Source: Longispora albida DSM 44784
Lineage (GTDB): Bacteria > Actinomycetota > Actinomycetes > Mycobacteriales > Micromonosporaceae
DNA: 64,000 nt
Assembly: GCF_000379825.1 (NCBI RefSeq)
Contig: NZ_KB903813.1
Location: forward strand, 324,292-388,291
Reading direction: 5' to 3'
Positions 1 through 64,000 of this stretch are shown one piece after another. Below the pieces are notes generated by a model, which saw nothing but the letters and a program-made list of their open reading frames with translations, made no database searches and was not told the origin of the DNA. A program made the translations under genes and the position numbers. Positions within the stretch are counted from its first letter, which is position 1. Each line of letters starts with the position of its first letter.

Positions 1-143
1 GTGATCAGTGACCAGCCCGCCAGGCGGTGGAGGCGGCGGGAGCCGGGCAGGGGCAGCGGGCGCAGCCGGTGCAGTATGGCCCCGGCGGCGATGACCGCCA
101 GGTTCTGTTCGGGCAACGGGAGGTTGCTGAGCCGTTCGCGCAT
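1..143 (-). CDS. N-terminal fragment of an unrecognised protein (cut by window edge)
   Basis: A minus-strand reading frame opens with ATG at 143-141 and runs off the left edge of the window, so only the first 47 residues are visible. It begins MRERLSNLPLPEQN and continues with a short hydrophobic stretch (AVIAAGAIL) and a basic, proline- and leucine-rich segment, compatible with the start of a small integral membrane protein. It is divergent from mqnC, with about 68 bp between the two starts. No family can be assigned from this fragment; the call rests on the open frame and its position. Confidence 0.5.
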   Translation of the reverse strand, partial: MRERLSNLPLPEQNLAVIAAGAILHRLRPLPLPGSRRLHRLAGWSLI

Positions 144-199
144 CCTGTTTCCAGTGTGACCCTGGACCGGGGCGGTCGAGGCTGGGTGATCGTCCCCGT

Positions 200-205
200 T
201 AGCCT
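200..205 (+). promoter_or_regulatory. -10 element of a leaderless mqnC promoter
   Basis: TAGCCT ends 6 bp before the mqnC ATG, so transcription would start at or next to the start codon. The run of G directly before the ATG is too close to act as a normal ribosome binding site. Confidence 0.45.
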
Positions 206-211
206 GGGGGG

Positions 212-1387
212 ATGAGTACCCGGGACAGCAGCGAGATTCTCCAGCGTGCCGCGGACGGGGGCCGGATCAGCCCCGAGGAGGCGCTCTTCCTCTACACGGA
301 GGCGCCCTTCCACGCGCTGGGTGAGGCGGCCGACACCGTGCGGCGGCGGCGGTACCCCGAGGGCATCGTCACGTACCTGATCGACCGGAACATCAACTAC
401 ACGAACGTCTGCGTGACGGCGTGCAAGTTCTGCGCGTTCTACCGGGCTCCCAAGCACAAGGAAGGCTGGAGCCACGACACGGACGAGATCCTGCGCCGGT
501 GTGCCGAGGCCGTCGAGCTGGGCGCGACGCAGGTGATGCTCCAGGGCGGGCACCACCCGGACTACGGCGTCGAGTACTACGAAAGCCTGTTCCGTGCCGT
601 CTCGGAGAACTTCCCGCAGCTGGTCATCCACTCGATCGGCCCGTCGGAGATCCTGCACATGGCGAAGGTCTCCGGGGTGAGCCTGGAGGAGGCGGTCCGG
701 CGGATCCACGCGGCTGGCCTGGCCTCGATCGCCGGTGCCGGTGCCGAGATGCTGCCGGCCCGGCCGCGTACGGCGATCGCCCCGCTGAAGGAGTCCGGCG
801 AGCGCTGGCTCGAGGTGATGGGCATCGCGCACAAGCTGGGCGTGGAGTCCACGGCGACGATGATGATGGGTACCGGCGAGACGAACGCCGAGCGGATCGA
901 GCACATGCGCATGGTCCGTGACCTGCAGGACGAGACGGGTGGCTTCCGCGCGTTCATCCCGTGGACGTACCAGCCGGAGAACAACCACCTCAAGGGCCGC
1001 ACGCAGGCGACGCGGCTGGAGTACCTGCGGCTGATCGCCGTGGCCCGGCTGTTCTTCGACAACATCAACCACCTGCAGTCCTCGTGGCTGACGACCGGCA
1101 AGGACGTCGGGCAGCTGTCCCTGCACATGGGCGTGGACGACCTGGGTTCGATCATGCTGGAGGAGAACGTGATCTCCTCCGCCGGCGCCAAGCACCGGTC
1201 CAACCTGCACGATCTGGTGTGGATGATCCGTTCGGCAGGCCGGATCCCGGCGCAGCGGAACACGACCTACGAGCACCTCGCCGTGCACTGGACGCCGGAG
1301 GACGACCCGACGGATCTCCGGGTCACCTCGCACTTCTCCTCGATCACCAACAAGCGCAAGCCGTTACCGGTACTCGATAACGCTTAG
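212..1387 (+). CDS. mqnC: Cyclic dehypoxanthine futalosine synthase (MqnC)
   Basis: This radical-SAM enzyme of the futalosine menaquinone pathway converts dehypoxanthine futalosine to its cyclic form. The 391-residue product has the radical-SAM motif CxxxCxxC at Cys67, Cys71 and Cys74, followed by AFYRAP, as in MqnC and the related CofH and MqnE enzymes. The downstream segments MLQGGHHPDYG and MMMGTGET fit MqnC. Length is normal for the family. The gene appears leaderless (-10 at 200-205) and is followed by a hairpin terminator. It lies in the same neighbourhood as menG, a quinone-tail reductase, a polyprenyl synthase and two nuo clusters, which fits a respiratory role. No other mqn gene is in the window. 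Confidence 0.93.
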   Translation: MSTRDSSEILQRAADGGRISPEEALFLYTEAPFHALGEAADTVRRRRYPEGIVTYLIDRNINYTNVCVTACKFCAFYRAPKHKEGWSHDTDEILRRCAEAVELGATQVMLQGGHHPDYGVEYYESLFRAVSENFPQLVIHSIGPSEILHMAKVSGVSLEEAVRRIHAAGLASIAGAGAEMLPARPRTAIAPLKESGERWLEVMGIAHKLGVESTATMMMGTGETNAERIEHMRMVRDLQDETGGFRAFIPWTYQPENNHLKGRTQATRLEYLRLIAVARLFFDNINHLQSSWLTTGKDVGQLSLHMGVDDLGSIMLEENVISSAGAKHRSNLHDLVWMIRSAGRIPAQRNTTYEHLAVHWTPEDDPTDLRVTSHFSSITNKRKPLPVLDNA

Positions 1388-1399
1388 GTAACACTTGTT

Positions 1400-1429
1400 C
1401 CCGCTCGTTCGGCTGTTTGGCCGAGCGGG
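1400..1429 (+). terminator. Hairpin terminator after mqnC
   Basis: A perfect 8-bp stem, CCCGCTCG paired with CGAGCGGG, surrounds a 14-nt loop 13 bp after the mqnC stop codon. No long T-run follows, which is usual in actinobacteria. Confidence 0.6.
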
Positions 1430-1471
1430 CGGGACTTTCGGCTCTTCTGCCCGGTACCGGCCGCCGGTAGG

Positions 1472-1511
1472 GTCCACCGGAGTTTCGTCTATCACTACCC
1501 CTCCGGTGGAC
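1472..1511 (+). promoter_or_regulatory. RBS-sequestering hairpin upstream of the secreted repeat protein
   Basis: An 11-bp perfect inverted repeat (arms 1472-1482 and 1501-1511, loop 18 nt) ends 2 bp before the ATG at 1514. The right arm contains GGTGGA, the only good Shine-Dalgarno match for that gene. In the mRNA the folded form would hide the ribosome binding site, so this looks like a translational switch. That role is inferred. Confidence 0.6.
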
Positions 1512-1513
1512 AC

Positions 1514-2860
1514 ATGAAGCGTTCTATCGCCGGCGCGGCCCTCACGGCGCTCGCAGCCAGCACCCTCTCTGCCGTTCTGGCCACTCCGGCCCTGGCAGAA
1601 ACGCCCGCGGCTCCCGTTGACCTGGCTGTCGGCATCAAGGCCCGCCAGCTCGTCGTGGACTCCCAGGGCAAGACGTTCTTCCTTGAGGTGCAGAACAAGG
1701 GTGGCACCACCGCGAAGAACGTGAAGGTCGTCATCGACCTCAGCAAGCTCGGCGCGTACGTGGTCGCCGACCTCCCCGGTACCACCTGCAAGGGTGACCG
1801 GACCGCCTACGTCTGTGAGCTGGGCGAGCTGGAGCCCGGGTACCTCGACGGCAGCCTCGGCGTGAACCTCCGCCCGGTGTCGCCGGACGCCCCGCTCGGC
1901 CGGACCGGCAAGCTCACGGCCTCGATCAGCTCGGACTACCGCGAGGACGCCGCCCACAAGGGTGACAACTCGACGACGTACAGCGTGGACCTGGCCGCTC
2001 CCGGTATCGACTACGGGGTCCTGGCGGGCAACCTGACCGGCCTGGCTCCCGACACCGACACCGAGCTGTGGATCGCTGTCGACAACAACGGCTCCCAGAC
2101 CGGTTCCGGCCTGTCGCTGGCGCTCACGCTGCCCGACCACGTCGTGTTCAGCGAGGAGGTGCAGGGCTGCTCGTACACGCAGATGCGCGCTGCGGTCTGC
2201 GAGTGGTCGTCCTACCTGGACACCGACGGGGTGGAGCGCCCGATCGTGCTGGACCCGGGCGCGAGCTTCGACACGCTGGTCTTCGGCCTGAAGGTCCGCG
2301 CGACCCCCGACGCCCCGTCGAACGCGAACCTCGGCGCGGCCACCGTCACCATCGGCACCTACGGTGACTACAAGCCGGACTACGTCCCGTCGAGCGAGAC
2401 CGTGGTGCGCAAGGCGATGGTGTCCGGCCGCCAGGTCGACATGGACAAGGTCGACAATGCCGCCCGGTTCACGCTGACCACGGCCGCTGCCGCCGCTGAC
2501 CTGACCGTCGCGGACGCCACGGTGACCGGCAAGGCCGGCGACGTGGTCAAGTTCAAGGTGACCGTGACCAACCAGGGTCCGTGGAACAGCGCCAAGGGTG
2601 CCAAGGTCACCGTGACCGCCCCGCAGGGCACGCAGCTGGTGAAGCCGCCGGGCGGCTGCCACGGCATCGTCAGCAAGGTGACCTACGAGTGCTCGCTGCC
2701 CGCGCTGGGCGTCGGCAAGAGCGCCGAGATCGAGATGTCGCTGCGGCTGGTCAAGGAGACCACTGTGGCTGGTTCGATGACGGTCAGCGGCGGTGCCAGG
2801 TCCGACGCCGTGGCCGGCAACAACGCCGCGGTGCTCGACGCCAAGGTCACGAAGAACTGA
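1514..2860 (+). CDS. Secreted protein with DUF11/CARDB-like Ig-fold repeats
   Basis: The 448-residue product has a clear Sec signal peptide (MKRS, then a hydrophobic stretch, then ATPALA) with likely cleavage after Ala28. The mature part contains repeated beta-rich units with phrases such as VTNQGPWNSAKGAKVTV and VQNKGGTTAKNVKV, typical of the DUF11/CARDB family of extracellular Ig-like repeats. There is no LPXTG motif and no C-terminal membrane helix, so the protein is probably released or bound non-covalently to the envelope. Its start is preceded by GGTGGA inside a strong hairpin (1472-1511), suggesting conditional translation. A 13-bp terminator follows. The binding partner and exact role are unknown. 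Confidence 0.75.
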   Translation: MKRSIAGAALTALAASTLSAVLATPALAETPAAPVDLAVGIKARQLVVDSQGKTFFLEVQNKGGTTAKNVKVVIDLSKLGAYVVADLPGTTCKGDRTAYVCELGELEPGYLDGSLGVNLRPVSPDAPLGRTGKLTASISSDYREDAAHKGDNSTTYSVDLAAPGIDYGVLAGNLTGLAPDTDTELWIAVDNNGSQTGSGLSLALTLPDHVVFSEEVQGCSYTQMRAAVCEWSSYLDTDGVERPIVLDPGASFDTLVFGLKVRATPDAPSNANLGAATVTIGTYGDYKPDYVPSSETVVRKAMVSGRQVDMDKVDNAARFTLTTAAAAADLTVADATVTGKAGDVVKFKVTVTNQGPWNSAKGAKVTVTAPQGTQLVKPPGGCHGIVSKVTYECSLPALGVGKSAEIEMSLRLVKETTVAGSMTVSGGARSDAVAGNNAAVLDAKVTKN

Positions 2861-2884
2861 CCATCTAGTACCTGGCAGGCGATC

Positions 2885-2914
2885 CGCCCCCGCAGCGCAC
2901 CCGCTGCGGGGGCG
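2885..2914. terminator. Strong hairpin terminator
   Basis: A 13-bp perfect GC-rich stem (2885-2897 with 2902-2914) with a 4-nt loop lies 25 bp after the stop of the secreted repeat protein. Confidence 0.75.
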
Positions 2915-2932
2915 TCGTGCTGTGACCGGGTG

Positions 2933-2938
2933 CATACT
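2933..2938 (+). promoter_or_regulatory. -10 element of a leaderless promoter
   Basis: CATACT ends 7 bp before the ATG at 2946, and no Shine-Dalgarno is present between them. This supports the chosen start and a leaderless transcript. Confidence 0.45.
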
Positions 2939-2945
2939 TGCGGGC

Positions 2946-3332
2946 ATGATGTTCCGGGACGACCTGCTGATCGTCGACCACGAGCTGGAGAACAGGCGGC
3001 TTCGGCTGCGCGCAGACAAGGAGCGCGACATCTGCCTGACCTGCCTCGGTACCGGGACGATCGGTTACGTCGCCCGGACCGGCCCGTACAAGTCGCCGGG
3101 CGTGTGCTCGCCCTGCCACGGCGAGGGCTGGATCGCGGTCGCCGGGCTCAGCAAGGCCGACTGGACGATCCGGGAAGCCACGTGGCGTGGCCTCACGCAG
3201 TCCGTCCTGGGTGGACCGTGCCGGTCGTGCGGCGGGAGCGGCGCGCTCTTCGCCGAGGGCTCGTCCCGCCTCGACCCGCGCTTCGTGCCGTGTACCAGCT
3301 GCGAGTCGACCGGCCGCCGTGCCCTCGGGTAG
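2946..3332 (+). CDS. Small stand-alone DnaJ-type zinc-finger protein
   Basis: The 128-residue product (MMFRDDLLIVDHELENRR...) carries four CxxCxGxG-like knuckles in order: CLTCLGTG, CSPCHGEG, CRSCGGSG and CTSCESTG, the last degenerate at the first glycine. This is the layout of the zinc-binding cysteine-rich domain of DnaJ, but there is no J domain, no Gly/Phe region and no substrate-binding C-terminal domain. The start at 2946 was chosen because a -10 element lies 7 bp upstream and the upstream part of the frame covers a terminator. The stop abuts the stop of the convergent gene at 3333. A zinc-bound partner-binding or chaperone-like role is likely, but the function is unknown. Confidence 0.75.
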   Translation: MMFRDDLLIVDHELENRRLRLRADKERDICLTCLGTGTIGYVARTGPYKSPGVCSPCHGEGWIAVAGLSKADWTIREATWRGLTQSVLGGPCRSCGGSGALFAEGSSRLDPRFVPCTSCESTGRRALG

Positions 3333-4418
3333 CTACTGCAGCTTGGACAATGTGGCGGTGGCCGTCTCCAGCAGGGCGGCCTTGAGCTGGTCGAGTTCGG
3401 CCTGCGCCCAGTCCTTGTCCTCGCGGGAGACCCCGAGGTTGAAGTTCAGCATCACGTTGCCGCGGACGACGCTGAGCTGGAGGCTCGCCTGCTTGCCTGC
3501 CGGGGCGACCGCGATCGTGGCCTGGTCGCCGAGGTTGGGCAGGCCGGCCGCGCCGGGCAGCGGCTTCGCGCCGTACATCGCGTAGGCCTCGATCGAGGAC
3601 GGGAAGTACTGGAGCGTGGAGCTGAGCTGACCGGCCCGGTTCAGCGAGACGGGCTTGGCCGTGCCCTGGGCGACCGGGGGAGTGGCGACCGGCGCCTTGT
3701 ACTCCAGCGCCCAGGCGCAGCCGAGCGGCGGGGTCTGCACGCCGGCCGCGATGCCCGGGTAGAGCGCCCTGAACGGGGCCGGGTCGGACTTGCCGCAGAT
3801 CTCGGCCAGGGTGACCCGCTGGACGGCCGGGGTGGCCGAGGCGGAGGCGGTGGCCGAGGGGCTGATCACCGACGACTCGGTGACGGCTGCGGCCTTGGGC
3901 TGGGTGTCCTTGGCCCCGCTCTTCTTGTCGTCGGCCGGGATCAGGAAGATCAGCGCGAGCACGCCCGCCACGATCAGCGCGATCACGCCGATGGCACTCA
4001 GGATCAGCCGGCCAGCGGACATGGTCTTGATCGCCCCGATCACGGGGAGGACCATCGTCGGGCTGTCGTCCGGCCGGGCCTGCGGCTGGGGTGCCGGTGC
4101 CGGTTCTGGTTCCGGCTGCGGGGCCGGGGCCTGCTCCTGCTCAGCCTGAGGGAACGGAGCCGCCGGGTACGGGCCGGCGCCGCCGAATGCAGCCTCCGAC
4201 GTCCAGGCCGGGTCGTCCGTGACCGGCGGAACCGGGGAGGCGGACGGCTGCTCCGGTGCGGGAGCGACCGGTGCTTCCGGGGTGTGGGCCGGTGGCACGG
4301 CGGCCGACGCCGAGATCCGCCGCATGTCCGGCGGCAGCTCGGAGCCTTCCGCGTGAATGCCCCGCCGGTGCCTGCCCCCAGGCGGGGGCACGCTGGGGTC
4401 GTGAGCCGGCTGCGTCAA
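3333..4418 (-). CDS. Single-pass membrane protein with Pro/Ala-rich cytoplasmic tail
   Basis: The 361-residue protein has about 130 residues of Pro/Ala/Glu/Gln-rich, low-complexity sequence, a membrane helix around residues 138-160 (LILSAIGVIALIVAGVLALIF), and an external C-terminal domain of about 180 residues with two cysteines (EICGKSDP, LGCAWALEY). The start used is TTG at 4418, with AAGGAG about 11 nt upstream. The gene is convergent with the zinc-finger gene and divergent from menG. The external domain resembles the DUF3558-like domains common in actinobacterial envelope proteins only in general terms, so no function is assigned. Confidence 0.65.
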   Translation of the reverse strand: MTQPAHDPSVPPPGGRHRRGIHAEGSELPPDMRRISASAAVPPAHTPEAPVAPAPEQPSASPVPPVTDDPAWTSEAAFGGAGPYPAAPFPQAEQEQAPAPQPEPEPAPAPQPQARPDDSPTMVLPVIGAIKTMSAGRLILSAIGVIALIVAGVLALIFLIPADDKKSGAKDTQPKAAAVTESSVISPSATASASATPAVQRVTLAEICGKSDPAPFRALYPGIAAGVQTPPLGCAWALEYKAPVATPPVAQGTAKPVSLNRAGQLSSTLQYFPSSIEAYAMYGAKPLPGAAGLPNLGDQATIAVAPAGKQASLQLSVVRGNVMLNFNLGVSREDKDWAQAELDQLKAALLETATATLSKLQ

Positions 4419-4593
4419 GGTCCGTCACTCTCCTTCTGCCCGATCCCCCGCATACCGTAGCCATTCTCGGCCATTGGCGGGATGTTCTCGCGAGCGGTGT
4501 ACAGCCAATCACTGCTGAGTCACCGTGGACATCTCGCCCGGGAAGTGCGGCACGTTACGCAACCGCCAGCGCGCCGGTACCGGCGGGCGCACG

Positions 4594-4599
4594 TAGAGT
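4594..4599 (+). promoter_or_regulatory. -10 element of a leaderless menG promoter
   Basis: TAGAGT ends 8 bp before the GTG at 4608. No Shine-Dalgarno intervenes, which supports both leaderless transcription and this start. Confidence 0.5.
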
Positions 4600-4607
4600 G
4601 CCTAGAC

Positions 4608-5294
4608 GTGACGCGTGCATCGCTTGACAAGCAGCCGCATGAGGTAGCCGCCATGTTCGATGGCGTGGCCCGGCGGTACGACCTGACGAACACCGTACTG
4701 TCCGCCGGCCAGGACCGTGGCTGGCGGAAGGCGACCCGCAACGCGCTCGGGTTGCAGCCGGGGGAGTTCTGCCTCGACCTCGGTGCCGGGACGGGCGTGT
4801 CGACCGAGGAGCTGGCCAAGTCCGGCGCGTACGTGGTCGGCTCGGACATCTCGATCGGCATGCTCCAGGTCGGCGCGCACCGGCAGGTACCGCTGATCGG
4901 CGGTGACGCCCTGGCCCTGCCGTTCGCCGACGAGACCTTCGACGCGGTGACGATCTCCTTCGCGATCCGCAACGTGCACGACCACGAGGCCGCGCTGCGC
5001 GAGATGGCCCGGGTGACGAAGCCGGGCGGGCGGCTGGTGGTGTGCGAGTTCAGCACCCCGACGAACGGGCTGTTCCGGACCGCGTACATGGAGTACCTGA
5101 TGAAGGCGCTGCCGGCCGTCGCGAAGAAGGTGGCGAGCAACCCCGAGGCGTACGTGTACCTCGCGGAGTCGATCCGGGCCTGGCCTGCCCAGGCGGAGTG
5201 GGCGGAGAAGATCGCCGCGAACGGCTGGAAGAAGGTCGCGTGGCGGAACCTGTCCGGCGGGATCGCCGCCCTGCACCGGGGGTTCAAGCCCTGA
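4608..5294 (+). CDS. menG: Demethylmenaquinone methyltransferase (MenG/UbiE)
   Basis: This SAM-dependent enzyme performs the last step of menaquinone synthesis, C-methylation of demethylmenaquinone at the membrane. The 228-residue product, starting [13 protein letters not shown], contains the UbiE signature RYDLTN (residues 23-28), the SAM-binding LDLGAGTG (56-63), and FAIRNVHD and [10 protein letters not shown] further on. The reading frame is open further upstream, but the GTG at 4608 is preferred because of the -10 box and the family N-terminus. A 12-bp terminator follows. It lies between mqnC and the quinone-tail reductase, in a quinone-supply neighbourhood. Confidence 0.93.
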
Positions 5295-5318
5295 GAAGTA
5301 CTCAATGATCAACTGCGG

Positions 5319-5349
5319 AGCGCGCCGGGATTCGTTGTCCCGGCGCGCT
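5319..5349 (+). terminator. Terminator after menG
   Basis: A 12-bp perfect stem, AGCGCGCCGGGA with TCCCGGCGCGCT, and a 7-nt loop lie 24 bp downstream of the menG stop. Confidence 0.75.
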
Positions 5350-5450
5350 TTCGCGTCGTGGTACCCGGAGCGGGGCCCGGGATCGCGCAGGCTCGATGCG
5401 CACTCTCCGTTACCACGACAGAGGGCCAGGCTGCCAATCCGGCAAAGGGT

Positions 5451-5467
5451 TCATTACGGGATAATGA
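5451..5467. promoter_or_regulatory. Palindrome TCATTA-N5-TAATGA
   Basis: A perfect 6-bp inverted repeat, spacer CGGGA, lies about 230 bp before the reductase start. It is AT-rich in a GC-rich genome, which suggests a protein-binding site. The binding protein is unknown. Confidence 0.35.
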
Positions 5468-5565
5468 CCCCTGGATCAAAAGCCCCAATTCGCCTAGCCG
5501 ACGGATAACCGGGCCGCGAAAACCATCCTTCCGACCGGCAAATCTCTACGAAAAGTACAAACGAA

Positions 5566-5581
5566 GTTAGGCTCGCCTAAC
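5566..5581. promoter_or_regulatory. Candidate DtxR/IdeR iron box
   Basis: GTTAGGCTCGCCTAAC has 7-bp perfect arms around a 2-bp centre. Read as positions 5567-5585, it matches about 13 of 19 positions of the IdeR/DtxR consensus TTAGGTTAGGCTAACCTAA. It lies about 118 bp upstream of the reductase start. Confidence 0.45.
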
Positions 5582-5698
5582 CACCTGTGAGGAAGACAGC
5601 AGTTTTAGACTGACGACCGTTAGCGCTCGTGAAAGACTTCACAATCTTGGCGCAGGTACCGCGCCGAGGCTGGGAAGCATGCTCAGGGAGGCCGGGTC

Positions 5699-6973
5699 GT
5701 GACAGTGCCAGGCAGGTCAGACGACGCGGACGTCATTGTTGTGGGTGCCGGCCCTGGTGGCTCGGCCGCGGCGCATCACCTCGCCGCGCACGGGGCAAAT
5801 GTCCTGTTGCTGGAGAAAACAGAATTCCCCCGGGAGAAGGTCTGTGGCGACGGCCTGACCCCCCGGGCGGTCAAGGAACTCATCCGGATGGGCGTGGACA
5901 CCTCCGCCCCCGGCTGGGTGCGGAACAAGGGACTGCGGGTGATCGGCGGCGGCATGCGGCTGGAACTCGACTGGCCCGAGCTGGAGAGCTTCCCGGCATA
6001 CGGGCTGACCCGTACCCGGATGGACTTCGACGACATCCTCGCCCAGCGCGCTGTCGCCGCCGGTGCCGTGCTCAGGACCAGCACGAACATCCAGGGTGCC
6101 GTGCTCAACGAGGCCGGCCGGGTGGTCGGGGTCAAGGGCACCGGGCCTGGCAGGGAGCCGGTCGAGTACCGCGCGCCGATCGTGATCGCCGCCGACGGCG
6201 TGTCCGGCCGCTTCCCGCTGTCGATGGGCCTGGCCAAGCGGGAGGACCGGCCGATCGGTGTCGCCGTCCGGCGGTACTACAAGTCGGCCGCCAAGCACGA
6301 CGACGACTACCTGGAGTCGTGGCTGGAGCTGAAGTCCAAGGAGTCGGGCGACAAGCTGCTGCCCGGCTACGGGTGGATCTTCGGGATGGGCGACGGCCGG
6401 GTCAACGTCGGCCTCGGCGTGCTGAACAGCTCGGCGGCGTTCGGCAAGACCGACTACCGGCAGATGCTCACCGACTGGCTCGACAACACTCCCGAGGAGT
6501 GGGGCCTGCGCGAGGAGAACGCCGAGGGCAAGATCCTCGGCGCCGCGCTGCCGATGGGTTTCAACCGGGTACCCCACTACACCAGGGGCGTGATGCTCGT
6601 TGGTGACTCCGGTGGCATGGTCAACCCGTTCAACGGCGAGGGCATCGCGTACGCGATGGAGAGCGGAGCGCTCGCCGCCGAGATCGCGGTGCAGGCGCTC
6701 GGCCGGAGCACGACGGCGGAGCGCGAGCGGGCGCTGCGGGCCTATCCGCAGGAGCTCAAGCTGCGCTACGGCGGGTACTACCGGCTGGGCGGCATGTTCG
6801 TGAAGCTCATCGGCAACCCGAAGGTGATGCGGCTGGCCACCCGGCACGGCATGCCGCACCCGACGCTGATGCGGTTCGTGCTGAAGCTGCTGGCCAACCT
6901 GACCGACCCGCGTGGCGGGGACGCTATGGACAAGATCATCAATGGTTTGACCCGGATCGCGCCGGCGGTCTAG
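5699..6973 (+). CDS. Geranylgeranyl reductase family FAD protein (menaquinone-tail reductase, MenJ-like)
   Basis: The 424-residue flavoprotein has an N-terminal Rossmann FAD-binding motif GAGPGG (residues 16-21), the geranylgeranyl-reductase hallmark CGDGLTP (49-55), and a second FAD motif VGDSGG followed by NPFNGEGIAYAMESG (from 301). Family members reduce double bonds in isoprenoid chains. Beside nuo, menG and a polyprenyl synthase, the likely substrate is the menaquinone side chain, giving partly saturated MK, as done by MenJ in mycobacteria. That substrate is inferred from context. The GTG start has AGGGAG 8 nt upstream. A possible iron-dependent operator lies in the leader. Confidence 0.88.
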   Translation: MTVPGRSDDADVIVVGAGPGGSAAAHHLAAHGANVLLLEKTEFPREKVCGDGLTPRAVKELIRMGVDTSAPGWVRNKGLRVIGGGMRLELDWPELESFPAYGLTRTRMDFDDILAQRAVAAGAVLRTSTNIQGAVLNEAGRVVGVKGTGPGREPVEYRAPIVIAADGVSGRFPLSMGLAKREDRPIGVAVRRYYKSAAKHDDDYLESWLELKSKESGDKLLPGYGWIFGMGDGRVNVGLGVLNSSAAFGKTDYRQMLTDWLDNTPEEWGLREENAEGKILGAALPMGFNRVPHYTRGVMLVGDSGGMVNPFNGEGIAYAMESGALAAEIAVQALGRSTTAERERALRAYPQELKLRYGGYYRLGGMFVKLIGNPKVMRLATRHGMPHPTLMRFVLKLLANLTDPRGGDAMDKIINGLTRIAPAV

Positions 6974-7100
6974 CGCCGCCCCGGCGCGAGATCGGCAATT
7001 CGGTCAATTAGGGTAAGTCGCTCGTCGCGGGGCACCAGTCCCGCCGAGAGTCCGAAGTACTAGAGCCTGAAGTCCGGAGAGAGGAACGCGGAGGCAGCAG

Positions 7101-7466
7101 ATGTCGCTCTCCCCCTACGTCCCCATCGTGGGCCTGTTCGCCCTCGCGGCGGCCTTCGCGCTGTTCTCTGTCGCGGCGGCCCCGCTCACCGGGCCGCGCC
7201 GCTACAACCGGGCGAAGCTCGACGCTTACGAGTGCGGGATCGAGCCGACCCCGCAGGCAGCTGGCGGTGGAAAGTTCCCGGTCAAGTTCTACCTGACCGC
7301 GATGCTGTTCATCGTCTTCGACATCGAAATCATCTTCCTGTACCCGTGGGCGGTGTCCTTCAACGCGCTCGGGCTGTTCGGGTTCGTGGAGATGGTCCTG
7401 TTCATCGGCACCGTCTTCGTCGCGTACGCCTATGTCTGGCGGCGCGGCGGGCTGGATTGGGACTGA
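7101..7466 (+). CDS. nuoA: NADH-quinone oxidoreductase subunit A (first cluster)
   Basis: This small membrane subunit of complex I contributes to the quinone-binding junction. The 121-residue product has three membrane helices and the conserved loop YECGIEP, followed by [20 protein letters not shown], which is diagnostic for NuoA. It opens a 14-gene operon in the canonical A-to-N order. GGAGG sits about 7 nt before the ATG. The 127-bp leader upstream probably carries the operon promoter, but no single -10 stands out. Confidence 0.97.
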
Positions 7467-7469
7467 CAC

Positions 7470-8114
7470 ATGGGTATCGAAGAGAAACTTCCCGCCGGGG
7501 TCCTCCTGACCTCTGTGGAGAAACTTGTCAACTGGACCCGCAAGTCGAGCTTCTGGCCCGCCACGTTCGGCCTGGCCTGCTGCGCGATCGAGATGATGGC
7601 CTCGGGTGGCGCCCGCTACGACCTCGGCCGGTTCGGCATGGAGGTCTTCCGGGCCAGCCCGCGCCAGGCGGACCTGATGATCGTGGCAGGCCGGGTGAGC
7701 CAGAAGATGGCCCCGGTCCTCCGCCAGATCTACGACCAGATGCCCGAGCCGCGCTGGGTCCTGTCGATGGGCGTGTGCGCCAGCTCCGGCGGCATGTTCA
7801 ACAACTACGCGATCGTCCAGGGCGTCGACCACGTCGTGCCGGTCGACATGTACCTGCCCGGCTGCCCGCCGCGGCCGGAGATGCTGATGGACGCGATCCT
7901 CAAGCTGCACGAGAAGGTCATGCACGAGCCGCTCGGTGAGAAGCGGCGGCTGATCCTGGCCGAGCAGCCCGCCCCGCTCGTCAAGCCGGGTTCCATGCCG
8001 TCGAGCTACCGGTTCAACAAGGCCAAGAAGCGCCAGTGGACCGAGGCAGTGGAGCAGGGCACCGAAGAGCAGCTCCGGATCGAGAACTGGATGAAGGAGA
8101 GGGCCGGGCTGTGA
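7470..8114 (+). CDS. nuoB: NADH-quinone oxidoreductase subunit B
   Basis: NuoB carries the terminal iron-sulphur cluster N2, which passes electrons to quinone. The 214-residue product shows the four N2 ligands: adjacent Cys37-Cys38 (GLACCAIE), Cys103 (GVCASSGG) and Cys132 (PGCPPRPE). It starts 3 bp after nuoA, and its stop overlaps the nuoC GTG. The C-terminal ~50 residues extend beyond the catalytic core, as is common in actinobacteria. Confidence 0.97.
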
Positions 8115-8782
8115 GCAATCCAGAGCTTGGCACTTCCGGCAAGCAGCAGGGCATGTTCGGCGTCTCCGGTACCGGTGACGTCTCCGGCTACGGTGGCCTC
8201 GTCCGCCGCCGCCCGGCCCTGGTCGCGAGCCCGAAGCCCTACGGCGGGTACTTCGACGAGGTCACGGACGCGCTCGAAGAGGCGTACCCGGAGTTCGCCG
8301 ACGCGATCGAGATGGTCGTCGTGGACCGGGGCGAGCTGACCCTGCACATCAAGCCGGCCCGGATCGCCGAGGTCTGCCAGGTGCTGCGGGACCACGAGGC
8401 GCTGCGGTTCGAGATGTGCTCCTCGGTGTCCGGTGTGGACTACCTGGGCTCGGCCGACGACCCGCGCCGCCTGCACGCCGTCTACCACCTGACGTCGATG
8501 ACCTACCGCCGCCGGATCCGGCTGGAGTGCTCGGTGACAGCGGAGAACCCGCACCTGCCGAGCGTCACCCAGGTCTACCCGACCGCCGACTGGCAGGAGC
8601 GGGAGACCTTCGACATGTTCGGCATCGTCTTCGACGGCCACCCCGCACTGACCCGGATCCTCATGCCGGACGACTGGGAGGGCTTCCCGCAGCGGAAGGA
8701 CTACCCGCTGGGCGGCGTGCCGGTCGAGTACAAGGGCGGCGCCGAGATTCCCCCACCAGACCAGCGGAGGGCGTACAAGTGA
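8111..8782 (+). CDS. nuoC: NADH-quinone oxidoreductase subunit C
   Basis: This is the hydrophilic 30-kDa subunit of the connecting fragment of complex I. The 223-residue product contains the family motif [10 protein letters not shown] and the C-terminal segment [19 protein letters not shown]. The start is the GTG at 8111, overlapping the nuoB stop as GTGA; the upstream frame lies inside nuoB. It is separate from nuoD, unlike the fused nuoCD of enterobacteria. The first ~40 residues are Gly/Ser-rich and probably flexible. Confidence 0.96.
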
Positions 8783-10101
8783 CCGACACCTACGCACAGG
8801 CGCGCGAGACGACCGAGGGCCGGGTCTTCACCGTCACCGGCGGCGACTGGGACGCGGTGCTCGGCGGCGACGACCCGATCCACGACGAGAAGATCGTCGT
8901 CAACATGGGCCCGCAGCACCCGTCGACGCACGGCGTGCTCCGCCTGGTCCTGGAGCTGGAGGGCGAGACGGTCCGCGAGGCGCGGACGGTCATCGGCTAC
9001 CTGCACACCGGGATCGAGAAGAACCTCGAGTACCGGACGTGGACGCAGGGCACCACGTTCGTCACCCGGATGGACTACCTCGCGCCGATCTTCAACGAGA
9101 CCGGCTACTGCCTGGCCGTCGAGAAGCTGCTGGGCATCGAGGACCAGATCACGGAGCGGGCGAACACGATCCGGGTGCTCATGATGGAGCTGAACCGGAT
9201 CTCCTCGCACCTGGTGTGGCTGGCGACGACGGGCATGGAGCTCGGCGCGCTGTCCATGATGATCTACGGGTTCCGCGAGCGTGAGTACATCCTGGACATC
9301 TTCGAGATGTGCTCCGGCCTGCGGATGAACATGGCGTACGTCCGGCCGGGCGGCCTCGCCCAGGACGTGCCGGACGAGGCGATCGCGAAGATCAGGGAAT
9401 TCCTCGGCTGGATGCCCGACCGGATCGACATGTACGAGGACCTGCTGTCGGGCTCCCCGATCTGGCAGTCGCGTACCCAGGGCGTTGCCTACCTCAACGT
9501 CACCGGCTGCCTCGCGCTCGGCATCACCGGCCCGGTGCTGCGCAGTGCCGGCCTGCCGTGGGACCTGCGCAAGACCCAGCCGTACTGCGGGTACGAGACG
9601 TACGACTTCGACGTCCCGACCCACCCGGACGGCGACGTCTGGGGCCGGTACCAGGTCCGGCTGGCGGAGATGCGCGAGAGCCTGAAGATCATCGAGCAGG
9701 CGCTGGAGCGGCTCGAGCCCGGCCCGATCATGATCGCGGACCGCAAGATCGCCTGGCCGGCCCAGCTCGCGCTCGGCACCGACGGCCTGGGCAACTCGCT
9801 GGAGCACGTCGCGAAGATCATGGGTCAGTCGATGGAGTCGCTGATCCACCACTTCAAGCTGGTCACCGAGGGCTTCCGGGTCCCGCCGGGCCAGGTGTTC
9901 ACCGAGATCGAGGCCCCGCGCGGCACGCTCGGCGTGCACGCGGTCTCCGACGGCGGCACGCGGCCGATGCGGGTGCACTTCCGCGAGCCGAGCTTCGTGA
10001 ACCTCCAGGCGATCCCGGCGATGGCCGAAGGTGGCCTGCTGGCCGACGTGATCGCGGGCGGCGCTTCTCTCGACCCCGTGATGGGTGGGTGTGACAGGTA
10101 A
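8779..10101 (+). CDS. nuoD: NADH-quinone oxidoreductase subunit D
   Basis: This 49-kDa subunit forms the quinone cavity together with NuoB. The 440-residue product contains the diagnostic [13 protein letters not shown] near residue 45 and, further on, [19 protein letters not shown]. The GTG at 8779 overlaps the nuoC stop as GTGA, and the nuoE ATG overlaps its stop as TAATG. This is the only nuoD in the window, which matters because the second nuo cluster lacks one. Confidence 0.97.
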
Positions 10102-10793
10102 TGGCATTCAGCGAAGAGACCTACAACCGGGCGAAGGAGATCATCTCCCGGTACCCCGAGGGGCACTCCCGCTCGGCGCTGCTCCCGCTGCTGCACCTGG
10201 TGCAGGCTGAGGACGGGTATGTGACGCCGGAGGGCATCGCCTTCTGCGCCGAGCAGCTCGGGATCACGAAGGCCCAGGTCAACGCGGTCGCGACGTTCTA
10301 CACCATGTACAAGCGCCGGCCGACCGGCGAGTGGCTGGTGTCGGTGTGCACGAACACGATGTGCGACCGGATGGGCGGGCAGAAGGCGTACGAGGCGCTC
10401 AGCGAGTACCTCGGCGTCGGGCACGAGGAGACCACGGCCGACGGCAGGATCACGCTGGAGCACGCCGAGTGCCTCGCAGCGTGTGACTACGCGCCGGTCA
10501 TGACGGTCAACTACGACTTCTTCGACGGTACGCAGGCCACCGACGCCCTCCAGATCGTCAAGCAGCTCCAGGACGGGCAGACCCCGGTGCCGTCCCGCGC
10601 GCCGCGGCTGTGCTCGTTCCGCGAGGTGCAGCTCCAGCTGGCCGGGTTCCCCGACGAGCGGCCGGGTGCGGTCGCCGAGGGCGTGGCCGGTGACCCGACT
10701 CTCGCCGGGGCGCGCCTGGCTGCCGACAACGGCGTAGCGGTCCCGGGCTTCGACCCGAACACCCCGATCGCCCGGAAGGAGGCAACCGCATGA
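10101..10793 (+). CDS. nuoE: NADH-quinone oxidoreductase subunit E
   Basis: This 24-kDa thioredoxin-like subunit of the NADH module binds the 2Fe-2S cluster N1a. The four ligands are visible at Cys83 and Cys88 (CTNTMCDRMGG) and Cys124 and Cys128 (CLAACDYAP). At 230 residues it is longer than the E. coli protein; the last ~65 residues are a proline- and alanine-rich tail of unknown role. It overlaps nuoD by 1 bp and nuoF by 4 bp. Confidence 0.96.
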   Translation: MAFSEETYNRAKEIISRYPEGHSRSALLPLLHLVQAEDGYVTPEGIAFCAEQLGITKAQVNAVATFYTMYKRRPTGEWLVSVCTNTMCDRMGGQKAYEALSEYLGVGHEETTADGRITLEHAECLAACDYAPVMTVNYDFFDGTQATDALQIVKQLQDGQTPVPSRAPRLCSFREVQLQLAGFPDERPGAVAEGVAGDPTLAGARLAADNGVAVPGFDPNTPIARKEATA

Positions 10794-12091
10794 GCGGCCC
10801 CATCCACAAGCTCACCCCGGTGCTGACCAAGCGCTGGCTGTCGCCGGACGCGTGGAAGCTCGCGACCTACGAGCGGCTCGACGGCTACGCCGCGCTGCGC
10901 AAGGCGCTCAAGGCCCACCCGGACGACCTGATCCAGCTGGTCAAGGACTCCGGCCTGCGCGGGCGGGGTGGCGCGGGCTTCCCCACCGGCATGAAGTGGG
11001 GCTTCATCCCGCAGAACGACGGCAAGCCGCACTACCTCGTGGTCAACGCCGACGAGGGCGAGCCGGGTACCTGCAAGGACCTCCCGCTCATGACGCACGA
11101 CCCGCACTCGCTGATCGAGGGCGTCATCATCGCCTCGTTCGCGATCCGGGCCAGCCACGCGTTCATCTACATCCGCGGTGAGGCTGTTCAGGCGGCGCGC
11201 CGGCTGCGCGCGGCCGTGAACGAGGCCTACAGCCGTGGCTACCTGGGGCGGAACATCCTCGGTTCCGGGTACAACCTGGATCTGGTTGTCCATTCTGGAG
11301 CCGGCGCCTACATCTGTGGTGAGGAAACGGCTCTGCTGGACTCGCTCGAAGGGTTCCGCGGGCAGCCCCGGCTGCGCCCGCCCTTCCCCGCGACCCACGG
11401 CCTCTACTCGCAGCCCACGGTCATCAACAACGTGGGCACCATCGCGAGCGTGCCGTACATCGTGCTCGGCGGGGCCGACTGGTGGAAGAGCATGGGCACG
11501 GAGAAGTCCTCCGGGCCGATGATCTACTCGCTGTCCGGCCGGATCAAGAACCCCGGTCAGTACGAGTGCGGCATGGGCATCACCCTCCGCGAGCTGATCG
11601 AGCTGGCCGGCGGCATGCAGGACGGCCACGAGCTGAGGTTCTGGACGCCGGGTGGCTCCTCGACCCCGCTGCTGACCCACGAGCACCTGGACATGCCGCT
11701 GGACTTCGAGGGTGTGGGCGCGGCGGGCTCGATGCTCGGCACGACGGCCACGCAGCTCTTCTCCCAGCAGGACTGCCCGGTCTACGCCACGTACCGCTGG
11801 ATCAAGTTCTACGCGCACGAGTCGTGCGGCAAGTGCACGCCGTGCCGTGAGGGCAACTACTGGATGATCCAGGTCCTGCACCGGATCCTGGCCGGCCAGG
11901 GCGTCAAGGCCGACCTCGACACGCTGCTGGACGCCTGCGACAACCTGCTGGGCCGGTCGTTCTGTGGCCTGGGCGACGGCGCGACCAGCTCGGTCACGTC
12001 CTCGATCAAGTGGTTCGAGCAGGACTACCTCGACTACATCGAGGGCCGCAAGGCCCCGATGCTCAAGCCCGAGCTGGTGGGGGCGCACTAG
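10790..12091 (+). CDS. nuoF: NADH-quinone oxidoreductase subunit F
   Basis: This subunit holds FMN and the NADH site and is the entry point for electrons from NADH. The 433-residue product has the glycine-rich FMN/NADH segment [13 protein letters not shown] (from residue 58) and the ligands of 4Fe-4S cluster N3 as CGKCTPC (Cys346, 349, 352) and Cys392. ATGA overlaps the nuoE stop. Length and motifs are normal. Confidence 0.97.
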
Positions 12092-12093
12092 TC

Positions 12094-14472
12094 ATGACGG
12101 ATAAAGTCACTCTCACGATCGACGGTATCGAGGTCAGTGTTCCGAAGGGGACGCTGGTCATCCGGGCCGCCGAGCAGCTCGGGATCGAGATCCCGAGGTT
12201 CTGTGACCACCCGCTGCTGGAGCCGGCCGGTGCCTGCCGCCAGTGCCTGGTCGACGTGGAGGGCCAGCGCAAGCCGGTCGCCTCGTGTACCCAGACCGTG
12301 GCCGAGGGCATGGTCGTCAAGACGCAGCACACCTCGCCGGTCGCCGAGAAGGCCCAGGCGGGGATCATGGAGTTCCTGCTGCTGAACCACCCGCTCGACT
12401 GCCCGGTGTGCGACAAGGGCGGCGAGTGCCCCCTGCAGAACCAGGCGATGTCGTCAGGCCGGACCGAGGCCAGGTTCCACGAGGTCAAGCGGGAGTTCCG
12501 CAAGCCGCTGCCGATCTCCTCGCAGGTGCTGCTCGACCGCGAGCGCTGCATCCTGTGCCAGCGGTGCACCCGGTTCTCCGAGGAGATCGCCGGTGACCCG
12601 TTCATCGACCTGATGGAGCGGGGGGCCGCCGAGCAGATCGGTACCGCCGAGGGCGAGCCGTTCAACTCCTACTTCTCCGGCAACACCGTGCAGATCTGCC
12701 CGGTGGGCGCGCTGACCGGTGCGCAGTACCGGTTCCGGGCCCGGCCGTTCGACCTGGTGTCGACGCCGAGCGCCTGCGAGCACTGCGCAGCGGGCTGTGA
12801 CATGCGGACCGACTCCCGCCGCAACAAGGTGATGCGGCGGCTGGCCGGTGACGACCCGCAGGTCAACGAGGAGTGGAACTGCGACAAGGGCCGGTGGGGC
12901 TTCCAGTACGTGACAGCCTTCGACCGGCTCACCGACCCGCTGGTCCGCAGCAAGGAGACCGGCGAGTTCCGCAAGGCCTCCTGGTCGGAGGCGCTGCGGG
13001 TCGCGGCTGAGGGCCTGCGGGGCAAGAAGACCGGTGTGCTGACCGGTGGCAGGCTGACCGTCGAGGACGCCTACGCCTACGCGAAGTTCGCCCGGGTCGC
13101 CCTGCACACCAACGACATCGACTTCCGCTCCCGGCCGCACTCGGAGGAGGAGGCTCAGTTCCTCGCCGCGTCCGTCGCGGCGGAGGGCGGGGTCACCTAC
13201 TCCGACATCGACACCGCTCCGGCGGTCGTCATCGCTGGCCTCGAGCCCGAGGAAGAGTGCCCCATCCTCTTCCTGCGCCTGCGCAAGGCCAGTGCCAAGA
13301 ACAACCTCAAGGTGTACGCCGTCCAGCCGTTCACGACCGGCGTCGTCACCAAGACCGGCGGCACGCTGATCCCGGCGGCTCCCGGTACCGAGGGCGAGGT
13401 CCTCGACGCGCTGATCGGTGCCGAGCCGATCCTGCTCGCCGAGGCCGAGGCTGCGCGCGGGGCTCTCCGCCAGGAGGGCGCGATCCTGCTCGTCGGCGAG
13501 CGCCTGGCGACCGTGCCGGGCGCGCTGAGCGCCGCTGCGGCTCTGGCCGAGGCGACCGGGTGCAAGCTGGCCTGGGTACCGCGCCGGGCCGGCGACCGTG
13601 GCGCGATCGACGCCGGCTGCCTGCCGAACCTGCTGCCCGGTGGCCGCAGCGTCGACGACCTGTCGGCCCGCGCCGACCTGGCCTCGCGCTGGGGAGTCGA
13701 GGGGCTGCCGTCCACGCCGGGCCGCGACACGGCCGGGATCCTGGCGGCTGCCGCGAGTGGCGAGATCGAGGCCCTGGTGATCGGTGGCGTCGACCCGGCT
13801 GACCTGGCCGACGTACGGGCGGCAGAGGCCGCGCTGGACAACGCCGGGTTCGTCGTCTCGCTGGAGCTGCGGATGAGCGCGGTGTCCCGGCGGGCCGACG
13901 TGGTCTTCCCCGTCGCGGCCACGGCAGAGAAGGCCGGGTCCTTCCTGAACTGGGAGGGCCGGGTCCGGACCTTCGAGCAGGTGCTCAACCCCGGCACGAT
14001 GCCCGACGCCCGCGTCCTGGGCGCCATCGCCGCCGAGCTGGGCGTGAGCCTGGGCGGCGACGTGGTGGCGCTGCGCCGCGAGCTGGGCCAGCTGCCGGCC
14101 GTCACGCACCGCCCCTCGGCCCCGGGCTACCAGATCGAGGAGCCGCTGTCGCCCGGCCGGGGCCAGGCGGTCCTCGCCAGCTGGCGTCAGCTCGTCGACC
14201 TGGGCTCCATGCTGGACGGTGACGAGTACCTGGGTGGCACGGCCCGCACCCCGGTCGCCCGGCTGTCCGCGGCCACGGCTGCCACGATCGGCGCGACCGA
14301 CCGGGTGACGGTCGGTACCGCGACCGGCGCGCTCACCCTGCCGCTGGAAGTCACCGACATGCCCGACCACGTGGTCTGGCTGCCCACGAACTCACCCGGC
14401 TCCACAGTGCACCGCACGCTGGGCACGATCGCCGGGGATGTGGTCAACATCAGCGCCGGAGGGTCTGAGTGA
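12094..14472 (+). CDS. nuoG: NADH-quinone oxidoreductase subunit G
   Basis: This large iron-sulphur subunit relays electrons from NuoF to NuoI. The 792-residue product has in order a 2Fe-2S ferredoxin domain (Cys37, 48, 51, 65), the His-ligated N5 cluster (His99, Cys103, 106, 112), N4 (Cys152, 155, 158, 202) and an extra N7-type set (Cys228, 231, 235, 263), then a molybdopterin-oxidoreductase-like domain without catalytic function. The N7 ligands are present here, whereas many complex I enzymes have lost them. The ATG lies 2 bp after the nuoF stop. Confidence 0.96.
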
Positions 14473-15800
14473 ACCTCGCAGAGAGCCCGAAGCTCGAAGA
14501 CTTCGGCCACGACGTGTGGTGGATCATCCTGATCAAGGTGGTCGGGATCTTCGCCTTCCTGGTCGTGATGACGCTCTTCACGATCTGGTACGAGCGCAAG
14601 GTCGTCGGCCGGATGCAGCACCGGCCCGGCCCCAACCGGGTCGGCCCGATCGGCCTGCTCCAGTCCCTCGCCGACGGCCTCAAGCTGGCCTTCAAAGAGG
14701 ACATCATGCCGAAGCTGGCCGACAAGGCGGTGTTCTTCATCGCCCCGGTCATCTCGACGGTGTGCGCCTTCACCGCGTTCTCGATCATGCCGCTCGGCGG
14801 GATGGTGAGCATCTTCGGCGAGCGCACCCCGCTCCAGCTCACCGACCTGCCGGTCGCCGTGCTGCTGGTGCTGGCCTGCGGCGGCCTCGGTATCTACGGC
14901 ATCGTGCTCGGTGGCTGGGCCTCCGGCTCGACCTACCCGCTGCTCGGCGGCCTGCGGTCGGCCGCGCAGATGATCTCGTACGAGGTCGCGATGGGGCTGT
15001 CCATCGTGGCCGTGTTCATGACGGCCGGCTCGATGTCGACCAGCGAGATCGTCGCCGCCCAGGCCAACGGCAGCCAGCAGGAGATCTTCGGCAGCACGGT
15101 GACCCTGCCGGGCTGGTACTTCCTGATGCTGCTGCCCAGCTTCCTGATCTACTTCATCTCCGCCGTCGGTGAGACCAACCGGGCGCCGTTCGACCTCCCG
15201 GAGGCCGAGTCGGAGCTGGTCGGTGGCTTCCACACCGAGTACTCCTCGCTGAAGTTCGCGCTGTTCTTCCTCGCCGAGTACATCAACATGGTCACCGTCT
15301 CCGCGCTGTGCACCACGCTGTTCCTCGGCGGCTGGCGCGCCCCGGCGCCGATCACCACCTGGTGGGCCGGTGCCAACGAGGGCTGGTGGCCGCTGCTGTG
15401 GTTCACGGTCAAGGTGCTGATCCTGCTGTTCGTGTTCGTCTGGCTCCGTGGCACGCTGCCCCGGCTCCGGTACGACCAGTTCATGCGGTTCGGCTGGAAG
15501 GTGCTCGTCCCGATCAACCTGGTCTGGATCCTGCTCGTCGCGGGCGTCCGGGTCGCTGCGAACGCGGACAACACCGTGCGGTACGCCATCTACGGCGGCT
15601 TCGCTGTCCTCCTCGTCGGGATCATCATGTTCTGGCCGGCCAAGAAGCAGGTCGAGCCGGCCAGCATCGCGCCGGAGAAGCTGCCAGAGGGAAGCTTCCC
15701 GATCCCGCCGATGGACCTCGTCGTGCCACCGAGCCCGCGTACCAAGCGGATCGAGCACGCCGCCGCTGCCCCGTCCGCCACTCCGGAACAGGGAGAGTGA
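14469..15800 (+). CDS. nuoH: NADH-quinone oxidoreductase subunit H
   Basis: This is the membrane heel of complex I, lining the quinone tunnel and the start of the proton path. The 443-residue product shows [19 protein letters not shown] near residue 38 and the acidic loop [14 protein letters not shown] near residue 240, with the usual conserved glutamates. About 65 residues at the C-terminus, rich in Pro and Ala, exceed the E. coli protein. The GTG overlaps the nuoG stop. Confidence 0.97.
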
Positions 15801-15804
15801 CCCG

Positions 15805-16350
15805 ATGTTGGAATCAGTGAAGGGTTTCGGCGTCACCTTCGCGCACATGTTCAAGCGAGTGGTGACCGAGGAGTACCCGGAGTACCGCAAGCCGACGGCG
15901 CCCCGCTACCACGGCCGCCACATCCTCAACCGGCACCCGGACGGGCTGGAGAAGTGCGTCGGCTGCGAGCTGTGCGCGTGGGCCTGCCCGGCGGACGCCA
16001 TCTACGTGGAGGGCGCGGACAACACCGACGCCGAGCGGTACTCGCCCGGTGAGCGGTACGCCGGCGTCTACCAGATCAACTACGCGCGGTGCATCTTCTG
16101 CGGACTGTGCATCGAGGCCTGCCCGACCCGCTCGCTCACCATGAGCAACGAGTACGAGCTGGCCGCCGACTCCCGGCAGGACCTGATCTTCACGAAGGAA
16201 CAGCTCCTCGCCCCGCTGCTGCCCGGCATGGAGCAGCCCCCGCACCCGATGCGGCTCGGCGAGACCGAGAAGGACTACTACGTTGGCGCGCTCACCAACC
16301 CCGGTACGAGTGCCGGGGCCGAGCGGGTCAAGCCGGGAGGTACGGCATGA
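15805..16350 (+). CDS. nuoI: NADH-quinone oxidoreductase subunit I
   Basis: This 23-kDa subunit carries two 4Fe-4S clusters (N6a and N6b) that lead to N2. The ligands are Cys51, 54, 57 and 61 and Cys96, 99, 102 and 106, both in CxxCxxCxxxCP order. The start is the ATG at 15805, preceded by GGGAGAGTGA; the longer upstream frame lies inside nuoH. The product has 181 residues, normal for the family. Confidence 0.97.
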
Positions 16351-17111
16351 GCACTGTTCTGGCCCTGGCTGGCGAGGTGACCACCGGTGAGGCGGCCACC
16401 TTCTACATCCTGGCCCCGATCGCGCTGATCGGCGCGATCGGCATGGTGTGGGCGCGCAACGCCGTGCACTCGGCGCTGTTCCTGGTGCTGACCATGCTCT
16501 CGCTCGGCGTGTTCTACATCCTGCAGGCCGGGCCGTTCATCGGCATGGTGCAGATCATCGTCTACACCGGCGCGATCATGATGCTGTTCCTGTTCGTGCT
16601 GATGCTGATCGGCCGGGACGCCTCGGACTCGCTGATCGAGACCCTGCGCGGCCAGCGCACGGTCGCCCTGCTGCTCGGCATCGGCTTCGCCGGCCTGCTG
16701 TGCACCGGCCTCGGCCGGGCGGTGGGCTCGATGACCTCTGTCGGTCTCGACGAGGCCAACGCCGCTGGCAACACGCAGGGCATCGCCAGGGACCTGTTCA
16801 CCAAGTACGTCTTCGCCTTCGAGGTGACCAGCGCCCTGCTGATCACCGCGGCGGTCGGCGCGATGCTGCTGGCCCACGTGGAGAAGGTGAAGGCGGAGAA
16901 GGTCACCCAGCTCGAGATGATGCGGGCCAGGTTCGCGCCCGGCAACTACCCGGCGCCGAAGCCTGGCCCCGGCGTGTTCGCCGCGACGAACTCGGTGGCG
17001 GCCCCCGGGCTGCTGCCCGACCGCACGGTCGCAGGCCGCAGCCTCTCCGCGCTGGTCCCGACCCGTGAACTCACCGAGGCCGAGGCCGCGCCGAAGGGGA
17101 CGGAGAAGTAA
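16347..17111 (+). CDS. nuoJ: NADH-quinone oxidoreductase subunit J
   Basis: This five-helix membrane subunit near the proton-transfer chain contains the conserved [20 protein letters not shown] segment, whose third helix is central to coupling. The 254-residue product includes about 75 hydrophilic C-terminal residues, an extension typical of actinobacterial NuoJ. The ATG at 16347 overlaps the nuoI stop, and the nuoK start overlaps its own stop. Confidence 0.95.
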
Positions 17112-17410
17112 TGGACCCGAGCTACTACATCGTGCTGTCCGCCGCGCTGTTCACGATCGGCGCCGTGGGCGTGCTGATCCGGCGGAACGCGATCGTCGTG
17201 TTCATGTGCATCGAGCTCATGCTGAACGCCGCCAACCTCGCGCTGATCACGTTCAGCCGGATGAACGGCTCGCTCGATGGGCAGATCATGGCGTTCTTCG
17301 TCATGGTGGTCGCTGCGGCCGAGGTCGTCATCGGCCTGGCCATCATCATGTCGATCTTCCGGACCCGCCGCTCGGCCTCGGTCGACGACGCCAACCTGCT
17401 GAAGTACTAA
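17111..17410 (+). CDS. nuoK: NADH-quinone oxidoreductase subunit K
   Basis: This three-helix subunit of 99 residues has two membrane glutamates essential for proton pumping in the family: one in [13 protein letters not shown] and one in [11 protein letters not shown]. Size and motifs are standard. It overlaps nuoJ by 1 bp (TAATG). Confidence 0.97.
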
Positions 17411-17419
17411 GAGGTACCG

Positions 17420-19342
17420 GTGGACAACATTCAGTACTCCGCGGCGGTCGAGTACGCGGCTGCCAGCGGGACGCTGTCGAGCATCTGGTTGCTCTTCGCG
17501 ATCCCGCTGGCCAGCGCGGCCGTCCTGTTCCTGCTGGGCAGGCGGGCCGACAAGTGGGGACACCTGCTCGGTGTCGCCAGCGTCGTCGCGACCTTCGTCC
17601 TGGGCCTGGTGTACTTCTTCCAGCTCAAGGGCCTGTCGGGTAACCGCAGCGCCGAGGTCGACCTGTTCAGCTTCATGCCGGTCGGGTCGCTCAAGGTGGA
17701 CTTCGGCCTGCTGCTCGACCCGCTCTCTGCGGTGTTCGTGCTGCTGATCACGGGCGTCGGCTCGCTGATCCACATCTACGCCGTCGGGTACATGGCCCAC
17801 GACCCGGGCCGCCGGCGGTTCTTCGCGTTCTTCAACCTGTTCATCGCCGCGATGTTGCTGCTGGTCCTGGGCAACAACTACGTGATGCTGTACTTCGGCT
17901 GGGAAGGCGTCGGTCTCGCCTCGTACCTGCTGATCTCGTTCTTCTTCGACAAGCCTTCGGCGGCCACGGCCGGCAAGAAGGCCTTCCTGATGAACCGGGT
18001 CGGCGACGCCGGCTTCGCGATCGCGATGTTCCTGATGTTCGCGCAGCTCGGCTCGGTCAACTACGACGACGTGTTCAACGGGGTCAACCAGCTCACCCAG
18101 GGCACCGTCCTGGTGATGGGGCTGCTGCTCCTGCTGGGCGCGTGCGGCAAGTCCGGCCAGTTCCCGCTCCAGGCCTGGCTCCCGGACGCGATGGAGGGCC
18201 CGACTCCCGTGTCGGCCCTCATCCACGCGGCCACGATGGTCACGGCCGGCGTGTACCTGATCGCCCGCTCCAACGCCGTCTTCTCCGCCAACGCCACGCT
18301 CCAGACGGTCGTGGTGAGCATCGGGGCGCTGACGCTGCTGATCGGGTGCGTCATCGGCTGCGCGAAGGACGACATCAAGCGGGTGCTCGCGTACTCGACG
18401 GTGTCCCAGATCGGCTACATGTTCCTGGGCGTCGGGCTGGGCGGGGCCGCGTACGCGCTGGCCATCATCCACCTGCTCGCGCACGGCTTCTTCAAGGCCG
18501 GCATGTTCCTCGGCGCGGGTTCCGTGATGCACGGCATGCAGGACCAGGTGGACATCCGCCGGTTCGGCGGGCTGTGGAAGTACATGAAGATCACGTGGAT
18601 CACGTTCGGGCTCGGGTACGTCGCGATCATCGGCCTGCCGCCGCTGTCCGGCTTCTTCACCAAGGACCCGATCATCCTCGCCGCCTTCAACCGTCCCGGG
18701 TGGACGGGCTGGCTGTTCGGCGGGGCGGCGCTCCTCGGTGCCGGGCTGACCGCGTTCTACATGACGCGGCTGTTCGTGCTGACCTTCCACGGCCCCAAGC
18801 GGTGGACGGACGGCCAGCACCCGCACGAGTCCCCGGCCGTGATGACCGTGCCGCTGGTGCTGCTGGCGGTCGGCTCCGTGGCTTCCGGTTTCCTGATGTC
18901 CACCTCGGTGGTCGACTGGCTCACCCCGGTGCTCGGTAAGCACGCCGAGGAGCACGGCAGGCTCGGGCACTGGACGGTCACCGGCATGACGATGGCCGTG
19001 GTCGCCCTCGGCCTCGCAGCCGGTGTGCTGCTGTTCCGCAAGGGCACCGCTCTTGAGGAGCAGCCAGCCGGGCCGGTGGTCACCGCCGCGCGCAACAACC
19101 TGTACGCCGACACGTTCAACGAACTTGTCTTCGAGCTGCCGGGCAGGTACCTGACCCGGGCGCTGGTGTTCCTTGACAACCGGGGCATCGACGGCGTGGT
19201 CAACGGGCTGGCCGCGATGGTCGGGGGCGGCTCCGGCCGGCTCCGCCGCGCACAGACCGGCTACGTCCGCTCGTACGCCCTGTCGATGCTGGGAGGTGCG
19301 CTGCTCGTGGTAGCCGCGCTGATGGCGGTGACGCTCGGATGA
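17420..19342 (+). CDS. nuoL: NADH-quinone oxidoreductase subunit L
   Basis: This is the distal antiporter-like proton-pumping subunit. The 640-residue product has YFGWEGVGLASYLLI with the key glutamate, GKSGQFPLQAWLPDAMEGPT with the conserved lysine region, and a long C-terminal amphipathic part. It starts with GTG, with AAGAGG about 5 nt upstream. The nuoM ATG overlaps its stop. Confidence 0.97.
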   Translation: MDNIQYSAAVEYAAASGTLSSIWLLFAIPLASAAVLFLLGRRADKWGHLLGVASVVATFVLGLVYFFQLKGLSGNRSAEVDLFSFMPVGSLKVDFGLLLDPLSAVFVLLITGVGSLIHIYAVGYMAHDPGRRRFFAFFNLFIAAMLLLVLGNNYVMLYFGWEGVGLASYLLISFFFDKPSAATAGKKAFLMNRVGDAGFAIAMFLMFAQLGSVNYDDVFNGVNQLTQGTVLVMGLLLLLGACGKSGQFPLQAWLPDAMEGPTPVSALIHAATMVTAGVYLIARSNAVFSANATLQTVVVSIGALTLLIGCVIGCAKDDIKRVLAYSTVSQIGYMFLGVGLGGAAYALAIIHLLAHGFFKAGMFLGAGSVMHGMQDQVDIRRFGGLWKYMKITWITFGLGYVAIIGLPPLSGFFTKDPIILAAFNRPGWTGWLFGGAALLGAGLTAFYMTRLFVLTFHGPKRWTDGQHPHESPAVMTVPLVLLAVGSVASGFLMSTSVVDWLTPVLGKHAEEHGRLGHWTVTGMTMAVVALGLAAGVLLFRKGTALEEQPAGPVVTAARNNLYADTFNELVFELPGRYLTRALVFLDNRGIDGVVNGLAAMVGGGSGRLRRAQTGYVRSYALSMLGGALLVVAALMAVTLG

Positions 19343-20871
19343 GCAAGTTCCCGTTCCTGACTCTGCTGGTCACGCTGCCGCTGCTCGGCGCGCTGATCCT
19401 GGCGTTCTTCCCGCGCAGCGCTGGCGAGCTCGCCAAGCGGTTCGCGCTGGTGTGGACGCTGGTGGTCTTCGCGCTGACAGTGGGCGCGTGGCTGGCCTTC
19501 AAGGCCGGTGGCGACCGGTTCCAGCTCAAGGACGACTATCCGTGGATCCCGCAGTGGGGTGTGCGGTTCACGTTCGAGGTGGACGGCATCGCGCTGGTGA
19601 TGGTGGCCCTGATCGGCCTGCTCGTCCCGCTGATCGTGGTGGCGAGCTGGAAGACGGTCGAGGCCCTCGACGGCAACCGGAGCGTCCCGGCGTACTTCGC
19701 ACTGCTCCTCGCCCTGCAGGGCATGATGATCGGCGTCTTCGCCGCGAGCGACGTGCTGCTGTTCTACGTGTTCTTCGAGGCGATGCTCGTCCCGATGTAC
19801 TTCCTGATCGGCTCGTACGGCAGCCACCAGCGCCGCCAGTACGCCGCCGTGAAGTTCTTCCTCTACTCCCTGGTCGGCGGCCTGTTCATGCTGGCGGCCG
19901 TGATCGGGCTGTGGGTGCTGGGCGGGAACACGTTCGACTGGCACACGCTGGTCGAGGCGGAGTTCACCACCTGGGCAGAGCGCTGGATGTTCCTCGGGTT
20001 CTTCGTGGCCTTCGCGATCAAGGCGCCGTTCTTCCCGTTCCACACCTGGCTGCCCGACGCCGGCAGCGCCGCTCCGGCTCCGGCCGCAGCCCTGCTGGTC
20101 GCGGTGATGGACAAGGTCGGGACGTTCGGCATCCTGCGGTACTGCCTGTCGCTCTTCCCGAACGCCTCGAAGTACTTCGCTCCGCTGGCGATCGCGCTGG
20201 CCCTGGTCGGGATCATCTACGGCGCGCTGCTGGCCGTGGGGCAGAACGACCTCAAGCGGCTGGTGTCCTACACCTCGATCGCCCACTTCGGGTTCATCGG
20301 GATCGGCATCTTCGCGTTCACCACCCAGGCCGGCAGTGGTGCCGTGCTGTACATGCTCAACCACGGCCTCGCGACCGGCCTGCTGTTCCTGGTGGTCGGT
20401 TTCCTGGTCGCCCGGCGGGGCAGCGCGTCCATCAAGGACTTCGGCGGGGCTGGCAAGCTCGTGCCGTGGCTGTCCGGCGTGTTCTTCATCGCGGGGATGG
20501 CCTCGCTGGCGCTGCCGGGTACCTCGCCGTTCGTCAGCGAGTTCCTGGTGCTGCTGGGCGTGTTCGCGGTGAACAAGACGGTCGCCGTGATCGCGACGCT
20601 GGGCATCGTCCTCGCCGCCGCGTACGTGCTGTGGATGTACCAGCGGACGATGCAGGGCACTCTCAACCCGGCACTGAACGAGGTGCCGGCGATGAAGAAG
20701 GACCTCAGCGTCCGTGAGCTCGCCGTGGTGGCCCCGCTGATCGGGCTGATCCTGTTCCTCGGGTTCTACCCGAAGCCGGTGCTCGACGTGATCAACCCGG
20801 CTGTGCAGGCCACGTTCACCCAGGACCTCGGGGTGAGCGACCCGGCTCCGAAATCGGAGGCAAAGAAGTGA
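19339..20871 (+). CDS. nuoM: NADH-quinone oxidoreductase subunit M
   Basis: This antiporter-like proton-pumping subunit of 510 residues has the conserved YVFFEAMLVPMYFLIG glutamate segment and AIKAPFFPFHTWLPDA with the pump lysine. It overlaps both nuoL (ATGA) and nuoN (GTGA). Confidence 0.97.
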   Translation: MSKFPFLTLLVTLPLLGALILAFFPRSAGELAKRFALVWTLVVFALTVGAWLAFKAGGDRFQLKDDYPWIPQWGVRFTFEVDGIALVMVALIGLLVPLIVVASWKTVEALDGNRSVPAYFALLLALQGMMIGVFAASDVLLFYVFFEAMLVPMYFLIGSYGSHQRRQYAAVKFFLYSLVGGLFMLAAVIGLWVLGGNTFDWHTLVEAEFTTWAERWMFLGFFVAFAIKAPFFPFHTWLPDAGSAAPAPAAALLVAVMDKVGTFGILRYCLSLFPNASKYFAPLAIALALVGIIYGALLAVGQNDLKRLVSYTSIAHFGFIGIGIFAFTTQAGSGAVLYMLNHGLATGLLFLVVGFLVARRGSASIKDFGGAGKLVPWLSGVFFIAGMASLALPGTSPFVSEFLVLLGVFAVNKTVAVIATLGIVLAAAYVLWMYQRTMQGTLNPALNEVPAMKKDLSVRELAVVAPLIGLILFLGFYPKPVLDVINPAVQATFTQDLGVSDPAPKSEAKK

Positions 20872-22400
20872 CCTTCAAGCTGCCGGCGATCGACTACCTC
20901 GCGCTGGCCCCGATGCTGGTGCTCTTCGGCGCGGCCTGCGCCGGGGTGCTGGTGGACGCGCTGGTGCCGCGGGAGTGGCGGTACCACGTGCAGGTGCCGC
21001 TGTCCCTCGTCGCCCTGCTGGCCTCCGGCGGTTTCGTGGTCGCGCTGGCCAACCGCAAGGAGCACGTGGTGACGGCCGGTTCGGCCGTGGTGATCGACGG
21101 CCCGGGGCTGTTCCTCCAGGGTTCGATCGTCGTGCTGGGCATCGTCGCCCTGTTCCTGGTCGCCGAGCGGCGGCTGGAGCCGGGTGGCGCGTTCGTGGCC
21201 CAGGCCGCGGTGGTCGCTGGCTCCGAGGCCGACCGCAAGCAGATGCGCAAGCCGGGTGTCACCGAGGTGTACCCGATGATGCTGTTCGCCCTGGCCGGCA
21301 TGATGCTGTTCTGCTCGGCGAATGACCTGCTGACCATGTTCGTGGCGCTGGAGGTCTTCTCCCTCCCGCTGTACCTGCTGTGCGCGCTGGCCCGCCGCCG
21401 TCGTCTGCTCAGCCAGGAAGCGGCCGTGAAGTACTTCCTGCTCGGCGCGTTCGCCTCGGCGTTCTTCCTGTACGGCGTGGCCATGATCTACGGCTACGCG
21501 GGCAAGGTGGACTTCCGGGGCATCAACGAGGCGGTGCTCGGCTCGTCGAACAGCAAGACGCTGCTCCTGATCGGCCTGGCGATGCTGGCGATCGGCCTGC
21601 TGTTCAAGGTCGCCGCCGTGCCGTTCCACGTGTGGACGCCCGACGTGTACCAGGGCGCGCCGACCCCGATCACCGCGTTCATGGCCGCGTGCACGAAGGT
21701 CGCGGCCTTCGGCGGGCTGCTGCGGGTGCTGTACGTGGCCTTCGAGCGGTCGAGCTGGGACTTCCGGCCGACCCTCGGGGTGATCGCGGCGGCGACGATG
21801 ATCGTGGGCGCGGTGCTGGCCGTGACGCAGACCGACATCAAGCGGCTGCTGGCCTACTCCTCGGTCGCGAACGCCGGCTACCTGCTGACCGGCACGCTGT
21901 CGATGAACCGCGACGGGCTCAAGTACACGATGTTCTACCTGGTGGCCTACGGCTTCACCGTGCTGGCCGCCTTCGCGATCGTGATGCTGGTCCGCGACTC
22001 GGACGGCGAGGCCACCCATCTGGCCCGCTGGGCCGGGCTGGGCCGCCGCTCGCCGGTGTTCGCCTCGCTGTTCACGTTCCTGATGCTCGCCTTCGCCGGT
22101 ATCCCGCTGACCAGCGGTTTCACCGCGAAGTTCGGCGTGTTCGCCGCCGCGGTCGGCGGGAACATGACGTGGCTGGTGATCATCGGTGTGCTGAGCAGCA
22201 TGATCCTGGCGTTCCCGTACCTGCGGGTCGTCGTGCTCATGTGGCTGTCGGTTCCGGGCGACGACACCCCGACGGTGTCGGTACCCGGCGCGTTCACCGC
22301 TGCGGCGCTCTTCGTGGGGGTGGCGATGACGCTGGTTCTCGGCGTCGCGCCCAACCAGGCGCTGGAGCTCGTGAACGACGCGGGCGCGTTCCTGAGATAA
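20868..22400 (+). CDS. nuoN: NADH-quinone oxidoreductase subunit N
   Basis: This antiporter-like subunit closest to NuoK ends the operon. The 510-residue product has the VALEVFSLPLYLLCALARR segment and KVAAVPFHVWTPDVYQGAPT. The GTG start overlaps the nuoM stop. The next gene, a polyprenyl synthase, begins 16 bp later and may be cotranscribed. Confidence 0.97.
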   Translation: MTFKLPAIDYLALAPMLVLFGAACAGVLVDALVPREWRYHVQVPLSLVALLASGGFVVALANRKEHVVTAGSAVVIDGPGLFLQGSIVVLGIVALFLVAERRLEPGGAFVAQAAVVAGSEADRKQMRKPGVTEVYPMMLFALAGMMLFCSANDLLTMFVALEVFSLPLYLLCALARRRRLLSQEAAVKYFLLGAFASAFFLYGVAMIYGYAGKVDFRGINEAVLGSSNSKTLLLIGLAMLAIGLLFKVAAVPFHVWTPDVYQGAPTPITAFMAACTKVAAFGGLLRVLYVAFERSSWDFRPTLGVIAAATMIVGAVLAVTQTDIKRLLAYSSVANAGYLLTGTLSMNRDGLKYTMFYLVAYGFTVLAAFAIVMLVRDSDGEATHLARWAGLGRRSPVFASLFTFLMLAFAGIPLTSGFTAKFGVFAAAVGGNMTWLVIIGVLSSMILAFPYLRVVVLMWLSVPGDDTPTVSVPGAFTAAALFVGVAMTLVLGVAPNQALELVNDAGAFLR

Positions 22401-22416
22401 ACGGGGGTATGGCATC

Positions 22417-23430
22417 GTGGGGGGCGTGGTGACGACGCAGAGCCTGACCAGTGCTATCGGGCTGGAGTTCGCCGACGAGGCGCTGGAGACGGCCGTGCTG
22501 GCCGGTCTGGAAGCCGTCGAGGGCGAGCTCCGGTCAGCGGTTGCCAGCGCCGACCCCTTCGTGACCGAGGCCGCCCGCCACCTGGTGGAGGCGGGCGGCA
22601 AGCGGGTGCGGCCGATGCTGACCCTGCTCGCCGCGCACTTCGGCGACCCGGAGGCTCCGCTGGTGGTGCCCAGTGCCGTGGTGCTGGAGCTGACCCACCT
22701 GGCGACGCTGTACCACGACGACGTGATGGACGAGGCGCTCGTCCGCCGGGGCGCGCCCAGCGCGAACTCCCGGTGGACGAACACGGTGGCCATCCTGACC
22801 GGCGACTACCTGTTCGCCAGGGCGGCGTCGATCTCGGCCGGGCTGGGTGTCGAGGCTGTCCGGATCCAGGCGGAGACCTTCGCCCGGCTGGTGCAGGGGC
22901 AGATCCGGGAGACGACCGGCCCCCGCGAGGGTGCCGACCCGGTGCAGCACTACCTCGAGGTGCTCGGGGACAAGACCGGTTCGCTGATCGCGACCTGCGC
23001 CAGGTTCGGTGCCATGTTCGGCGGGGCCGAGCAGAAGGTGGTCGAGACGATCACCGAGTTCGGCGAGGTGTTCGGGGTGGCCTTCCAGCTCTCCGACGAC
23101 CTGCTGGACATCGCGTCCGAGTCGGAGTATTCGGGCAAGGTGCCCGGCACCGACCTGCGGGAGGGCATCGCCACCCTGCCGGTGCTGTACGCGCTGGACG
23201 GCCCGCCGTCGCGGCTGCGCGACCTGCTCGGCAAGGGCGCGCTGACCGACGACGCCGAGCACGCCGAGGCGCTGGGCCTGCTGCGTTCCTCGCAGGCGAT
23301 GGCGCAGGCGCGGGCCACGCTCGACGAGTACGCGACCCAGGCTCGTGCCCTGCTGGCCACGCTGCCGGACGTGCCGGCCAGGGCCGCGCTGGAATCGATG
23401 TGTGACTTCGTGATCGCCCGGATGGGTTAG
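22417..23430 (+). CDS. Polyprenyl diphosphate synthase (probable menaquinone-tail synthase)
   Basis: This trans-isoprenyl chain-elongating enzyme has both aspartate-rich motifs, DDVMD (in LYHDDVMDEA) and DDLLD (in QLSDDLLDIA). The residues before the first motif are compact, as in long-chain synthases, and the 337-residue length is normal. Directly downstream of nuoN and close to the quinone-tail reductase, it most likely makes the menaquinone side chain, although an undecaprenyl or carotenoid role cannot be excluded. The start is uncertain among in-frame GTG codons at 22417, 22426 and 22429. A long palindrome follows its stop. Confidence 0.9.
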   Translation: MGGVVTTQSLTSAIGLEFADEALETAVLAGLEAVEGELRSAVASADPFVTEAARHLVEAGGKRVRPMLTLLAAHFGDPEAPLVVPSAVVLELTHLATLYHDDVMDEALVRRGAPSANSRWTNTVAILTGDYLFARAASISAGLGVEAVRIQAETFARLVQGQIRETTGPREGADPVQHYLEVLGDKTGSLIATCARFGAMFGGAEQKVVETITEFGEVFGVAFQLSDDLLDIASESEYSGKVPGTDLREGIATLPVLYALDGPPSRLRDLLGKGALTDDAEHAEALGLLRSSQAMAQARATLDEYATQARALLATLPDVPARAALESMCDFVIARMG

Positions 23431-23438
23431 AGAAGCTC

Positions 23439-24629
23439 TTAACGTGGGACCCCTGAAGTCGCTATAGCGACTTCAGGGGTCCCACGTTTACGGAGCATCC
23501 GGTACCCGAGGAGCATCCCGCAGGCGGCCAGCCCCATCGAGCAGGCCGCGACGATCCACGCGACCCGGTACGAGGTGGCCGCGGCGACGGTACCGAGCAC
23601 GACCGGCCCGACGAAGGCCCCGGCGTAGATGCCCATCTGCGTGATGGCGGTGGCCGAGGCTGGTGAGTCGGGGTTGAGCTGCACGACGGCCAGGTTCATC
23701 AGGCCGGGCCAGGCCCAGCCGAGGCCGAAGCCGAGCAGCGCGCCGGCGGCGAGCGGCAGCCAGCCCCGCACGGACAGCAGTGCCATGCCGGCGGAGCCGA
23801 TCGCGAGCATCCCGGCGAGCAGGAAGATCGGCCGCCCGCCACCTGCCGAGGACCGCCGGTCGGCGAGCCAGCCGAGGAAAACGCGCGAGGTCATGCACAA
23901 CGCGCTGCCTGCGGTGAGCGTGAGTCCTGCGGCTGCCGGGTCGATGCCCTGGTCCACACTGGACGAGACGAGGAACGTGCTCAGTGCGTTGCACGGCCCG
24001 GCGGCCAGCATCGCCGCCACCCCGATCACGACGAGCGGCACGGTCGCCGCCCGGGAACGCGGCGGGGCCGGGGTCACCGGCTCGGAAGGCTGCACCAGGA
24101 ACCACGCGGACAACGCGAGCAGCCCTGCCGCACCCCAGGCCCAGCGCCAGCCGACCGTGAGCGCGAAGAGAGGCACGGCAGCCCCGGCCAGCAGCGTGGA
24201 CATCGGCACGGCGCACTGCTTGAGGCCGAAGACGAGCCCCTGCCGCCGTTTCGGTACCCGCTGCGCCAGCGCAGTGTTCGCCGCGAGCTGCCCGATCGAG
24301 TTGGCCAGGCTGGCGAAGAGCAGGAGGGCGAGCATGTGCCAGTACGAGCGGGCGAACAGGGCCACGGCGAGCATCGAGCTGCCGGCGATCACGATCGCGA
24401 GCCGGCTGGCGAAGGCAGCCCCGAACCGTTCGACCAGGGCACCGGCCGGGATGGAGGCGAGCGCGCTGCCGCCGAAGTACGTGGCGACGATGACGCCGAG
24501 CCCTGCCGGGTCGAAGTGCAGCTCTGCGGCGAGCTGTACCGCGAGGGCACCCACGAAGAAAACCGGGATCACTGAGGCCACAGTGGTCGAAACAGCCCCG
24601 GTAGCGGCCGGTCCCCATCGCGTTGTCAC
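23439..24629 (-). CDS. MFS transporter
   Basis: The product is a twelve-helix major facilitator of about 396 residues when started at the GTG at 24629 (VTTRWGPAATGAVST). It shows repeated hydrophobic helices, DPAGLGVIVATYFGGSALAS near helix 2 and WLADRR between helices. The substrate is unknown. The GTG was chosen because TAGTGT lies 7 nt upstream, making the mRNA leaderless; an in-frame start at 24680 is possible but lacks support. The last 15 residues (RGTPEVAIATSGVPR) and the stop codon are encoded by the palindromic repeat at 23441-23488, so the tail was probably shaped by that element. It is convergent with the polyprenyl synthase and divergent from the IclR gene. Confidence 0.8.
   Translation of the reverse strand: MTTRWGPAATGAVSTTVASVIPVFFVGALAVQLAAELHFDPAGLGVIVATYFGGSALASIPAGALVERFGAAFASRLAIVIAGSSMLAVALFARSYWHMLALLLFASLANSIGQLAANTALAQRVPKRRQGLVFGLKQCAVPMSTLLAGAAVPLFALTVGWRWAWGAAGLLALSAWFLVQPSEPVTPAPPRSRAATVPLVVIGVAAMLAAGPCNALSTFLVSSSVDQGIDPAAAGLTLTAGSALCMTSRVFLGWLADRRSSAGGGRPIFLLAGMLAIGSAGMALLSVRGWLPLAAGALLGFGLGWAWPGLMNLAVVQLNPDSPASATAITQMGIYAGAFVGPVVLGTVAAATSYRVAWIVAACSMGLAACGMLLGYRMLRKRGTPEVAIATSGVPR
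23441..23488. repeat. 48-bp perfect palindrome, copy A of a dispersed family
   Basis: Two 24-bp arms meet without a loop at 23464/23465. The conserved outer part reads CGTGGGACCCC ... GGGGTCCCACG. Related 44-bp copies lie at 37240-37283 and 46435-46478. This copy lies between two convergent genes and overlaps the last 16 codons of the MFS gene on the minus strand. It can act as a bidirectional terminator. Confidence 0.85.
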
Positions 24630-24636
24630 CAGATTG

Positions 24637-24642
24637 ACACTA
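24637..24642 (-). promoter_or_regulatory. -10 element of the MFS gene
   Basis: On the minus strand TAGTGT ends 7 nt before the GTG start at 24629, which fits a leaderless transcript. Confidence 0.4.
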
Positions 24643-24805
24643 GGCAGGCGTGTCCTGTTGCGCTGTGGCCCGCATCGCACTGCGTAGCAGCCCCGTTAAT
24701 AGATAGTGGTGATGGGAGCGGGGACTGGGTGTTCCCCGCGGGTCTTTTGTTCCCTATCGTGGAGGGTGGCGAACCTCACCCTGGAGGCCGTCTGCGGAGG
24801 TTGTT

Positions 24806-25720
24806 GTGAGGGAACTTGGCGACAAGCAGCGGGAAGGACAGCAGGGGCTGACGGTGCCCGGCGAGCACCTTCCGGCCCGTGAAGCTGGCCGGGAGACGCT
24901 GCGCTACCACCGGGAGCCGTCCCGCGAGGCGGGCAGCGAGCCGCCGCCGGACCTGATCCGCAGCGTGTCGCGGGCCTTCCGGATCATCGAGGCGGTCGGC
25001 GACACCGAGAAGGGGCTGACGCCCAAGCAGATCGCCCGGCGGTGCGAGCTCAACCTCGCCACCGTGTACCACCTGGTGCGCACCCTGTCCTATGAGGGCT
25101 ATCTGCACCGGCGGGAGAACGGCACCTTCGTGGCCGGGCTCAACTTCTCCGACCGGTACCGGGAGATGACGAAGGCGTTCAGCGCCCCGGCCAACGTCGC
25201 GGACGGGCTGCGCCGCGCGGCGGGCCGGACGGGGCACAGCCACTTCCTCGGCCAGTTCATCAACGGCCGGGTCGCGATCACCGGGGTGGCGGAGGGCGCG
25301 CGCTCGCCGCACATGGAGGACCTGATCGTCGGCTTCGACGACGGGGCGCACGCCACCGCGCTGGGCAAGGCGCTGCTGAGCTCGCTGTCGGCTCCGGCCC
25401 GTGGCCGGTACCTGCGGGAGTCCGGGATGCGCCGGTACACCGCGAAGACGATCACCGAGCACGACAAGCTGGAGTACGAGCTGTCGGTGCAGGGCGGGCG
25501 CGGCCTGTTCGTCGAGGTCGAGCAGTACCGGCGGGACGTCGCGTGCGCCGCGACCGTCGTCGCGTACGGGCCGGAGCCCGACCAGGTCGTGGTGCTCGCG
25601 ACGACGCTGCCGTTGCAGGAGTTCGTCACGACGGCGTCGACGGTCAACCAGCGGATCCGGGCGGCGGCCCAGGGCCTGGCGTCGGCGTTGAGCACGGACG
25701 TGCCGGGGATCACCAGGTAG
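24806..25720 (+). CDS. IclR-family transcriptional regulator
   Basis: The 304-residue regulator has a winged helix-turn-helix at about residues 50-105 (SVSRAFRIIEAV ... NLATVYHLVRTLSYEGYL) and an IclR effector-binding domain after that (GKALLSSLSAPARGRYL, GGRGLFVEVEQYRRDVACAA). The first ~50 residues are a charged extension not seen in most IclR proteins. GGAGG lies about 5 nt before the GTG start. It is divergent from the MFS gene, which is a plausible target. The ligand is unknown. Confidence 0.85.
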   Translation: MRELGDKQREGQQGLTVPGEHLPAREAGRETLRYHREPSREAGSEPPPDLIRSVSRAFRIIEAVGDTEKGLTPKQIARRCELNLATVYHLVRTLSYEGYLHRRENGTFVAGLNFSDRYREMTKAFSAPANVADGLRRAAGRTGHSHFLGQFINGRVAITGVAEGARSPHMEDLIVGFDDGAHATALGKALLSSLSAPARGRYLRESGMRRYTAKTITEHDKLEYELSVQGGRGLFVEVEQYRRDVACAATVVAYGPEPDQVVVLATTLPLQEFVTTASTVNQRIRAAAQGLASALSTDVPGITR

Positions 25721-26002
25721 ACGGCTGGGGTGTGGCGCCCCGCCGCAGGTACAAAGTCATGGTTTTGTGGCAGCAACGGCCAGAAAGAGTCAAACGGCCA
25801 AAGACGAGGCTGGCTGCAACCAGACGGCGTCCACAGTGGTGTCTACAGGTATGGGGTGTCGATGTGTGCCCGGCCGGCGTGTCGCGCGCGACGGCGCTCA
25901 CACCTGGGCGTGCTCGCCAGCGGGCGGCCGGGCAGGGTGGCGGGCGGGCGCGATACTGTATCGGTTGGCTTTGCCTCCGGACGGGCCGCATAGGGAGAAG
26001 AA

Positions 26003-26770
26003 GTGTTAACGCGCATCAGCTACGTCATTGGCGCACACAACAGCGAAAGCGTCATCAAGGACACGCTGGGTGCGATCGCGGGCCGTCTCGCCGGAATCCC
26101 GTCGGAGATTATCATCGTGGAGAACGGCTCCACGGACCGGACACGCGAGGTCCTCGCGGATTTGCGGGCCTCGTGGCCGGAGGGCCCGGTCCAGCTGGTC
26201 TGCCTGACCGCGCCGAAGGGCCTCGGCCACGCCATCCGCACCGGCGTGCGCGCTTCGACCGGCGAGACGGTCGTCCTGACCGCTGACGATCTGCCGTTCG
26301 GCTTCGACGAGCTCGATGCCGCGGAGCAGGTCGACATCCGCGAGAAGAAGGTGCTGATCGGCTCGAAGGCCCACCCCGAGTCGGCCGTCGACCGTTCCTT
26401 CTTCCGGACGTTCATCAGCTTCGGCTACCTCGTGGTGCGCCGGCTGGCGATCGGCCTCAAGACCGGCGACCCGCAGGGCACGTACGTGCTGGACGGCGAC
26501 TGGGCCCGCCGGGTCGAGCCGGCGCTGGTCGAGGGCGGCTTCCTGGTGACGACGGAGTTGTCGTACGCCGCGGAGCTTGCCGGAATCATGCCGATCGAGG
26601 TACCTGTCCGGCTTCGCCGGGCTTCTCACGCAACGCGCATCAGCTTCGCTGACCCGTTCAAGATGGCGCTGGGCCTGGTAGCGTTGCGAGGCCGGCGGAA
26701 GCGGCTGAAAGCAGCCGCTGTGACGCCGGACACAGCAGCACCCGGCGGGCGTGCGTCGCGGTCAGAGTGA
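26003..26770 (+). CDS. GT2-family glycosyltransferase
   Basis: The 255-residue protein has the GT-A start ISYVIGAHNSE, then EIIIVENGSTDRT, and a DD motif (VLTADDLPFGFDELD) likely to bind nucleotide-sugar and metal. It resembles the small polyprenyl-phosphate glycosyltransferases (dolichol-phosphate-mannose-synthase type) but has no membrane helices. The next gene encodes a flippase-like membrane protein, so the pair may make and move a lipid-linked sugar. The start is GTG with AGGGAGAAG upstream. The 282 bp before it hold no gene that I can support. Confidence 0.8.
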   Translation: MLTRISYVIGAHNSESVIKDTLGAIAGRLAGIPSEIIIVENGSTDRTREVLADLRASWPEGPVQLVCLTAPKGLGHAIRTGVRASTGETVVLTADDLPFGFDELDAAEQVDIREKKVLIGSKAHPESAVDRSFFRTFISFGYLVVRRLAIGLKTGDPQGTYVLDGDWARRVEPALVEGGFLVTTELSYAAELAGIMPIEVPVRLRRASHATRISFADPFKMALGLVALRGRRKRLKAAAVTPDTAAPGGRASRSE

Positions 26771-26885
26771 TATCTGGCGATGTTTCCCCGGTCGTGGTCT
26801 CCAGTGGCTGCCGGCCGTGAGATGAGGCCCCGAGAGATGGGGCCCATGAGGCGAGGCCCTGGTCCGACCGACAGAAAGTAGTGCC

Positions 26886-27923
26886 GTGAGTGGTGAGCAG
26901 TTAGTGATTGCCGAGACTCAGCAAGCCGCTCCTCCTGCCACGGGACTTCTGAACACCCTCCGTAACTGGGCTGTCACGTTCAAGCCGGTGCTGTCCGTCC
27001 TGCGCTACCTGGTGATCGTGGTCGTCGCGGTCGCCGTCGCCTATGCCACTGTCCGGCAGTGGCACGCGGTGAAGAGCACCTTCGGTTCCCTGTCACTCCA
27101 GGCGATCCTGCTGTCCTGCGGAGCTGCGGTCGTCGGCTCGGTCGCCAACATGATGGCCTGGCGGAGCATGCTCCGCGAGATGGGTCACCGGATCCCGGTG
27201 ATCGCCGCGGGGCAGATCTCGTGCGTCGCGCAGCTCGGCAAGTACGTGCCTGGCAGCGTCTGGGCCTACGTCATGCAGACGGAGCTGGGCCGCAAGGCAG
27301 GCCTGCCCCGGGACCGCTCGCTGCTCGCCTCCCTGATCGTCGTCGGCCTCGGCATCACCTCCGGCCTGATGGCCGGCGTCCTCGCCGTCCCGGCACTCCG
27401 CGCCAACCACTCCGGTGACGCCGTCGTCAGCGTCGCGCTGTGGTCGCTGGCCCTGCTGCTGCCGATCGCCCTGGTCTGCTCGTACCCGCCGGTGCTCAAC
27501 AAGCTCATCGGCGTGTTCCTCAAGCTCGTCCGCGCCGAGCCGCTGCCCAAGCCGCTGAGCTACGCAGGCGTCGGCCGCGCCTTCGCCTGGACCGCGCTCG
27601 CCTGGATCTCCTTCGGCCTGCACGTCTGGCTGCTGATCGGCGCGCTCGCCGACCCCGGCACCAAGGGCATCGGCCTGGCGATCGGCGCGATGTCGATCGC
27701 GATGGTGGTCAGCATCTTCGCCGTCATCCTGCCCTCGGGCATCGGCGTCCGCGAGGGCATCCTGGTCGCCTGCCTGATCCCGCTCTTCCCCGGCGACACG
27801 GCCACCGCGGCCGGCCTGGCCTTCGGCGTCGCCCTCGCCTCCCGCCTGATCAGCACGGTCAGCGACGTGATCGCGGCAGGCGGCTTCACCGGAGCGGCCC
27901 TGTGGCTGCGCCGGTCCATCTAA
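26886..27923 (+). CDS. Lysylphosphatidylglycerol-synthase-like flippase-domain membrane protein
   Basis: The 345-residue protein has about eight membrane helices and matches the UPF0104/LPG_synthase_TM group by layout and by motifs such as LGKYVPGSVWAY and FAVILPSGIGVREGIL. Relatives include the flippase part of MprF and glycolipid-associated membrane proteins. No aminoacyl-transfer domain is present. It follows the GT2 gene by 115 bp, a region of short GATGAGGCCC-like direct repeats with no gene. Its likely partner is the GT2 product; the substrate is unknown. Confidence 0.78.
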   Translation: MSGEQLVIAETQQAAPPATGLLNTLRNWAVTFKPVLSVLRYLVIVVVAVAVAYATVRQWHAVKSTFGSLSLQAILLSCGAAVVGSVANMMAWRSMLREMGHRIPVIAAGQISCVAQLGKYVPGSVWAYVMQTELGRKAGLPRDRSLLASLIVVGLGITSGLMAGVLAVPALRANHSGDAVVSVALWSLALLLPIALVCSYPPVLNKLIGVFLKLVRAEPLPKPLSYAGVGRAFAWTALAWISFGLHVWLLIGALADPGTKGIGLAIGAMSIAMVVSIFAVILPSGIGVREGILVACLIPLFPGDTATAAGLAFGVALASRLISTVSDVIAAGGFTGAALWLRRSI

Positions 27924-28016
27924 ACCCTTCAGAACCATGATGGTTTACCTGCTGCCACGCTGACCTGATCAGCACCAGCGGCTCTGGCCGCCCCGGACCC
28001 TGGCTGCCGGCAGAAG

Positions 28017-28925
28017 CTATTTCGTCGCCGGGGCCGGCTCAGCCGCCCGGGCCGCGGCAGCCCGCCGGACGTGCCGGATGCCGTCCAAGGTGAACACCGC
28101 CAGCGCCAGCCACACCAGCGCGAAGCCGGCCAGCCGCAGCGGCGGCAGCGACTCCCCGAGCAGGAACACCCCGCAACTGAGCTGCAGGACCGGCGCGATG
28201 TACTGGAGCATCCCGATCGCGGACAACGGCAGCCGGTTCGCGGCCCCGGCGAACAGCATCAGCGGGACGGCCGTCGCCACGCCACTGCCGATCAGTAGAG
28301 CGGTGTGCGCGGCACCCTGGCCGAGCGTGCTCTCACCCTGGGCGCCGACCCAGGCCAGGTACGCGAGGGCCGGCAGGGCGACGACTGCCGACTCGATGAA
28401 CAGGCCCTCGGCGGCCGGCAGCCCCAGCCGCTTCTTCAGCAGCCCGTACGAGCCGAAGGACACCGCGAGGATGATCGCGATGTACGGCGGGTGCCCGTAG
28501 TCGTACGTGAGCACCCCGACGGCGAGCGCCCCGACGCCGATCGCGAACCACTGCCACGGCCGGAGCCGCTCCGACAGCACCAGCACCCCGAGCAGCACGT
28601 TCACGAGCGGGGTGATGAAGTACCCGAGCGAGGTCTCGACGACCCGGTGCGTGTTCACGCCGTAGATGTAGAAGCCCCAGTTGGTGGTGAGGAGCAGCGC
28701 GCACAGCGTGATCCCGCCGAGGACGCGTGGCTGGAGCTTCCTCAGCCAGCCCCAGTGCCGGGTCACCAGCAGTACCAGGGTCACGAACGCCGCCGACCAC
28801 ACGACCCGGTGCGCGAGGATCTCCACCGGGCCGGCCTTGCTGAGCCACCGCCAGTACAGCGGGAAGGCGCCCCAGATGCCGTAGGCCAGCACCCCGAAGA
28901 GGTACCCGCGTCGCAGTTCGTCCAC
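28017..28925 (-). CDS. rarD: RarD-type EamA (DMT) transporter
   Basis: The product is a ten-helix drug/metabolite transporter of 302 residues with the RarD hallmarks RGYLFGVLAYGIWGAFPLYW at the N-terminus and TNWGFYIYGVNTHRVVETSL. Despite the historical name, substrates of this family are not firmly known. The GTG start is preceded by TAGCGT at 28932-28937 (minus strand), 6 nt away, so the mRNA is probably leaderless. It is convergent with the flippase-like gene. Confidence 0.88.
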   Translation of the reverse strand: MDELRRGYLFGVLAYGIWGAFPLYWRWLSKAGPVEILAHRVVWSAAFVTLVLLVTRHWGWLRKLQPRVLGGITLCALLLTTNWGFYIYGVNTHRVVETSLGYFITPLVNVLLGVLVLSERLRPWQWFAIGVGALAVGVLTYDYGHPPYIAIILAVSFGSYGLLKKRLGLPAAEGLFIESAVVALPALAYLAWVGAQGESTLGQGAAHTALLIGSGVATAVPLMLFAGAANRLPLSAIGMLQYIAPVLQLSCGVFLLGESLPPLRLAGFALVWLALAVFTLDGIRHVRRAAAARAAEPAPATK

Positions 28926-28931
28926 GAGGTC

Positions 28932-28937
28932 ACGCTA
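28932..28937 (-). promoter_or_regulatory. -10 element of rarD
   Basis: TAGCGT on the minus strand, 6 nt before the GTG at 28925, with no Shine-Dalgarno in between. Confidence 0.4.
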
Positions 28938-28982
28938 GCCCCGCGAGGCCGGGCCGCCCCAGCCGTGTGACCACGGGCATAG

Positions 28983-29019
28983 CTCAGGCCCGCCCCCGGG
29001 GTACGGGAACGGGCCTGAG
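28983..29019 (-). terminator. Terminator of the small membrane protein gene
   Basis: A perfect 10-bp stem, CTCAGGCCCG with CGGGCCTGAG, lies 11 bp beyond the stop codon at 29030. Confidence 0.7.
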
Positions 29020-29029
29020 TCTGGCTCGG

Positions 29030-29416
29030 TCAGTCGTCGCCACCCGGCGTGACCAGGCTGAGGATCCAGCCCACGATCGCCACGATGATCGCGCCCCAGA
29101 AGGCCGGCCAGAAACCGGTCACCTCGAACGGCAGGTTGATCTTCTCGGCGATCCAGTCGGTCAGCAGGAACAGCAGCGCGTTCACCACGAGGCCGATCAG
29201 GCCGAGGGTGAGCACGTAGAACGCGCAGCCGATCGTCTTGATGATCGGCTTGAGCACAGCGTTGACGAGGCCGAAGATCAACGCAACGGCGAGCAGTGTG
29301 CCGATCTTCTTCGGGGTGGAGTCGCCGCCGACGGTGATCCCGTCGACCAGCCAGGCCGCGACGCCGACCGCGATGGCGGTGACGATGGTCCGGATGATGA
29401 ATCCCATAGCAGCCAT
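29030..29416 (-). CDS. Phage-holin-family-4-like small membrane protein
   Basis: The 128-residue protein has four predicted helices and the pattern of the Phage_holin_4_2 (YvlD-like) family: MGFIIRTIVTAIAVGVAAW, then FGLVNAVLKPIIKTIG, then a long hydrophobic hairpin and a final helix. Family members are ordinary chromosomal membrane proteins of unknown role, despite the name. ATG codons at 29416 and 29407 are both possible starts; no phage genes are nearby. Confidence 0.75.
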   Translation of the reverse strand: MAAMGFIIRTIVTAIAVGVAAWLVDGITVGGDSTPKKIGTLLAVALIFGLVNAVLKPIIKTIGCAFYVLTLGLIGLVVNALLFLLTDWIAEKINLPFEVTGFWPAFWGAIIVAIVGWILSLVTPGGDD

Positions 29417-29506
29417 CCTGACACGATCACCCCACCTGGGGCTTCCCTTCCTGCCAACAGGATTCCGGCCGGTTGCCCGCACCGGCCAGCGGGCGCCAGC
29501 CAAAGA

Positions 29507-29538
29507 GGAGCGGGCGGGCCTCGCGGCCCGCCCGCTCC
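29507..29538 (-). terminator. Terminator of the korAB operon
   Basis: A 13-bp perfect stem, GGAGCGGGCGGGC with GCCCGCCCGCTCC, and a 6-nt loop lie immediately past the korB stop at 29543. Confidence 0.75.
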
Positions 29539-29542
29539 GGTA

Positions 29543-30559
29543 CTAGCTCAGGGTCCACGTGTCGCCGGTGCGGAGCAGGGCGGCGAGGTCGCCGGGGCCT
29601 GCGGTCTGGGCCGCGGTGATCTGGTCGCGGACCATGTCGTCGTAGACGGGCCGGGTGACGTTGCGGAAGACGCCGATCGGGGTGTGGCTGAGGTCGGCTT
29701 CGGGGAGGCGGGACAGGGCGAAGGCGTACGCGGGCTCTGTGACCGTCTCGTCGTGCTGGATGATCTCGGAGGCGGCGACGGTGTCGGTGGGGACGACGCG
29801 GAGGCCGAAGCCGCGCGGGTCCTTCACGACGCACTTGTCGCCGAAGATCAGTGGCTGGCCGTGTTCGAGGCGGATGAGGGCCGCGTCGCGGGTCTCGGGT
29901 TCCTTGAGGATGTCGAAGGCGCCGTCGTTGAAGATGTTGCAGTTCTGGTAGATCTCGACGAAGGCTGATCCTCGGTGTTCGGCTGCGGCGCGCAGCACGC
30001 TGGTGAGGTGCTTGCGGTCGGAGTCGATGGTGCGGGCGACGAAGGAGGCTTCGGCGCCGAGGGCCAGGCTGATCGGGTTGAACGGCCAGTCGGCGGAGCC
30101 CGCGGGGGTGGACTTGGTGACCTTGCCGAGTTCCGACGTCGGGGAGTACTGGCCCTTGGTGAGGCCGTAGATCCGGTTGTTGAACAGCAGGATCTTCAGG
30201 TTGACGTTGCGCCGGAGGGCGTGGATGAGGTGGTTGCCGCCGATCGACAGGGCGTCGCCGTCGCCGGTCACGACCCACACGGACAGGTCCGGGCGGGACA
30301 CCGACAGGCCGGTGGCGATCGCCGGGGCGCGGCCGTGGATGGAGTGCAGGCCGTAGGTCGACAGGTAGTACGGGAAGCGCGAGGAGCAGCCGATACCGGA
30401 GACGAAGACGGTGTTCTCGCAGGCGATGCCGAGCTCGGGGAGGAAGCCCTGCATCGCGGCGAGGATCGCGTAGTCACCGCAGCCCGGGCACCAGCGGACC
30501 TCCTGGTCGGACTTGAAGTCCTTGGCGGTGAGCCGCAGGGGGAGTTCAGTGCTGGTCAT
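29543..30559 (-). CDS. korB: 2-oxoacid:ferredoxin oxidoreductase, beta subunit
   Basis: KorB binds thiamine diphosphate and one 4Fe-4S cluster and, with KorA, oxidatively decarboxylates a 2-oxoacid (probably 2-oxoglutarate) while reducing ferredoxin. The 338-residue product (from the ATG at 30559) shows CPGCGDY (Cys24, Cys27), GIGCSSR (Cys58) and a late cysteine in YQNCNIFND as cluster ligands, plus the thiamine motif GDGDALSIGGNH ... FNNRIYGLTKGQ. It overlaps the korA end by 14 bp. A GTG 9 bp further upstream is a less likely start. The ferredoxin produced could feed the second nuo cluster. Confidence 0.93.
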   Translation of the reverse strand: MTSTELPLRLTAKDFKSDQEVRWCPGCGDYAILAAMQGFLPELGIACENTVFVSGIGCSSRFPYYLSTYGLHSIHGRAPAIATGLSVSRPDLSVWVVTGDGDALSIGGNHLIHALRRNVNLKILLFNNRIYGLTKGQYSPTSELGKVTKSTPAGSADWPFNPISLALGAEASFVARTIDSDRKHLTSVLRAAAEHRGSAFVEIYQNCNIFNDGAFDILKEPETRDAALIRLEHGQPLIFGDKCVVKDPRGFGLRVVPTDTVAASEIIQHDETVTEPAYAFALSRLPEADLSHTPIGVFRNVTRPVYDDMVRDQITAAQTAGPGDLAALLRTGDTWTLS

Positions 30560-32393
30560 TGAGGACACGCTCCACCTCGGCTTCGAGTTCGTGCGAGGTG
30601 AACGGCAGGCCCCGCACCTTGTTGTATCCGACGACGTCGACGAGGTACCTGGCGCGGAGCACGTGGGCCAGCTGCCCCATGTTCATCTCCGGGACGATGA
30701 CCGTGTCGTAGGCGGCGAGGACGTCGCCGAGGTTGGCCGGGAGCGGGGCGAGGTTGCGCAGGTGGGCGCTCGCCACGTCGAGGCCGCGCTTGCGGAGGGC
30801 ACGGCAGGCCGCGCCGATCGGCCCGTACGTCGAGCCCCAGCCGAGGACGAGGACGCGGGCGTTGCCGGTCGGGTCGTCGACGGCGACGTCGGGTACCGGG
30901 ATGCCGTCGATCTTGGCTTGCCGGGTGACGACCATGTGGTGGTGGTTGTCGGGGTCGTAGGAGATGTCGCCGGTACCGTCGGCCTTCTCGATGCCGCCGA
31001 TCCGGTGCTCCAGCCCCGGTGTCCCGGGCACGGCCCACGGCCGGGCGAGGGTCTCGGGGTCGCGCTGGTACGGGAGGAAGCGGCCGTCGGGCGTGTTCGG
31101 CGCGGTCGCGAAGGACACCCGCAGGTCGGGCAGGGCTTCGACGTCGGGCAGCAGCCAGGGCTCGGAGCCGTTGGCCAGGTACCCGTCGGACAGCAGCAGC
31201 ACCGGCGTCCGGTACGTGATGGCGATCTGCACCGCTTCCAGCGCCGCCATGAAGCAGTCGGCGGGGGACTGGGGCGCGATCACCGCGACCGGGGCCTCAC
31301 CGTGGCGGCCGAACAGTGCCATGTTGAGGTCGGCCTGCTCGGTCTTCGTCGGCATGCCCGTCGACGGGCCTGCCCGCTGGACGTCCACGACGACGAGGGG
31401 CAGTTCGAGGGCGACGGCCAGGCTGATCGTCTCGCCCTTGAGCGCGACACCCGGGCCGGACGTCGTGGTCACGCCGATCGCCCCGCCGTAGGAGGCACCG
31501 AGCGCCAGGCCGATCGCGGCGATCTCGTCTTCGGCCTGCACCGTGGTGACGCCGAACTTCTTGTGCTTGGACAGCTCGTGCAGGATGTCGGAGGCCGGTG
31601 TGATCGGGTACGCGCCGAGGAACACCGGCAGTTCCGACCGCACCCCGGCCGCGACGAGCCCGTACGCGAGGGCCACGTTCCCGGTGATGTTGCGGTAGTC
31701 GCCCTTGGGCATCGGGGCCGGCTTGACCTCGTACTGGACGGTGAAGTCCTCTGTGGTCTCCCCGAACGCCCAGCCGGCCTTGAACGCCGCGATGTTGGCC
31801 GCCACCAGCTCCGGGCGCGAGGCGAACTTGCGCTCCAGGAAGGCCAGAGTGGACTCCGACGGCCGGTGGTAGAGCCAGGACAGCAGGCCGAGCGCGAACA
31901 TGTTCTTCGCGCGCTCCGCGTCCTTCTTCGAGATCGTGTGACCCTCCAGTGCCCGGACCGTCAGCGACGTGAGCGGCACCGGATGCACCGAGTACCCGGC
32001 GAGGGAGGCGTCCTCCAGCGGCGAGACCGCGTACCCGACCTTCTGGAGGGCGCGTTTGCTGAACTCGTCGGTGTTCACGATGATCTCGGCACCCGGGGGC
32101 AGGTCACCCAGGTTCGCCTTGAGCGCCGCCGGGTTCATCGCGACCAGCACGTCCGGGGCGTCGCCCGGCGTGAGGATGTCGAAGCTGGCGAAGTGCACCT
32201 GGAAACTCGACACCCCGGGGAGGGTTCCGGCTGGTGCCCGGATCTCGGCGGGGAAATTGGGCAGTGTCGATAGATCGTTGCCGAACTGTGCCGTTTCGGA
32301 CGTGAAGCGGTCGCCAGTGAGCTGCATGCCATCACCGGAGTCACCTGCGAAACGGATGACAACGCGATCGAGCTGCTGGAGCTGTTTCGTCAC
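30546..32393 (-). CDS. korA: 2-oxoacid:ferredoxin oxidoreductase, fused gamma-alpha subunit
   Basis: The 615-residue protein fuses an N-terminal gamma domain (about residues 1-190, RFAGDSGDGMQLTGDRF) to the alpha domain, which carries the YPITPASDI motif near residue 260 that contacts the substrate/CoA side. This is the standard actinobacterial KorA layout. The GTG start has AAGGAGG just upstream, and a -10-like TAGCAT lies at 32423-32428. The two genes form an operon opposite in direction to nuo2. 2-oxoglutarate is the usual substrate of this subfamily, but pyruvate cannot be excluded from sequence alone. Confidence 0.93.
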   Translation of the reverse strand: MTKQLQQLDRVVIRFAGDSGDGMQLTGDRFTSETAQFGNDLSTLPNFPAEIRAPAGTLPGVSSFQVHFASFDILTPGDAPDVLVAMNPAALKANLGDLPPGAEIIVNTDEFSKRALQKVGYAVSPLEDASLAGYSVHPVPLTSLTVRALEGHTISKKDAERAKNMFALGLLSWLYHRPSESTLAFLERKFASRPELVAANIAAFKAGWAFGETTEDFTVQYEVKPAPMPKGDYRNITGNVALAYGLVAAGVRSELPVFLGAYPITPASDILHELSKHKKFGVTTVQAEDEIAAIGLALGASYGGAIGVTTTSGPGVALKGETISLAVALELPLVVVDVQRAGPSTGMPTKTEQADLNMALFGRHGEAPVAVIAPQSPADCFMAALEAVQIAITYRTPVLLLSDGYLANGSEPWLLPDVEALPDLRVSFATAPNTPDGRFLPYQRDPETLARPWAVPGTPGLEHRIGGIEKADGTGDISYDPDNHHHMVVTRQAKIDGIPVPDVAVDDPTGNARVLVLGWGSTYGPIGAACRALRKRGLDVASAHLRNLAPLPANLGDVLAAYDTVIVPEMNMGQLAHVLRARYLVDVVGYNKVRGLPFTSHELEAEVERVLNDQH

Positions 32394-32422
32394 ACTTCCT
32401 CCTTACCCCCGCTGCACTCGCG

Positions 32423-32428
32423 ATGCTA
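32423..32428 (-). promoter_or_regulatory. -10 element of korAB
   Basis: TAGCAT on the minus strand lies about 29 nt before the korA GTG, leaving room for a short leader with the AAGGAGG ribosome binding site. Confidence 0.35.
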
Positions 32429-32488
32429 GTCCTTACGGGGTGGTGACGGTGGGGCCGGTGGCGTGGAGATTCCGCGCAGACTGAGTGA

Positions 32489-33967
32489 ATGAGAAGAGCC
32501 CGGGCAGTGGCGGTCGGCCTGGCTGCGGCCGCAGGTGCGCTGGCCATTGCCGAGTTGGTGGCTGTCTGGGTGCGGCCGGAGTCGTCTCCGGTGCTCGCCG
32601 CCGGCTCGGCTGTGATTGACGCCGCACCGCACTGGCTCAAGGACTTCGCGGTGCGCGCTTTCGGCACTGCCGACAAACCGGTCCTGCTCGGGGTCATTTA
32701 TCTCGTACTGGCTGGCTACGCCGCCGCCGTCGGCCTGCTCGCTGCCCGCAGGCTGTGGCTCGGCCAGGCCGGCGTCGCGCTGCTCGGGCTGGCGGGTGTG
32801 CTGTTCGCGCTCGGCCGTCCGGGAGCCGGGCCCGCCGACGTGCTGCCCGCCGTCGCCGGGAGCGTCGCGGGGGCGTGGCTGCTGGCGGTGCTCGCGACCC
32901 GTACAAAGGAAATGGAGGGACGGCGCACCCTCCTGGTGGCCGGGGCGGTCGCTGGAGTGGCAGTGCTGACCGGAGCCGGCGCACGGGCCTGGTCGGGAGT
33001 GCGGTCGGCTGGAACGCGGTCCCGGGCGCAGGTGAAGCTGCCGTCCGGCGCGGCGATGCCCGCTGTCGAAGGCACGGATCTCAAGCTGCCGGGGCTGCCG
33101 TCGTTCGTCACGCCGAACGACGAGTTCTACCGGATCGACACGGCGCTGAGCATCCCGCAGGTCGACGCGGAGACCTGGCGGCTCAAGCTGCGCGGCATGG
33201 TCGACCGGCCGCGCACGATCACGTTCGCCGAGCTGCTGGCCATGCCGATGGTCGAACGGGACATCACGCTCACCTGTGTGTCCAATGAGGTCGGTGGGCC
33301 GCTCATCGGCAACGCCCGGTGGCTGGGCGTGCCGCTCGCCCCGCTGCTGCGCGAGGCAGGCATCCACCCGGCAGCCGACCAGCTGGTCATGCGGTCCTCG
33401 GACGGCTGGACCTGCGGCAGCCCCGTCGCGACCCTGCTCGACGGCCGCGACGCGCTGCTCGCCGTCGGGATGAACGGGCAGCCGCTGCCGATCGAGCACG
33501 GCTTCCCGGTCCGGGTCGTCGTGCCGGGGCTCTACGGCTACGTGTCGGCCTGCAAGTGGCTGGCGGAACTGGAGGTGTCATCGTTCGCGGAGTTCGACGC
33601 GTACTGGGTACGCCGTGGCTGGTCGGCACAGGGCCCGATCAAGACGTCCTCGCGGATCGACACACCGAGAGGCCGGGTACGAGCCGGGCCGGTGCAGGTC
33701 GCCGGCGTGGCGTGGGCCCAGCACCGGGGCATAGCCAAGGTCGAGGTACAGGTCGGCGACGGGCCCTGGCAGGAGGCGAGGCTGGCCGCCGTGCCCAGTT
33801 CCGACACGTGGCGGCAGTGGGTGCACACCTGGGAGGCGACGCCGGGGGAGCACCGGATCCGGGTACGGGCGACCGACGGGACCGGCCAGGTGCAGACGAC
33901 GGCCCGCGCGCCGGTCGCCCCGGACGGAGCGACCGGGCTGCACGAGGTCAGCGTGCGCGTGGGATGA
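32489..33967 (+). CDS. Membrane molybdopterin-dependent oxidoreductase (sulphite-oxidase fold)
   Basis: The 492-residue protein has about five N-terminal membrane helices (residues 5-165) followed by an external molybdopterin domain of the sulphite oxidase/YedY type. The molybdenum-ligating cysteine is Cys263 in TLTCVSNEVGG, and HGFPVRVVVPGLYG and CKWLAELEV are family motifs. A C-terminal Ig-like dimerisation domain (residues ~400-492) completes the fold. The substrate is unknown. The 3' end overlaps the convergent FG-GAP-like gene by 20 bp. Confidence 0.87.
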   Translation: MRRARAVAVGLAAAAGALAIAELVAVWVRPESSPVLAAGSAVIDAAPHWLKDFAVRAFGTADKPVLLGVIYLVLAGYAAAVGLLAARRLWLGQAGVALLGLAGVLFALGRPGAGPADVLPAVAGSVAGAWLLAVLATRTKEMEGRRTLLVAGAVAGVAVLTGAGARAWSGVRSAGTRSRAQVKLPSGAAMPAVEGTDLKLPGLPSFVTPNDEFYRIDTALSIPQVDAETWRLKLRGMVDRPRTITFAELLAMPMVERDITLTCVSNEVGGPLIGNARWLGVPLAPLLREAGIHPAADQLVMRSSDGWTCGSPVATLLDGRDALLAVGMNGQPLPIEHGFPVRVVVPGLYGYVSACKWLAELEVSSFAEFDAYWVRRGWSAQGPIKTSSRIDTPRGRVRAGPVQVAGVAWAQHRGIAKVEVQVGDGPWQEARLAAVPSSDTWRQWVHTWEATPGEHRIRVRATDGTGQVQTTARAPVAPDGATGLHEVSVRVG

Positions 33968-34970
33968 ACGTGTGCCTGGCCTGGTCCCAGGCGAGCTGCT
34001 TTTCCGCCCCGGCGTAGAGGAGGGTCAGGTTCGGGTTCTTCAGGGTCCAGCCGCGCAGGCCCGCCGAGTCCCAGCCGTGCGGGGTGGCCAGCAGCGAGAA
34101 GCCGAGGCCGGTGTCGGACAGGTGCAGCAGGAACAGCGCCGTCTCACCGGAGCTGCGGCCCGCCGGCACGCACGTCACCGGGGTCAGCATCTCGCTCATC
34201 CCGTCGCCGTCGAGATCGGCGAACTCGGCGATGCCGTGAATGCTGCGGATCTCGTACCGGGCGGTGGCCGTCGTCGCCACGCCACTCGCGAACGTCAGGT
34301 CCCCGCCGGCGCAGGCAGCCGAGCCGGGCAGCGAGAGCGTGGTGTTGTTGGCGTCGGCGGTGCCCTGGTACCGCGTCACCTGGCTGAACTGACCATTGTG
34401 GAACTCGTAGACCCGCTGCTGCGTCGGGCTCAGCCCCAGCGGATCACCCGGATCGATGCCGACCCTGAGCCGGTGCCCCTCCACAGCCACGCTGTTGTAC
34501 CGGACGGCGGGCCCCGGATCGAGCTGCCCGAGCCCGGCCACCTGCCCGTCGGCCGCGACCCGCACAGCCATCAGCGGCTGGGTGCTGCCACACGACACGG
34601 GCAGCACGGCGTCCGTGCGGCCATCGGCGTCGATGTCGCCGTACCCGAGCGGGCCGGAGCTGGGCCTGGCCACCCCGCCGGGGCAGGAGGCGAGCGGCAC
34701 GGAGACGGCCTTCCAGTCCACGGCCGGCATGCTGGAGGCCCGGCCGGCCCGGTCGGCGTCGGACTGCCCGCCCGGCCAGTACCAGAACGCTGCCGAAGCG
34801 GCGAGCACCAGGCTGAGCATGCCAGCCGCCGCCTGGTACCTGCCGTGGCGCGCGCGGCGGTTGCCGAGCTGGCGGAGCTGGTCGGAGCCGGGACCGGGGA
34901 CGTGCTCGCGGACCTCGGTACGCAGCGCGGCGAACGCGCCGGCCAGCGGGTCGCGCTCAGACTCCGTCAC
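33948..34970 (-). CDS. Membrane-anchored FG-GAP-like protein coupled to an ECF sigma factor
   Basis: Started at the GTG at 34970, the protein has 340 residues: a ~45-residue cytoplasmic basic N-terminus, one membrane helix (about 47-65), and an external domain with FG-GAP/VCBS-like units (GYGDIDADGRTDAVLPVSC, FADLDGDGMSEMLTPVTC). Its start overlaps the sigma gene end by 14 bp, the usual position of an anti-sigma factor, so it may sense an external signal and hold the sigma factor. No zinc anti-sigma motif (HxxxCxxC) is visible, so this role is inferred from context only. Confidence 0.7.
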   Translation of the reverse strand: MTESERDPLAGAFAALRTEVREHVPGPGSDQLRQLGNRRARHGRYQAAAGMLSLVLAASAAFWYWPGGQSDADRAGRASSMPAVDWKAVSVPLASCPGGVARPSSGPLGYGDIDADGRTDAVLPVSCGSTQPLMAVRVAADGQVAGLGQLDPGPAVRYNSVAVEGHRLRVGIDPGDPLGLSPTQQRVYEFHNGQFSQVTRYQGTADANNTTLSLPGSAACAGGDLTFASGVATTATARYEIRSIHGIAEFADLDGDGMSEMLTPVTCVPAGRSSGETALFLLHLSDTGLGFSLLATPHGWDSAGLRGWTLKNPNLTLLYAGAEKQLAWDQARHTFIPRAR

Positions 34971-35478
34971 GAGCCGCCTCCTCGGTGAGCTGGGCTGCCA
35001 GTGCGGCCCGGCCACGGTACAGCCAGGACTTCACCGTGCCCTCCGCCGTGCCGAGCTGCCGCGCGATCTCCGCGACCGGCAGGTCGGCCAGGTAGTGCAG
35101 GACGAGGGCCTGGCGCTGGCCGGTGGGCAGCGTGCGCAGCGCGGTGACCAGCACGACGCGGTCCGGGCTCATCTCCGGCACGTGCTCGACCCGGCTGCGC
35201 TCCAGGAACCGGCGGGCCACCCCTTTGCGCCGCCACCGGCTCGTCGACAGGTTGACGGCCACCCGGCGCAGCCAGGCGACCGGGTCGTCGTAGGTGACCA
35301 CAGAGGACCAGCGCTGCCAGGCGCGGGCGAAGGTCTCCTGCGCCATGTCCTGCGCGTCGCCGAGGTCTCCGGAGAGCGCGTACAGCATGGCCACCAGCTC
35401 ACCGTAGTGGGCCGAGTACAAGGAGTGGAAGTCGGCGCCGGCTGCTGCGTCGGTCACCTCACGGCGGGAGCGAAACAT
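34957..35478 (-). CDS. ECF (SigE-like) RNA polymerase sigma factor
   Basis: Sigma region 2 (ELVAMLYALSGDLGDAQDMAQ, with AQETFARAWQRW) and region 4 (LPTGQRQALVLHYLADLPVAE, then EGTVKSWLYRGRAAL) are complete in a product of 173 residues. The ATG at 35478 is chosen because GGAGG lies 5 nt upstream; the frame stays open to a GTG at 35532, but no ribosome binding site is present there. The gene is divergent from nuoA2, with about 100 bp between starts, so it could also influence that cluster. Confidence 0.85.
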   Translation of the reverse strand: MFRSRREVTDAAAGADFHSLYSAHYGELVAMLYALSGDLGDAQDMAQETFARAWQRWSSVVTYDDPVAWLRRVAVNLSTSRWRRKGVARRFLERSRVEHVPEMSPDRVVLVTALRTLPTGQRQALVLHYLADLPVAEIARQLGTAEGTVKSWLYRGRAALAAQLTEEAARDGV

Positions 35479-35569
35479 CCGCTCCTCCGTGGGAATCAGG
35501 GGCAGGGCAGCGGGTACCGCCATCGTAGTCACGCCACAACAGACGCGCAGCCCCGCCCGCTGGTTGCAG

Positions 35570-35575
35570 TATCGT
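35570..35575 (+). promoter_or_regulatory. -10 element of a leaderless nuoA2 promoter
   Basis: TATCGT ends 7 bp before the GTG at 35583. This decides the start at 35583 rather than the in-frame GTG at 35574, which overlaps the -10. Confidence 0.5.
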
Positions 35576-35582
35576 GTGCGGC

Positions 35583-35951
35583 GTGGACTACCTCGGCTCG
35601 TACCGGCTGCTCGGCCTGCTGCTGATCCTCGGCGCGGCCTTCTTCACGGTCGCCTTCACCGCGAACCGGCTGCTCAGCCGGCGCGCGCCGTCCGCAGGCA
35701 AGAACGCGACCTACGAGTGCGGCATCGACCCGGTCGGCGGCGACTGGGCGCAGGCCCAGGTCAGGTACTACGTCTACGCGTACCTCTACGTGCTGTTCGC
35801 CGTGGAGAGCGTCTTCCTCTTCCCCTGGGCCGTGACCTACGCGCTGGACGGCTTCGGCATGGTCACCGTCGTCGAGATGGCCATCTTCGTCGCCGTGCTG
35901 GCCCTCGGGCTGCTCTACGCCTGGCGCAAGCGCGTTCTCTCCTGGACGTAG
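35583..35951 (+). CDS. nuoA2: Complex I-like subunit A, second cluster
   Basis: The 122-residue NuoA paralogue has the diagnostic YECGIDPVGG loop and three helices. It differs clearly from NuoA1 and opens the second, reduced nuo cluster. It appears leaderless. NuoB2 follows 9 bp later. In this cluster it should form the membrane side of the quinone junction. Confidence 0.92.
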   Translation: MDYLGSYRLLGLLLILGAAFFTVAFTANRLLSRRAPSAGKNATYECGIDPVGGDWAQAQVRYYVYAYLYVLFAVESVFLFPWAVTYALDGFGMVTVVEMAIFVAVLALGLLYAWRKRVLSWT

Positions 35952-35960
35952 GGTGGACTG

Positions 35961-36476
35961 ATGGGTGTAGGTGGCGTACTCGGTGAGCCGATCCGGTTCG
36001 TGCTGAACTGGGGGCGGAAGTACTCCCTCTGGGTGTTCAACTTCGGCCTGGCCTGCTGTGCGATCGAGTTCATCGCCGCGTCGATGGGCCGTCACGACTT
36101 CATCCGGCTCGGCGTGATCCCCTTCGCGCACGGCCCGCGCCAGGCCGACCTGATGGTCGTGTCCGGCACGGTCACCGACAAGATGGCCCCGGCGATCAAG
36201 CGGCTGTACGACCAGATGCCCGAGCCGAAGTACGTGATCTCGTTCGGCGCGTGCTCCAACTCCGGCGGCCCGTACTGGGACTCGTACTCGGTGACCAAGG
36301 GCGTCGACCAGCTCATCCCGGTCGACGTCTACGTGCCGGGCTGCCCGCCGCGGCCCGAGGCGCTCCTGCACGGCATCCTGCGTCTCCAGGAGCAGATCGC
36401 CCGCGAGCAGGCCGGCTTCGGCGGCGTGAAACGGGACGCGGCGTCCCTGACCGCCCCGCTCGTGCGCAAGCCGTAG
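35961..36476 (+). CDS. nuoB2: Complex I-like subunit B, second cluster
   Basis: The 171-residue NuoB paralogue keeps all four cluster N2 ligands: Cys32-Cys33 (GLACCAIEF), Cys98 (GACSNSGG) and Cys128 (PGCPPRPE). The electron-transfer end point is therefore intact, although no NuoD partner is encoded in this cluster. It is shorter than NuoB1 at the C-terminus. Two non-nuo genes separate it from nuoC2. Confidence 0.94.
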
Positions 36477-36536
36477 TTTCCCAGACTGGCCGACTCGCCG
36501 CTGAGCTGCGCATACCCTCAAGGTGAGGGGGCAGCC

Positions 36537-37235
36537 ATGAGCACACCAGCAGGTGCGGGGGCGGAACCGGACAAGGCGGGCAAGAACCCTGAGGCTGAGG
36601 CGGAGCCTGGACCGCACGACCCGATCCAGGACGAGGAGCACGCCCCGAAGACGGAGAGCCTGCCCCCGCCTGCCCCGGCCATAGCTCGGGCGCCCGTTCC
36701 TGAGAAGAAGAGCAGGACCGGGCTGTACCTCGTCCTCGGCATCCTCGGCGGCCTGCTCGCGCTGCTGCTGATCTGCGCGGTCGCCGGCGTCGTGATCTGG
36801 CAGGTGGCCGACCGGGACGACGACAAGCGGTCCTCCGGCAGCCTGAACAACCCAATCGCCGACGAGGGCATGGAGTTCACCGTCACCAAGGTCGACTGCG
36901 GGGTGAACCGGGTCGGCAACGAGTACCTGAACCGGATGGCGCAGGGCCAGTTCTGCCTGGTCACCCTCGGCATCCGCAACGTCGGTAAGGACCCGCTGGT
37001 GTTCCACGGGCAGTTCCAGCTGGCGCACGGCCCCGGCGGGTACCGGTACGCGCCGGACGGCACGGCCAGCGTCCTCGCCAGCCTGGACACCGCAGCCCCC
37101 GGCACGACGGAGATCAACCCTGGCAACGGGATGGAGACCATGATCGCGTTCGACATCCCGAGGTCGGCGACCCTCTCGGAGCTGGAGCTGCACGAGTCGC
37201 GCTATTCGCCCGGCGTGCGCGTGAAGGTGACCTAG
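36537..37235 (+). CDS. Membrane-anchored DUF4352-like protein inserted in the nuo2 cluster
   Basis: The 232-residue protein has a ~60-residue acidic, proline-rich cytoplasmic tail, one membrane helix (about 63-88, GLYLVLGILGGLLALLLICA) and an external beta-rich domain with the DUF4352 features (MEFTVTKVDCG, CLVTLGIRNVGKDPLVF). Such domains occur in extracellular lipoproteins, often of telokin-like fold. It lies between nuoB2 and nuoC2 in the same direction and has no visible link to respiration. GAGGGGG precedes the ATG. A palindrome of the dispersed family follows its stop. Confidence 0.7.
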   Translation: MSTPAGAGAEPDKAGKNPEAEAEPGPHDPIQDEEHAPKTESLPPPAPAIARAPVPEKKSRTGLYLVLGILGGLLALLLICAVAGVVIWQVADRDDDKRSSGSLNNPIADEGMEFTVTKVDCGVNRVGNEYLNRMAQGQFCLVTLGIRNVGKDPLVFHGQFQLAHGPGGYRYAPDGTASVLASLDTAAPGTTEINPGNGMETMIAFDIPRSATLSELELHESRYSPGVRVKVT

Positions 37236-37239
37236 TGAT

Positions 37240-37283
37240 CGTGGGACCCTTCACGTCGCCATGGCGACCTGAGGGGTCCCACG
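37240..37283. repeat. 44-bp palindrome, copy B of the dispersed family
   Basis: The arms pair over 22 bp with one mismatch and one G-T pair, centred at 37261/37262. The ends read CGTGGGACCC ... GGGGTCCCACG as in copies A and C. It begins 5 bp after the stop of the DUF4352-like gene and probably ends its transcript. Confidence 0.8.
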
Positions 37284-37332
37284 TTCTTTGAAAAAGGGCG
37301 TGTCAACTGCACTATCGAGGTCTGCGAAGTCT

Positions 37333-37338
37333 TAGAGT
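37333..37338 (+). promoter_or_regulatory. -10 element of a leaderless promoter
   Basis: TAGAGT ends 8 bp before the GTG at 37347. Confidence 0.4.
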
Positions 37339-37346
37339 CACCAGGT

Positions 37347-37892
37347 GTGACTTTGATTGATGCCGATGTCGTGACCGGGCTGGCCCCCGCGGGGCTCCGG
37401 TTCGTCGAGTTCGATACCGCTGACGACCGGCTGCCGGTCGCGGCCGTCGACGCCGCCCAGAGCTGCCCCGGCAGCGAGGGCCGGATCGACGGCGAGGCTG
37501 TCGCCATCACCGACCCCGACCGGGCGGCCCGGCTGAACGCGAGCTGGCACCGGCTCGCGGCCGAGCACGGCCTCTTCGACGCCGAGGGCGAGTTCCTGCT
37601 GCTGCTCGCGGGGAGCTGGGCGCGCGTCCGGCTGCTGCCGGAGTGGGACCTCGCCGGAAGCCAGCTGCCGGCGCTCGGTGGCTACGGCGTACCGGAGTTC
37701 ACGGCACTGTCCCTCGACGGCCGGGTACTCACCCGGGTCACCCGCTGGGCCAACGGGACCGTGGGGGTGCTCGTCATCCGGCGGCCGGGCACGGTGCCGA
37801 CGATCCGCAGGTACGTGGAGTCGATGGGCCGCAACCGGTACCTGAGCGCTGACGAACGCGCCGCGGCACGCCGTTGGCTCGCCATGTGGTGA
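37347..37892 (+). CDS. Unrecognised cytoplasmic protein inside the nuo2 cluster
   Basis: The 181-residue soluble protein has no signal peptide and no membrane helix. It is acidic, with a run FLLLLAGSWARVRLLPEWDL in the middle and an Arg-rich C-terminus (RRYVESMGRNRYLSADERAA). I do not recognise the family. It has its own leaderless promoter, and nuoC2 also has one, so this gene is probably an independent unit sitting between nuoB2 and nuoC2. Confidence 0.65.
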   Translation: MTLIDADVVTGLAPAGLRFVEFDTADDRLPVAAVDAAQSCPGSEGRIDGEAVAITDPDRAARLNASWHRLAAEHGLFDAEGEFLLLLAGSWARVRLLPEWDLAGSQLPALGGYGVPEFTALSLDGRVLTRVTRWANGTVGVLVIRRPGTVPTIRRYVESMGRNRYLSADERAAARRWLAMW

Positions 37893-37929
37893 CGTGACGT
37901 GGGCATGACACCGGCCGGCGGGCAGGCCC

Positions 37930-37935
37930 TAGGAT
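37930..37935 (+). promoter_or_regulatory. -10 element of a leaderless nuoC2 promoter
   Basis: TAGGAT ends 7 bp before the ATG at 37943. It implies that nuoC2-nuoN2 is transcribed separately from nuoA2-nuoB2. Confidence 0.5.
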
Positions 37936-37942
37936 CAGGGCC

Positions 37943-38494
37943 ATGACAGCCGAGGAGTTCGCCGCGCGCTTCGGCGGGGAGGCCAGCGAGAGTGCTGGCG
38001 GGCCGTGGTCGAGGCCCGTCGCCGACGTGCCGGCCGAGCGCTGGGCCGAGGCGATGGCAGCAGCGAAGGCCGATGGCCTGACCTACTTCGACTGGCTCAG
38101 CGCTGTCGACGAGCTCGACGACGGTTTCCGGGTCGTGGTGCACCTCTGGTCGGTACCGGAGAAGAGGGGCCTGCTGATCCGGACGCTGGTGCCGCGCGAC
38201 AACCCGGCGGTGGCATCGATCGTCGGCGTCTTCCCTGGTGCCGCGTGGCACGAGCGGGAGACGCACGAGATGTTCGGTGTGGACTTCCCCGGCAACGCGA
38301 ACCTGGCCAGGCTGCTGCTGCCCGAGGAGTTCGAGGGCACGCCGCTGCGCAAGGAGTTCGTGCTGGCCAGCCGGGTCGCGAAACCGTGGCCCGGCGCGAA
38401 GGAGCCAGGCGAGGGCGCTGAGGGCAGCGCCAAGCGCGCGCCCATGCGCCCGCCCGGCGTGCCCACCCCGGAGGAATGGGGGCCGCGCCGGTGA
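37943..38494 (+). CDS. nuoC2: Complex I-like subunit C, second cluster
   Basis: The 183-residue NuoC paralogue shows HERETHEMFGVDF and LLLPEEFEGTPLRKEF, matching the 30-kDa subunit motifs. The last ~40 residues are proline- and charge-rich. It is not fused to NuoD, and no nuoD follows: nuoH2 starts within its last codons. It therefore bridges to the membrane arm with NuoB2 and NuoI2 alone, or with a borrowed NuoD. Confidence 0.9.
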   Translation: MTAEEFAARFGGEASESAGGPWSRPVADVPAERWAEAMAAAKADGLTYFDWLSAVDELDDGFRVVVHLWSVPEKRGLLIRTLVPRDNPAVASIVGVFPGAAWHERETHEMFGVDFPGNANLARLLLPEEFEGTPLRKEFVLASRVAKPWPGAKEPGEGAEGSAKRAPMRPPGVPTPEEWGPRR

Positions 38495-39444
38495 TCCTCG
38501 ACATCGCGATCCGGCTCGCGGCCGTGCTGGTGGCCTTCCTGACCCTCCCGCTGATCGTCGGCCAGATGGAACACAAGGTCATGGCGCACATGCAGGGCCG
38601 CCTCGGCCCGATGTACGCCGGTGCCTTCCACGGCTGGGCGCAGCTGATCGCCGACGGCGTCAAGTTCGTGCAGAAGGAGGAGATCGTGCCGGACGCCGCC
38701 GACCGGCGCGTCTTCCGGCTGGCCCCGATCCTGGCCCTCCTGCCGTACCTGCTGATCCTGATGGTCATCCCGCTCGGCCCGGACGGCCTGGTCGCGCAGG
38801 GCCTCGACATCGGACTGTTCTTCGTCCTCGCCGTCATGGGCGTCGGCGTGGTGGCCGTGCTGATGGCCGCCTGGTCGAGCGGCAGCAAGTACTCGCTGCT
38901 CGGCGGGCTGCGTGCCGCCGCACAGCTCCTCGGCTACGAGCTGCCGCTCGTGCTGTCCGCCGCGAGCGTGGCGATGGCCGCCGGCACCCTGTCGCTGAGC
39001 GGCATCGTGGAGGCCTGGCAGCCGTGGTGGCTGGCCTGGCAGCTCCCGGCGCTGTTCGTCTTCTTCACCGCCGGCCTCGCCGAGCTGCGCAGGCCGCCCT
39101 TCGACGCGCCGATCGCCGACTCGGAACTCGTGTTCGGGTACATGACCGAGTACACCGGGCTGCGGTTCGCGTTCTTCCTGCTCGCCGAGTACGTGGGCAT
39201 CGTGGTCATCTCCGCCCTGACCACGGTGCTGTTCCTCGGCGGGTGGAAGGGTCCCTTCCTCGACGACTCGCTCGGCTGGGCCTGGACCCTCCTCAAGACG
39301 ATGGCGGTCGCCTTCGTCATCATCTGGCTGCGCGTGGCGTACCCCCGGCTCCGGGAGGACCAGATCCAGCGGTTCTGCTGGCTGGGCCTCGTACCGCTCG
39401 CGCTCGCCCAACTCGTGCTGACGGCGGTGGTGAAGGTTGCCTGA
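38491..39444 (+). CDS. nuoH2: Complex I-like subunit H, second cluster
   Basis: The 317-residue paralogue of the membrane heel subunit has [18 protein letters not shown] near the N-terminus and about eight helices. The acidic loop that reads [12 protein letters not shown] in NuoH1 is [12 protein letters not shown] here (about residues 204-215), so one conserved Glu is replaced by Ile and another by Asp. It lacks the C-terminal extension of NuoH1. The GTG at 38491 overlaps the nuoC2 stop as GTGA; an ATG at 38476 is an alternative start. Confidence 0.92.
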
Positions 39445-39955
39445 GGATTCTGCGAAGAGTACTCCGGGTAAGGGTCTGCTCCAGGGGCTCGGTGTCACGC
39501 TCAAGACGATGCTGAAGCCGGCGCACACCGAGCAGTACCCGGACGTGCAGCCCAAGCTCCCGCCCCGCACGCGCGGCGTCATCGCGCTCCAGGAGGAGAA
39601 CTGCACCTCCTGCATGCTGTGCGCCCGCGAGTGCCCCGACTGGTGCATCTACATCGACTCCCACAAGGAGACGGTGGAGGTGCCCGGTGCCGCCCGGCCC
39701 CGGCAGAAGAACGTGCTGGACCGCTTCGCCATCGACTTCTCGCTGTGCATGTACTGCGGGATCTGCATCGAGGTCTGCCCGTTCGACGCGCTGTACTGGT
39801 CGCCGGAGTTCGAGTACGCCGAGCACGACATCCGCAACCTGCTCCACGAGAAGGACCACCTGGGGCAGTGGATGGCCACCGTGCCGCCACCCCCGGCGCA
39901 CGACCCGAACGGCGAGCCGGCCAAGGAGCAGACGGCGGCGGAGAAGAAGCGGTGA
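39437..39955 (+). CDS. nuoI2: Complex I-like subunit I, second cluster
   Basis: The 172-residue paralogue keeps both 4Fe-4S sites: Cys56, 59, 62 and 66 and Cys104, 107, 110 and 114. With no NADH module encoded here, this subunit is the natural docking and entry point for a ferredoxin. The TTG start at 39437 overlaps the nuoH2 end, with GAAGG just upstream. Confidence 0.93.
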
Positions 39956-40446
39956 CAGTTACCGACATCCTGCTGCTGGCGCTGGGCGCTGTCGCGGCCG
40001 GTTCCGCGCTGCGTGTGGTCACCACGACGCACATCGTCCGGGCCGGCCTGTGGCTCGTGGTCGCGCTCGGCGCGATGGCAGCCTGCTACCTGGTGCTCAC
40101 CGCCGAACTCGTCGCCTGGGTCCAGGTCCTGATCTACGTGGGCGCCGTCGTCGTGCTGCTGCTGTTCGCCACCATGCTCACCCGCGCCCCGATCGGCCCC
40201 AGCCCAGAACTGGACCGGGCACGATTCCCCGCGGCGTTGATCGGCCTGGGCTCCGGCGGCGGACTGGCCGCGCTCTTCATTTTCGGTTACCGGTGGGGGA
40301 AGGCCGAACTGGCTGCTCCCGGTACGGCCGGCGTCCTCGGCAAGGAGATCTTCTCCGGCTGGGTGCTGCCCTTCGAGGTGCTGTCCATCCTGCTGCTGGC
40401 GGCCCTGGTCGGCGCGATTGTCGTATCGAGAGGGGAGCGGAGCTGA
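39952..40446 (+). CDS. nuoJ2: Complex I-like subunit J, second cluster
   Basis: The 164-residue NuoJ paralogue has the conserved [18 protein letters not shown] helix and five predicted helices. It lacks the ~75-residue tail of NuoJ1. The GTG at 39952 overlaps the nuoI2 stop as GTGA; the longer upstream frame lies within nuoI2. Confidence 0.9.
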
Positions 40447-40808
40447 TGCATCCCGTCATCCCCTACGTGATCGCCGCTGTGCTGTTCGGCATCGGCGTCT
40501 ACGGCGTACTCGTCCGGCGGAACGCCGTGCTGGTGCTGATGGCCGTCGAGCTGATGCTCAACGCGGTGAACCTGGTGCTCGTGACGGCTGACGTGACGCT
40601 GCGCCAGTACACAGGACAGACTTTCGCTCTTTTCGTGATCGTCCTGGCGGCGGCGGAGATCGGCGTCGGCCTGGCACTGGTCCTCCAGCTCTACCGGCTG
40701 CGGCGCTCGATCGTCACCGACGACGTCGCTGTGGACTACGACGTGGCTGTGGACAACCCTGTGGATAACTCTGTGGACAACGCCGCCGACCGGGAGGCGG
40801 CCCGATGA
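40446..40808 (+). CDS. nuoK2: Complex I-like subunit K, second cluster, with repeat tail
   Basis: The 120-residue NuoK paralogue keeps both membrane glutamates ([14 protein letters not shown] and [11 protein letters not shown]). It is about 20 residues longer than NuoK1 because of a C-terminal tail with the tetrapeptide repeat [12 protein letters not shown], encoded by 12-bp tandem repeats that are also DnaA-box-like. The tail is hydrophilic and acidic and would lie outside the membrane part. It overlaps nuoJ2 by 1 bp and nuoL2 by 4 bp. Confidence 0.92.
40730..40780. repeat. Array of DnaA-box-like 9-mers with 12-bp period
   Basis: Four 9-mers on the plus strand, TGTGGACTA (40730), TGTGGACAA (40748), TGTGGATAA (40760) and TGTGGACAA (40772), are reverse complements of DnaA boxes. 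TTGTCCACA is the Streptomyces consensus and TTATCCACA the E. coli consensus. The last three are spaced exactly 12 bp apart. They encode the VDNx repeats of NuoK2. Confidence 0.7.
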
Positions 40809-42634
40809 CGACCTTCGCCTGGCTGCTGCCACTGGCCCCGCTGGTGGCTGCGGCGATCGGGTTCTTCCTGCCCCGAGACACGATCAGGCCGGCCGCGATC
40901 GTCGGGTCCCTCGGCGCGCTCGTGGCCCTGGTCTCGGCGGTCGTGCTCGTGACGGGCGACGCGTCCGACGTGGTCAGATCCGGGCGGGAGCTGGGCCAGT
41001 TCGGCGGGCTGACCGTCCGGCTGGGTATCAGCGCCGGCTCGGTCGCGGCCCTGGTCGCGGTGGCCGTCGGCCTCGTCGCGCTCGCCGTCCAGGTCTACTC
41101 GTCGAGCTACCTGCATGGCGACGCGAACTACGCGCCGTACGCCGCGCAGATCAGCCTGTTCACGGCCGCGATGATGACCGTCGTCGTCGCCGACGACCTG
41201 CTGCTCCTGCTCATCGGCTGGGAAGTCATGGGCGCGTGCTCGTACCTCCTGATCGCCCACGACCGCAAGCTGCCCGAGGCACCCGGCGCGGCGGTGAAGG
41301 CCTTCCTGGTGACCCGGGTCGGTGACATCGGCTTCCTGGTCGGCATCGCGATCCTCGCCGTGCAGGCCGGGACGCTGGACATCGGTTCTGTGATCACGAA
41401 GGTGGTCGAGGGCGGGATCTCGGCCGGCTGGATCACGGCTGCCGCGTTGTGCCTGCTGGCTGGCGTGTTCGGCAAGAGCGCCCAGTTCCCGCTGCACTCC
41501 TGGCTGCCCGACGCGATGGCAGGCCCGACCCCGATCAGCGCCCTCATCCACGCCGCCACGATGGTCGCGGCCGGTGTCTATGTGGTCGCCAGGCTCAACC
41601 CGCTGTTCGCCGCCTCGCAGACGGCGCTGGCCGTCCTGGCGATCGCGGCCAGCATCACCATGCTCTGGGGCGCCTGCTGCGCGATGGCCGCCGAGGACAT
41701 GAAGAAGGTGCTGGCCTGGTCGACGGTGAGCCAGCTCGGGTACATGACCGGGGCGCTCGCGATCGGATCGAGCAAGGCGGCACTGTTCCACCTGCTCAGC
41801 CACGCCGCCTTCAAGGCTCTGCTGTTCCTGTGCGCGGGTGCCGTGATCCACGCGATCAGCTCGAACCTGATCGCCGACGCCGGTGGCCTGCGCAAGCGGA
41901 TGCCGGTGACGTTCTGGACCATGACGATCGGGCTCGCGGCGCTGGCCGGGCTCCCGCCGGTCAGCGGCTTCTGGAGCAAGGAACTCATCCTCGCCCAGGC
42001 CGAGCACGCCCACGGCTGGCAGGGCCGGGTGGTCCTGGTCGCCGGCCTGCTGACCGTCGTCCTCACCGCCTGGTACTCGACGCGGCTGTGGCTGCGCCTG
42101 TTCTTCGGCCACTACCGGGGCGAGGCGGCCAAGCCGCACGACCCGCCGGCCGCGATGAGCTGGCCGCTGATCGTCCTGTCAGTACTGGCAGCGGGCTTCG
42201 GCCTGTTCGGCGTGCTCAGCCCGGCGTTCCGCGCCCGGCTCGGCGGCGGCGAGCTGGCCAGCCTCGGCCTGCTGACGGCCGTCGTGCTGTTCGGCGTCGC
42301 GATCGGCGCGCTGACAGCCCGGCAGGGTGCGGCAGAGCGCGACCCGGCGGCCATGCTCGGCCCGCTGCGTACGGTCTTCGCGAACGGGTTCTACTTCGAC
42401 GCCGTCCAGGACGCCCTGGTCACCCGGCCGGTCAAGGCTCTGGCCCGCGCGGTCAAGCGCGTGGACGTGTCCGGAGTGGACGGTGTGGTCGAGGGGCTCG
42501 GTACGGGTACGTCCTGGATCGCCAAGGGCGTCAACCGGGTGCACGCCGCCGGCCTGCCCCGCTACGCGACTGCCACCCTGGGCGGCGTGCTGCTGATCGC
42601 CATCGCGGCGCTGGCCACGGAGGTACTCCGATGA
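40805..42634 (+). CDS. nuoL2: Complex I-like subunit L, second cluster
   Basis: The 609-residue antiporter-like subunit retains the pump residues in [13 protein letters not shown] (glutamate) and [20 protein letters not shown] (lysine/histidine region). It has the full C-terminal extension expected of NuoL. ATGA overlaps join it to nuoK2 and nuoM2. Confidence 0.94.
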
Positions 42635-44031
42635 TCATGATCGCGCTGCTGGTGGTGTCGGCGCTCGGCGCGCTGGCCGCCTTCCTGCCGGCCCAGTTCG
42701 CCCGGTTCGTGAGCACCGGCCTCGCGGCCCTCGCGTTCGGGCTGAGCCTGGCGATGTACGCGACCGGGGCCGGCTTCTGGCACGAGTACGACAAGCCCTG
42801 GGTGCCCGGCCTCAACCTCCGCTTCCACCTCGGAGTGGACGGCATCTCCTGGCCGCTGATCGTGCTGACCACGCTGCTGACCCTGCTGTGCTGCGGGTAC
42901 TCGCTGTGGAAGACCCCGGACAGCCGGCTCATCGGCCTGCTCCTGGCGATGCAGACCGGCATCGTCGGCGCCTTCCTCGCGCTCGACCTCGTGCTGTTCT
43001 TCGTGTTCTTCGAGGTCATCCTGCTCCCGATGTACGCGGTCATCGCCGGCTGGGGCGGCCCGGCCAAGCGCGCCGCCGCCCGCAAGTTCGTGCTGTACAC
43101 ACTGTTCGGCTCGATGCTCCTGCTCCTCGGCGTGTACCTCGTCGTCGACCAGACCGGCTCCGCAGACCTCGCTGCCCCGAAGGGCACGGCGACGATGGCG
43201 GCCTTCGTCTTCCTCGCGCTGGGCTTCGCGGTCAAGGCTCCGCTGTGGCCGCTCCACACCTGGCTCCCCGACGCGCACAGCGAGGCGCCGACCGTCGGGT
43301 CGGTCATGCTGGCCGGGGTGCTGCTGAAGCTGGGCACGTACGGGCTGATCCGCGTCGCGATCCCGGTCGCGCCCGAAGCTGCGGCCAAGGCTGCCCCGGT
43401 CCTCGGCGGGCTGGCCGTCGCCGCGATCCTGATCGGTGGCCTGGTCTGCCTGGCGCAGACGGAGCTGAAACGGCTCATCGCGTACTCCTCCGTCGGCCAC
43501 ATGGGCTTCGTGCTGCTCGGCATCGCGACCATGAGCGCGACCGGCCTCCAGGCCGCCCTGATCGGCAACCTCGCACACGGCCTCATCACCGGCCTCCTGT
43601 TCTTCCTGGTCGGCGCGATCAAGGACCGCACGCACACCGGGGAGCTGTCCCAGCTCGGCGGGCTGCGGGACAGCTCGCCGTGGCTGGCGGGCATCCTCGG
43701 CTTCGCGGCCCTGGCCTCGCTCGGCCTGCCGGGCCTGGCCGGCTTCTGGGGTGAGGCGTTCGCGGTCATCGCTGCCGCCCAGCGCGGCTGGTGGCTCGGC
43801 GCGGCCCTGGCTGCCGTTGGCGGGGCGCTCGCCGCGGCGTACCTGCTCCGGATGCTCCGGAAGGTCACGCACGGCTCCTCGCCGCCCCGGCTCACTGGGC
43901 CGGCCGGCTACGAGCTGGCCGCCTGGGTACCCCTGGCCGTCCTGACCATCGCTGTCGGGCTCGCCCCGCTGCTGATCACCGACGTGACCGGTCCGGCCGT
44001 CGACGCGCTCGTGGAGGCGATCCAGCGATGA
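42631..44031 (+). CDS. nuoM2: Complex I-like subunit M, second cluster
   Basis: The 466-residue antiporter-like subunit has VFFEVILLPMYAVIAGW (glutamate) and AVKAPLWPLHTWLPDAHSEA (lysine), so the proton-pumping machinery is intact. The start is the ATG at 42631; the longer frame upstream lies inside nuoL2. Confidence 0.94.
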   Translation: MIMIALLVVSALGALAAFLPAQFARFVSTGLAALAFGLSLAMYATGAGFWHEYDKPWVPGLNLRFHLGVDGISWPLIVLTTLLTLLCCGYSLWKTPDSRLIGLLLAMQTGIVGAFLALDLVLFFVFFEVILLPMYAVIAGWGGPAKRAAARKFVLYTLFGSMLLLLGVYLVVDQTGSADLAAPKGTATMAAFVFLALGFAVKAPLWPLHTWLPDAHSEAPTVGSVMLAGVLLKLGTYGLIRVAIPVAPEAAAKAAPVLGGLAVAAILIGGLVCLAQTELKRLIAYSSVGHMGFVLLGIATMSATGLQAALIGNLAHGLITGLLFFLVGAIKDRTHTGELSQLGGLRDSSPWLAGILGFAALASLGLPGLAGFWGEAFAVIAAAQRGWWLGAALAAVGGALAAAYLLRMLRKVTHGSSPPRLTGPAGYELAAWVPLAVLTIAVGLAPLLITDVTGPAVDALVEAIQR

Positions 44032-45401
44032 CCCAGACGATCGACCACGTCGCGCTGCTGCCGCTGTACCTCGCGGCCGGCACGGCACTGCTGGTGTTCA
44101 TCGCCGACCTCGTCGTACCGAACCGGACGGTGTCACTCGTGGCCGGTGCGGCCGGCTCGGTCGCGACGGCCGCCGGTGCGCTCCTCATCGAGAACAGGTC
44201 GTCCTTCTGCTCGGCCCAGGGCTGCTCCTACGTGTTCGACCAGCGGGCCCAGGTCTTCGCCGTGCTGTTCGCCGCCCTGACCGCCGTCGTGTACCTGCTG
44301 TCGGCCCGGGTGGAGGCCGAGCCGGGCGAGTACGCCTTCCTGCTCGCCTGCTCGATGGCCGGCGGCGTGACCCTGGGCGCGGCCCGCGACCTGATCACGT
44401 TGCTCGTCGCCCTCGAAACCCTGACCCTGCCCCTGTACGCGCTCGTCGCCCTCCGCCGGGGCCGCAAGAGCGCCGAGGGCGCCGTCACGTTCTTCGTCGT
44501 GTCGGTGATCGCCACAGCCGTGACGCTCCTCGGCGCGGCCCTCCTCTACGCGACCAGCGGCACGGTCTTCCTCTCCGGCCTCAACCAGCCGGTCACCGGC
44601 CAGCTGCTGCCCCTGGCGACCGTGGGCGGCGGGCTGTTCCTGGTCGGCCTGGCGTTCAAGGTCGCCGCGGTGCCGCTGCACGGCTGGGCGCCCCCGACCT
44701 ACGACGGCGCCCCGCTGCCCGTCGCGCTCTACCTCTCCACAGCGTCCAAGCTGGGCGGCGTCGTAGCCCTGTTCTACGTCGCGCCGCTGCTGCGGGGGAG
44801 CGCGCCGCTGCTCGCCATCCTGGCCGTCGTCACGATGACCGTGGGGAACCTGGGGGCGCTCCGGCAGTCGAAGATGGTCCGGCTGCTCGCCTGGTCGTCC
44901 ATCGCGCAGGCCGGCTACGTCCTGGCCGCGCTGGTCGTGTCGGGCCCGGCGGCCCTGGCCTACATGATCTTCTTCGTGCTGATGGAAGCCGTCGCGTTCG
45001 GTGCCGTCCTCGCGGCCCGGGGCAGCGCTGCCGACGGCGGGTCCCTCGACGCGTACCGGGGCCTCGGGCGGCGCTCGCCCTGGATCGCCGGGGCCCTCAC
45101 CCTGGCCCTGGCCGGCCTGGCTGGCCTGCCGCCGGGCTTCGCCGGGCTGTTCGCGAAGATCACGGTCGTGAAGGCGCTGCTGGGCGGCCAGTACTCCTGG
45201 CTGGCCGTCGTCGTCGCCCTCAACGCCGTGGTGGCCCTGGCCTACTACGCCCGGGTCGGCGCGTCTCTCTTCGCCGTGGCCCCCGGCGAGCCGAAGCACC
45301 GGGTCGCCTGGCCGGTCGCGACGGGCCTGGCCCTCGCGACGATCGCCACGGTCGTCCTCGGCTTCGCCCCGCAACTGGTCCTCGACGCGGCTGGCCTCTG
45401 A
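44028..45401 (+). CDS. nuoN2: Complex I-like subunit N, second cluster
   Basis: The 457-residue antiporter-like subunit closes the cluster. It has ALETLTLPLYALVALRRG and KVAAVPLHGWAPPTYDGAP. ATGA overlaps the nuoM2 stop. An 18-bp hairpin follows directly. Confidence 0.93.
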   Translation: MTQTIDHVALLPLYLAAGTALLVFIADLVVPNRTVSLVAGAAGSVATAAGALLIENRSSFCSAQGCSYVFDQRAQVFAVLFAALTAVVYLLSARVEAEPGEYAFLLACSMAGGVTLGAARDLITLLVALETLTLPLYALVALRRGRKSAEGAVTFFVVSVIATAVTLLGAALLYATSGTVFLSGLNQPVTGQLLPLATVGGGLFLVGLAFKVAAVPLHGWAPPTYDGAPLPVALYLSTASKLGGVVALFYVAPLLRGSAPLLAILAVVTMTVGNLGALRQSKMVRLLAWSSIAQAGYVLAALVVSGPAALAYMIFFVLMEAVAFGAVLAARGSAADGGSLDAYRGLGRRSPWIAGALTLALAGLAGLPPGFAGLFAKITVVKALLGGQYSWLAVVVALNAVVALAYYARVGASLFAVAPGEPKHRVAWPVATGLALATIATVVLGFAPQLVLDAAGL

Positions 45402-45437
45402 GCAGGTACAAGATCAAGATCTTGATCTTGTGCCTGC
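45402..45437 (+). terminator. Long AT-containing hairpin after nuoN2
   Basis: An 18-bp stem with one G-T pair and no loop begins right after the nuoN2 stop. The core is CAAGATCAAGATCTTGATCTTG-like and unusually AT-rich for this genome. It is the likely terminator of nuo2. Confidence 0.7.
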
Positions 45438-45563
45438 AGCGCACAAGCCGGACTGCCCGCTACCCGGTCAGAGGCGGCCTCTCTTTCGTGGCATAGATCG
45501 CGGAAGGCCGGCCCCCGCCGTACGGTTGTATCAAGTAGCAGCCTGTCGACAGGGGGTTACTCG

Positions 45564-46427
45564 GTGCACAAGAACGGGCTCAAGACGGCAGTACTTCTCG
45601 GCGCCCTCACCGGCATGATCATCCTGGTCGGCGCGTGGCTGGGCGGCACCCGGGGCATCCTGATCGCCGGCGTGGTCTCGCTGGTCATGAACGGCGTGAC
45701 CTACTTCTTCTCCGACAAGCTCGCGCTCAGGGCGATGCGCGCGGTACCCGTGACAGCCGAGCAGGCCCCCGAGCTGTACTCGATGGTCCGCGAGCTCGCC
45801 GACAAGGCAGGCCAGCCGATGCCGAGGCTGTACGTCAGCCCGGCGGCGCAGCCCAACGCCTTCGCGACCGGCCGCAACCCGCAGAACGCCGCCGTGTGCG
45901 CCACGCAGGGCATCCTCCAGCTGCTCGACCGGCGCGAGCTGCGCGGGGTGATCGGGCACGAGCTGTCCCACGTCTACAACCGGGACATCCTCATCTCCAG
46001 CGTGGCCGCCGCGCTCGCCGGGATCATCACGATGCTCGCCAACCTGGCGATCTTCATCCCGATCGGCCGCTCGGAGGACGACGACGGCCCGGGCATCCTC
46101 GGCCTGCTGCTGCTCATGATCCTCGGCCCGATCGCCGCGGCGCTGATCCAGCTCGCGATCAGCCGGAGCCGCGAGTACCAGGCCGACGCCTCCGGTGCCG
46201 CGCTCACCCAGGACCCGCTCGCCCTGGCCAGCGCGCTCCGCAAGATCGAAGCGGGGGCGAAGGCGCTGCCGCTGCCGCCGACCGGCCAGCTGGAGAGCAC
46301 GGCGCACCTCATGATCGCGAACCCGTTCCGCCCCGGCGGCCTGGCCGGCCTGTTCTCGACCCACCCGCCGATGGCCGAACGCATCGCCCGCCTCGAAGCG
46401 ATGGCCACGGGCACGTCGTACCGCTGA
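45564..46427 (+). CDS. htpX: HtpX-type M48 membrane zinc protease
   Basis: This membrane-bound heat-shock metalloprotease has two N-terminal helices, the zinc motif HELSH at residues 132-136 and the third ligand Glu204 in [11 protein letters not shown]. The 287-residue length is typical. It probably helps remove misfolded membrane proteins. The start is GTG with AGGGGG upstream. The 124 bp between nuoN2 and this gene hold its promoter region, with no clear -10. A palindrome of the dispersed family follows its stop. Confidence 0.93.
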
Positions 46428-46434
46428 CCAAGAT

Positions 46435-46478
46435 CGTGGGACCCCTCACGTCGTCATAGCGACGTGAGGGGTCCCACG
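46435..46478. repeat. 44-bp palindrome, copy C of the dispersed family
   Basis: Centred at 46456/46457, it has 22-bp arms with one mismatch and one G-T pair next to the centre. The outer sequence CGTGGGACCCCTCACGTCG pairs perfectly. It lies between the convergent htpX and dioxygenase genes and probably terminates both. Confidence 0.82.
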
Positions 46479-46482
46479 AGCC

Positions 46483-47292
46483 TCAGATCCGCTGCCACAG
46501 CGCCGGAGTGTTCGGCGGCTCCCAGCCTGTCATCGAGGTGTGCGCGATCGTGCACCGGTACGACAGCCCGCCGTACGTCACCACCGCGCCGACCTGGTAG
46601 TACACCCCGGCCCGCCACGTACCCGTGCTGGTACCGGTAGGTGTGGGCCGCGGGCTCGTCGTACCGGTGGTTGTCGGCGTCGGGCTGGGCGACTGCGGGA
46701 TGTTCAGCACGAAGTCGAACGTCGCCTCCCGCCCGCCGCCGACGTTGCGCACGTTCATCAGCAGCCTCGGGTCGAACAGCGAGTCGGTGTTGTTGCGCGG
46801 CTCGCCGGGGAAGTACAGCTGCGTGGTGAGGATCGGCCGGTTGGGCGCCTGGACCTTCACGTGGATGTGCCGGGTCCGGCCAGGGTAGAGCCCCGGCACG
46901 ATCGTCGTCAGGCTGAACGCGCCCTGGGCGTTCGTGAACTGGTGGCCGCGGAACCGGTACGTCGTGTTGTCGTAGTTCCCGCCGTTGTCGGCCATCCAGA
47001 AGTCCAGCAGCACGTTCGAGATGGCCCGGCAGCCCAGCCCGAACACCCACCCGGTGAGGGTCAGCCGGGTACCGGCCCCGTCCAGCATGGTCGTCCGCTG
47101 TGGGGAGTTGGGCTTGAAGTACGGGCCCTCCATCTGCGGGGGAGTGGGATCGTCCCCGTCGTCGCAGAACGGGGTGGGCTCCAGTTCCTGCCCGGCCATC
47201 GCCGGCCCGGTCATCGCGGCTGCCCCGACCAGGAACGGTGCCGGGATCGCCGCCGCTGCCGCCTTGAGGAGATTCTTACGGGTGATGGACAC
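46483..47292 (-). CDS. Secreted intradiol-dioxygenase-like protein with C-terminal chitin-binding module
   Basis: The 269-residue protein begins with an export signal (ITRKNLLK, then an Ala-rich stretch to about AMA-G), possibly Tat-like with a TRK variant. Residues ~50-198 match the intradiol ring-cleavage dioxygenase fold, with candidate iron ligands Tyr112, Tyr136, His142 and His144 (RTRHIHVKV). A Thr/Pro linker (~200-224) leads to a CBM5/12-type module (GTWRAGVYYQVGAVVTYGG ... CTIAHTS ... ALWQ). Secretion plus chitin binding suggests action on aromatics near insoluble polymers. The GTG start has GGAGG 6 nt upstream. The AraC gene lies upstream on the same strand. Confidence 0.85.
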   Translation of the reverse strand: MSITRKNLLKAAAAAIPAPFLVGAAAMTGPAMAGQELEPTPFCDDGDDPTPPQMEGPYFKPNSPQRTTMLDGAGTRLTLTGWVFGLGCRAISNVLLDFWMADNGGNYDNTTYRFRGHQFTNAQGAFSLTTIVPGLYPGRTRHIHVKVQAPNRPILTTQLYFPGEPRNNTDSLFDPRLLMNVRNVGGGREATFDFVLNIPQSPSPTPTTTGTTSPRPTPTGTSTGTWRAGVYYQVGAVVTYGGLSYRCTIAHTSMTGWEPPNTPALWQRI

Positions 47293-47353
47293 CTGTGGCC
47301 TCCTAGCTTCTCTCCGGCCGTCGCGGCCCGGCGGGAGGCCCCGCCAGCGCTGA

Positions 47354-47387
47354 CCGGAGAACTCCGGAATACCGGAGGGAACTCCGG
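47354..47387. promoter_or_regulatory. Two tandem copies of CCGGAG(GG)AACTCCGG between araC-like and dioxygenase genes
   Basis: CCGGAGAACTCCGG (47354-47367) and CCGGAGGGAACTCCGG (47372-47387) are related palindromes separated by 4 bp, about 62 bp before the dioxygenase start and 20 bp past the AraC-type stop. They could be regulator-binding sites or tandem terminator hairpins. Confidence 0.45.
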
Positions 47388-47406
47388 TGTACCGAAGCTA
47401 AGGCGG

Positions 47407-48297
47407 CTAATAACGCACGTCGATGGACTCCCCGGGGTAAACGTGGTGTTTTCCGCCGAGCTCCCGCCGGAAGTCCCCGGGGCTGCGGCCGGTCTCCCGC
47501 CGGAAGAACCGGCAGAAGTACGCGGGATCCGCGAAGCCCAGCTGCCTGGCCACCTGACCGACCGTCAGGCTCGTGCTGCCCAGCAGCCTGCGCGCCTCCA
47601 GCGCCTGGGCCTGCCGGATCAGCTTGCCCGGCGTCCGGCCGGTCACGGCCCGCACCACCTCCGTGAGGTAGCTGGCCGACACGCCCATCTCCGCCGCGAA
47701 CTCCGGTACGCCCCGCCCGGACCAGCCCGGCTGGGCGAGCAGCCGCGTGAAGCCCTGCGCGACCAGCGTGGCCCGGTCGCCACCACCGGAGGGCAGGCCG
47801 TCGCCGGGGAGCCGGCAGGCGCGTACGAGAAAAATGTGCAGCAAGGCCTGCAGGACAGTGAGGAAACCGGCCTCCCGCCGGTCAAGCTCATCCTGCATCT
47901 GCTGCATCAATCCACTGAACAACAGGCACTGCTCGGACGTCAGTCCCAGCCAGGGCCGCAAGGCCTGCCAGGCATCCCGGTCCCTCGGGTGCCCGACGAG
48001 GAAGTCCTCAGTGAACAGCAGCACCCAGCCATCGAGATCCGTCACATCGTGCCAGTAGTGCACCTGCCCCGGCGTGATGAACCCGAGGTGCGGCGGATCG
48101 AGCGGATAACCGGCGAAGTCCAGGACGTGCGACCCGGAACCGCTCGTCACCAGCACGATCTCGTGGAACACGTGCCGATGTGGATGGTCCGCCCGCGACA
48201 GTGGCCCGATCGAGTCAAAAGTACCGATCGCGAACGGCACCCGCTCCGGCTCCGGCACGCACAACCGGTGCAGCGGGACGGCAGAGCTCGAGGTCAT
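47407..48297 (-). CDS. AraC-family transcriptional regulator
   Basis: The 296-residue regulator has an N-terminal cupin-like AraC ligand domain (HPHRHVFHEIVLVTSG with metal-like histidines) and two C-terminal helix-turn-helix units (MGVSASYLTEVVRAVTGRTP, QLGFADPAYFCRFFRRETG). It is immediately upstream of the secreted dioxygenase on the same strand, with tandem palindromes between them, which suggests it controls that gene. The ligand is unknown; aromatic compounds would fit. Confidence 0.87.
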   Translation of the reverse strand: MTSSSAVPLHRLCVPEPERVPFAIGTFDSIGPLSRADHPHRHVFHEIVLVTSGSGSHVLDFAGYPLDPPHLGFITPGQVHYWHDVTDLDGWVLLFTEDFLVGHPRDRDAWQALRPWLGLTSEQCLLFSGLMQQMQDELDRREAGFLTVLQALLHIFLVRACRLPGDGLPSGGGDRATLVAQGFTRLLAQPGWSGRGVPEFAAEMGVSASYLTEVVRAVTGRTPGKLIRQAQALEARRLLGSTSLTVGQVARQLGFADPAYFCRFFRRETGRSPGDFRRELGGKHHVYPGESIDVRY

Positions 48298-48348
48298 GGT
48301 TCATCATCGGTCATCACTGCCCGATCCGCCCGTGCCAAACCCCTCATA

Positions 48349-48389
48349 CCACCGGCGGAACGGGCTCAGCTGCCCAGTTCCGCCGGTGG
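48349..48389 (-). terminator. Terminator after yajQ
   Basis: A 13-bp perfect stem, CCACCGGCGGAAC with GTTCCGCCGGTGG, and a 15-nt loop lie 10 bp beyond the yajQ stop. Confidence 0.75.
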
Positions 48390-48398
48390 CGCGACCAC

Positions 48399-48890
48399 CT
48401 ACCGGTAGTTGGTGAACTGGAGGGCGATCTCGAAGTCCTTGCCCTTGAGCAGCGCGATCGTCGCCTGGAGATCGTCGAGCTTCTTTCCGGTCACCCGGAG
48501 CTGGTCGCCCTGGATCTGGGCCTGCACGCCCTTGGGGCCCTCGTCGCGGATCGCCTTGGAGATCTTCTTCGCCTTCTCCTGGTCGATCCCCTGGACGATC
48601 TTGCAGTCCAGCTTGTAGATCTTCCCGGACTGGCGCGGCTCGCCGGCGTCGAGCGCCTTGAGCGAGATCCCCCGCTTGATCAGCTTCTCCTTGAAGACGT
48701 CCAGCGCGGCGAGAAGCCGGTCCTCGGTCTCCGCCTGGAGCGCGATCGCGTCCTCACCCGACTTGGTGATCTCCGCGCCGGTACCCCGGAAGTCGAACCG
48801 CTGCGACAGCTCCTTGGCCGTCTGGTTCACCGCGTTGTCGACCTCCTGCTGGTCGGTCTTGCTGACGATGTCGAAGGAGGGATTTGCCAA
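48399..48890 (-). CDS. YajQ-family nucleotide-binding protein
   Basis: The 163-residue product (from TTG at 48890, reading as [21 protein letters not shown]) matches the conserved N-terminus and length of the YajQ family, small cytoplasmic proteins with two RNP-like folds. Family members bind nucleotides, and one in Xanthomonas binds c-di-GMP; whether this one does is not known. GGGAG lies 5 nt before the TTG. A GGDEF/EAL protein is encoded 5 kb away. Confidence 0.9.
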
Positions 48891-49016
48891 CGTTGCTCCC
48901 AAATATGCGTATAGCCGGCCGATGGACGAACCTTTAGAAGGTACCCGCTTGCGCGGCCCCCGGGGCTTATGGCTATCCTTGCTTCCGCTGCCTGCTGATG
49001 CCGGTAGCGAACACCC

Positions 49017-49097
49017 GGCGGGTTGCCCGAGCGGCCAATGGGAGCGGACTGTAAATCCGTCGCGAAAGCTACAGAGGTTCGAATCCTCTACCCGCCA
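49017..49097 (+). tRNA. tRNA-Tyr (anticodon GTA)
   Basis: A class II cloverleaf with acceptor stem GGCGGGT/ACCCGCC, anticodon loop CTGTAAA, a long variable arm and T-loop GTTCGAATC. The discriminator base is A97 and CCA is not encoded. A terminator hairpin follows 15 bp later. Confidence 0.95.
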
Positions 49098-49112
49098 CGT
49101 GGTGTAAGGAAA

Positions 49113-49146
49113 GGCCCCTGACCTGGGGAAACTCAGGTCGGGGGCC
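49113..49146 (+). terminator. Terminator after tRNA-Tyr
   Basis: A 13-bp stem with one G-T pair (GGCCCCTGACCTG with CAGGTCGGGGGCC) and an 8-nt loop. Confidence 0.7.
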
Positions 49147-49339
49147 CTTCTCGTGTCCTGGCGGGACAGTCCGGCTGATCATGGCTGTCCACGGCGGACC
49201 TGGCGCATGACGGGCAAAGATCGCAGTCTGGGCGCTGACGTCAGCGTGTCGAACGGCTGACTCCTGTGTGAACCGGACCACACAGCGGCTGTAGGGCTAG
49301 AGGCGTGAGCGGGTGTGCTGCCGTGGAAGCGGCGGCGAC

Positions 49340-49954
49340 TCAATGTGGGTTGTAACTGTGGGCGGGGCACTCCGTCACGATCCTCAGGCTCTCCGGGTCG
49401 AAGCTGAAGGAGCGCGTCTCGCGCGACGACAGACCCCCCGTCACCCGCACTTTGCCCGGTTCGAGGAACACGGCTTTCTCCGGCAGGCGGCCGCAGTGCA
49501 GCCGCGTCTGACGGCTCCACCTCCCGGACCGCTCCCGGAGCGTCACCTGCCCGCCATCCACCAGCACCTCGTGCCGGCCGTCCGCCGACTGAGCCAGGAC
49601 ACGGCCGGTCGGCCCGGAGACCAGGTCCACCGTGATGAAGGACAGCGTCAGCAGGGCCAGGACGGCCATGCCCAGCGCCCAGCGCATCCAGCTACGGTCC
49701 CTGCGGTGATCGGACCAGCTCGGGCCGCGCCGCTCCCAGCGGAGCCGGAGCAGGTAGACGCCGAACGGTACGGCCAGCAGCACCGCCAGCGGCTGGTCGA
49801 GCCAGCGGTCCACCACGACCAGGCGCCAGGGGTTCCACGCGCCGACGACTCCGGTGACGGCGAGCACGGAGGCAGCCAGGAACAAACCCCAGGCGATCCG
49901 GCGATGGGCAGGGCTCACCGGCAGCGGGCCGGCGGGGTCATCAAGAGGGGTCAT
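49340..49954 (-). CDS. Membrane protein of unknown function
   Basis: The 204-residue protein (from ATG at 49954) has three predicted helices (about 20-40, 52-70 and 86-108) and an external C-terminal domain of ~95 residues with VSGPTGRVLAQSADGRHEVL and a late cysteine pair (RLHCGRLP, VTECPAHS). I do not recognise the family. AGTATC read on the minus strand as GATACT lies 7 nt before the ATG, so the mRNA is probably leaderless. The 193 bp between its stop and the tRNA-Tyr terminator hold nothing I can support. Confidence 0.65.
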   Translation of the reverse strand: MTPLDDPAGPLPVSPAHRRIAWGLFLAASVLAVTGVVGAWNPWRLVVVDRWLDQPLAVLLAVPFGVYLLRLRWERRGPSWSDHRRDRSWMRWALGMAVLALLTLSFITVDLVSGPTGRVLAQSADGRHEVLVDGGQVTLRERSGRWSRQTRLHCGRLPEKAVFLEPGKVRVTGGLSSRETRSFSFDPESLRIVTECPAHSYNPH

Positions 49955-49961
49955 GTGCCGA

Positions 49962-49967
49962 AGTATC
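49962..49967 (-). promoter_or_regulatory. -10 element of a leaderless promoter
   Basis: GATACT on the minus strand, 7 nt before the ATG at 49954. Confidence 0.4.
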
Positions 49968-50065
49968 CGGCCCTGACCAGGCATTTGTCTGTCCCGTCGG
50001 CTGCGTTGCACGCCACAGAGCCGAGGTCATTGCAGCCGACTCGCAGCCCCGCCAGATGACGCACA

Positions 50066-50093
50066 GAAAGGCCCCAGCCAGGCAGGGCCTTTC
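50066..50093 (-). terminator. Terminator of the haemoglobin chimera gene
   Basis: A 9-bp perfect stem, GAAAGGCCC with GGGCCTTTC, and a 10-nt loop, 14 bp past the stop at 50108. On the minus strand it ends in TTTC, giving a short T-run. Confidence 0.7.
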
Positions 50094-50107
50094 CGGTACC
50101 CGGCCGC

Positions 50108-50869
50108 CTACCCCCGGTACGGCGGCACCGCCCACCGCCACCGCGGCATCGGAGCGTCCACCGAGCCCTCGGCCCCCGGCGCGGAGTAGATGACGGCCAT
50201 CCGCGTCCCCCACTCCAGGTACCCGACCAGCGAAGCCCGGAACTCCGGGTCGTCCGGCAGCCCAGCCTCGTCGGCCGCGTCCATCATCCGGCCGACCCAG
50301 CGCCGGCGCTGTGCCTCGGTGATCCCCTTGCCGAGGTGGTGGCCCACCATGTCGGCGTGCCCGCCCCGTTCCTCGCTGTACCGGGCCGGCCCGCCCAGCA
50401 CCTCACCCAGCCACATGGCCACGTACCGGGGGTGCGCCGGGTTCATGCTCGCGAACAGCGGCCCGATCAGGTCGTCCTCGCCGACGCTCGCGTAGAAGAC
50501 GCCCGTCAGCCGTTCCAGGGCGTCCGCGCCGCCGGCCCACTGGTACAGGCTGGGCACGGCCCCGCCATCTCCGGTGACACCGGTGACGACCGCGTAGTGC
50601 CGCATCTCCTCGATCGCCTCGACGTACGGCCGGATCTCCGCGAAGAAGCCCGCGAAGTGCGGCCCGCCCCGGAACTTGCTGAGGTGCTCCTCCGCTGACG
50701 TCCAGGTGATCCGGAGGACGTACGCCGAGGGCTCGTCCGTGCTGCGGCTCAGCTCGTAGGCCTCGCACTCGGGCGCGGCGGCGAGGAAGGCTGCCGCCCT
50801 GCCGTACGCGGCCTCGAACTCCGCGGCGTCCCGGTCACCGAGCTGGTACCGGATGTACTCGACGATCAT
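50108..50869 (-). CDS. ABM domain - truncated haemoglobin fusion
   Basis: The 253-residue protein joins an N-terminal antibiotic-biosynthesis-monooxygenase-like ferredoxin fold (about 1-95, MIVEYIRYQL ... HYAVVTGV) to a group II truncated haemoglobin (about 107-235). In the globin, HHLGKGIT supplies the likely proximal His178, and Trp191 (RRRWVGRM) matches the conserved Trp of group II. Chimeras of this kind are known in Streptomyces. A role in oxygen- or NO-linked oxidation of a small aromatic or quinone is plausible but unproven. It is divergent from the DHA2 pump. Confidence 0.88.
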   Translation of the reverse strand: MIVEYIRYQLGDRDAAEFEAAYGRAAAFLAAAPECEAYELSRSTDEPSAYVLRITWTSAEEHLSKFRGGPHFAGFFAEIRPYVEAIEEMRHYAVVTGVTGDGGAVPSLYQWAGGADALERLTGVFYASVGEDDLIGPLFASMNPAHPRYVAMWLGEVLGGPARYSEERGGHADMVGHHLGKGITEAQRRRWVGRMMDAADEAGLPDDPEFRASLVGYLEWGTRMAVIYSAPGAEGSVDAPMPRWRWAVPPYRG

Positions 50870-50939
50870 CCAACACTCTCCTCTGTGGACTGACTTGCAG
50901 GCGTAACAGTGTAATCACTGATGATCAGATGTGACCTAC

Positions 50940-50960
50940 GATACAGAACGGTTCCGTATC
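50940..50960. promoter_or_regulatory. TetR-type operator O1 upstream of the MFS pump
   Basis: GATACAGAAC-G-GTTCCGTATC is a 21-bp palindrome with 9 of 10 arm positions matching. It lies 127 bp before the pump start and 71 bp before the divergent chimera gene start. Confidence 0.6.
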
Positions 50961-50996
50961 GAAAACCTCCCCGCAGGCATACGCTGAGCCGTATTG

Positions 50997-51017
50997 TTTA
51001 CGGAACAGACTCGTATC
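50997..51017. promoter_or_regulatory. TetR-type operator O2 upstream of the MFS pump
   Basis: This second, weaker copy shares TAC-GAAC-G and CGTATCGAA with O1 and starts 57 bp after it. It is close to where the pump promoter must lie. Confidence 0.5.
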
Positions 51018-51086
51018 GAATAGCGGCCTGCCATGCACGCAGGACCGGATCGCCGGCCCTCCTGCCGGAGTAACGGAGCGAACGTC

Positions 51087-52688
51087 GTGACACAAACCCC
51101 CGCGCCGGCCGGGCACACCGGCCACCCGAAGCGGTGGAGCATCCTGGGCGTCCTCGTGGTCAGCCTGCTGGTCGTGGTGCTCGACAACACCATCCTCAAC
51201 GTGGCGATGAAGACCATCGCCGACCCGGTCCACGGCCTGGGCGCGACCCAGAGCCAGCTCGAGTGGGCGATCAACTCCTACACGCTGGTCTTCGCCGGCC
51301 TGCTGTTCACCTTCGGCATCATCGGCGACCGGATCGGCCGCAAGAAGATGCTCCTGACCGGCCTGGTGCTGTTCGGGATCGCATCGCTGGCCTCTGCCTA
51401 CGCCCAGGACCCCGGCCAGCTCATCGCGGCACGCGCGCTGATGGGCCTCGGCGGTGCGGCGATCATGCCAGCCACGCTGTCGATCATCTCCAACGTCTTC
51501 GACCCGAAGGAACGCCCCAAGGCCATCGGCATCTGGGCCGGGGCCGTGGGCCTCGCCGTCGCGATCGGCCCGGTCCTCGGCGGCCTGCTGCTCGAGAACT
51601 TCTGGTGGGGCTCGGTCTTCCTGATCAACGTCCCGATCATCGCCATCGGCCTGGTCGCGGTCTTTTCCCTGGTACCGGAGAGCAGGGACCCAGCCCCCGG
51701 CAAGATCGACTTTGTTGGCGTGCTGCTGTCCATCGTCGGCCTGGGGCTGTTCGTGTACGGCATCATCACCGGCGGCGAGTCCGGCGACTGGTCGCACCCC
51801 GAGGTCTGGGGCACGATCGCGCTCGGCGCGCTGGTCCTGGCGGCCTTCGTCTACTACGAGAGCCGCATCGACCACCCGGCCCTCGACGTACGCCTCTTCC
51901 GCGACCCCCGGTTCGCCGCGGCTGTCTCTGCCGTCGGCCTGGTGTTCTTCGCCGCGATGGGCGTGATGTTCTTCGGGGCGTTCTACCTGCAGATGGTCCG
52001 CGGCTTCAGCCCGATCGAGACCGGCCTGCTCTTCCTGCCCTTCGCCGCAGCGCAGCTCATCTTCGCTCCGCGCAGCGCCGGCCTGGTCAGGAAGTACGGC
52101 GCCAAGGCGGTCTGCGCCACCGGCATGTTCCTGGTGACCTTCGTCCTCGGCGCGTTCATGTTCGTCGGAGAGTCCACGCCGGTCTGGGTGCTCCTGGCCC
52201 TCTGGTTCATCCAGGGCGCCGGCATGGCCAACGTCATCCCGCCGACCACCGAGGCCGTCATGGCCTCGCTGCCCCGGGAGAAGGCCGGCGTCGGCTCCGC
52301 CGTCAACAACACGATCCGCCAGGTCGGCGGCGCGCTCGGCGTCGCGGTTCTCGGCTCGGTCCTCTCCCAGGTGTACCGGAGCGAGATGGACAGCCACCTG
52401 GCCACCTTTCCGGTCCCTGCGGCTGTCAAGGAACAGGCTTCGGAATCGATCGCAGCGACGTACTCGGTCGCGACCGAACTCGGGCAGGCCGGCCACGCGC
52501 TGATCGCCCCGGCCAACAGTTCCTTCGTCGAAGCGATGAACTGGACGGCCGCAGGCTCGGCCCTGGTGGCCCTCCTCGGCGCCCTGGCCGTGCTCCGCTG
52601 GCTCCCCGGCCGCCGCCCCGCAGCGGTACCGGAGGCCAAGAGTGAGCCCAGCAAGACGGCCCAGCCAGAACTCGCTGATGTCGGCTAA
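51087..52688 (+). CDS. DHA2-family (14-helix) MFS drug efflux pump
   Basis: The 533-residue protein is of the EmrB/QacA type: [16 protein letters not shown] in helix 1, [13 protein letters not shown] in the 2-3 loop, and [20 protein letters not shown] with [17 protein letters not shown] in helices 4 and 5, where motif C lies. The GTG at 51087 follows GGAG by 8 nt. The tetR gene begins 11 bp downstream, and two operators lie upstream, so the pump is very likely repressed by that TetR protein. The substrate is unknown. Confidence 0.9.
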
Positions 52689-52699
52689 TGTGACCGGCG

Positions 52700-53299
52700 A
52701 TGACTGAGACAACGACGCAGAGTGCTCCGCGGCCGCCCGGCCGGCCGCGGAGTGCCCACGCTGACGGAGCGATCATCGACGCCGTCCTCGACCTGCTCGC
52801 CGAGGGCACCACGGTCGAGGCGCTGTCGATGGAGGCAGTGGCCGCGCGGGCCGGTGTGGGCAAGGCCACGGTCTACCGGCGGTGGCCGCACAAGGACGCG
52901 CTGCTCCTCGACGCGGTGGCCTCGCTCAAGCACCCGCTCGAGGAGCCGCCCGGCCGCAGCCTCCGCGAGGACTTGGTCCTTTTGATGAACAAGGCGTGGG
53001 AGGCCCACGACAGCCGGGCAGCGAAGATCATGCCTTGCCTCATTCCCGAACTTCAACGTGAGGGCGCACTCCGCACGCAGTTTCTGGAGTTCATGGACCG
53101 GAGGCGCGAAGTCATGCGTGACGTACTCCGCCGCGGCATGGCCTCGGGCGAGCTCCGTCCCGATCTGGAAATTGAGCTGGTGCTTGTACTCCTTTCAGCG
53201 CCTATGCTGATGGCTACCGTCGGCAACGCGCCGAAACTGAACGCTGAAGGGCTGGCCGAGCGAGTAGTCGATGCAGTACTAAAGGGCATCGCCTGCTAA
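52700..53299 (+). CDS. TetR-family repressor of the adjacent pump
   Basis: The 199-residue regulator has a helix-turn-helix at about residues 25-70 (MEAVAARAGVGKATVYRRWP) and a TetR C-terminal ligand domain. It is cotranscribed with the pump, and its probable operators lie upstream of the pump at 50940-50960 and 50997-51017, which gives autoregulation. The ligand is unknown. Confidence 0.88.
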   Translation: MTETTTQSAPRPPGRPRSAHADGAIIDAVLDLLAEGTTVEALSMEAVAARAGVGKATVYRRWPHKDALLLDAVASLKHPLEEPPGRSLREDLVLLMNKAWEAHDSRAAKIMPCLIPELQREGALRTQFLEFMDRRREVMRDVLRRGMASGELRPDLEIELVLVLLSAPMLMATVGNAPKLNAEGLAERVVDAVLKGIAC

Positions 53300-53488
53300 T
53301 TTTTCTGTATAAAACGGACAATGACCTCCCAGTTTCGCCGCGAGTACCGTAGTCTCTGGCTACCACCTCATACCCGCCGCGGCGACGGCTGCTGTGATCG
53401 AGCCGTTTCGTACTTCCGTGTGCGCTCTCCTGTATGGCAGGATGGGCAACAACTTCCCTGTCCTCAGGCCGGTCTAGAGGTGCTAGTA

Positions 53489-53677
53489 ATGAAATCTGTG
53501 ACGGTCGTCCGGCGGAAGGTCGCCGTAGCACTTGCTGGCGCTGCATGCGCCGTTATCGGAGTCCTTGGTGTCACGGCGAGCCCTGCATCGGCCGAGGACG
53601 TCATCTGGCTCTCGTCCCAGGACAGCGCGGCGACCTCCGTGTCGACGCCGTCGTTCAAGGACGTGATCTGGTTGTGA
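53489..53677 (+). CDS. Small secreted peptide precursor with terminal DVIWL repeats
   Basis: The 62-residue precursor starts MKSVTVVRRK, has a hydrophobic core (VAVALAGAACAVIGVLGV) and a signal-peptidase site ASPASA before Glu37. The predicted mature peptide is 26 residues: it begins EDVIWLSS and ends FKDVIWL, with a Ser/Thr-rich middle. The same pentapeptide at both ends is striking. AGAGGTG lies about 6 nt before the ATG. The membrane GGDEF/EAL gene begins 52 bp downstream in the same direction. A role as an external signal for that protein is inferred, and I know no named family. Confidence 0.7.
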   Translation: MKSVTVVRRKVAVALAGAACAVIGVLGVTASPASAEDVIWLSSQDSAATSVSTPSFKDVIWL

Positions 53678-53729
53678 CCGCGCCCGGCTGCCGCCGGCGC
53701 TCTACCGCTTGCCGTAGCTGAGGTCAGCA

Positions 53730-56252
53730 GTGCGCAACGCGGAGGCGAAGCGGGACACGAGTGAGGGTCGGCTGTGGCTCGCTACGGCCGCCGCGGTTCT
53801 GTGCGCTGTGGCGCTGATCCTCCCTGTCGCGTATCGCTCCGAACACGAGGTCGAACCGCTTCTCGCTGTTCTCTTTTTCGTTTTCTTCTCCGTCGCCGAG
53901 CGGACCTTCCTGACCGTCGAGTTCCGTCGTCAGGTCTACGGATACAACGCGGTCGAATTCCCCCTTCTGCTCGCGCTCTTCTATCTTCCGCCCATCTGGG
54001 TTGTCATCACCCGGGTGCTGGGCGTGGCCGTCTCCTACGGATATCGGCAGCAGCCAGTCAAAGCGCTATTCAACATCGCGCAGCGCGGCGCCGGCACCGC
54101 CGTCGCCGGCCTGGTCATCCTTCCGCTGGCAGGCAAACTCGATGTGACGAATCCGGTGCACTGGATCGTCCTGATCGGAGCGGCCGAAGCCGGCAGCCTG
54201 GTCAGCATGGCGGCCGTCGCCGGGGTCCTGACCATCGCGCAGGGCTGGATGGGGTTCCGTTCGCTGGCCCGGGTGACGCTGCGCAACCAGATGGTGTGCA
54301 CGGTCAACGCCATCATCGGCCTGATCGTCCTCCTGGCGCTGAACACCTCGCTGTGGGCCATCGCCTGCCTGATAGTGCTCGGTGGCGTCGTCGGCGCCGC
54401 GTACAGGGCGTACCAGCGCTCGCTCCAGCAGCACAGGAGCCTGACAGAGCTGTACGACTTCACGCAGGCCGCCGCCCAGGCGCGCGAGTCCGGCAACCTC
54501 GCGGACGTCCTGCTCGTGCGGGCACGCAAACTCCTCAACGCCGAGTACGCGACACTGTGGTTGCCAGAGACCAAGCGGCACCCCGAGGTCCTGCTGACGG
54601 CCCGGATCGACGACAAGGGCCTCAGCGACCGGCCCGTCACGCCGACCTTGTTGCGTGCCAGGGCGATGGAGGTCGACAAGACTCTCGTGGTCGGCCCGAA
54701 GACCGGCGACGCCGACCTGCGCGCCCTGCTGGTCGAGAACGGCAAGAAGGACGTCATCGCGGTGCCGCTCCGCTCGGGTACGGCTGTGATCGGCACGCTC
54801 GAGGTCGTCGACCGGGTCGGTGACCTGAACACTTTCGACCCGCACGAGGTCCGTCTACTGGAGACGCTCGCTGCGCACGTCGCCGTCGCCGTCGAGAACT
54901 CGCGGCTCGTTGACCGGCTCCGGTTCGACGCGTACCACGACAGCCTGACCGGCCTGCCCAACCGGCGCCGCATGATCGCGATGCTCGAGGAGGCCGTGAA
55001 GATCAGTGCTCCCGACGTCGTGGCCGTCCTGCTGTTCGATGTGGACGGTATGCGCGACGTCAACGAGTCGATGGGCCACCAGGCCGGCGACAAACTGCTC
55101 GCCGAGGTGGCGCACCGGCTCCGGGAGCTGGCCCCGGCCGCGGCGCTCGTCGCCCGGGTCGGTGGCGACAAGTTCACCGTGATGCTGCGGGTCGAGACGA
55201 CGGCCGAGGCTGTCGAGCTGGCCGGCAAGCTCCGGGCGGCTCTCCAGGAGCCCATGCGGCTCGGCACACTCAACCTGGACGTGGACACGGCCGTCGGCCT
55301 GGCCATGCACCCGGAGCACGGCAGCGAGCCAGAGGTGCTGCTCCGCCGGGCCGATCTCGCTGTCCACGCGGCCAAGCAGACCAACTCGCACATCCAGCCG
55401 TTCCACCTGGCGCTGGAGTCGGGTTCCACCCGGCGGATCGGCCTGGCCGGCGACCTGCGCCGCGCACTGGACTCCGGCGAGCTGGAGGTCTACTTCCAGC
55501 CCAAGGTGGCCCTCGCCGACCGCAGGCTGGTCGGCGTCGAGTGCCTGGCCCGCTGGGAGCATCCGGCGCACGGCTCGGTGAGTCCTGGTGACTTCATCGC
55601 GGTCGCCGAGCACACGGGCCAGCTCGGCCGCCTGACCGAGGTGGTGCTCCGCGAGGGGCTGCGCCGGTGCCGGGAGTGGGCTGACGAGGGCCGCCCGCTC
55701 ACCGTCGCGGTGAACCTCTCTCCGCGTACCCTGATCGACCCCGACTTCCCCGCGCAGGTCGGCGAGCTGCTGACCGAGTACGGGGTGCCGCCGGAGCGGC
55801 TCACGCTGGAGATCACGGAAGACGGCATGGTGGCCGGCCCTGACCGGCCGATGCCGACCCTGCACCGCCTCCACGATCTCGGCGTCCGGCTCTCCGTCGA
55901 CGACTTCGGCACCGGCTACTCGTCCCTGTCGTACCTGCGCCGGCTGCCCGTGCACGAGGTCAAGGTCGACCGGATGTTCGTGCAGGGCATGGCGACCGAC
56001 CCGGGTGACCTGGCGATCGTCCGCGCCGTGGTCGACCTGAGCCGCCACTTCGGGCTCAGCGTCGTCGCCGAGGGTGTGGAGAGCGAGCTCACCCTGGCGC
56101 TGCTGGAGGAGATGGGCTGCGACGTCGGGCAGGGCTTCCTGTTCAGCCGTCCGCTGCCGTACGAGCGGCTGGAGACGTGGTTCGCCGCCCAGACCATCAC
56201 CGAGGAGGCGTCGTTCGGCGGGGCCGTCCGGCGGCTCCGCGCGGTGCCGTAG
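53730..56252 (+). CDS. Membrane GAF-GGDEF-EAL protein (probable c-di-GMP phosphodiesterase)
   Basis: The 840-residue protein has about six N-terminal helices (residues 15-225), a GAF-like domain (~240-395), a GGDEF domain (~400-555) and an EAL domain (~570-820). The GGDEF motif is GGDKF (478-482), with Lys for the catalytic Glu and no upstream RxxD inhibitory site, so cyclase activity is unlikely. The EAL side keeps Glu604 (ECL), NLSPRTL, LEITEDG, DDFGTG (724-729), KVDRMF, EGVES and DVGQGF, so c-di-GMP hydrolysis is likely. The start is GTG with GAGG about 8 nt upstream. The peptide gene 52 bp upstream may encode its ligand. Confidence 0.92.
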   Translation: MRNAEAKRDTSEGRLWLATAAAVLCAVALILPVAYRSEHEVEPLLAVLFFVFFSVAERTFLTVEFRRQVYGYNAVEFPLLLALFYLPPIWVVITRVLGVAVSYGYRQQPVKALFNIAQRGAGTAVAGLVILPLAGKLDVTNPVHWIVLIGAAEAGSLVSMAAVAGVLTIAQGWMGFRSLARVTLRNQMVCTVNAIIGLIVLLALNTSLWAIACLIVLGGVVGAAYRAYQRSLQQHRSLTELYDFTQAAAQARESGNLADVLLVRARKLLNAEYATLWLPETKRHPEVLLTARIDDKGLSDRPVTPTLLRARAMEVDKTLVVGPKTGDADLRALLVENGKKDVIAVPLRSGTAVIGTLEVVDRVGDLNTFDPHEVRLLETLAAHVAVAVENSRLVDRLRFDAYHDSLTGLPNRRRMIAMLEEAVKISAPDVVAVLLFDVDGMRDVNESMGHQAGDKLLAEVAHRLRELAPAAALVARVGGDKFTVMLRVETTAEAVELAGKLRAALQEPMRLGTLNLDVDTAVGLAMHPEHGSEPEVLLRRADLAVHAAKQTNSHIQPFHLALESGSTRRIGLAGDLRRALDSGELEVYFQPKVALADRRLVGVECLARWEHPAHGSVSPGDFIAVAEHTGQLGRLTEVVLREGLRRCREWADEGRPLTVAVNLSPRTLIDPDFPAQVGELLTEYGVPPERLTLEITEDGMVAGPDRPMPTLHRLHDLGVRLSVDDFGTGYSSLSYLRRLPVHEVKVDRMFVQGMATDPGDLAIVRAVVDLSRHFGLSVVAEGVESELTLALLEEMGCDVGQGFLFSRPLPYERLETWFAAQTITEEASFGGAVRRLRAVP

Positions 56253-56310
56253 CCCGCCCAGCCCGTCATAGCGCTCTGACCTGCGGTTTTACCGCGCGTG
56301 CCCCCTCGTT

Positions 56311-56339
56311 TTGCGCGGTGGCGGCGTGGTGTGTATGGT
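56311..56339 (+). promoter_or_regulatory. Promoter of the tRNA-Thr/tRNA-Met unit
   Basis: TTGCGC (56311-56316) and TATGGT (56334-56339) are separated by 17 bp, and the tRNA begins 28 bp after the -10. Confidence 0.5.
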
Positions 56340-56367
56340 TACCCGTGTTCGCTTCACGAAGCGGAAC

Positions 56368-56440
56368 GCCCCTTTAGCTCAGTCGGCAGAGCGTCTCCAT
56401 GGTAAGGAGAAGGTCTACGGTTCGATTCCGTAAAGGGGCT
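56368..56440 (+). tRNA. tRNA-Thr (anticodon GGT)
   Basis: A 73-nt cloverleaf with acceptor GCCCCTT/AAGGGGC, anticodon stem TCTCC/GGAGA with loop ATGGTAA, and T-loop GTTCGATTC. CCA is not encoded. Its place upstream of tRNA-Met and rpmG is conserved in actinobacteria. Confidence 0.96.
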
Positions 56441-56494
56441 CTTCGCTTGCCGGGGTAACCCGGGAAGTTGCAGGCAGGCTCGTTGGCCTGGCTT

Positions 56495-56567
56495 GGCGGT
56501 GTAGCTCAGATGGCAGAGCAAGCGGCTCATAATCGCTGTGTCGCCGGTTCAAGTCCGGCCACCGCTA
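56495..56567 (+). tRNA. tRNA-Met (anticodon CAT)
   Basis: A 73-nt cloverleaf with acceptor GGCGGTG/CACCGCT (first pair G-T), anticodon loop CTCATAA and T-loop GTTCAAGTC. It lacks initiator features such as three consecutive G-C pairs in the anticodon stem, so it is the elongator type. A lysidine-modified Ile tRNA with CAT cannot be fully excluded, but the neighbourhood favours Met. Confidence 0.93.
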
Positions 56568-56573
56568 CTGCGG

Positions 56574-56598
56574 CGGGCGCCACAGGCGCCCGATTTTT
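56574..56598 (+). terminator. Rho-independent terminator after tRNA-Met
   Basis: A perfect 8-bp stem, CGGGCGCC/GGCGCCCG, with loop ACA and a following ATTTTT tract. Confidence 0.85.
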
Positions 56599-56666
56599 AT
56601 GTCCGCGAGTATGCGGGTAGGCTGTGATACCGGCTAACCCGTGATCCAAGCAGGAAAGGCACTCCC

Positions 56667-56834
56667 GTGGCCAAGGCGACCGACGTACGACCGAAGATCA
56701 CTATGGCTTGCGTGGACTGCAAGGAGCGGAACTACATCACGAAGAAGAACCGGCGGAACGACCCCGACCGGATCGAGCTGAAGAAGTTCTGCCCGCGCTG
56801 CGGCAAGCACACCGCGCACCGCGAGACGCGCTAA
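56667..56834 (+). CDS. rpmG: 50S ribosomal protein L33
   Basis: The 55-residue protein ([18 protein letters not shown] ...) has the zinc-ribbon cysteines Cys15, Cys18, Cys42 and Cys45 ([17 protein letters not shown]), so it is the zinc-containing form of L33. The GTG start has AGGAAAGG upstream, and a -10-like TAGGCT lies at 56618-56623. The order tRNA-Thr, tRNA-Met, rpmG, hydratases is the same as in mycobacteria. A 13-bp terminator follows. Confidence 0.95.
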
Positions 56835-56863
56835 CTCTCAGCTCGTCAGCTCAAGCTTCTGGA

Positions 56864-56894
56864 AGCGCCGCCCACCGGCAAGGTGGGCGGCGCT
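56864..56894 (+). terminator. Terminator after rpmG
   Basis: A 13-bp perfect stem, AGCGCCGCCCACC with GGTGGGCGGCGCT, loop GGCAA, followed by TTCGCG. Confidence 0.8.
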
Positions 56895-56915
56895 TTCGCG
56901 TTGCCCCCAGTTCCC

Positions 56916-56921
56916 TAGGAT
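56916..56921 (+). promoter_or_regulatory. -10 element of a leaderless promoter for the hydratase pair
   Basis: TAGGAT ends 8 bp before the ATG at 56930, with no Shine-Dalgarno between. Confidence 0.5.
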
Positions 56922-56929
56922 GGTGTGCC

Positions 56930-57367
56930 ATGCCACTCGACCAGTCCCTCGTGGGCACCACATACCCGCCGACCTCGCCGTACGAGGTGGGCCGGGAGAA
57001 GATCCGCGAGTTCGCCGACGCGATCGGCGACCCCAGCCCGGCCTTCCGCGAGCCGGAGGCCGCCCGCAAGCTCGGGTACCCGGATGTGATCGCCCCGCCG
57101 ACCTTCCCGATCGTGCTGACCCTCGACGCCAGCATGGTCGTCCTTGAGCAGCTCGGCGTGCAGCTCCGTGAGGTACTGCACCGTGAGCAGCGCTTCGAGT
57201 ACGCCCGCCCGGTGACGGCAGGGGACCAGCTGACCTGCGTGGTGGCGGTGGAGAGCATCAAGAGCCTGGCCGGTAACGACATCCTGACCACCCGCACGGA
57301 CGTGCTGGCCGGCGAGGAGCGCGTCGTGGCGGTCTGGTCCACCCTGGTTGTGCGAGGAGAAGCGTGA
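56930..57367 (+). CDS. MaoC-like dehydratase, HadA-type subunit
   Basis: The 145-residue hot-dog-fold protein is of the FAS1_DH/HadA group, with YPPTSPYEVGREKIREFADA and HREQRFEYARPVTAGDQLT. In mycobacteria HadA pairs with catalytic HadB in the FAS-II dehydratase that acts on 3-hydroxyacyl-ACP. It sits at the same position between rpmG and tRNA-Trp here. The stop overlaps the next gene start as GTGA, implying a heterodimer. No third gene (hadC) is present. The exact acyl substrate in this organism is unknown. Confidence 0.87.
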   Translation: MPLDQSLVGTTYPPTSPYEVGREKIREFADAIGDPSPAFREPEAARKLGYPDVIAPPTFPIVLTLDASMVVLEQLGVQLREVLHREQRFEYARPVTAGDQLTCVVAVESIKSLAGNDILTTRTDVLAGEERVVAVWSTLVVRGEA

Positions 57368-57768
57368 TGCTGGAGACCGGTGCCGTACTGCCCGAGCGGG
57401 CCTTCCGGATCACGCGTGCCGATCTGGTGCGCTACGCCGGCGCCTCTGGTGACTTCAACCCGATCCACTGGAGCGACCGGGTGGCCGCCGAGGCCGGACT
57501 GCCGGGTGTCATCGGGCACGGCATGCTGACGATGGCGCTCGCGGCGCGTGCGGTGACCGAGTGGACGGGTGATCCGGGGGCGCTCGTCGCGTACACGGTG
57601 AAGTTCACCAAGCCCGTCGAGGTGCCGGACGACGAGCAGGGCGCAGAGCTGGCAGTGTCCGGGGTCGTCAAGAAGGTCGAAGGCGGCGTCGCCCAGGTCG
57701 ACCTGACTGTCTCCGCGGCTGGCGAGCGGGTCCTGACCGCAGCCCGCGCCCAGGTCAGAGCAGGTTAG
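57364..57768 (+). CDS. MaoC-like dehydratase, HadB-type catalytic subunit
   Basis: The 134-residue protein carries the R-specific hydratase motif YAGASGDFNPIHWSD, with the catalytic Asp and His, followed by VIGHGML. It is thus the catalytic partner of the upstream HadA-type protein. GTG at 57364 overlaps the upstream stop; ATG at 57367 is an alternative. Its stop abuts the stop of the convergent sigma-like gene. Confidence 0.88.
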   Translation: MMLETGAVLPERAFRITRADLVRYAGASGDFNPIHWSDRVAAEAGLPGVIGHGMLTMALAARAVTEWTGDPGALVAYTVKFTKPVEVPDDEQGAELAVSGVVKKVEGGVAQVDLTVSAAGERVLTAARAQVRAG

Positions 57769-59022
57769 TCAGCACACGTTGATCGACTGCTTGGCGCTGT
57801 TCAGCGTCCTGCCGTCGGGCAGCGTGGCCTCGACCCACCACAGGGTCGGGACGTAACCCCAGCTCGATTCGGCCCACTGACCGTTCGAGAAGGACATGCT
57901 TTCCCGGTACTTGCCGGAGCTGTCCTCCAGCCGCAGGTACATCCGGCTGGCCGTCCCGCCGCTGAGCGTGGCCGTCATGGTGAAGCTCTGCCAGCCGCCC
58001 TGGCACTTGCTGGCCGCGACACCCGCGTTCAGCACAGGCCCGGACACGGTGCTCGCCGAGGGTGTGGCGGATGGTGACGTGCCGCTGGGGGAGGCTGAGG
58101 GCGGCCTGGTGGCGCTGGGAGCCGCCGAGGGTGTCGCGGACTTCGACGGCGTGGGTTTGGCGCTCTTGCTCGGGCTGGCGCTGGCCCGTGCCGTACCGAG
58201 CGCGCCGCTCGGGCTCGGCGCCCGCTCCGGCAGGTAGTCCGGCATCGCCTCGGTGCTCCTGGGGCCGGGCGGCATCTCCTCGGCGGACCGGCTGGCGATC
58301 ACAGCCCCGGTACCGAGCAGCAGCGTCGCCGCCACGCTCACCCCGATCGCCGTCCAGCGCACTCCTGACCGCCTGGGCCGGGCGCTGGGCTGGCGGGGAT
58401 ACCCGTTCTGGTCGAGCGGGCCGACCCGGCGCGCCACCTCGGCGAGCAGACCCGGCACGGTGTTGTCCCTGGTCCGGCGTAATCGGGTCCACAGTTCGCC
58501 GCTGGCTGCCGGGAACGGCAGCGCCGCCCACTCCCCGAACAGCCCGGCCGGCGCGCCCGTCCTGCGGATCTTGCCCATGACCCGGCTCAGCTTCGTACCG
58601 GCAGCCGACGGGCTCTGCCCCGTGATCAGGCCGATCTCCGCAGGGGTGAAGCCGTGCCGGACGCTGAGTTCCGCGAGCTCCTGCTCCTCGGCGTTCAGCC
58701 CGGCCATCGCCTCGTGCACGGCGGCTGTGACCGCCCCGGCGTGCAGTACCGAGCCGAGTTCAACGGTCGCGGTGCTCAGCCCGCCCGGCTCCCACGCCGC
58801 TGCGCGGTGCGGCCGGGCGAGGCACTCGTGCCTGCCGAGCGCGTACAGCCAGGGCCGCAGGTCGGCCGGCGGCTCCAGCTCACCGGCGATCACGAACGCG
58901 TCGTGGACGGCGTCGACAGCGGCGGCCGGGTCGGCGGCCACGGTCAGGCAGTACGCGTAGAGGCGGTCCGCGTGTTCCCGGAAGGCCCGTTCGAGGCCTA
59001 CGGGGTCGGCGAGGTCGCTCAT
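57769..59022 (-). CDS. Sigma-70-like protein tethered to the membrane with an external domain
   Basis: The 417-residue protein has degenerate sigma region 2 (about 10-75, FREHADRLYAYCLTVAADPA ... VHDAFVIAG) and region 4 (~110-152, LNAEEQELAELSVRHGF with SAAGTKLSRVMGKIR), then one membrane helix (~222-243), a long Ser/Pro/Lys/Ala linker (~265-325) and an external beta-rich domain with two cysteines (KCQGGWQSFTMTATLSGG ... INVC). A sigma-like part fixed to the membrane suggests signal-dependent release or a non-transcriptional role. The ATG at 59022 is chosen because a -10 lies 8 nt upstream. Confidence 0.82.
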   Translation of the reverse strand: MSDLADPVGLERAFREHADRLYAYCLTVAADPAAAVDAVHDAFVIAGELEPPADLRPWLYALGRHECLARPHRAAAWEPGGLSTATVELGSVLHAGAVTAAVHEAMAGLNAEEQELAELSVRHGFTPAEIGLITGQSPSAAGTKLSRVMGKIRRTGAPAGLFGEWAALPFPAASGELWTRLRRTRDNTVPGLLAEVARRVGPLDQNGYPRQPSARPRRSGVRWTAIGVSVAATLLLGTGAVIASRSAEEMPPGPRSTEAMPDYLPERAPSPSGALGTARASASPSKSAKPTPSKSATPSAAPSATRPPSASPSGTSPSATPSASTVSGPVLNAGVAASKCQGGWQSFTMTATLSGGTASRMYLRLEDSSGKYRESMSFSNGQWAESSWGYVPTLWWVEATLPDGRTLNSAKQSINVC

Positions 59023-59030
59023 GGGCTCAG

Positions 59031-59036
59031 ACCGTA
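59031..59036 (-). promoter_or_regulatory. -10 element of the membrane-tethered sigma-like gene
   Basis: TACGGT on the minus strand, 8 nt before the ATG at 59022, giving a leaderless transcript. Confidence 0.4.
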
Positions 59037-59107
59037 GCCCGAGTCCGTGCTCAGAAGCCAGGCACGGCATCGTTTCGATCTCGGGTATGGCGGAGTGGCG
59101 ACCCGAG

Positions 59108-59137
59108 TTGGGAGAATCGCCGCCGTACCCGTACACT
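59108..59137 (+). promoter_or_regulatory. Promoter upstream of tRNA-Trp/secE/nusG
   Basis: TTGGGA (59108-59113) and TACACT (59132-59137) are spaced by 18 bp, about 100 bp before tRNA-Trp. Confidence 0.45.
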
Positions 59138-59238
59138 GGTCGACCTAGGGGTGAGTGGCCCCTGCTCCAGCCTGTGCTGAGCAGGAAGATCTCGCCCTTA
59201 GACGCGGAGCACGAGTCTCGATGACTCGGGTGACGCGA

Positions 59239-59311
59239 AGGGGTGTGGCGCAATTGGCAGCGCAGCGGTCTCCAAAACCGCAGGTTGCAGGTTCGAGTCC
59301 TGTCGCCCCTG
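59239..59311 (+). tRNA. tRNA-Trp (anticodon CCA)
   Basis: A 73-nt cloverleaf with acceptor AGGGGTG/CGCCCCT, anticodon loop TCCAAAA and T-loop GTTCGAGTC; discriminator G. It precedes secE as in most actinobacteria. Confidence 0.96.
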
Positions 59312-59392
59312 CGTCGAGCACTGTCCGGTGTTGCCTGAGATGGAAACAGCGCAGGCCATGTTGGCCGGCGTGGAGCGCAACGGAGAGAGCAG

Positions 59393-59800
59393 ATGGCCGA
59401 GAGCAAGCGGCGCGACAACGACGCCGACCTCAGCGAGGACAACACCCTCGGCGAGACCGCTGAAGCTGAGGCTGCTGGCGAATCTCTCGACGAGAGCGCG
59501 GATTCCGGGGACAAGGCTCCCGCTGCCTCGGGCAAGGCGGACAAAGCTCGCAGCTCTTCGGATAAGGTGGACAAGAAGGCCACCGAAGGCCGGGGTAACC
59601 CGTTCAGCCGCCTGGGCCGCTTCATCCGTGAGGTCGTCGCCGAGCTGCGCAAGGTGATCTGGCCCACGCGCAAGGAGCTGCTGACCTACACCAGCGTCGT
59701 CGTCGTCTTCGTCGCTGTGATGCTGACGATCGTCGCGCTGCTGGACCTCGGCTTCGCCAAGGCCGTGCTGTGGGCCTTCGGCAACGGGACGAAGAAGTAA
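59393..59800 (+). CDS. secE: Preprotein translocase subunit SecE
   Basis: The 135-residue protein has a ~75-residue charged N-terminal extension, then the SecE core: RFIREVVAELRKVIWPTRKE and a single membrane helix (TYTSVVVVFVAVMLTIVALL). SecE clamps the SecYEG channel together. The long acidic/lysine-rich N-terminus is typical of actinobacteria. nusG follows 21 bp later. Confidence 0.96.
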   Translation: MAESKRRDNDADLSEDNTLGETAEAEAAGESLDESADSGDKAPAASGKADKARSSSDKVDKKATEGRGNPFSRLGRFIREVVAELRKVIWPTRKELLTYTSVVVVFVAVMLTIVALLDLGFAKAVLWAFGNGTKK

Positions 59801-59821
59801 CCGAGAAAGAAGAGAGCCAGC

Positions 59822-60538
59822 GTGCCTGAGTACGACGAGACCACCGAGATCGCTGCCGAGCAGGCGCCGGTCGAGGAGCCGTCCGAGACCGAAGAGGCCG
59901 ACGAGGCTGCCGCCGAGCTGGCCGCGCCCGTCGTCTCGGACGACGAGGACGACGAGGACCCGGTCAAGGCGCTGCGCGAGGCTCTGCGGTACGCGCCCGG
60001 CGACTGGTATGTCGTGCACTCCTACGCCGGGTACGAGAACAAGGTCAAGACCAACCTCGAGACCCGCATCCAGTCGCTCGACATGGAGGAGTTCATCTTC
60101 CAGGTCGAGGTGCCGACCCGTGAAGAGGTCGAGGTCAAGAACGGCAAGCGCCAGCAGGTGATGTCGAAGGTCTTCCCCGGCTACATCCTCGTCCGGATGG
60201 AGCTGACGCCGGAGTCGTACTCCTGTGTGCGCAACACGCCTGGTGTGACTGGTTTCGTCGGCGCCACCGACCGGGCGGACCGCCCGGCCCCGCTGTCGCT
60301 CGACGAGGTCCTCAAGTGGCTCGCGCCCGCCGTGCAGGAAAAGAAGAAGAAGCCTGAGGTCAAGGTTCTCGACTTCGAGGTCGGTGACTCGGTCACCGTC
60401 ACCGACGGCGCCTTCTCCTCGATGCCGGCCACGATCTCCGAGATCAACGCCGACCAGCAGAAGCTCAAGGTTCTGGTGTCCATCTTCGGCCGTGAGACCC
60501 CGGTCGAGCTGAACTTCAACCAGGTCGCGAAGATCTGA
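59822..60538 (+). CDS. nusG: Transcription termination/antitermination factor NusG
   Basis: The 238-residue protein has an acidic N-terminal extension (~60 residues), the NGN domain ([44 protein letters not shown]) and a C-terminal KOW domain (~183-238, [12 protein letters not shown]). It binds RNA polymerase and couples it to Rho or the ribosome. The GTG start has AGAGAGCCAG upstream. Confidence 0.96.
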
Positions 60539-60557
60539 CACCAGCTAAGGTAGATGT

Positions 60558-60579
60558 CCCCGGGCAGTTCAGCCCGGGG
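60558..60579 (+). terminator. Short hairpin between nusG and rplK
   Basis: An 8-bp stem, CCCCGGGC with GCCCGGGG, and a 6-nt loop. It may attenuate rather than fully stop transcription, because rplK follows closely in a conserved operon. Confidence 0.45.
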
Positions 60580-60605
60580 GTTATCACAAGCCCAGGAAGT
60601 AAGAC

Positions 60606-61040
60606 ATGCCTCCGAAGAAGAAGAAGCTCGTCACGACTTTCACGCTCCAGCTTCCCGCTGGCCAGGCCACCCCGGCCCCGCCGGTCGGCCCGGCGCTGGG
60701 TCAGCACGGCGTGAACATCATGGAGTTCTGCAAGGCGTACAACGCGCAGAGCGAGAGCCAGCGCGGCGACATCGTGCCCGCCGAGATCAGCGTCTACGAG
60801 GACCGGACCTTCTCGTTCGTCCTGAAGACGCCGCCGGCCGCGCGCCTGATCCTGAAGGCCGCCGGTGTGGCCAAGGGTTCCGGCGAGCCGCACAAGACCA
60901 AGGTCGCGCAGCTCACGCAGGCCCAGGTCCGGGACATCGCCGAGAAGAAGATGCCCGACCTGAACGCCAACGACATCGACGCCGCCATGAAGATCATCGC
61001 GGGCACCGCCCGTCAGATGGGCATCACGGTCGCCGAGTAG
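60606..61040 (+). CDS. rplK: 50S ribosomal protein L11
   Basis: The 144-residue protein ([18 protein letters not shown] ..., [20 protein letters not shown]) is a standard L11, the target of thiopeptide antibiotics and the sensor for RelA. Sequence and length are normal. Confidence 0.98.
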
Positions 61041-61114
61041 TACGCGTTACGTACCGCCCCGCAGTTCGTGGGAGGGCCTCGAAGGCCCGCCAGACACCAC
61101 AGGAGTTTTGAGAA

Positions 61115-61831
61115 ATGGCGCTTGGAAAGAACTACCGCAAGGCTGCCGAGCAGATCGACAGCTCGAAGCTGTACGTCCCCGCCGAGGCGATCAAGCTGGC
61201 CAAGGCTGTCAGCTCCGCCAAGTTCGACGAGACCGTCGAGGTCTCGATGCGGATCGGCGTCGACCCCCGCAAGGCGGACCAGATGGTCCGCGGCACGGTC
61301 AACCTGCCGCACGGCACGGGTAAGACCGCCCGCGTGATCGTGTTCGCCGCTGGCGCCAAGGCCGAAGAGGCTGTGGCTGCCGGTGCTGACGAGGTCGGCT
61401 CCGACGAGCTCGTCGCCCGGATCCAGGGTGGCTGGCTGGACTTCGACGCCGCGATCGCGACGCCGGACCAGATGGCCAAGATCGGCCGGATCGCGCGGAT
61501 TCTGGGCCCGCGCGGCCTCATGCCGAACCCGAAGACCGGCACCGTGACGATGGACGTCACCAAGGCGATCAACGAGATCAAGGGTGGCAAGATCACCTTC
61601 CGGGTGGACAAGCACTCGAACCTGCACCTGATCATCGGCAAGGCGTCCTTCGACGAGGCCAAGCTCGTCGACAACTACGCCGCCGTGCTCGACGAGGTGC
61701 TGCGGGCCAAGCCGTCTGCCGCCAAGGGCAAGTACCTGAAGAAGGTCACCGTCTCCACGACGATGGGCCCGGGCGTTCAGATCGACCCGAACGTGACCCG
61801 CAACCTGCACGACGTTCCGGCTGAGGCGTAA
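61115..61831 (+). CDS. rplA: 50S ribosomal protein L1
   Basis: The 238-residue protein shows the L1 signature ([19 protein letters not shown]) and normal length. L1 can repress its own operon by binding its mRNA in other bacteria. AGGAG lies about 10 nt before the ATG, and a strong Rho-independent terminator follows. Confidence 0.98.
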
Positions 61832-61847
61832 GTCTCGCTGTAGCTAG

Positions 61848-61880
61848 AAAAGGCACCCTGGGCGACCAGGGTGCCTTTTT
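61848..61880 (+). terminator. Rho-independent terminator after rplA
   Basis: A 14-bp perfect stem, AAAAGGCACCCTGG with CCAGGGTGCCTTTT, a GCGA-type loop and a T5 tract. Confidence 0.92.
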
Positions 61881-61928
61881 GGCGCTTGTGGCCTGAATTC
61901 TCCGCCCCGGGGGTTCCCTGTACGTGGT

Positions 61929-63266
61929 GTGATGTGGCACGCTGCCCGAGTGCTCCCGCTGGGTCGACAGTGGAGCGAGTGGTGCGGGAGGGCTGTGGCG
62001 GTGGCTCGGAGGCTGGCGGGTGGCGCGGTTCTCGCCGTGCTGATCTCCAGCCTGACGCCGACCCCGGCCGCGGCAGGCCCGATGCAGCCGCCCAACCTGC
62101 GTGAGCGCTCGTGGCACCTCGACGCGATGAACGTGACGGCGGCCCAGTCCTACGTCCGGGGCGAGGGTGTCACCGTCGCCGTCATCGACACCGGGGTCGA
62201 CCCGGACAGCGAGGCGCTCGGCGGCCAGGTCCTGCCCGGTACGGAGATCACGCCCGAGGGCACGGCTGGCGACGGCCGCAAGGACTACGACGGCCACGGC
62301 ACCGGCATGGCGAATCTGATCGCCGGCAAGGGCCTCCACGAGGACAGCCCGCTCGGCGTGGCCCCGGCAGCCAAGATCCTCCCTGTGAAGATCACCAGGG
62401 AGTACGACGGGGCGTTCAGCTCCGAGAGCGTCTACCGGGCGGTGGTCTGGGCCGTCGACCACGGCGCCAAGGTGATCAGCATGTCGCTGGGCGGCCCGCC
62501 GACCCCGGAGGCGGACTGGAAGCGCCGCATGGTGCAGTACGCGCTCGATCACGACGTGGTGCTGGTCGCGGCCGCGGGCAACATGATGCAGGGCCAGGAC
62601 GGGCCGCGCGTCTCCGAACCAGCTGCCATCCCCGGTGTCATCGCGGTCAGCGCGCTGAACAAGCGCGGTGACGTGTGGGCGGGTTCCCAGACCGGGCCGG
62701 AGGTCGTGGTGTCCGCGCCGGGGGAGCTGCTGCCGCACACGACGAGCAAGAAGACGACGAACGCCTCGGGTACGTCGGGCGCCGCCGCTCTGGTGGCCGG
62801 AGTGGTCGCGCTGATCCGCGCGAGGTACCCGCAGTCGAGCGCCGCCGACGTGGTCAACCGGCTGATCCGCACGGCGAAGGACCGGGGGGAGCGTGGCCGC
62901 GACGTCCAGTACGGCTTCGGTACGGTCGACGCGCTGGCGGCCGTGATCGCCGAGGTGCCGAGGGTCGACCGGTACCCGCTGGCGACCACAGCCCAGGCCT
63001 CGGCCTCCCCGCAGCCGGAGGCGGCCCCGGAGGACCGGTCGGCACCGCTCGGGCCGTGGCTGGGGATCGGCGGCCTGCTCGCTGCGGTGCTCCTCGCGGG
63101 CCTGGTGGCCTGGAGGACGGGCGTCACACGCCCCCGATTTGGCGCCGGCGGGCCCGGGCGGCTAGCATCGGGGAAGTTCACCCAAAGACCGCTGGTCACC
63201 GTGCCTGATAACAGGCCGGTCGAAGGTCCCGCATCGAGCGGGCGACCCGCGCAGGATGACGGTTAG
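61929..63266 (+). CDS. Mycosin-like secreted, membrane-anchored subtilisin (S8) protease
   Basis: The 445-residue protein has a signal peptide (hydrophobic core ~30-48, PTPAAAG), an S8 domain with catalytic Asp (VIDTGVD, ~86), His (DGHGTGMA, ~122) and Ser (ASGTSGAAALVAG, ~284), and a C-terminal membrane helix (~375-397). This layout is that of type VII secretion mycosins (MycP), but no ESX genes are visible nearby. GTG at 61929 and ATG at 61932 are both possible starts. It stands alone between rplA and rplJ. Confidence 0.9.
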   Translation: MMWHAARVLPLGRQWSEWCGRAVAVARRLAGGAVLAVLISSLTPTPAAAGPMQPPNLRERSWHLDAMNVTAAQSYVRGEGVTVAVIDTGVDPDSEALGGQVLPGTEITPEGTAGDGRKDYDGHGTGMANLIAGKGLHEDSPLGVAPAAKILPVKITREYDGAFSSESVYRAVVWAVDHGAKVISMSLGGPPTPEADWKRRMVQYALDHDVVLVAAAGNMMQGQDGPRVSEPAAIPGVIAVSALNKRGDVWAGSQTGPEVVVSAPGELLPHTTSKKTTNASGTSGAAALVAGVVALIRARYPQSSAADVVNRLIRTAKDRGERGRDVQYGFGTVDALAAVIAEVPRVDRYPLATTAQASASPQPEAAPEDRSAPLGPWLGIGGLLAAVLLAGLVAWRTGVTRPRFGAGGPGRLASGKFTQRPLVTVPDNRPVEGPASSGRPAQDDG

Positions 63267-63290
63267 CCGACCGGACACTCGTGTCCCGCG

Positions 63291-63319
63291 ACGCCCCGCG
63301 CCCTGCGCTGGGGCGTTTT
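63291..63319 (+). terminator. Terminator after the subtilisin gene / before rplJ
   Basis: ACGCCCC pairs with GGGGCGT, and an inner GCGC/GCGC extends the stem with one bulged T; TTTT follows. Confidence 0.75.
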
Positions 63320-63358
63320 CTCGTTGGTACCCGATTCAGTGGTCCTAGAGCAACGAGA
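63319..63358 (+). promoter_or_regulatory. rplJ leader hairpin (L10-leader-like)
   Basis: An 8-bp perfect repeat, TCTCGTTG with CAACGAGA, encloses 24 nt and ends 2 bp before the GGAGGG ribosome binding site of rplJ. L10 leaders bind the L10-L12 complex for feedback control; this position fits, but the fold has not been compared with the Rfam model. Confidence 0.45.
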
Positions 63359-63368
63359 GAGGAGGGAC

Positions 63369-63893
63369 ATGGCGGACAAGCCGGTCCGGGCCGACAAGGC
63401 CACTGCCGTCGCTGAGCTCGCGGACAAGTTCCGTAGCTCCTCGGCAACCGTTCTGACCGAGTACCGCGGCCTGAAGGTCTCGCAGCTCACCGAGCTGCGG
63501 CGGTCGCTCGGCCGTGACACGTCGTACACGGTCGCGAAGAACACCCTGGCGAAGCTTGCGGCGACCGAGGCGGGCCTTGAGGGGCTCGACGCGCTGTTCA
63601 CCGGTCCTACCGCGCTCGCGTTCGTCGGCGGGGACCCCGTCGAGGCAGCCAAGGGCCTGCGTGACTTCACCAAGGCCAACCCGCTGCTCGTGATCAAGGG
63701 CGGCGTCTTCGAGGGCCGGGCCATTTCGGCCGCTGAGGTCCAGAAGCTCGCCGACCTGGAGTCGCGTGAGGTGCTGCTGGCCAAGCTGGCCGGTGCCATG
63801 AAGGGCAACCTGAGCAAGGCCGCGGCCGTGTTCCAGGCTCCGCTGTCCAAGATGGCGCGTACGGCTGCTGCTCTGCAGGACAAGAAGGCTTAA
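63369..63893 (+). CDS. rplJ: 50S ribosomal protein L10
   Basis: The 174-residue protein ([38 protein letters not shown]) is a standard L10, which anchors the L12 stalk. The ATG at 63369 follows GGAGGG; the frame is open 15 codons further upstream but lacks a ribosome binding site there. rplL follows 85 bp downstream. Confidence 0.97.
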
Positions 63894-63978
63894 GCCTCAA
63901 GCGAGCGCCTAGGCGCCACCCGGGACTACGCGGTCTCGGTAACAAACCGATGTTTTGCACACCGAAAGGACGCCTATC

Positions 63979-64000
63979 ATGGCGAAGCTCAGCACCGAGG
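63979..64000 (+). CDS. rplL: 50S ribosomal protein L7/L12, first codons (cut by window edge)
   Basis: ATG at 63979 opens MAKLSTE, the typical actinobacterial L7/L12 N-terminus, with AAAGGA about 9 nt upstream. Position after rplJ confirms the call although only seven codons are visible. Confidence 0.9.

Follow-up and report, generated by a model that had tools for sequence, protein, structure and literature searches.

The window, by which is meant the whole 64,000-nucleotide stretch of the Longispora albida DSM 44784 genome analysed here (contig NZ_KB903813.1, positions 324,292 to 388,291), contains a very small gene just upstream of a gene for a membrane enzyme. The original prediction described a 62-codon gene with a ribosome-binding site, a signal peptide and two copies of the pentapeptide DVIWL, followed after 52 bp and on the same strand by a GAF-GGDEF-EAL gene. 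Both genes were confirmed by the ORF listing of the window (in which the small ORF begins with ATG), by the GAGGT upstream of the small ORF, and by Pfam analysis of the enzyme (Table 1). The sequence of the 62-codon ORF is MKSVTVVRRKVAVALAGAACAVIGVLGVTASPASA / EDVIWLSSQDSAATSVSTPSFKDVIWL. Its mature part, previously counted as 26 residues, has 27 if cleavage occurs after ASPASA. The DNA of the two DVIWL copies is unlike at synonymous positions (GACGTCATCTGGCTC / GACGTGATCTGGTTG).

In the enzyme, the EAL catalytic residues are intact; the GGDEF motif is not. Of 75 aligned rows, a set that includes repeats of the same genomes, at least 44 have the exact motif. The membrane part had been described as consisting of six helices; in the structural model about eight segments are helical, and a beta hairpin is present as well (see below).

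Table 1. Features of the peptide-enzyme locus (positions are those of the window)
Feature	Position	Strand	Basis
AGAGGT, ribosome-binding-like, 5' of peptide gene	53476..53481	+	sequence; GAGGT scored by script
Small peptide gene, 62 codons	53489..53677	+	ORF; coding by pN/pS in related loci
Signal-peptide part, residues 1-35, end ASPASA	53489..53593	+	hydrophobic stretch and AxA, sequence only
DVIWL copy 1	53597..53611	+	sequence
DVIWL copy 2, C-terminal, stop codon directly after	53660..53674	+	sequence
Membrane GAF-GGDEF-EAL enzyme, 840 aa, GTG start	53730..56252	+	ORF and Pfam
Membrane sensor domain, residues 38-207, predicted ECF S-component fold	53841..54350	+	AlphaFold2 model, VIA-align
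Beta hairpin, residues 59-75, conserved Arg66-Arg67	53904..53954	+	model and alignment
GAF domain	54498..54893	+	Pfam PF01590, E 3.2e-13
GGDEF domain, motif GGDKF	54930..55385	+	Pfam PF00990, E 3.2e-33
EAL domain, catalytic residues kept	55452..56153	+	Pfam PF00563, E 3.7e-73; alignment
tRNA-Thr(ggt) and tRNA-Met(cat), syntenic downstream marker	56368..56568	+	tRNA genes

Conservation of the gene pair

An orthologue of the first 257 amino acids of the enzyme was found in 148 of 150 Micromonosporaceae genomes, and 145 orthologous loci were studied (three of the 148 matching genomes, G030, G122 and G158, were left out). An ORF with a signal-peptide-like start, as called by hydrophobicity alone, ends just before the enzyme gene at 140 of these 145 loci (137 found by script and three by eye); the median distance from peptide to enzyme start in the family is 46 nt, and 135 of the 140 peptides contain a lenient AxA-like pattern. 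One and the same script reported such ORFs at 135 of 145 loci at the site itself, whereas the opposite strand gave 10 of 145 and the region further upstream 8 of 143; a tryptophan in the last two residues was found 90 times at the site and not once in either of the other places. Four of the 145 loci (L111, L126, L138 and L139) carry the motif without a visible signal peptide, and L173 has no candidate peptide ORF. The adjacency is fixed over the 43 genera sampled, the exceptions being genus g14 (L173) and genus g15, where the form lacking a signal peptide is the only one (L126). The tRNA-Thr/tRNA-Met pair recurs downstream in 24 of 25 loci examined.

The sequence of the peptide is a poor guide to this conservation. 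When the 62-residue peptide was searched against 61 genomes (60 relatives and its own), matches with E of 0.1 or better were obtained in 34, those outside its own genome were weak (best E 6e-4), and in the two genomes checked, G032 and G034, they sit elsewhere than the orthologous locus. A search with the peptide sequence alone would therefore have led to the mistaken rejection of the gene pair. The coding constraint was measured in 17 independent pairs of related loci: the signal-peptide part has a pN/pS of 0.18 and the linker one of 0.40 (one of the 17 pairs includes L138, whose last five residues were used and not its W motif). The gene pair is real, coding and syntenically kept, and its first gene encodes a precursor with one or several species-specific pentapeptides behind a signal-peptide-like start.

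The pentapeptide word and its repeats

The mature parts of the family peptides can barely be aligned, and their common feature is a pentapeptide, usually xxxWx and mostly C-terminal. In 112 of the 144 peptides the pentamer forms the very C-terminus, and in the other 32 it stands elsewhere; among the 112, L111, L138 and L139 were counted by the default rule, which takes the last five residues and not their W motif. The original expectation that a small ORF with a signal peptide and DVIWL would precede homologous GGDEF/EAL genes was thus borne out for the ORF and its signal peptide at 140 of 145 loci, while of the word DVIWL the form is conserved and not the letters. The word differs from species to species: in genus g17 (6 of 11 genomes match Catellatospora contigs), 11 species have eight different words, each in at least two copies per peptide.

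The terminal pentamer recurs, with a match of four of five residues or better, in 39 of 144 peptides, as against 1.2 expected from shuffled sequences; no peptide falls at exactly three of five matches, and 105 have a single copy only. The repeated DVIWL is more than chance. In 29 peptides the first and last copies are identical as protein, and in 27 of these 29 the DNA differs. About half of the synonymous sites differ between protein-identical copies. Taken over all 150 copy pairs pS is 0.45, and first versus last copies give 0.56; pN is 0.51 in the flanking residues. The low pN within copies (0.035) follows from their having been picked at four of five identity or better, and so the information lies in how the copies differ at synonymous sites and in the freely varying flanks.

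Our main reading is that the product of the small gene is processed to a short peptide, often present in multiple copies, that serves as a ligand for the adjacent enzyme; we hold this to be about an even bet (probability roughly 0.5). Counting against it are the versions without a visible signal peptide, the charges of the sensor loops, the lack of charge complementarity between word and sensor, the drop in their covariation from 30 to 143 loci (see below for each), the pentamers that stand elsewhere than at the end, and the many single-copy peptides. One alternative is that the small ORF acts as an arrest or leader peptide of the SecM, VemP or MifM type, its translation controlling that of the enzyme as the C-terminal motif stalls the ribosome. 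A signal peptide, a short ORF directly upstream and a C-terminal motif in most members would all fit such a device. However, the repeats stay alike even at a distance from the stop codon, the word varies between species, repeat tails occur on subtilases (see below), and RNA structure between the genes shows no excess over 144 loci (mean z -0.81, versus -0.69 in a coding control). In the window itself, positions 53660-53760 fold no more strongly than shuffled sequences (z -0.33), and the earlier suggestion of a hairpin tuning the ratio of the two gene products is not supported; Rfam families, promoters and terminators, sought between and before the two genes, gave nothing above chance. An arrest peptide is on this evidence very improbable. 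Even less probable, in our estimate, is a secreted product such as a multi-core RiPP or an antimicrobial whose gene stands beside its regulator: multi-copy cores with frequent tryptophan do resemble multi-core precursors, but we noticed no modifying enzyme in the ORF list of the window and its surroundings (at the other loci the flanks were checked for tRNA genes only).

Occurrence outside the Micromonosporaceae

In other families, a repeated W-pentamer precedes the same type of enzyme in 34 of 62 loci; the reverse strand has one in 5 of 62. These 62 loci comprise 40 hand-picked non-family matches and the 28 best of another set, minus six dropped for too little upstream sequence, and a few genomes contribute two loci. 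The repeated W-pentamer is found at 33 of the 52 loci with a sensor score of at least 70 bits and at one of the 10 below 70 bits. The 28 loci without it include six with a single motif (L215-L218, L229 and L231) and two with a repeat lacking W (L223 and L284); at the rest nothing of the kind was seen upstream. The pairing of peptide and sensor that was originally proposed is strongly supported by this re-occurrence together with the fixed adjacency within the family. The proposed export of the peptide is supported for the Micromonosporaceae, whereas other families have versions without a visible signal peptide (for example L220, L221, L225-L228, L230 and L289).

At some outside loci the repeats form the tail of a subtilase encoded just before the enzyme: all four long ORFs tested matched Pfam PF00082 (Peptidase_S8), and up to 22 pentamer copies occur in L280, a further long ORF outside these four. 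These tails and the high copy number could mean that the peptide, or the subtilase with its repeat tail, remains attached to the envelope or inside it as an accessory subunit docked to the sensor, and reports protease activity or the state of the envelope rather than cell density. Several family peptides are also very short behind the hydrophobic stretch and may be anchors instead of cleaved precursors. On the other hand, a released ligand would account no less well for the exact C-terminal position of most pentamers and for the speed at which the word changes, and nearly all signal-peptide-like starts contain the AxA-like pattern. We regard a docking role as unlikely.

The sensor domain

AlphaFold2 modelled the membrane sensor domain with a pLDDT of 88, and the domain is predicted to have the six-helix fold of an ECF S-component. 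In VIA-align, the first 24 rows for the first model are all S-components (Z 8.6-13.0; next row 7.9), and for a second model, built from an independent sequence set, the first 22 rows have Z 9.6-13.0 (next row 7.5); for helical folds, Z values below 13 do not prove kinship, and the best Foldseek rows reach E of only 0.05-0.2. Other structure matches of the model were Lnt (Z 7.9), Mce and Mla (both about 6). The beta hairpin appears in the model to occupy the place of the S-component L1 loop.

By the positive-inside pattern, both the hairpin and the 104-111 loop would be cytoplasmic, and the S-like fold would then turn its ligand side inward. This charge pattern is one argument for a pentapeptide that works within the cell that makes it, on a sensor facing the cytoplasm, the Micromonosporaceae signal peptide being a later addition; mini-ORFs without a visible signal peptide, in several families and at four loci of this one, are another. 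Such a purely cytoplasmic ligand is nevertheless quite improbable, given that the signal-peptide-like start is kept at almost all family loci under purifying selection and that subtilases are as a rule exported.

If the peptide is a ligand of this domain, as we favor, one might look for covariation between word and sensor. A partial Mantel comparison over 30 loci gave a correlation of 0.35, which none of 2000 permutations reached. Over 143 loci (without L140) the partial correlation was 0.065 (p 0.02), with higher values for GAF (0.082) and GGDEF (0.163), and with W words alone (130 loci) it was 0.035 (p 0.14). When restricted to pairs, the correlation was 0.45 for 478 close, non-independent ones (GAF -0.16) and 0.24 for 70 independent ones (p 0.05; GAF 0.20). 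No charge complementarity was seen between acidic, neutral or basic words and sensor positions about 56-119; this comparison is confounded by descent, because acidic words are confined to the family.

A proposed peptide-sensor system

The binding, processing and output of the peptide may be pictured as follows. The precursor would be exported by Sec and trimmed, so that pentapeptide units are freed or exposed. A unit would then bind the S-component-like domain of its own or a neighboring cell, whether it arrives from the exterior, following re-import or by way of the membrane itself, and binding would alter c-di-GMP breakdown through the GAF-GGDEF-EAL output with its intact EAL site. Several copies per precursor could raise the dose or the avidity, and a word that changes jointly in all copies could give each species its own signal. 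The cell-to-cell signalling, cutting into DVIWL units and control of c-di-GMP hydrolysis in the original prediction would all have a place in this scheme.

A broader proposal, to which we give somewhat less than even odds, is that of a peptide-signalling superfamily across the Actinomycetes, in which species-specific pentapeptides (xxxWx and relatives), often in multiple copies, would gate dedicated c-di-GMP enzymes via the S-component-like receptor domain. The precursors would be exported peptides, leaderless mini-ORFs or subtilase tails, and the fast change of the word would provide a private channel for each species.

Few of the signals that control c-di-GMP levels in Actinomycetes are known. 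The broader proposal, if true, would describe the first peptide-to-c-di-GMP receptor family that we are aware of. The gene pair would contribute a new class of receptor, in which an S-component-like fold is joined to a c-di-GMP enzyme, and a new class of peptides whose species specificity is visible. The number of GGDEF proteins per genome in the phylum is given as 0 to 80 in PMC10746217. Searches of an open-access library turned up no description of such a pair of peptide gene and c-di-GMP sensor. Almost all of the Micromonosporaceae genomes sampled have the pair, and its first gene spells the candidate ligand, so that the model can be tested directly with synthetic peptides.

Comparison with known systems

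SecM, VemP and MifM share with the small gene a signal peptide and a short C-terminal motif just before another gene. Unlike theirs, the motif here is variable and often present in several copies, the gene downstream encodes no secretion factor, and the RNA structure signal is absent. The partner enzyme resembles the GGDEF-EAL tandem proteins of Actinomycetes in its GAF-GGDEF-EAL domain order and conserved EAL residues, and differs in its dedicated upstream peptide or repeat protein, which the searches of the open-access library did not show to be described for them. With the ECF S-components (RibU, FolT, ThiT, NikM/CbiM), which bind small ligands, the sensor shares its predicted fold; in contrast to them, it is fused to GAF-GGDEF-EAL, has extra helices before and after, and carries loop charges that suggest the inverse orientation.

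There is also a parallel with the RRNPPA systems of the Bacillota (Phr-Rap, PapR-PlcR, AimP-AimR), in which a small precursor with an export signal and a C-terminal short peptide is encoded next to its receptor, and the peptide is taken up again through an oligopeptide permease before the receptor binds it. Some RRNPPA precursors are described as carrying several pheromone copies (PMC11343458; PMC9765709). The precursors studied here have the same build, with a signal-peptide-like start (by hydrophobicity) at 140 of 145 loci and, in 112 of 144 peptides, a pentamer that makes up the last five residues. The receptors are unlike: that of RRNPPA systems is a cytosolic TPR protein, whereas our candidate combines an S-component-like membrane sensor with a c-di-GMP enzyme, and in this protein Pfam detected GAF, GGDEF and EAL and no TPR. 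The pentapeptide here is also mostly xxxWx, and it occurs in Actinomycetes. The best reading, by analogy, is that the candidate pair would work like Phr or AimP, yet stands outside the RRNPPA group.

The peptide gene and the enzyme gene

The original prediction placed a small gene directly ahead of a membrane GAF-GGDEF-EAL protein, and both parts of that description were borne out, the first by the reading frame itself and the second by Pfam. The small ORF encodes a basic-hydrophobic start ending in ASPASA, followed by a tail that opens with EDVIWL and closes with KDVIWL. The peptide matches no Pfam or NCBIfam model above the cut-off; its sole Pfam entry, DUF4179 (E 0.02), is far below. An ORF similar to the upstream regulator is also found upstream in L040, a genome of the same genus.

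Features of the Longispora albida locus (window positions)
Feature	Position	Strand	Remarks
MFS transporter gene, then TetR-family regulator gene	51033-53299		just upstream; by Pfam
Peptide gene	53489-53677	+	62 codons; ATG start with GAGGT ahead
Enzyme gene	53730-56252	+	GTG start; GAF, GGDEF and EAL
tRNA-Thr gene, then tRNA-Met gene			3' of the enzyme gene

Conservation by position

Conservation of the peptide gene is not seen by sequence search. An orthologue of the first 257 enzyme residues is present in 148 of 150 genomes of the Micromonosporaceae (the family), the other two being 80 and 87% complete, and the upstream region was inspected in 145 of these 148 loci (L039-L183). An ORF that has a signal-peptide-like start and stops at the enzyme was found in 137 by script and, with three that the script's filter had missed (L062, L084 and L112, recognized by eye), in 140 of the 145, as anticipated for homologous enzymes. 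In four loci (L111, L126, L138, L139) the ORF bears the motif but no signal peptide, and in L173 no candidate ORF was seen upstream of the enzyme. As a control, a single script was applied to three different stretches; it found such an ORF in 135/145 loci at the true place, 10/145 on the opposite strand and 8/143 at 455-900 bp upstream, with tryptophan within the last two residues in 90, 0 and 0, respectively. The median distance from peptide stop to enzyme start is 46 nt. Genes for tRNA-Thr(ggt) and tRNA-Met(cat) come after the enzyme gene in 24 of the 25 loci having enough flank, and the peptide-enzyme locus thus looks like a single site passed on by vertical descent. For 17 independent pairs of related peptides, the pN/pS ratios of the signal part, the linker and the motif are 0.18, 0.40 and 0.28, respectively; judged by this substitution pattern, which is not that of non-coding DNA, the small ORF is coding.

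The hairpin proposed to lie between the two genes is not supported, since RNA structure there is at chance level; no Rfam family matches window 53200-54000. That the small ORF acts as an arrest leader is quite improbable.

A search of the open-access literature by title and start of abstract, with most subscription journals and all bioRxiv preprints outside its scope, found no description of the peptide-enzyme pairing, which is weak evidence. The GGDEF-EAL gene studied in PMC6828939 sits behind a maltase gene and, going by the neighbours described for it, is not at this place.

A species-specific pentapeptide

Beyond the signal part the family peptides are barely alignable, yet they have a common form. 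The expectation that DVIWL motifs would recur upstream of homologous enzymes was right about this form, a mostly C-terminal and mostly tryptophan-containing pentamer, and wrong about the word itself, which differs between species. With the word taken as the last tryptophan together with the three preceding residues and the following one, or else as the last five residues, tryptophan is present in the word of 128 of 144 peptides and the pentamer lies at the exact C-terminus in 112 (L111, L138 and L139, called by the last five residues, are included in the 112 and excluded from the 128).

Several groups depart from this form. All 13 loci of genus g12 (L168, L170, L172, L174-L183) have SGEIS-like words that have lost the tryptophan (SGEIS, SGEVA, NSGDVA), with up to seven copies, GTG starts and the enzyme retained. 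The ORFs without a signal peptide (L111, L138 and L139 of genus g13, and L126) have 20 residues, or 40 with DA[DQ]WQ four times; L112, also of genus g13, has a signal peptide. Some peptides, those of L041, L042, L156, L157 and L162-L164, have WW or EW as their ending, so that the position following the constant tryptophan is not fixed or is absent.

A second or further copy of the pentamer, with at least 4 of 5 residues identical, occurs in 39 of the 144 peptides, against 1.2 expected in shuffles. The best second-copy matches are two-peaked (0-2 in 105 peptides, 4-5 in 39, none at 3), and examples include SVDWT x3 (L076), DFTWG x3 (L094), DHEWH x3 (L124) and SGEVA x7 (L179). First and last copy are identical as protein in 29 peptides and differ in DNA in 27 of these; pS between copies is 0.45 when every copy pair is counted and 0.56 when the first is compared with the last, and the flanking residues are free to vary (pN 0.51). 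Comparison of the copies thus argues that they are old and kept equal at the protein level. In genus g17 (six matching Catellatospora), 11 species have 8 different words and at least two copies in every peptide. By analogy, sameness within a precursor combined with difference between species is what would be expected of a ligand that has to fit its own receptor.

We put at about one half the probability that the peptide is a dedicated ligand of the adjacent c-di-GMP enzyme; in the simplest form, the precursor would be exported and trimmed to the pentapeptide. Tests for co-evolution of word and sensor had a mixed outcome with no clear signal, and charge complementarity between the two was not seen. 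That the peptide is instead an envelope-bound docking partner is doubtful.

Loci beyond the family

Homologues of the membrane domain are found in 78 of 121 order-level and 41 of 148 class-level genomes, family members being counted in both. The upstream side was inspected in 40 + 28 loci outside the family, 62 of which have at least 400 bp. A same-strand ORF with a W-pentamer at least twice is present in 34 of the 62, and a reverse-strand ORF with a repeated W-pentamer in five, all of which also have a forward repeat. The repeat occurs in 33 of 52 loci with sensor scores of at least 70 bits versus 1 of 10 weaker ones, and in 22 of the 24 loci tested for this at least some of its copies differ in DNA (exceptions, L275 and L277). 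These ORFs take the form of exported precursors (GASWN in L294), of mini-ORFs without a visible signal peptide (MSSTLRTNKWTRTNKWTRTNKWTRTNKWT in L226, 4-fold DGGSWT in L220), or of long ORFs whose tails are repeats, among them (SARWS)n, (GSTWS)n and (GRTWS)n; all four of the long ORFs tested are Peptidase_S8 proteins. A secreted natural product is a very improbable identity for the peptide.

In eight loci (L253, at 2002-3906 on the minus strand, L257, L259, L261, L280, L290, L296 and L302) a long ORF right before the same enzyme type ends in many W-pentapeptide repeats (GRTWS, GSTWS, SARWS, GAGWR, GSSWR, GLRWN); those of L253, L257, L259 and L261, the four tested, are subtilases. L253 is a second enzyme copy within the family and the other seven are in other families. 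In L284 the ORF before the enzyme repeats GASLT, which has no tryptophan, 18 times.

The sensor domain and its predicted likeness to transporter subunits

The window enzyme retains the EAL residues and has GGDKF in place of GGDEF, so that its output is likely c-di-GMP hydrolysis. An AlphaFold2 model of its first 257 residues (pLDDT 88) gave, in VIA-align, ECF-transporter S-components or related proteins in the top 24 rows (Z 8.6-13.0), followed by Lnt (from 7.9 down to 7.0) and others with at most 6.3. Some of the 24 rows are titled only 'transporter'; these and BtuM are taken to belong here. The S-component matches span residues about 39-209, and those to the metal transporters NikM/CbiM start from residue 11. 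Foldseek also ranked S-components first, with E 0.05-0.2 and none under 0.001. A second model, built on 16 sequences that belong to the class but not to the family, gave S-components in rows 1-22 (Z 9.6-13.0), the next row being 7.5. The sensor domain is thus predicted to share the S-component fold, a likeness short of proven kinship because a shared arrangement of helices can give Z values of this size.

S-components bind small ligands. Across 47 to 188 sequences, the sensor loops are positive in the N-tail, the hairpin 59-75, 104-111, 171-180 and after 226, and negative at 37-43 and 134-143. These charges suggest that both sensor ends are inside and that the hairpin and ligand side face the cytoplasm, in which case the S-like part would be upside down compared with its orientation in ECF transporters. 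An inward ligand side is at odds with the simple case of a ligand outside the cell and fits the leaderless mini-ORFs; a cytoplasmic ligand is improbable. For a dedicated ligand that is exported, re-import as in Phr, the RRNPPA-type exported precursor peptide of Bacillota, could reconcile the two.
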